Part shown: one piece after another, positions 1 to 11,170 of the stretch | Layout of the letters: each line of letters opens with the position of its first letter | Position numbering within the stretch: position 1 is the stretch's first letter | Origin: Marinagarivorans sp. UBA5868 | GTDB taxonomy: Bacteria > Pseudomonadota > Gammaproteobacteria > Pseudomonadales > Cellvibrionaceae | Assembly: GCA_002432095.1 (NCBI GenBank) | Contig: DJFQ01000132.1 | Coordinates: forward strand, 10,369 to 21,538 | Direction of reading: 5' to 3' | DNA: 11,170 nt | The notes under the pieces: model-generated | What the model was told of the DNA's origin: nothing | Seen by the model: the letters and a program-made list of their open reading frames with translations, nothing else | Database searches by the model: none | Translations under genes and position numbers: made by a program

Positions 1-2
1 TG

Positions 3-590
3 GATCGCGCCGGTTTGCTCGCCCTGCGCCGTCGTATGGGCATGTTGTTTCAGAGCGGCGCATTGTTTACCGATCTCTCAGTGCATGAAAACGTCGCATT
101 CCCATTGCGCGTACATACCAAATTGCCAGACGAGATGATTCACGACTTAGTGTTAATGAAACTCCAGGCGGTGGGCCTGCGCGGCGCCCGCGACTTGATG
201 CCCAGTGAACTGTCCGGCGGCATGGCCCGGCGGGTCGCGCTCGCCAGAACAATCATTCTCGACCCGGAATTAATCATGTACGACGAACCCTTCGCCGGTC
301 AGGATCCGATTCTGGCGGGGGTACTGCGTGATCTTATTCAACGGATTAACCGGGGTATCGGCGCAACCTCGATCATTGTTTCCCACGACGTTGCCGAGAC
401 TGCGGCGATTGCCGATTACATTTTTGTCCTGGCGGATGGCCGCATCATCGGTCAGGGCACCCCCGACGAAGTGATGAACAGTGACGATCCCATGGTGAGG
501 CAATTTCTCCAGGGTCTGCCGGATGGACCGGTGCCTTTCCACTATCCAGCGGCGCCCTGGCCTGCAGATCTGCATTTGGAGCTCAAATAA
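3..590 (+). CDS. mlaF: MlaF, phospholipid ABC transporter ATPase (5' partial)
   Basis: This is the cytoplasmic ATPase of the MlaFEDB complex, which drives phospholipid movement between the inner membrane and MlaC to keep the outer membrane asymmetric. The frame is open from the left edge (first full codon at 3), so the N-terminus with Walker A is missing, roughly 70 residues by comparison with E. coli MlaF. Visible in order: the Q-loop region [10 protein letters not shown], the ABC signature LSGGMARR, Walker [13 protein letters not shown] and the H-loop SHD. The C-terminal tail DGPVPFHYP matches the MlaF-specific extension that contacts the partner subunits. The TAA stop overlaps the ATG of mlaE by one base (TAATG), so the two are translationally coupled. 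The family call is firm; the true start lies outside the window. Confidence 0.95.
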
Positions 591-1372
591 TGGTGCGCCA
601 ACTACAAAAGCTTGGCGCCTGGGGACTGAATACTACTCGCGGCCTCGGTCGCGCTACGCTGGTATGGTGGCGAGCCATGTGGGGTTGGCCAAATTTGCAC
701 GAAGGTCCCCGCCTTCTGCTTCAGCAGCTGTATTTCGTCGGGGTTTATTCGCTCATTATTATTGCGGTATCCGGTCTGCTCATCGGCATGGTGTTAGCGC
801 TACAGGGTTACACCGTACTGGTGCGCTTTGGCGCCGAGGCCGCGCTCGGTCAATTCGTGTCGCTGACGTTATTGCGCGAACTCGGCCCGGTGGTGGCCGC
901 ACTCTTATTTGTCGGTCGCGCGGGTTCGGCGTTGACGGCGGAAATTGGTTTGATGAAGGCCACCGACCAACTCGCCGCCATGGAAATGATCGGCGTGGAC
1001 CCGCTACGCCGGGTGCTTCGCCCTCGCCTTTGGGCCGGCATTATTTCCATGCCGTTGTTGGCGCAGGTATTTAACTCCCTCGCTATTTGGGGCGCGCTGC
1101 TGGTTGGTGTGCATTGGCTCGGTGTCGATGCGGGCTCTTTCTGGTCCAACATGCAGAATGTCGTGAAATTTACCGACGACGTGCTGAATGGGCTGATCAA
1201 ATCCGCCGTGTTTGGTGTGGTGATCAGTTGGATCGCCGTGTTTCAGGGTTACGATGCCGAGCCCACGTCAGAAGGTATCAGCAAGGCCACAACCAAAACG
1301 GTGGTGTATTCATCGCTGGCTGTGTTGGCGCTGGATTTTTTCCTCACCGCGGTGATGTTTGGCATCAACTGA
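590..1372 (+). CDS. mlaE: MlaE, phospholipid ABC transporter permease
   Basis: This is the inner-membrane permease of the Mla complex. At 260 aa it is the usual length for the family. It starts with an amphipathic segment, followed by hydrophobic helices from about residue 50. The hallmark block [20 protein letters not shown] and the following [22 protein letters not shown] are intact, as is the C-terminal [25 protein letters not shown] motif. The start is fixed by the TAATG junction with mlaF. It sits second in the operon, with mlaD starting 31 bases after its stop. Nothing unusual is visible in it. Confidence 0.96.
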
Positions 1373-1403
1373 TGATCGCAAAAAACGTTTTCGGAGATTC
1401 ACA

Positions 1404-1868
1404 ATGCAGCAACGTCAACTGGAACTGGCCGTCGGCTTATTTATCGTCATCGGCATAGCCGCGCTGGGATTTCTGGCGCTGCAAGTGAGCGGGCTCGGAT
1501 TTCAAGATGCGCGCCGGCAAACATACACAGTGACTGCGGAATTCAATAATGTGGCGGGCCTTACGGAGCGCGCCAAAGTCAGCATCGCCGGTGTTACCGT
1601 GGGTCAGGTAACCAGTATTCGCCTCGACCCGCTGAGCGCTCGCGCGATTGTGGAGATGGCCATTGACAAAGAAGTGGACTATCTCACCACCGATAGCATT
1701 GCCGGAATCAAAACCTCCGGGGTGTTGGGAGAACAGTACATCAGCATCAGCGTTGGCGGAGCGCCGGATGTATTGGAGGAAGGCGGGAAAATTCGCGACA
1801 CCCAGTCCGCTGTGGTGTTGGAAGATTTAATTGGTAAGTTTATGACGGGCGCGGGGTCCAAGGAATGA
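1404..1868 (+). CDS. mlaD: MlaD, MCE-domain lipid transport subunit
   Basis: MlaD forms a hexameric MCE ring in the periplasm, anchored to the inner membrane on top of MlaE, through which lipids pass to or from MlaC. One transmembrane helix lies at about residues 8-27. A single MCE domain follows at about residues 36-115, with the typical stretch EFNNVAGLTERAKVSIAGV and then VGQV. The C-terminal VLEDLIGKFM matches the conserved helix of the family. I chose ATG 1404 because CGGAGA at 1392-1397 is a well-placed ribosome binding site; an upstream in-frame ATG at 1359 would overlap mlaE and add 15 basic, non-family residues. The protein is 154 aa, shorter than E. coli MlaD (183 aa) because it lacks the low-complexity tail. 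Confidence 0.94.
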   Translation: MQQRQLELAVGLFIVIGIAALGFLALQVSGLGFQDARRQTYTVTAEFNNVAGLTERAKVSIAGVTVGQVTSIRLDPLSARAIVEMAIDKEVDYLTTDSIAGIKTSGVLGEQYISISVGGAPDVLEEGGKIRDTQSAVVLEDLIGKFMTGAGSKE

Positions 1869-1954
1869 CAGTATCCATCAACGGGACGAAAGCGAACGGT
1901 GGATACAGCAATATCTTGGGCAACAAATGCGAGGTGCTGAATGCACAGTTTTAA
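1865..1954 (+). other. 29-codon ORF bridging the mlaD stop and mlaC start
   Basis: An ATG overlaps the mlaD stop as ATGA (1865-1868) and opens a 29-codon frame ending TAA at 1952-1954, that is, 14 bases into mlaC. AAGGA at 1860-1864 directly abuts the ATG, which is too close for normal initiation, though terminating ribosomes could restart there. The peptide has no signal peptide or recognisable motif. Its most plausible role is to carry ribosomes across the gap to mlaC; it may equally be chance. Confidence 0.2.
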
Positions 1955-2678
1955 ATTATTTATTAGCAGCTACAAACCATTTGTTTACAGCTATAAACAG
2001 GTTTTTATCAGCACGCTGGTTTTTTGCGGTTTACAGCTAGCGGCGCTTACAGCAGTCAGCGCAGAAACTCAAGTTCCCAAAGATGACCCGGCGATCATGC
2101 TGCGCAGCGCCACTGATGAGATATTACAAATTGTTGAAGAAACCAAACAGCAGGAAAATCGTGACGCGCAAGCTTATTACCAAAAAATTGATGCTGTACT
2201 CAGCCAAATCATCGACCTGGAATATTTCACCCGCGGTGTGATGGCCACACATGCAAGCGCTCGTCGCTACAAAACACTCACCACCGACGAGGAACGCAAA
2301 GCATTTCGCGATCGAATTGATCGCTTTGGTATCGTCCTCAAAGATTCGCTGATGGCCAGCTACGCGGATGCCCTACTCGCATTTGATGGTGAACGCATCA
2401 GCTGGGAACCCCCACCGCCGCGCCAGGAGCCGGACGATGTGGTTCTCACCCAGATCGTGCATGCAAAATCCGGCAAAGAGTACAAAGTGCAGTACCGGCT
2501 GCATAACACCGACAAATCCGGCTGGCTTGTCCAGAACGTCGTGGTGGAGGGGCTTAATTTAGGTGAAGCCTATCGCAACCAATTTGCCGCTGCCGTGGAA
2601 AGCAACAAGGGCAATGTGGATTATGTTGTGGAAAATTGGCCTAAACTCATGTCTAAAGTTGCGCCGGAAACCGACTAA
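1941..2678 (+). CDS. mlaC: MlaC, periplasmic phospholipid-binding protein
   Basis: MlaC carries phospholipid across the periplasm between the outer-membrane MlaA complex and MlaFEDB. The 245-aa protein has a signal peptide ending probably at Val-Ser-Ala41. Its N-region is unusually long (about 20 residues) and contains a seven-residue duplication. The mature part has the family layout: a helical region DEILQIVEETKQ near residue 55, DAVLSQIIDLEYFTRGVM near 85, and a C-terminal half with YKVQYRLHNTD..GWLVQNVVVEGLNLGEAYRNQF typical of MlaC/Ttg2D. GAGGTG at 1931-1936 is a good ribosome binding site for ATG 1941. A 72-nt gap separates it from mlaD, the largest in the operon. The stop overlaps the mlaB start (TAATG). 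Confidence 0.94.
   Translation: MHSFKLFISSYKPFVYSYKQVFISTLVFCGLQLAALTAVSAETQVPKDDPAIMLRSATDEILQIVEETKQQENRDAQAYYQKIDAVLSQIIDLEYFTRGVMATHASARRYKTLTTDEERKAFRDRIDRFGIVLKDSLMASYADALLAFDGERISWEPPPPRQEPDDVVLTQIVHAKSGKEYKVQYRLHNTDKSGWLVQNVVVEGLNLGEAYRNQFAAAVESNKGNVDYVVENWPKLMSKVAPETD
1959..2000 (+). repeat. 21-bp imperfect tandem duplication in the mlaC signal peptide
   Basis: Two adjacent 21-bp units, 1959-1979 and 1980-2000, match at 15 of 21 positions and encode FISSYKP and FVYSYKQ in frame. They make up most of the long N-region that precedes the hydrophobic core of the MlaC signal peptide. Confidence 0.55.
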
Positions 2679-3013
2679 TGACAATGTCCGCCCAATGGCA
2701 TAAAGACGCCGATCGATTAGCACTCACTGGCGAAGTGGATTTCAATAATGTGGTTGCGTTGCTGCGCGACGCTGAAAATTGGTTGAAACAATCCACCGAC
2801 AAAAGCTGCATCGTGGATTTATCCGGCGTGGTTTACAGCAACAGCGCCGGCATCGCTTTAATCATGAGCTTACATCGTCGCGCACGTGCACAAGGCAAAG
2901 AATTAATACTCGAACATGCGCCCGCCAATCTGATATCCATGGCGCGACTCGGCAGTCTGGATTGGTTATTCGGCAGCGCCGACGGAGAAATTCCTCGCGA
3001 AGTCACCACCTAA
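2678..3013 (+). CDS. mlaB: MlaB, STAS-domain subunit of the Mla transporter
   Basis: MlaB is the small cytoplasmic STAS protein that binds MlaF and is needed for ATPase activity. The 111-aa protein is one STAS domain: LTGEVDFNNV near residue 16, the strand CIVDLSGVVY, and the conserved loop NSAG at residues 55-58, followed by the helix IALIMSLHRRA. In many relatives the loop begins with Asp, while here it is Asn55; the hydroxyl residue at the T52 position of E. coli MlaB is Ser56. The start at 2678 overlaps the mlaC stop (TAATG); a second in-frame ATG at 2684 is possible. It is the last gene of the operon. The bolA-like and murA genes that often follow in other gammaproteobacteria are not here. 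Confidence 0.93.
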   Translation: MTMSAQWHKDADRLALTGEVDFNNVVALLRDAENWLKQSTDKSCIVDLSGVVYSNSAGIALIMSLHRRARAQGKELILEHAPANLISMARLGSLDWLFGSADGEIPREVTT

Positions 3014-3096
3014 ATATTTCAAGCAGCCAAACCGTAATTCCCGAATGATTGTTACAACCGGCTTTTACCCCATTGATTAACCTTAAGGACATTTCC

Positions 3097-3597
3097 ATGC
3101 TGCGTCGTTTTTTTGCTCTTTCTCTGCCTTTGTTTGTTTTGTTGTTTGCATTGGGTTGCCGCGATGAAGCCGCCACGACAACCTCCGCATCCTCCTCCGC
3201 AGCACCTATCACATTGGATGTCTACAAAAGTCCTACCTGCGGGTGCTGCGCAGATTGGATCACCCACACCGAGGCCAACGGCTTTAGCGCCACCATCCAC
3301 CACCCGGAAGATTTAAATGCGGTGAAACAACGCTTCGGCATCGCACCCAAATATCAGTCCTGTCATACCGGCGTCAGCAGCGACGGGTTCGTTTTTGAAG
3401 GACATATCCCCGCGCGTTTGATTAAAAAATTCCTTGCCGAAAAACCGACAGGCGCCATAGGCCTTGCGGTGCCAGGAATGCCCATCGGCAGCCCCGGAAT
3501 GGAGATGGGCGAACGTGTCACACCCTATGATGTTCTTCAGCTCAACAAAGACGGCTCCACCAGCGTCTACTCCCACGTGTCCACGCTGGAAAAATAA
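3097..3597 (+). CDS. DUF411 metal-binding protein, probable lipoprotein
   Basis: This 166-aa protein belongs to the DUF411 family, small exported proteins often found near copper-handling genes and thought to bind metal. An N-terminal hydrophobic segment ends in FALGC, an acceptable though imperfect lipobox with the lipid-bearing Cys at residue 21. A Ser/Thr/Ala-rich linker follows to residue 37. The family hallmark KSPTCGCCADW gives Cys48, Cys50 and Cys51; a Cys89-His90 pair (YQSCHT) and the Met/Gly-rich stretch VPGMPIGSPGMEMG are also present, all plausible metal ligands. I chose ATG 3097 because AAGGA at 3085-3089 is well placed; an in-frame ATG at 3049 would put 16 extra residues before the signal. 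It lies 83 bases after mlaB, so it could be co-transcribed. Metal identity cannot be read from the sequence. Confidence 0.88.
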   Translation: MLRRFFALSLPLFVLLFALGCRDEAATTTSASSSAAPITLDVYKSPTCGCCADWITHTEANGFSATIHHPEDLNAVKQRFGIAPKYQSCHTGVSSDGFVFEGHIPARLIKKFLAEKPTGAIGLAVPGMPIGSPGMEMGERVTPYDVLQLNKDGSTSVYSHVSTLEK

Positions 3598-3637
3598 TCC
3601 CGGCCTGTCGCCATAGGATTTGTGTGCTTGCAAACAG

Positions 3638-3653
3638 AGCGCTGACAAGCGCT
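3638..3653. repeat. AGCGCT pair in the gap before the small membrane protein gene
   Basis: Two copies of the self-complementary hexamer AGCGCT (3638-3643 and 3648-3653) are separated by GACA. They can pair as a short hairpin but no T-run follows, so this is not a convincing terminator. The rest of 3598-3719 shows nothing I can assign. Confidence 0.25.
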
Positions 3654-3719
3654 GGGATAAAGTGAGCAACAGGTTTTCCAGGCGGCAAACGGCGGTATGA
3701 CAATGCGAAACTCAGGTCC

Positions 3720-3983
3720 ATGGTCGTCCAGATTCTGATTGCGCTGCTCGGTATTACCGCCGTTTGGTTAAGCCAGGACGCGCGCAGGGAAAGGCGGCGA
3801 TACGCGTGTATTTTTGGATTGATCGGACAACCACTTTGGTTTTACACCACGTGGCAGGCGGGCCAGTGGGGCATTTTTGTACTGAGTTTTGCCTACACTC
3901 TGGCCTGGATCAAAGGTATACGAGTGTATTGGCTGGAGAAAAATCATCACGATGAACGCGAATGTCAGGAACACCGCAACTGA
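3720..3983 (+). CDS. Small membrane protein, about three TM helices, weakly PnuC-like
   Basis: This 87-aa protein is mostly membrane-embedded: hydrophobic segments at about residues 2-18, 28-45 and 50-66, with a very basic loop (RRERRR, residues 22-27) after the first helix, suggesting that loop is cytoplasmic. The middle part has GLIGQPLWFY followed by QWGIFVLSF.YTLAWIKG. The aromatic, Trp-rich pattern with a Gln-Pro in a helix recalls one three-helix half of PnuC (nicotinamide riboside transporter) proteins, but I do not recognise the gene with confidence. The tail is hydrophilic. Only a weak ribosome binding site (CAGGT, 3714-3718) precedes ATG 3720. The last 32 bases overlap the start of the pncC-like gene, so the two are very probably one transcription and translation unit. 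Confidence 0.72.
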   Translation: MVVQILIALLGITAVWLSQDARRERRRYACIFGLIGQPLWFYTTWQAGQWGIFVLSFAYTLAWIKGIRVYWLEKNHHDERECQEHRN

Positions 3984-4485
3984 TGCGGACAAAACCATCA
4001 AAGACATCGTCGAATTTCTAAAATCGCAAAAGGTCACGCTGACGATCGCTGAATCCTGCACAGCAGGTGAAGTCTGTTCGCTCATTGCAAATGTATCGGG
4101 CTGCGGCAGCATTCTTTACAGTGGTTACGTCGTATATGACGAGCGGGCAAAACAGGAATGTTTGGGTGTACAAGCGAAAACAATTCAGCAATTTGGGCTG
4201 ACCAGTGAAGAAGTCGCACGGGAAATGGCCAGCGGTGCGTTAAGCCGACACACGCCAGGCGAAGGACGACCGAATTTTGCGTTAGCGATTACCGGGACGG
4301 CGGAGTCCGACGACGAGGAAAATGGTGTGGTGTGTTTTGCTTACGCTGCGCGCAATAATAGCGATGTATCTTTGATCAGTGAAACCAAAAAATTCGAGGG
4401 TTCGCGCAACGAAGTCAGAAGCAAGGCAGCGCGTCATGCGATCATCCATATACCGGAGTTCTACCGCCAATTGACAACCCGGTGA
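3952..4485 (+). CDS. PncC/CinA C-terminal domain family, probable NMN amidohydrolase (divergent)
   Basis: Members of this family deamidate nicotinamide mononucleotide to nicotinate mononucleotide, recycling pyridine nucleotides in the cytoplasm. The 177-aa protein is a stand-alone domain, as in E. coli PncC. The motif TIAESCTAGEV (residues 31-41) supplies the expected catalytic Ser35, and YVVYDERAK supplies Tyr62 and Lys67 at matching positions. The second Gly of the usual ESCTGG is Ala38, and the loop normally reading GIAGPDGG is replaced by GTAESDDEE near residue 120, so activity or specificity may differ. I chose ATG 3952 (GGAGA at 3935-3939, a rather long spacer); an in-frame ATG at 3889 would lie deep inside the preceding gene. 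The start overlaps the small membrane protein gene by 32 nt. Confidence 0.82.
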   Translation: MNANVRNTATDADKTIKDIVEFLKSQKVTLTIAESCTAGEVCSLIANVSGCGSILYSGYVVYDERAKQECLGVQAKTIQQFGLTSEEVAREMASGALSRHTPGEGRPNFALAITGTAESDDEENGVVCFAYAARNNSDVSLISETKKFEGSRNEVRSKAARHAIIHIPEFYRQLTTR

Positions 4486-4520
4486 ATCGACAAGCTGTTC
4501 ATTATTCATCAAACTTATTG

Positions 4521-4560
4521 GCCATTCAGTAATAAATTACAGACCGCCATTAATAAATTA
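4521..4560. repeat. AT-rich imperfect direct repeat upstream of the heme oxygenase gene
   Basis: GCCATTcagtAATAAATTA (4521-4539) recurs as GCCATTAATAAATTA (4546-4560), differing only by a four-base insertion. The second copy ends 15 bases before the heme oxygenase ATG. It could be an operator or simply an AT-rich promoter region; I see no good promoter hexamers and no clear Fur box. Confidence 0.35.
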
Positions 4561-4575
4561 TCGTGATAGTCCTTC

Positions 4576-5205
4576 ATGTTGATCTCGCCGGCCACCGACC
4601 TTCATCTGCAGTTAAAAAACAGCACCCACGCTATTCATCAGGATTTACATCACAATCCCCTGCTCCGCCGGCTTACCCAGCGCGATTGCACGCGCGCAGA
4701 ATACCAAACGATATTGCGAGTGTTTTTTGCATTTTACGCAAAAAGTGAGGCCCGTCTTAGCGGGCTAAACCAAGTCCGGTTCGTTAACGAGGCGCCGGTA
4801 CTACGCTGGTTGCAACAGGATCTTGCGGTGCTCGGCGAAACCATTACTACGCCGGAAAGCGCTAAACAACCGCAAGCCGATTTTTCTCAATACCTGGGGT
4901 ACTTGTACGTTAAACAAGGTTCGACGTTAGGCGGTCAAGTCCTGTGTCGGCAACTGCAATCGAGCATCGATTTAACGCCGGATAAAGGGCTGCGATTTTT
5001 TAATGGCTATGGTGAACACACTCGCCAGTATTGGCTTGAGGTTTTGCGTTATTTCGAGGACCAGCAGGCCCACGTGGATATCCCCACTGCAGTAGCCAGT
5101 GCCTGTGACCACTTTCGACAACTGCAACGGTTGTTGGAAGTGAATAATTTGCCCAAGCTCAAAACAACCAAAGGCCGGCAAGCACACCCATTAACAACAC
5201 CGTAA
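4576..5205 (+). CDS. Biliverdin-producing heme oxygenase family protein
   Basis: Heme oxygenases open the heme ring to biliverdin, CO and iron, either to obtain iron or to make bilin chromophore. The 209-aa, all-helical protein has the N-terminal LKNSTHAIHQDL block, in which His21 (four residues after Thr17) is the likely proximal heme ligand. The distal-helix motif GSTLGGQ is at residues 115-121, matching the GSTLGG of BphO/HemO-type enzymes. The C-terminal basic tail after about residue 190 is not part of the fold. An in-frame TAG at 4567-4569 means the start cannot lie further upstream; there is no clear ribosome binding site. The last 47 bases overlap the convergent mgtC-like gene. No bacteriophytochrome, the usual bphO partner, is in the window, so iron recovery and chromophore supply remain equally possible. 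Confidence 0.85.
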   Translation: MLISPATDLHLQLKNSTHAIHQDLHHNPLLRRLTQRDCTRAEYQTILRVFFAFYAKSEARLSGLNQVRFVNEAPVLRWLQQDLAVLGETITTPESAKQPQADFSQYLGYLYVKQGSTLGGQVLCRQLQSSIDLTPDKGLRFFNGYGEHTRQYWLEVLRYFEDQQAHVDIPTAVASACDHFRQLQRLLEVNNLPKLKTTKGRQAHPLTTP

Positions 5206-6409
5206 AGCCGATAATAACCGGCGACCATAAAGAGCGGTCTGCCACCGTAAAAACGATACCCAACTTAAAAAGAAGGTTGGCGACAAACGCAATCACCACG
5301 GCATTGCCGGCTGTAGCAGCGTCAATAGAGCCAACGGAAAATAATTTGAGATTGGCAACCGTTATAGCGTCTACATCGGTCAAACCCGAAAGAAACGCGA
5401 TCACATATCCTCCAGCGTTTGCAAAAACGTCGTGCATCCACGCAGAAAGCAGTAACACCAACGAAAAGCCAATCGCAAACCCAAGGGCGGTTTTTAGTTC
5501 CGTAGGGTTTGAAACCGTCAATTCCGGCAGAGGTTGTTGTTGATTTTCCCGGCGCCATAACAACCAAAACAGACATAGAACGCCCGCCACTAATCCGCCT
5601 ATGAGCCAGGGCAACATAGAGCGCAGAAGCTGGTATTCGACAATGGTGACCACTACCGCAATTCGTGCAAACAATACTAAATGGGAAAGCAAAATAATGG
5701 TGGCTGCGGAATGCGCAAAATGAGGAATATGTTTACTGTGGCGCGAATAAACCAAGGTGGTGGCGGTGGTGGATGCTAGACCGCCAAGCAACCCGACGAC
5801 AACAAGGCCAGATCGACCGCGCAGCAGACGCAGGGCCACATATCCAGCAAGACTCAACCCGCTGATCAATACCACCAGCCATCCCACCTGATAAGGATTA
5901 ATGACATCGTAGGGGCCGTAGGTTTTGTCCGGCAAAATTGGAAGCAGAATAAATGCGACAGCAGCAAATTGAAAAAAGGAGGTGATGTCCTGACGGCTTA
6001 ACCGGCGGGGTAAATCCCGCAGTTCCTCCCTAAAATACAGTACCGCTGTAACCGCAATGGTAAGCGCCGCGGGAAAAAAGGTATGCCCTAACCACAATAT
6101 ATAACCAAGCAGGAACGCCAGAATCGCGGCAAGAACCGTGGTGGTGTCCGGTTCCTCGACTCGGGATTTAAACTGCGCTACCAGCAAACTGGCAACAATC
6201 AACGTCAGCAGTATCCACGGTGCCGTGGTGCCGCCCGTCAAAACACCAATAAAACCACTGATGGAGCCAGCGAGGGCAATGAGGGTGAAAGTACGAACTC
6301 CTGCAATTTTGCCCTCGTGGCGCTCGCGTTCCAGCCCGATCAAAAAGCCGATGCCTAAACTTTGGGCGAACAACAGAAATTGGGAAAGGCCGAGTTCGTA
6401 TTCGTTCAT
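5159..6409 (-). CDS. MgtC/SapB family membrane protein with DUF4010 C-terminal domain
   Basis: This is a 416-aa polytopic inner-membrane protein. The N-terminal part (about residues 10-140) is an MgtC/SapB domain with the signature SLGIGFLIGLERER at residues 17-30, followed by VRTFTLIALAGSISG. The C-terminal half fits DUF4010, including GLLGGLASTTATTLVYSR near residue 205 and the GGYVIAFLSGLTDVDAIT motif near residue 335. Proteins of this architecture are widespread and their transport role is not settled; MgtC itself acts in magnesium-limited growth and modulates other membrane ATPases. No strong ribosome binding site precedes ATG 6409, and an inverted repeat lies just upstream. The 3' end overlaps the heme oxygenase gene by 47 bp, tail to tail. 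The family call is firm; the function is not. Confidence 0.88.
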   Translation of the reverse strand: MNEYELGLSQFLLFAQSLGIGFLIGLERERHEGKIAGVRTFTLIALAGSISGFIGVLTGGTTAPWILLTLIVASLLVAQFKSRVEEPDTTTVLAAILAFLLGYILWLGHTFFPAALTIAVTAVLYFREELRDLPRRLSRQDITSFFQFAAVAFILLPILPDKTYGPYDVINPYQVGWLVVLISGLSLAGYVALRLLRGRSGLVVVGLLGGLASTTATTLVYSRHSKHIPHFAHSAATIILLSHLVLFARIAVVVTIVEYQLLRSMLPWLIGGLVAGVLCLFWLLWRRENQQQPLPELTVSNPTELKTALGFAIGFSLVLLLSAWMHDVFANAGGYVIAFLSGLTDVDAITVANLKLFSVGSIDAATAGNAVVIAFVANLLFKLGIVFTVADRSLWSPVIIGFTVLLMGVLAGLWLF

Positions 6410-6414
6410 TGAGC

Positions 6415-6456
6415 AGATTTGTCCATAACGCTGGGTTGCGTCAGGTTAACAAATCT
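6415..6456 (-). promoter_or_regulatory. Leader inverted repeat next to the mgtC-like start
   Basis: Perfect 8-bp arms AGATTTGT (6449-6456 on the minus strand) and ACAAATCT (6415-6422) enclose 26 bases. A further TAAC/GTTA pairing (6445-6448 with 6426-6429) extends the stem across a three-base bulge. The proximal arm lies 6-13 bases before the ATG at 6409, where a ribosome binding site would sit, so folding could limit translation. Confidence 0.4.
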
Positions 6457-6505
6457 CTCAGAAAAACACTCCCTCGGCAGCTAGGCTAATACTCAATTTG
6501 TGAGC

Positions 6506-6543
6506 GCAGTTAATTCAATCTCAAGTTAGCAGTTAATACAATC
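6506..6543. repeat. Pair of 15-bp direct repeats upstream of the mgtC-like gene
   Basis: gcagttaattcaatc (6506-6520) and gcagttaatacaatc (6529-6543) match at 14 of 15 positions with starts 23 bp apart, about two helical turns. They lie 97-134 bases upstream of the mgtC-like ATG and 33 bases or less from the stop of the orphan gene on the other side. This spacing fits tandem binding sites for a regulator. A weak minus-strand promoter, TTAACT (6513-6508) and TATTAG (6491-6486) with a 16-base spacer, would place the -35 inside one copy. Confidence 0.4.
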
Positions 6544-6575
6544 AGTAGACGCCCCTGCACTCCGTTCACTTTTCC

Positions 6576-7076
6576 TCAATCCGCGGACAGTTGATCTTCC
6601 GGCTCCCAAGGCTTGCCGTCCAATGGGTCGATACGGGCAAGTTCCGCTTCATCGAGGCCAAATGTACCACCCGCTTCATCACGGCGGACAACTCTATATG
6701 TCCTGTCCGCGGGGATATCGTCGCCCGCTTCGAGCGGTGAGCGGGCACCGTCTTCGTGAATTAATATTTCCGGGGCTAAATCATCGTCCGTTGATCCCAT
6801 ATCCGATGGTGCGTTCTCGCTTGCGTGATATTCCCAATTACCTGGCTGAGCGCGACCAGCCAGATCAGGGGCTCTTCGCGGTGAATCATGTCCGTGCTCG
6901 TCATTGCTTGCTTCGCGGATACTGTGCTCAACCTGTTGATACGGCGTTAAAAAATTTGTTGGCTTACGCATAGCGCTTTCTCCTAATAACGATGTGATAG
7001 CAAATAACAATGTGACAAGTAAAAGCGACAAGGGTAACAAGTGACGCTTTCTCATATACTTAAAGCGCATATGCAT
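6576..7076 (-). CDS. Hypothetical acidic exported or membrane-anchored protein
   Basis: I do not recognise this 166-aa protein. From ATG 7076 it has a basic N-terminus (RKRH, near residues 9-12) and one hydrophobic segment at about residues 13-31, which reads as an uncleaved anchor or a signal peptide. The rest is hydrophilic and acidic with many Asp, Glu, Pro and Gly, and looks largely disordered, ending in a somewhat ordered stretch TYRVVRRDEAGGTFGLDEAEL. There are no cysteines in the exported part. Start choice is uncertain: in-frame ATGs at 7172, 7070 and 7055 are also possible, none with a strong ribosome binding site; 7076 has GGA nine bases upstream. It is divergent from the TonB receptor gene and in the same direction as the mgtC-like gene 166 bases away. 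Confidence 0.6.
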   Translation of the reverse strand: MHMRFKYMRKRHLLPLSLLLVTLLFAITSLLGESAMRKPTNFLTPYQQVEHSIREASNDEHGHDSPRRAPDLAGRAQPGNWEYHASENAPSDMGSTDDDLAPEILIHEDGARSPLEAGDDIPADRTYRVVRRDEAGGTFGLDEAELARIDPLDGKPWEPEDQLSAD

Positions 7077-7304
7077 GAAGAGTTCCAACTCGCGAAAACC
7101 TCTGCCACACTGCAACGTCACGGCAGTCAAACAGATAAACCCCCGGTTTAACTTACCGGCCTCAATCACCATTTTTTACCGAATATTGAAATAATTGCCG
7201 GCGAATGCAAAAGGCGGCGTCGCGCAACACATTCACGGCGCACGGCTCCACGCTTTCTTATACAACACCCAGCCAAAGGTCTATGCTTTAACCAAACCAA
7301 TAAA

Positions 7305-7342
7305 ATGCCTTGTGTGACGGCGATCCACACTCGGTAAGGCAT
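7305..7342 (+). promoter_or_regulatory. Hairpin in the receptor operon leader
   Basis: ATGCCTT (7305-7311) pairs perfectly with AAGGCAT (7336-7342), and GTGTG (7312-7316) with CACAC (7326-7330), leaving a nine-base loop and a five-base bulge on the 3' side. The structure ends 32 bases before the receptor ATG. It could act as RNA, if transcription starts upstream, or as a DNA operator. Confidence 0.35.
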
Positions 7343-7343
7343 A

Positions 7344-7373
7344 CTCGCAGGGTACCAACTCGCAGGGGACCAA
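7344..7373 (+). repeat. 15-bp tandem repeat that duplicates the ribosome binding site
   Basis: ctcgcagggtaccaa (7344-7358) is followed directly by ctcgcaggggaccaa (7359-7373), with one mismatch. The second copy carries the AGGGG ribosome binding site (7364-7368), six bases before the ATG at 7375. The first copy carries a second purine-rich AGGG at the matching place. Confidence 0.65.
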
Positions 7374-7374
7374 A

Positions 7375-9309
7375 ATGAAAAAAACTGACGGTACTGCCCG
7401 CCAATTGGGCTGTGGCTGTGTTTTTTTATTCGCATCTGCTTCCACGTCGGCGGCTGCTCCGGCGGAAGATTTTCTGGCATTGAGTTTTGAGGAATTATTG
7501 CGGGTAAAAGTCAGCTCAGTTGCCAAGCGAGACCAAGAGCTACAGGATGCAGCAGCCTCCATTTATGTCATCACTCGGGATGCCATCCGCAATTCTGGGG
7601 CAACCACCATTCCCGAGGCGCTTCGTTTAGATCCACGTTTACAGGTTTCGCGGATAACCGGCACACAATACGCCGTCGGCATACGCGGGTTCACCACCGA
7701 TACAAACAATAAACTGTTGGTGCTTATCGATGGCCGCACCGTTTATACGCCGTTGTATTCCGGCGTTTTCTGGGATCACCAGGATCTTATTCTCGACGAT
7801 ATTGATCGAATCGAAGTGATCAGCGGACCTGGCTCCACTTTATGGGGCACTAATGCTGTTAACGGGGTAATCAATATCATTACTCGTGACACGTCGGCGA
7901 CTACGGGTTTACACACCAGCGCCCACGGCGGCAATTCCGAGCGCGGTACCCAGGCCCGTTATGGCGCTTCCCTTGGTGAATACGGCCATTTCCGCTTTTA
8001 TGGCAAATACATCGAATTCGACACGCACAAACGTACGACTGGCGCATCGGCAGATGACGGAGCACAGCGTGGTCAAGTTGGTTTTCGCACCGACTGGAAC
8101 TGGGGCCAAGATCGCCTGACGGTGATGGGCGATATTTATCATGGAACTGGAGATGACCGGGGCATTTTTAGCCATCCGGCGGTGGGGGAGCGGGTTCTGG
8201 GCGACATCGAAGTGGGTGGCAATAATTTGCTGGCTCGTTGGCAACACACGTTTGCCGGCGGCTCCGATTTACGCCTGCAAACTTATTGGGATCATTTCGA
8301 GCGCAAAGAGGCGGTCATCTTTCAACCGAAATCCGACACACGCGATTTTGAACTGCAACACACGTTACCCTTGGGCCGCCACCGATTTCTATGGGGCGGA
8401 GGATACCGCCACTCCCGTGACGAAGTGGATCCGGGGATTGGTGTCTATTTTATTCCCGCCAGTAAAACCCTGGAATGGGCCAATTTATTTGCGATGGGGG
8501 AATTGAGTGTTACCGACTCCCTGGATGCAACGCTGGGGGTAAGGCTGGAACATAACACCTTCACCGGAATGGAATATTTGCCCACCATGCGTTTAGCCTG
8601 GAAACACTCACCGGATAATCTCACATGGATGTCTCTTTCTCGTGCGGTGCGGGCACCATCGCGCTTTGACCGACATGCGCATTATGGCTTGGGTCCAAAT
8701 GGGCCCTGGTTTGTCCAAGGCGGGCCGAATTTTGTCTCGGAAGTCGCAAATGTGGCGGAACTCGGCCACCGTGGCGAGTGGCACGAAACATTCAGCTATT
8801 CGTTCACCACCTATTATCACGATTGGGATCGGCTGCGCAGTGCCACTGCCCCGCCCGTAGAGTATGTAAATCAAATTGAGGGTGATGTTTATGGTTTTGA
8901 GTTTTGGACCAATTTGCAAATCGTACCGCGCTGGCAGCTTTCAGCCGGCGGCGCGAGGCAATATCGTGATTTGCGGTTAAAACCAGGTAGCCAGGATCCC
9001 GTTGGCGTTAATAACGATACCTTATGGAATGACCCGGATTATTACGGTCAAATTCGGTCCACTTTTAAAATTACCGACAAACAGGTGCTGCAGGTTTCCG
9101 CCCGCTACATGGGCGAACTGATCAATCAACTTGTGCCTTCCTATACATCAATAGATGTCCATTACGCTTATCAATTGCATCCCACTCTCCGCTTGTCCGC
9201 CACGGCGGAAAATATCGCTGACCGGGTGCATCATGAGTATGGCAAAGATAAATCTGTCGCCGTCAATTTCGGTCGAGCCGCATGGCTGAGGTTGATATGG
9301 GAACCATGA
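7375..9309 (+). CDS. TonB-dependent outer-membrane receptor
   Basis: This 644-aa protein is a plug-and-barrel receptor that imports, or senses, a ligand using energy from TonB. A signal peptide (residues 1 to about 28, ending SAAA) is followed by LSFEELLRVKVSSVAKR, which contains a likely TonB box (VKVSSVA). The plug domain spans about residues 55-165, with GATTIPEALRLDPRLQVSRI, IRGF, LLVLIDGRTVYTPLYSGVFWD and DIDRIEVISGPGSTLWGTNAVNGVINIIT. The rest is barrel with alternating aromatic strands, ending WLRLIWEP; the final Pro after the usual aromatic end is slightly odd. AGGGG at 7364-7368 supports ATG 7375. The plug sequence resembles the receptor group commonly encoded beside YfiR proteins and kinases. 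The ligand cannot be deduced. The 3' end overlaps the yfiR-like gene. Confidence 0.93.
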   Translation: MKKTDGTARQLGCGCVFLFASASTSAAAPAEDFLALSFEELLRVKVSSVAKRDQELQDAAASIYVITRDAIRNSGATTIPEALRLDPRLQVSRITGTQYAVGIRGFTTDTNNKLLVLIDGRTVYTPLYSGVFWDHQDLILDDIDRIEVISGPGSTLWGTNAVNGVINIITRDTSATTGLHTSAHGGNSERGTQARYGASLGEYGHFRFYGKYIEFDTHKRTTGASADDGAQRGQVGFRTDWNWGQDRLTVMGDIYHGTGDDRGIFSHPAVGERVLGDIEVGGNNLLARWQHTFAGGSDLRLQTYWDHFERKEAVIFQPKSDTRDFELQHTLPLGRHRFLWGGGYRHSRDEVDPGIGVYFIPASKTLEWANLFAMGELSVTDSLDATLGVRLEHNTFTGMEYLPTMRLAWKHSPDNLTWMSLSRAVRAPSRFDRHAHYGLGPNGPWFVQGGPNFVSEVANVAELGHRGEWHETFSYSFTTYYHDWDRLRSATAPPVEYVNQIEGDVYGFEFWTNLQIVPRWQLSAGGARQYRDLRLKPGSQDPVGVNNDTLWNDPDYYGQIRSTFKITDKQVLQVSARYMGELINQLVPSYTSIDVHYAYQLHPTLRLSATAENIADRVHHEYGKDKSVAVNFGRAAWLRLIWEP

Positions 9310-9869
9310 CCGGCGCATCTGTATCAGCAGTGCGTACTGAAAAAGCTTGGAGTATCACGCGCATAACATTGCTAATCGTGCTCCTACTTAGCACCGGGGT
9401 CACTCAGGCCCAAAGTGCCGAGCAGCAAATAAAAGCGGCGTTTCTATACCACTTTTGTTCCTATGTTCAATGGCCTGAACGCGATCCGTCCATCAATCAT
9501 GCCCATGTGACAGTCGGCGTAGCTGGCACATCCAAAGCGATCCGGCTCGTTCGCGAGACCTTGGAAGGTAGATCCAATAAAAAATGCGTGTTCCATGTTC
9601 GAACAATAAAACCAGGAGACGACCTTAGCGATGTACAAATGCTATATATCGCGCAAAAGTCCCGCTTTACGCTGGAGGATTTTCTTGAGCCGCCCAACAC
9701 CCCACCGATACTCACCATTACCGACGGAGAACCGCTTTCCAACAATTCCATGATCAATTTTGTCATTCGCGACGACCATGTGCGATTTGTCATTTCCAAA
9801 TCGAGAGCGAACCAAGCGGGGTTGAAATTAAGTTCAGAATTGCTCGCCGTTGCTCTGCAAGTGAATTAA
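9297..9869 (+). CDS. YfiR-family periplasmic protein (DUF4154)
   Basis: YfiR proteins are periplasmic; the Pseudomonas member represses the diguanylate cyclase YfiN by binding its periplasmic domain. This 190-aa protein has a signal peptide (hydrophobic core about residues 23-35, cleavage probably after Ala38 or Ala41), then the family hallmark EQQIKAAFLYHFCSYVQWP (residues 42-60), VTVGVAG and, near the end, ILTITDGE, MINFVIRDDHVRFVIS and LKLSSELLAVA. It has two cysteines in the mature part, Cys54 and Cys97. Three in-frame starts exist (9282, 9297, 9306). I chose 9297 because GAGG at 9288-9291 is well placed; 9306 makes an ATGA overlap with the receptor stop and is the main alternative. The next gene starts nine bases after its stop. 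Confidence 0.88.
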   Translation: MGTMTGASVSAVRTEKAWSITRITLLIVLLLSTGVTQAQSAEQQIKAAFLYHFCSYVQWPERDPSINHAHVTVGVAGTSKAIRLVRETLEGRSNKKCVFHVRTIKPGDDLSDVQMLYIAQKSRFTLEDFLEPPNTPPILTITDGEPLSNNSMINFVIRDDHVRFVISKSRANQAGLKLSSELLAVALQVN

Positions 9870-9878
9870 GGAATCCGA

Positions 9879-11170
9879 GTGGCGAAAAAATCCATTAAAC
9901 GAAAATTTCTCCTTACCGCCCTCTTTACCACCATCGTGGCGCTTTTCATCGCTTGTAGTGCCATGGTGGTATTCAACCTGCGCGACTATCGGGAGGATGT
10001 GCAGAACGATGTCGCAACACAGGCATTATTGATCAGCCGCGCTGTTACACCGGCTCTGCAATTCCACGACCCCTCCTCGGCGAAAATGTATCTCGAACTT
10101 TTGCGCCACCAGCCTGACATTATTGAAGCAGCCATCTTTGACGAGAGAGGTCAACTGTTCGCCGGTTATCAGCGCAGCGCCAATACGTCGGCGGTAGACT
10201 CAAGCCTCACCGGGCTTGATGGTATCCGAGTACAAAATGATTCATTGGTTTTGCACCAACGCATCGTGGCGGACAATGAAATCGTCGGTACCGTCTTTGT
10301 GCGCATGCAGTACACCCTGATCAAAAAGCTGCTGGGAAACCTGGCCATTGCCGTTAGCTCAATTTTACTGGCGGCACTTGTATCACTGGGAATTTCACTA
10401 TTTTTACACAAAAGTGTGATTGGCCCGATTCTCTCACTCAATGGCGTCGCTCGAAAACTGGCAGAGTCGCGGGACTTTACCTTGCGTGCATCCAAAACCA
10501 GCGATGACGAAATTGGCGATTTGGTGGTTGCATTCAACGATATGCTAGATGAGGTCGCCAAAGGTCGGCACGATCTGGAACATACCAACGAAGCGCTGGA
10601 AAAAGAAGTGGCAGAACGCCGGGAGACGGAAAAAGCCTTAAAAAGATCGGAGGAAAATATATTACAACTCAACGCCGACCTGGAGCGACGAGTGCAAGAT
10701 CGCACCACACAATTAGAGATTGCCAACAAAGAATTGGAATCCTTCAGTTATTCCGTATCCCACGACCTGCGCGCGCCCCTACGAGCTATCGACGGCTTTA
10801 GTCAAGCGCTGGTTGAGGATTACAAAGACATTCTCGATGATACGGGCAAAGACTATCTAAGACGCGTTCGCGCAGCCGCGCAAAAAATGGGTGCACTGAT
10901 TGACGATATGCTGAAATTGGCCAAAGTAAATCGCACGGAAGTAGTGTTAAGCGAAGTCAATCTGTCGGAAATGGTCACAACAATCGTGGACGAACTCAAA
11001 GACGCCGAAGCGGACCGCCAGGTCTCGGTAAAGGTGACCTCGGGCCTCACGGCCTGGTGTGACAACCATCTCATAAAAATTGCGCTTATCAACTTGCTCA
11101 ACAACGCCTGGAAATACACCTCCAAAAATAATGATGCCTGCATCGAATTCGGTATGCGCCTGCATGAAGG
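9879..11170 (+). CDS. Membrane sensor histidine kinase with CHASE8-like sensor and HAMP (3' partial)
   Basis: The frame is open from GTG 9879, with AAGGA at 9867-9872 as ribosome binding site, to the right edge, giving 430 codons. In order: TM1 at about residues 10-32; a periplasmic region of about 115 residues with AVTPALQFHDPSSA, IIEAAIFDERGQLFAGY and EIVGTVFVRM, resembling the CHASE8 sensor of YfiN/DgcN; TM2 at about 152-176; HAMP at about 178-230, starting VIGPILSL and including DDEIGDLVVAFNDML; a coiled coil at about 230-286; HisKA with SYSVSHDLRAPLRAIDGFS, phosphoacceptor His295; and the start of the ATPase domain with the N-box NLLNNAWKYT from residue 405. G boxes and any receiver domain lie beyond the window. 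The output partner is unknown. It is third in the operon after yfiR. Confidence 0.9.
   Translation, partial: MAKKSIKRKFLLTALFTTIVALFIACSAMVVFNLRDYREDVQNDVATQALLISRAVTPALQFHDPSSAKMYLELLRHQPDIIEAAIFDERGQLFAGYQRSANTSAVDSSLTGLDGIRVQNDSLVLHQRIVADNEIVGTVFVRMQYTLIKKLLGNLAIAVSSILLAALVSLGISLFLHKSVIGPILSLNGVARKLAESRDFTLRASKTSDDEIGDLVVAFNDMLDEVAKGRHDLEHTNEALEKEVAERRETEKALKRSEENILQLNADLERRVQDRTTQLEIANKELESFSYSVSHDLRAPLRAIDGFSQALVEDYKDILDDTGKDYLRRVRAAAQKMGALIDDMLKLAKVNRTEVVLSEVNLSEMVTTIVDELKDAEADRQVSVKVTSGLTAWCDNHLIKIALINLLNNAWKYTSKNNDACIEFGMRLHE

Follow-up and report, generated by a model that had tools for sequence, protein, structure and literature searches.

A TonB receptor, YfiR and CHASE8 histidine kinase operon in Marinagarivorans as a candidate YfiBNR-type trans-envelope switch

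We found that a TonB-dependent receptor, a YfiR protein, a CHASE8-HAMP histidine kinase, a receiver protein and a REC-GGDEF-EAL protein are encoded in one tightly packed operon of Marinagarivorans sp. UBA5868, and we give an even chance to the reading that this operon is a YfiBNR-type trans-envelope switch, with the TonB receptor as its input and the histidine kinase as its output. In such a switch, periplasmic YfiR would lie over a hydrophobic patch around Phe62 of the CHASE8 domain and so keep the kinase in one state, the direction of this control being carried over from YfiN by analogy. The availability of YfiR may change when the receptor is occupied or goes through its TonB-driven cycle. 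The most likely route would be the binding of YfiR by the N-terminal periplasmic segment of the receptor, in the manner of YfiB, and the kinase would signal to the receiver and the REC-GGDEF-EAL protein of the neighbouring genes. The three NCBIfam families to which the window proteins belong and kinase outputs on the YfiR-YfiN core are already known; what appears to be new is that a TonB receptor stands where a YfiBNR-like module would have YfiB.

The window, that is, the whole stretch of 11,170 nt that was analysed, contains the receptor, YfiR and kinase genes, all on the forward strand and all scoring above the curated NCBIfam cut-offs. The receptor (7375..9309, 644 aa, from its ORF and Pfam) belongs to the TOL_0244 family (NF053590, 738 bits against a cut-off of 645), the YfiR-family periplasmic protein (9297..9869) to DUF4154 and the TOL_0243 family (NF053591, 131 against 125 bits), and the CHASE8-HAMP-HisKA sensor kinase, which begins with a GTG at 9879 and runs past the window end at 11170, matches NF053592, named 'sensor histidine kinase, YfiR-like protein-associated' (230.5 against 194 bits). 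The gene order, the 13-nt overlap between receptor and YfiR and the 9-nt gap from YfiR to the kinase GTG, all described in an earlier note on this DNA, are borne out by the ORFs and Pfam, with the overlap holding for a YfiR start at the ATG at 9297. Two further ATGs are in frame, at 9282 and 9306; among 14 aligned homologues, eight start with MGTL or MGAL, matching 9297, and the rest are undecided except for one, an identical protein at L007 and P0013, which starts at the place of 9306. Judged by these homologues, 9297 is the likely start and 9306 a possible one. The window ends at a 60-base N run, an assembly gap within the kinase ATPase domain, past which the kinase frame resumes without a stop and shows heptapeptide repeats at its end. 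In locus L005, whose coordinates are those of the window up to 11170, the kinase 3' end runs 8 nt into the next gene, whose start is the ATG at 11481, and the lone receiver protein (11481-11918) and then the REC-GGDEF-EAL protein (11928-13661) follow beyond the window. We also observe a 15-bp direct repeat (Tandem Repeats Finder; 7343..7373, forward strand, 2.1 copies, unit ACTCGCAGGGGACCA) that ends just 5' of the receptor start codon.

In its inner half, with YfiR acting on a CHASE8 sensor, the proposed relay follows a known design, the modular YfiR-YfiN core. By profile and predicted fold the YfiR-family protein is a true YfiR, as had been noted earlier: it matches DUF4154 (YfiR/HmsC-like) in Pfam at 7.5e-31 and YfiR chains by profile at 5e-22, and in a fold search with its predicted model (pLDDT 71.7) all 15 PDB matches at E<=1e-3 were YfiR entries. 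In a profile alignment to 4zhu, its Phe at 9786..9788 (forward strand) aligns with F162 of P. aeruginosa YfiR, the centre of the proposed YfiN-binding patch (PMC3375315). The kinase contains CHASE8 (2.6e-17), HAMP and HisKA in Pfam; its periplasmic CHASE8 sensor (residues 38-141, 9990..10301, forward strand) is the Pfam domain shared with E. coli DgcN/YfiN, and Phe62 (10062..10064, forward strand), here within TPALQF, aligns with YfiN F70, the Phe of the 'AAVVF' YfiR-contact motif, which agrees with the earlier placing of the kinase in the position of YfiN.

Upon surveying CHASE8 domains, we observed that 48 of the 76 above the cut-off lie within 3 kb of YfiR, 46 of these directly downstream on the same strand, with the 20 best-scoring ones all likewise near YfiR. 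The F70-equivalent Phe is present in 51/51 YfiR-linked CHASE8 domains, which were found at the same loci with a profile that had been built up from the window kinase, so that Phe-less linked domains could be missed, and in 9/31 unlinked ones, among them L116, apparently part of a YfiR operon ~7 kb long. It is the best of 129 columns in this comparison, with the motif residue A66 being the third-best, and in simulations along the tree, with link states fixed and E. coli DgcN counted among 52 linked rows, 0 of 5000 reached the observed difference. The unlinked set comprised 33 loci, 31 of them aligned, namely all 28 over-cut-off CHASE8 away from YfiR and five of 28 below the cut-off that entered without a test of nearness to YfiR. 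An independent-pairs test had two well-supported pairs only, and distance correlation weakly favoured YfiR-CHASE8 over YfiR-kinase core (difference 0.11, interval -0.04 to 0.25). No YfiR column, among all columns, clearly split CHASE8-linked from CHASE8-less YfiR (best p 0.003). By homology and the residue-level test, the pairing of YfiR with CHASE8 is strongly supported; by analogy with YfiN, YfiR would repress the kinase, and residue conservation bears on this. Two natural YfiR-kinase fusions were also found (L194 and L100), their coiled coil and membrane helix being judged by eye, and L190, L191, L193 and L195 were ruled out as YfiR fusions, their long frames reading as upstream frame extensions.

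The outer half of the relay, in which the receptor would be the input, draws on synteny. At 43/73 sites YfiR has a TonB receptor next to it on the same strand, which is above chance given that Plug receptors (289 in 129 Mb of 39 YfiR-bearing genomes, assuming one gene per kb) make up ~0.2% of genes, and the whole trio is present at 26/73. Within the class, all 31 receptor-family matches above 400 bits are in YfiR-bearing genomes, 25 of them adjoining YfiR, and within the phylum 56 of 58 are in such genomes, with 31 found no farther than 600 bp, and 45 no farther than 6 kb, from YfiR on the same strand. The trio is also found in 11/16 loci from outside the class, most of these having been chosen for a receptor match. 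The three genes thus recur together in distantly related genomes across the class and the phylum, and the earlier note's possible refutation, a lack of conserved synteny, therefore fails. Receptor-YfiR adjacency without CHASE8 within 900 bp occurs at 17/73 sites, in both gene orders, three of them at a contig edge and four with CHASE8 elsewhere in the cluster (L043, L085, L090, L092); at ten there is no CHASE8 in the stretch read. The receptor therefore seems tied to YfiR and not to the kinase. The envelope relay that the earlier note had proposed is supported in its inner half, the YfiR-CHASE8 kinase, while its receptor half is a conjecture with observations against it: no receptor is present in L007, the nearest operon with readable surroundings, an adjoining same-strand receptor is missing from 23/49 YfiR-CHASE8 pairs (four at a contig edge, four with an opposite-strand receptor in the stretch read), and a family receptor is kept in two YfiR-less genomes (G328 and G527).

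Upon examining the receptor itself, Pfam gave a transporter-like Plug and TonB barrel, with Plug from residue 56, only three Pfam families matching and no extra N-terminal domain found. Sigma and anti-sigma genes were likewise absent among the eight window proteins scanned and among the operon genes and downstream neighbours scanned, and both absences had been noted before. Residues 31-51 (EDFLALSFEELLRVKVSSVAK; 7465..7527, forward strand), an N-terminal stretch over the TonB-box position in the alignment, are a candidate YfiR docking site. A loose three-column N-terminal motif in the HMM alignment is present in 34/42 YfiR-linked receptors, and so missing from eight, against 3/40 unlinked ones (L163, L186, L189) that were picked by hand, non-randomly, from the top-scoring part of the list. 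Three receptors that the coordinate rule called unlinked (L047, L102, L110) lie next to YfiR and so went into the linked count, and seven other unlinked-by-rule receptors from YfiR loci, six of them with the motif, were held separate from these counts. The family receptor of the YfiR-less genome G328 still has a matching N-terminal segment, and the segment is therefore no proof of YfiR binding. A broader proposal, which we consider less likely than not, would make the TonB receptors of this family dedicated sensors in a widespread class of sigma-free signalling from the outer membrane to the cytoplasm, in which their LxxLSLEELL...VTSVSK-like N-terminal segment would dock in the YfiR pocket used by YfiB and ligand binding outside or TonB pulling would hand YfiR between receptor and CHASE8, driving kinase or c-di-GMP outputs.

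The same gene pattern can be read without any contact between receptor and YfiR, with the receptor merely importing a ligand into the periplasm and YfiR binding that ligand and changing its grip on the kinase. We regard this as rather unlikely, although the Plug and barrel are those of transporters, operons without a receptor are more easily explained by it, and a TOL_0244-family receptor is reported to be sevenfold up on n-C28 alkane relative to Tween 80, with a role in alkane uptake proposed (PMC6304351). Vitamin B6 or Trp is also described as bound by P. aeruginosa YfiR in the pocket that takes YfiB F57, but with affinity reported in the ten-millimolar range (PMC4887326). Against import followed by sensing there is further the periplasm-facing N-terminal segment common to most YfiR-linked receptors, which suggests a protein contact, even if common ancestry could explain it.

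The receptor could also have no input role and be a target of the YfiR-kinase system, or an ordinary nutrient receptor transcribed along with it. Receptors frequently lie beside regulators that control them and the L007 operon has no receptor, but receptor-YfiR adjacency at the sites without CHASE8, ten after exclusions, and the near-confinement of the family to YfiR-bearing genomes argue against it, and we hold it improbable. Least credible is an envelope sensor in which YfiR cysteines respond to the copper or thiol state of the periplasm, with the receptor as a bystander, which has very little to recommend it beyond a CopA-type ATPase, CueR and a Csp1-like copper-storage protein just downstream here and in L007, a Cys-rich ORF without family match upstream of YfiR in L007, and a Cys pair of the subfamily's own that most close YfiR homologues keep. 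CueR and Csp relatives are present at only 2/72 loci, those of the window and L007, with CopA found also at L055 (34% identity), and one Cys of the subfamily pair has been lost in L007. Cys is absent from the window YfiR at both P. aeruginosa disulfide positions, with both Cys pairs missing, and redox sensing by those cysteines is ruled out for this protein.

Returning to the preferred YfiBNR-type switch, the operon shares with YfiBNR and its YfiR-YfiN[PAS] core (P. aeruginosa; E. coli yfiR-dgcN-yfiB) the YfiR family, CHASE8 with the contact Phe, HAMP and tight packing, whereas its sensor output is a histidine kinase (HisKA), not GGDEF, and it has an upstream TonB receptor. No gene for YfiB, an OmpA-type lipoprotein, was found in the window operon, and the 11 OmpA-domain matches in its own genome all begin at YfiB residue 47 or later; the contigs that carry the four YfiR loci have no such match. 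A 2012 paper already described kinase outputs on the YfiR-YfiN[PAS] core in diverged systems (PMC3375315), and OmpS of Alcanivorax dieselolei, a TonB receptor reported as a detector of alkanes, is 40.3% similar to TOL_0244 according to PMC6304351. The families NF053590, NF053591 and NF053592 describe the same gene set by name and consecutive numbers; no mechanism for it was found in their short descriptions or in the literature searched. FecA-FecR-FecI likewise has an outer-membrane TonB receptor as the proposed signal input, but here no extra N-terminal domain was found on the receptor, and a periplasmic adaptor and a kinase are present instead. For outer-membrane receptors, the FecA-type sigma route is regarded as the main way of signalling inward. 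If the operon works as proposed, there would be a second inward route, in which a soluble periplasmic protein carries the receptor state to kinases or c-di-GMP enzymes, and many orphan TonB receptors and CHASE8 sensors would gain a testable partner; the CHASE8 proteins that respond to a YfiR are predicted by the Phe rule. A nutrient-type receptor as the outer end of such a relay is common in related genomes, with no experimental test found in the literature searched.

Finally, the output is more specific than the phosphorelay of the earlier note, consisting of a receiver and a REC-GGDEF-EAL protein with lost catalytic motifs. In the latter, SDHEF replaces GGDEF, AAI stands at EAL, DNFG replaces DDFG and VAKGVE replaces VAEGVE, while among the 28 proteins compared GGDEF or GGDEY is kept in 21 and DDFG in 26. 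With catalytic motifs lost in both output domains, a role as a binding protein under the control of phosphorylation seems more likely here than one as a c-di-GMP enzyme.

We found that the window, positions 10369-21538 of contig C53 within a 4.2 Mb draft genome, carries on its forward strand a TonB-dependent receptor gene (7375-9309), a YfiR-family gene ending at 9869 and a kinase gene that begins with GTG at 9879 and runs past the window end, all identified by ORF calling and domain scan. In NCBIfam they correspond, above cut-off, to a TOL_0244-family receptor, a TOL_0243-family YfiR-like protein and a YfiR-associated kinase. YfiR has three possible in-frame ATGs (9282, 9297 and 9306); an MGTL or MGAL start, as at 9297, is present in 8 of 14 aligned homologues, and with this start the 13-nt receptor-YfiR overlap given in the earlier note holds. 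The YfiR of Saccharophagus sp. K07, one protein present twice (locus L007 and P0013), begins at the position corresponding to 9306. Directly after the last base of the window comes a 60-base N run, an assembly gap inside the kinase ATPase domain (11171-11230 of L005, the locus sharing the window's coordinates up to 11170), beyond which the same frame resumes (TVKRVISRHGGDIW...) without early stop. The kinase C-terminus consists of five copies of a 21-bp repeat encoding MHNDQSS-like heptads (L005 11331-11435), 161-265 bases beyond the window end and directly before a lone receiver gene (L005 11481-11918), whose ATG is overlapped by the kinase stop by 8 nt. Since the receiver and a REC-GGDEF-EAL gene (L005 11928-13661) follow the kinase, the unit comprises five genes. 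L005 7100-13900 yielded no promoter-like match; a 15-bp direct repeat (window 7343-7373) lies directly before the receptor start codon and is possibly an operator. Besides C53, the window genome has YfiR loci on C196 (receptor-YfiR-CHASE8-kinase-REC), C112 (YfiR-CHASE8-kinase-REC, truncated where the contig stops) and C12 (YfiR-CHASE8-GGDEF-EAL).

When a profile built from 16 YfiRs was searched, its only matches at E<=1 were six distinct YfiR sequences (4zhu at 5e-22), and an AlphaFold2 model of the window YfiR (mean pLDDT 71.7) matched 15 chains at E<=1e-3 with 13-18% identity, all from YfiR entries. Upon scanning the E. coli proteins, YfiR is assigned DUF4154, DgcN CHASE8 plus GGDEF, and YfiB OmpA; therefore, the window kinase bears on a kinase the sensor domain that DgcN/YfiN carries on a GGDEF protein, which agrees with the earlier placement of a histidine kinase in the YfiN position. 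In passages of a 2012 paper (PMC3375315), the YfiN contact for YfiR is an AAVVF motif around Phe70, the YfiR partner patch lies around Phe162, repression is proposed to be direct, and diverged YfiBNR systems are described as mostly lacking YfiB and possibly having sensor-kinase outputs. In the window kinase the motif reads TPALQF, its Phe being Phe62, and the window YfiR retains the Phe equivalent to Phe162. Neither P. aeruginosa YfiR Cys pair is present in the window YfiR (9306-9869, 187-aa numbering); another pair, HFCSYVQW and KKCxFHVR, is kept in most close homologues.

If YfiR binds these CHASE8 domains, the contact Phe is expected to be kept beside YfiR and free to vary elsewhere. From YfiR loci we took 53 CHASE8 domains, reduced to 51 by removing two duplicate stretches, aligned them with 31 not adjoining YfiR, and observed that the contact Phe is selectively retained (51/51 linked versus 9/31 unlinked), the linked domains having been collected with a profile grown from the window kinase on the same loci, which could miss any without Phe. 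Among 129 columns, the Phe column is both the best separating and the most conserved, and the first Ala of the motif ranks third. The unlinked domains with Phe comprise 6/12 from YfiR-bearing genomes and 3/19 from other genomes. To control for shared ancestry, the residue was simulated on a tree inferred with the motif removed, and none of 5000 runs gave a difference as large as the one observed. A stricter independent-pairs test, restricted to well-supported branches, offered only 2 pairs and had no power.

Upon surveying 274 genomes drawn from the Gammaproteobacteria, we found 72 YfiR matches in 39 genomes, together with 76 CHASE8 matches over cut-off and 28 below it. Nearness to YfiR was judged for the 76: a distance of at most 3 kb separates 48 of them from a YfiR, including every one of the 20 best-scoring, and 46 of the 48 are directly downstream of it on the same strand. 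The three-gene synteny for which the earlier note suggested a genome survey recurs, with the whole trio of receptor, YfiR and CHASE8 sensor at 26 of 73 YfiR sites in 72 loci (own genome, class survey and two of K07). A receptor without CHASE8 within 900 bp is found upstream at 9 sites and downstream at 8, CHASE8 without an adjoining same-strand receptor at 23, and neither at 7. Three of the 17 receptor sites are at a contig edge, and in 4 more CHASE8 is encoded elsewhere in the cluster (L043, L085, L090, L092); the 23 CHASE8 sites include 4 that border a contig end and 4 with an opposite-strand receptor. Outside the class, receptor-YfiR-CHASE8 is present in 11/16 loci, the others being YfiR-receptor-CHASE8 (L195), cut off after YfiR (L205), YfiR before receptor (L208), YfiR without receptor (L193) and receptor without YfiR (L209); because a receptor match was the reason for choosing 14 of them and a long YfiR frame that for the other two, these loci indicate the spread of the trio, not its frequency. 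YfiR-receptor and YfiR-CHASE8 pairs are each found without the third partner, a pattern that an adaptor role of YfiR would allow. Additionally, a YfiR domain is naturally fused to a hybrid kinase twice (L100 3909-6629, L194 1042-3636).

With at most 4 candidates scored per genome, the class holds 31 matches above 400 bits to the NCBIfam model of the window receptor, all within YfiR-bearing genomes, and 25 adjoin YfiR when positions are compared by eye. At the phylum level (299 genomes, 70 with YfiR), 56 of 58 matches at E<=1e-100 are in YfiR-bearing genomes, 31 are no farther than 600 bp and 45 no farther than 6 kb from a same-strand YfiR, and 20/23 over the curated cut-off adjoin YfiR. Two receptor genes beside YfiR, in L047 (G131:C135) and L042 (G034), are seemingly split into two or more frames. 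In most YfiR-linked receptors an LxxLSLEELLxIxVTSVSK-like N-terminal segment occupies the position at which many other receptors show a VVTATR-type TonB box; a loose pattern on three columns is present in 34/42 linked versus 3/40 hand-picked unlinked receptors, and a VTATR-type string in 1/42 versus 25/40 hand-picked unlinked ones. Because YfiB enters the YfiR pocket through hydrophobic residues of an extended N-terminal loop (passages of PMC4887326), the receptor segment is by analogy a candidate YfiR ligand; this stays tentative, since the YfiR-less genomes G328 and G527 hold a family receptor, that of G328 retaining the segment. Thalassolituus oleivorans TOL_0244 is reported to be up sevenfold on n-C28 alkane versus Tween 80, and its similarity to the alkane detector OmpS is given as 40.3% (passages of PMC6304351); for the window organism this offers a hint about ligands rather than evidence.

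In the proposed relay, YfiR would keep the kinase in one state, and the receptor would free it from this hold either by touching YfiR directly or by taking up a ligand that YfiR binds; we favour direct contact over import, though not strongly. Some results count against the relay: a distance-correlation test of YfiR-CHASE8 versus YfiR-kinase core is weak, and the receptor is absent from the L007 operon of K07, the nearest with readable surroundings. L007 comes from Saccharophagus (Gammaproteobacteria, Pseudomonadota), the nearest named relative found, and its surroundings are similar to those of the window: it retains YfiR (48% identical to that of the window), kinase, receiver and REC-GGDEF-EAL, plus downstream CopA and CueR. 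On the upstream side of its YfiR, in the position expected for the receptor, is a short Cys-rich ORF that matches no family. Closer YfiR proteins, P0002 to P0010, are known from metagenomes without gene context. As K07 has a complete receptor-YfiR-CHASE8-kinase-REC set elsewhere (L110, similar to C196), a receptor might, as a guess, act in trans. The YfiR-YfiN core is already published and the gene set already catalogued; among the open-licence PMC papers listed for YfiR or DUF4154 with TonB, we found no description of the gene set, nor of a receptor as input of a YfiR-kinase module. Papers there naming both YfiR and TonB-dependent draw no connection in the passages concerned, and "TonB" does not occur in the main text of Malone 2012, the YfiBNR study.

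Examining the outputs, we observe a kinase core in 47/60 YfiR-linked CHASE8 proteins, GGDEF or EAL on the same protein in 11/60 and neither in 2/60. A GGDEF/EAL gene follows the CHASE8 kinase in 16/47 cases and not in 24/47, with 7/47 at a contig edge. Among 28 GGDEF-EAL proteins compared, GGDEF or GGDEY is kept in 21 and DDFG in 26; unlike most of these, the window protein (L005 11928-13661) and that of K07 (L007 12469-14178) have lost catalytic motifs in both domains. The end effect in the window operon is probably phosphorylation-controlled binding rather than c-di-GMP turnover. Finally, a CopA-type ATPase, CueR and a Csp1-like protein, the last scoring below its curated cut-off, are encoded downstream of the operon in the window genome and in K07 (L005 13792-16760, L007 14538-17764).
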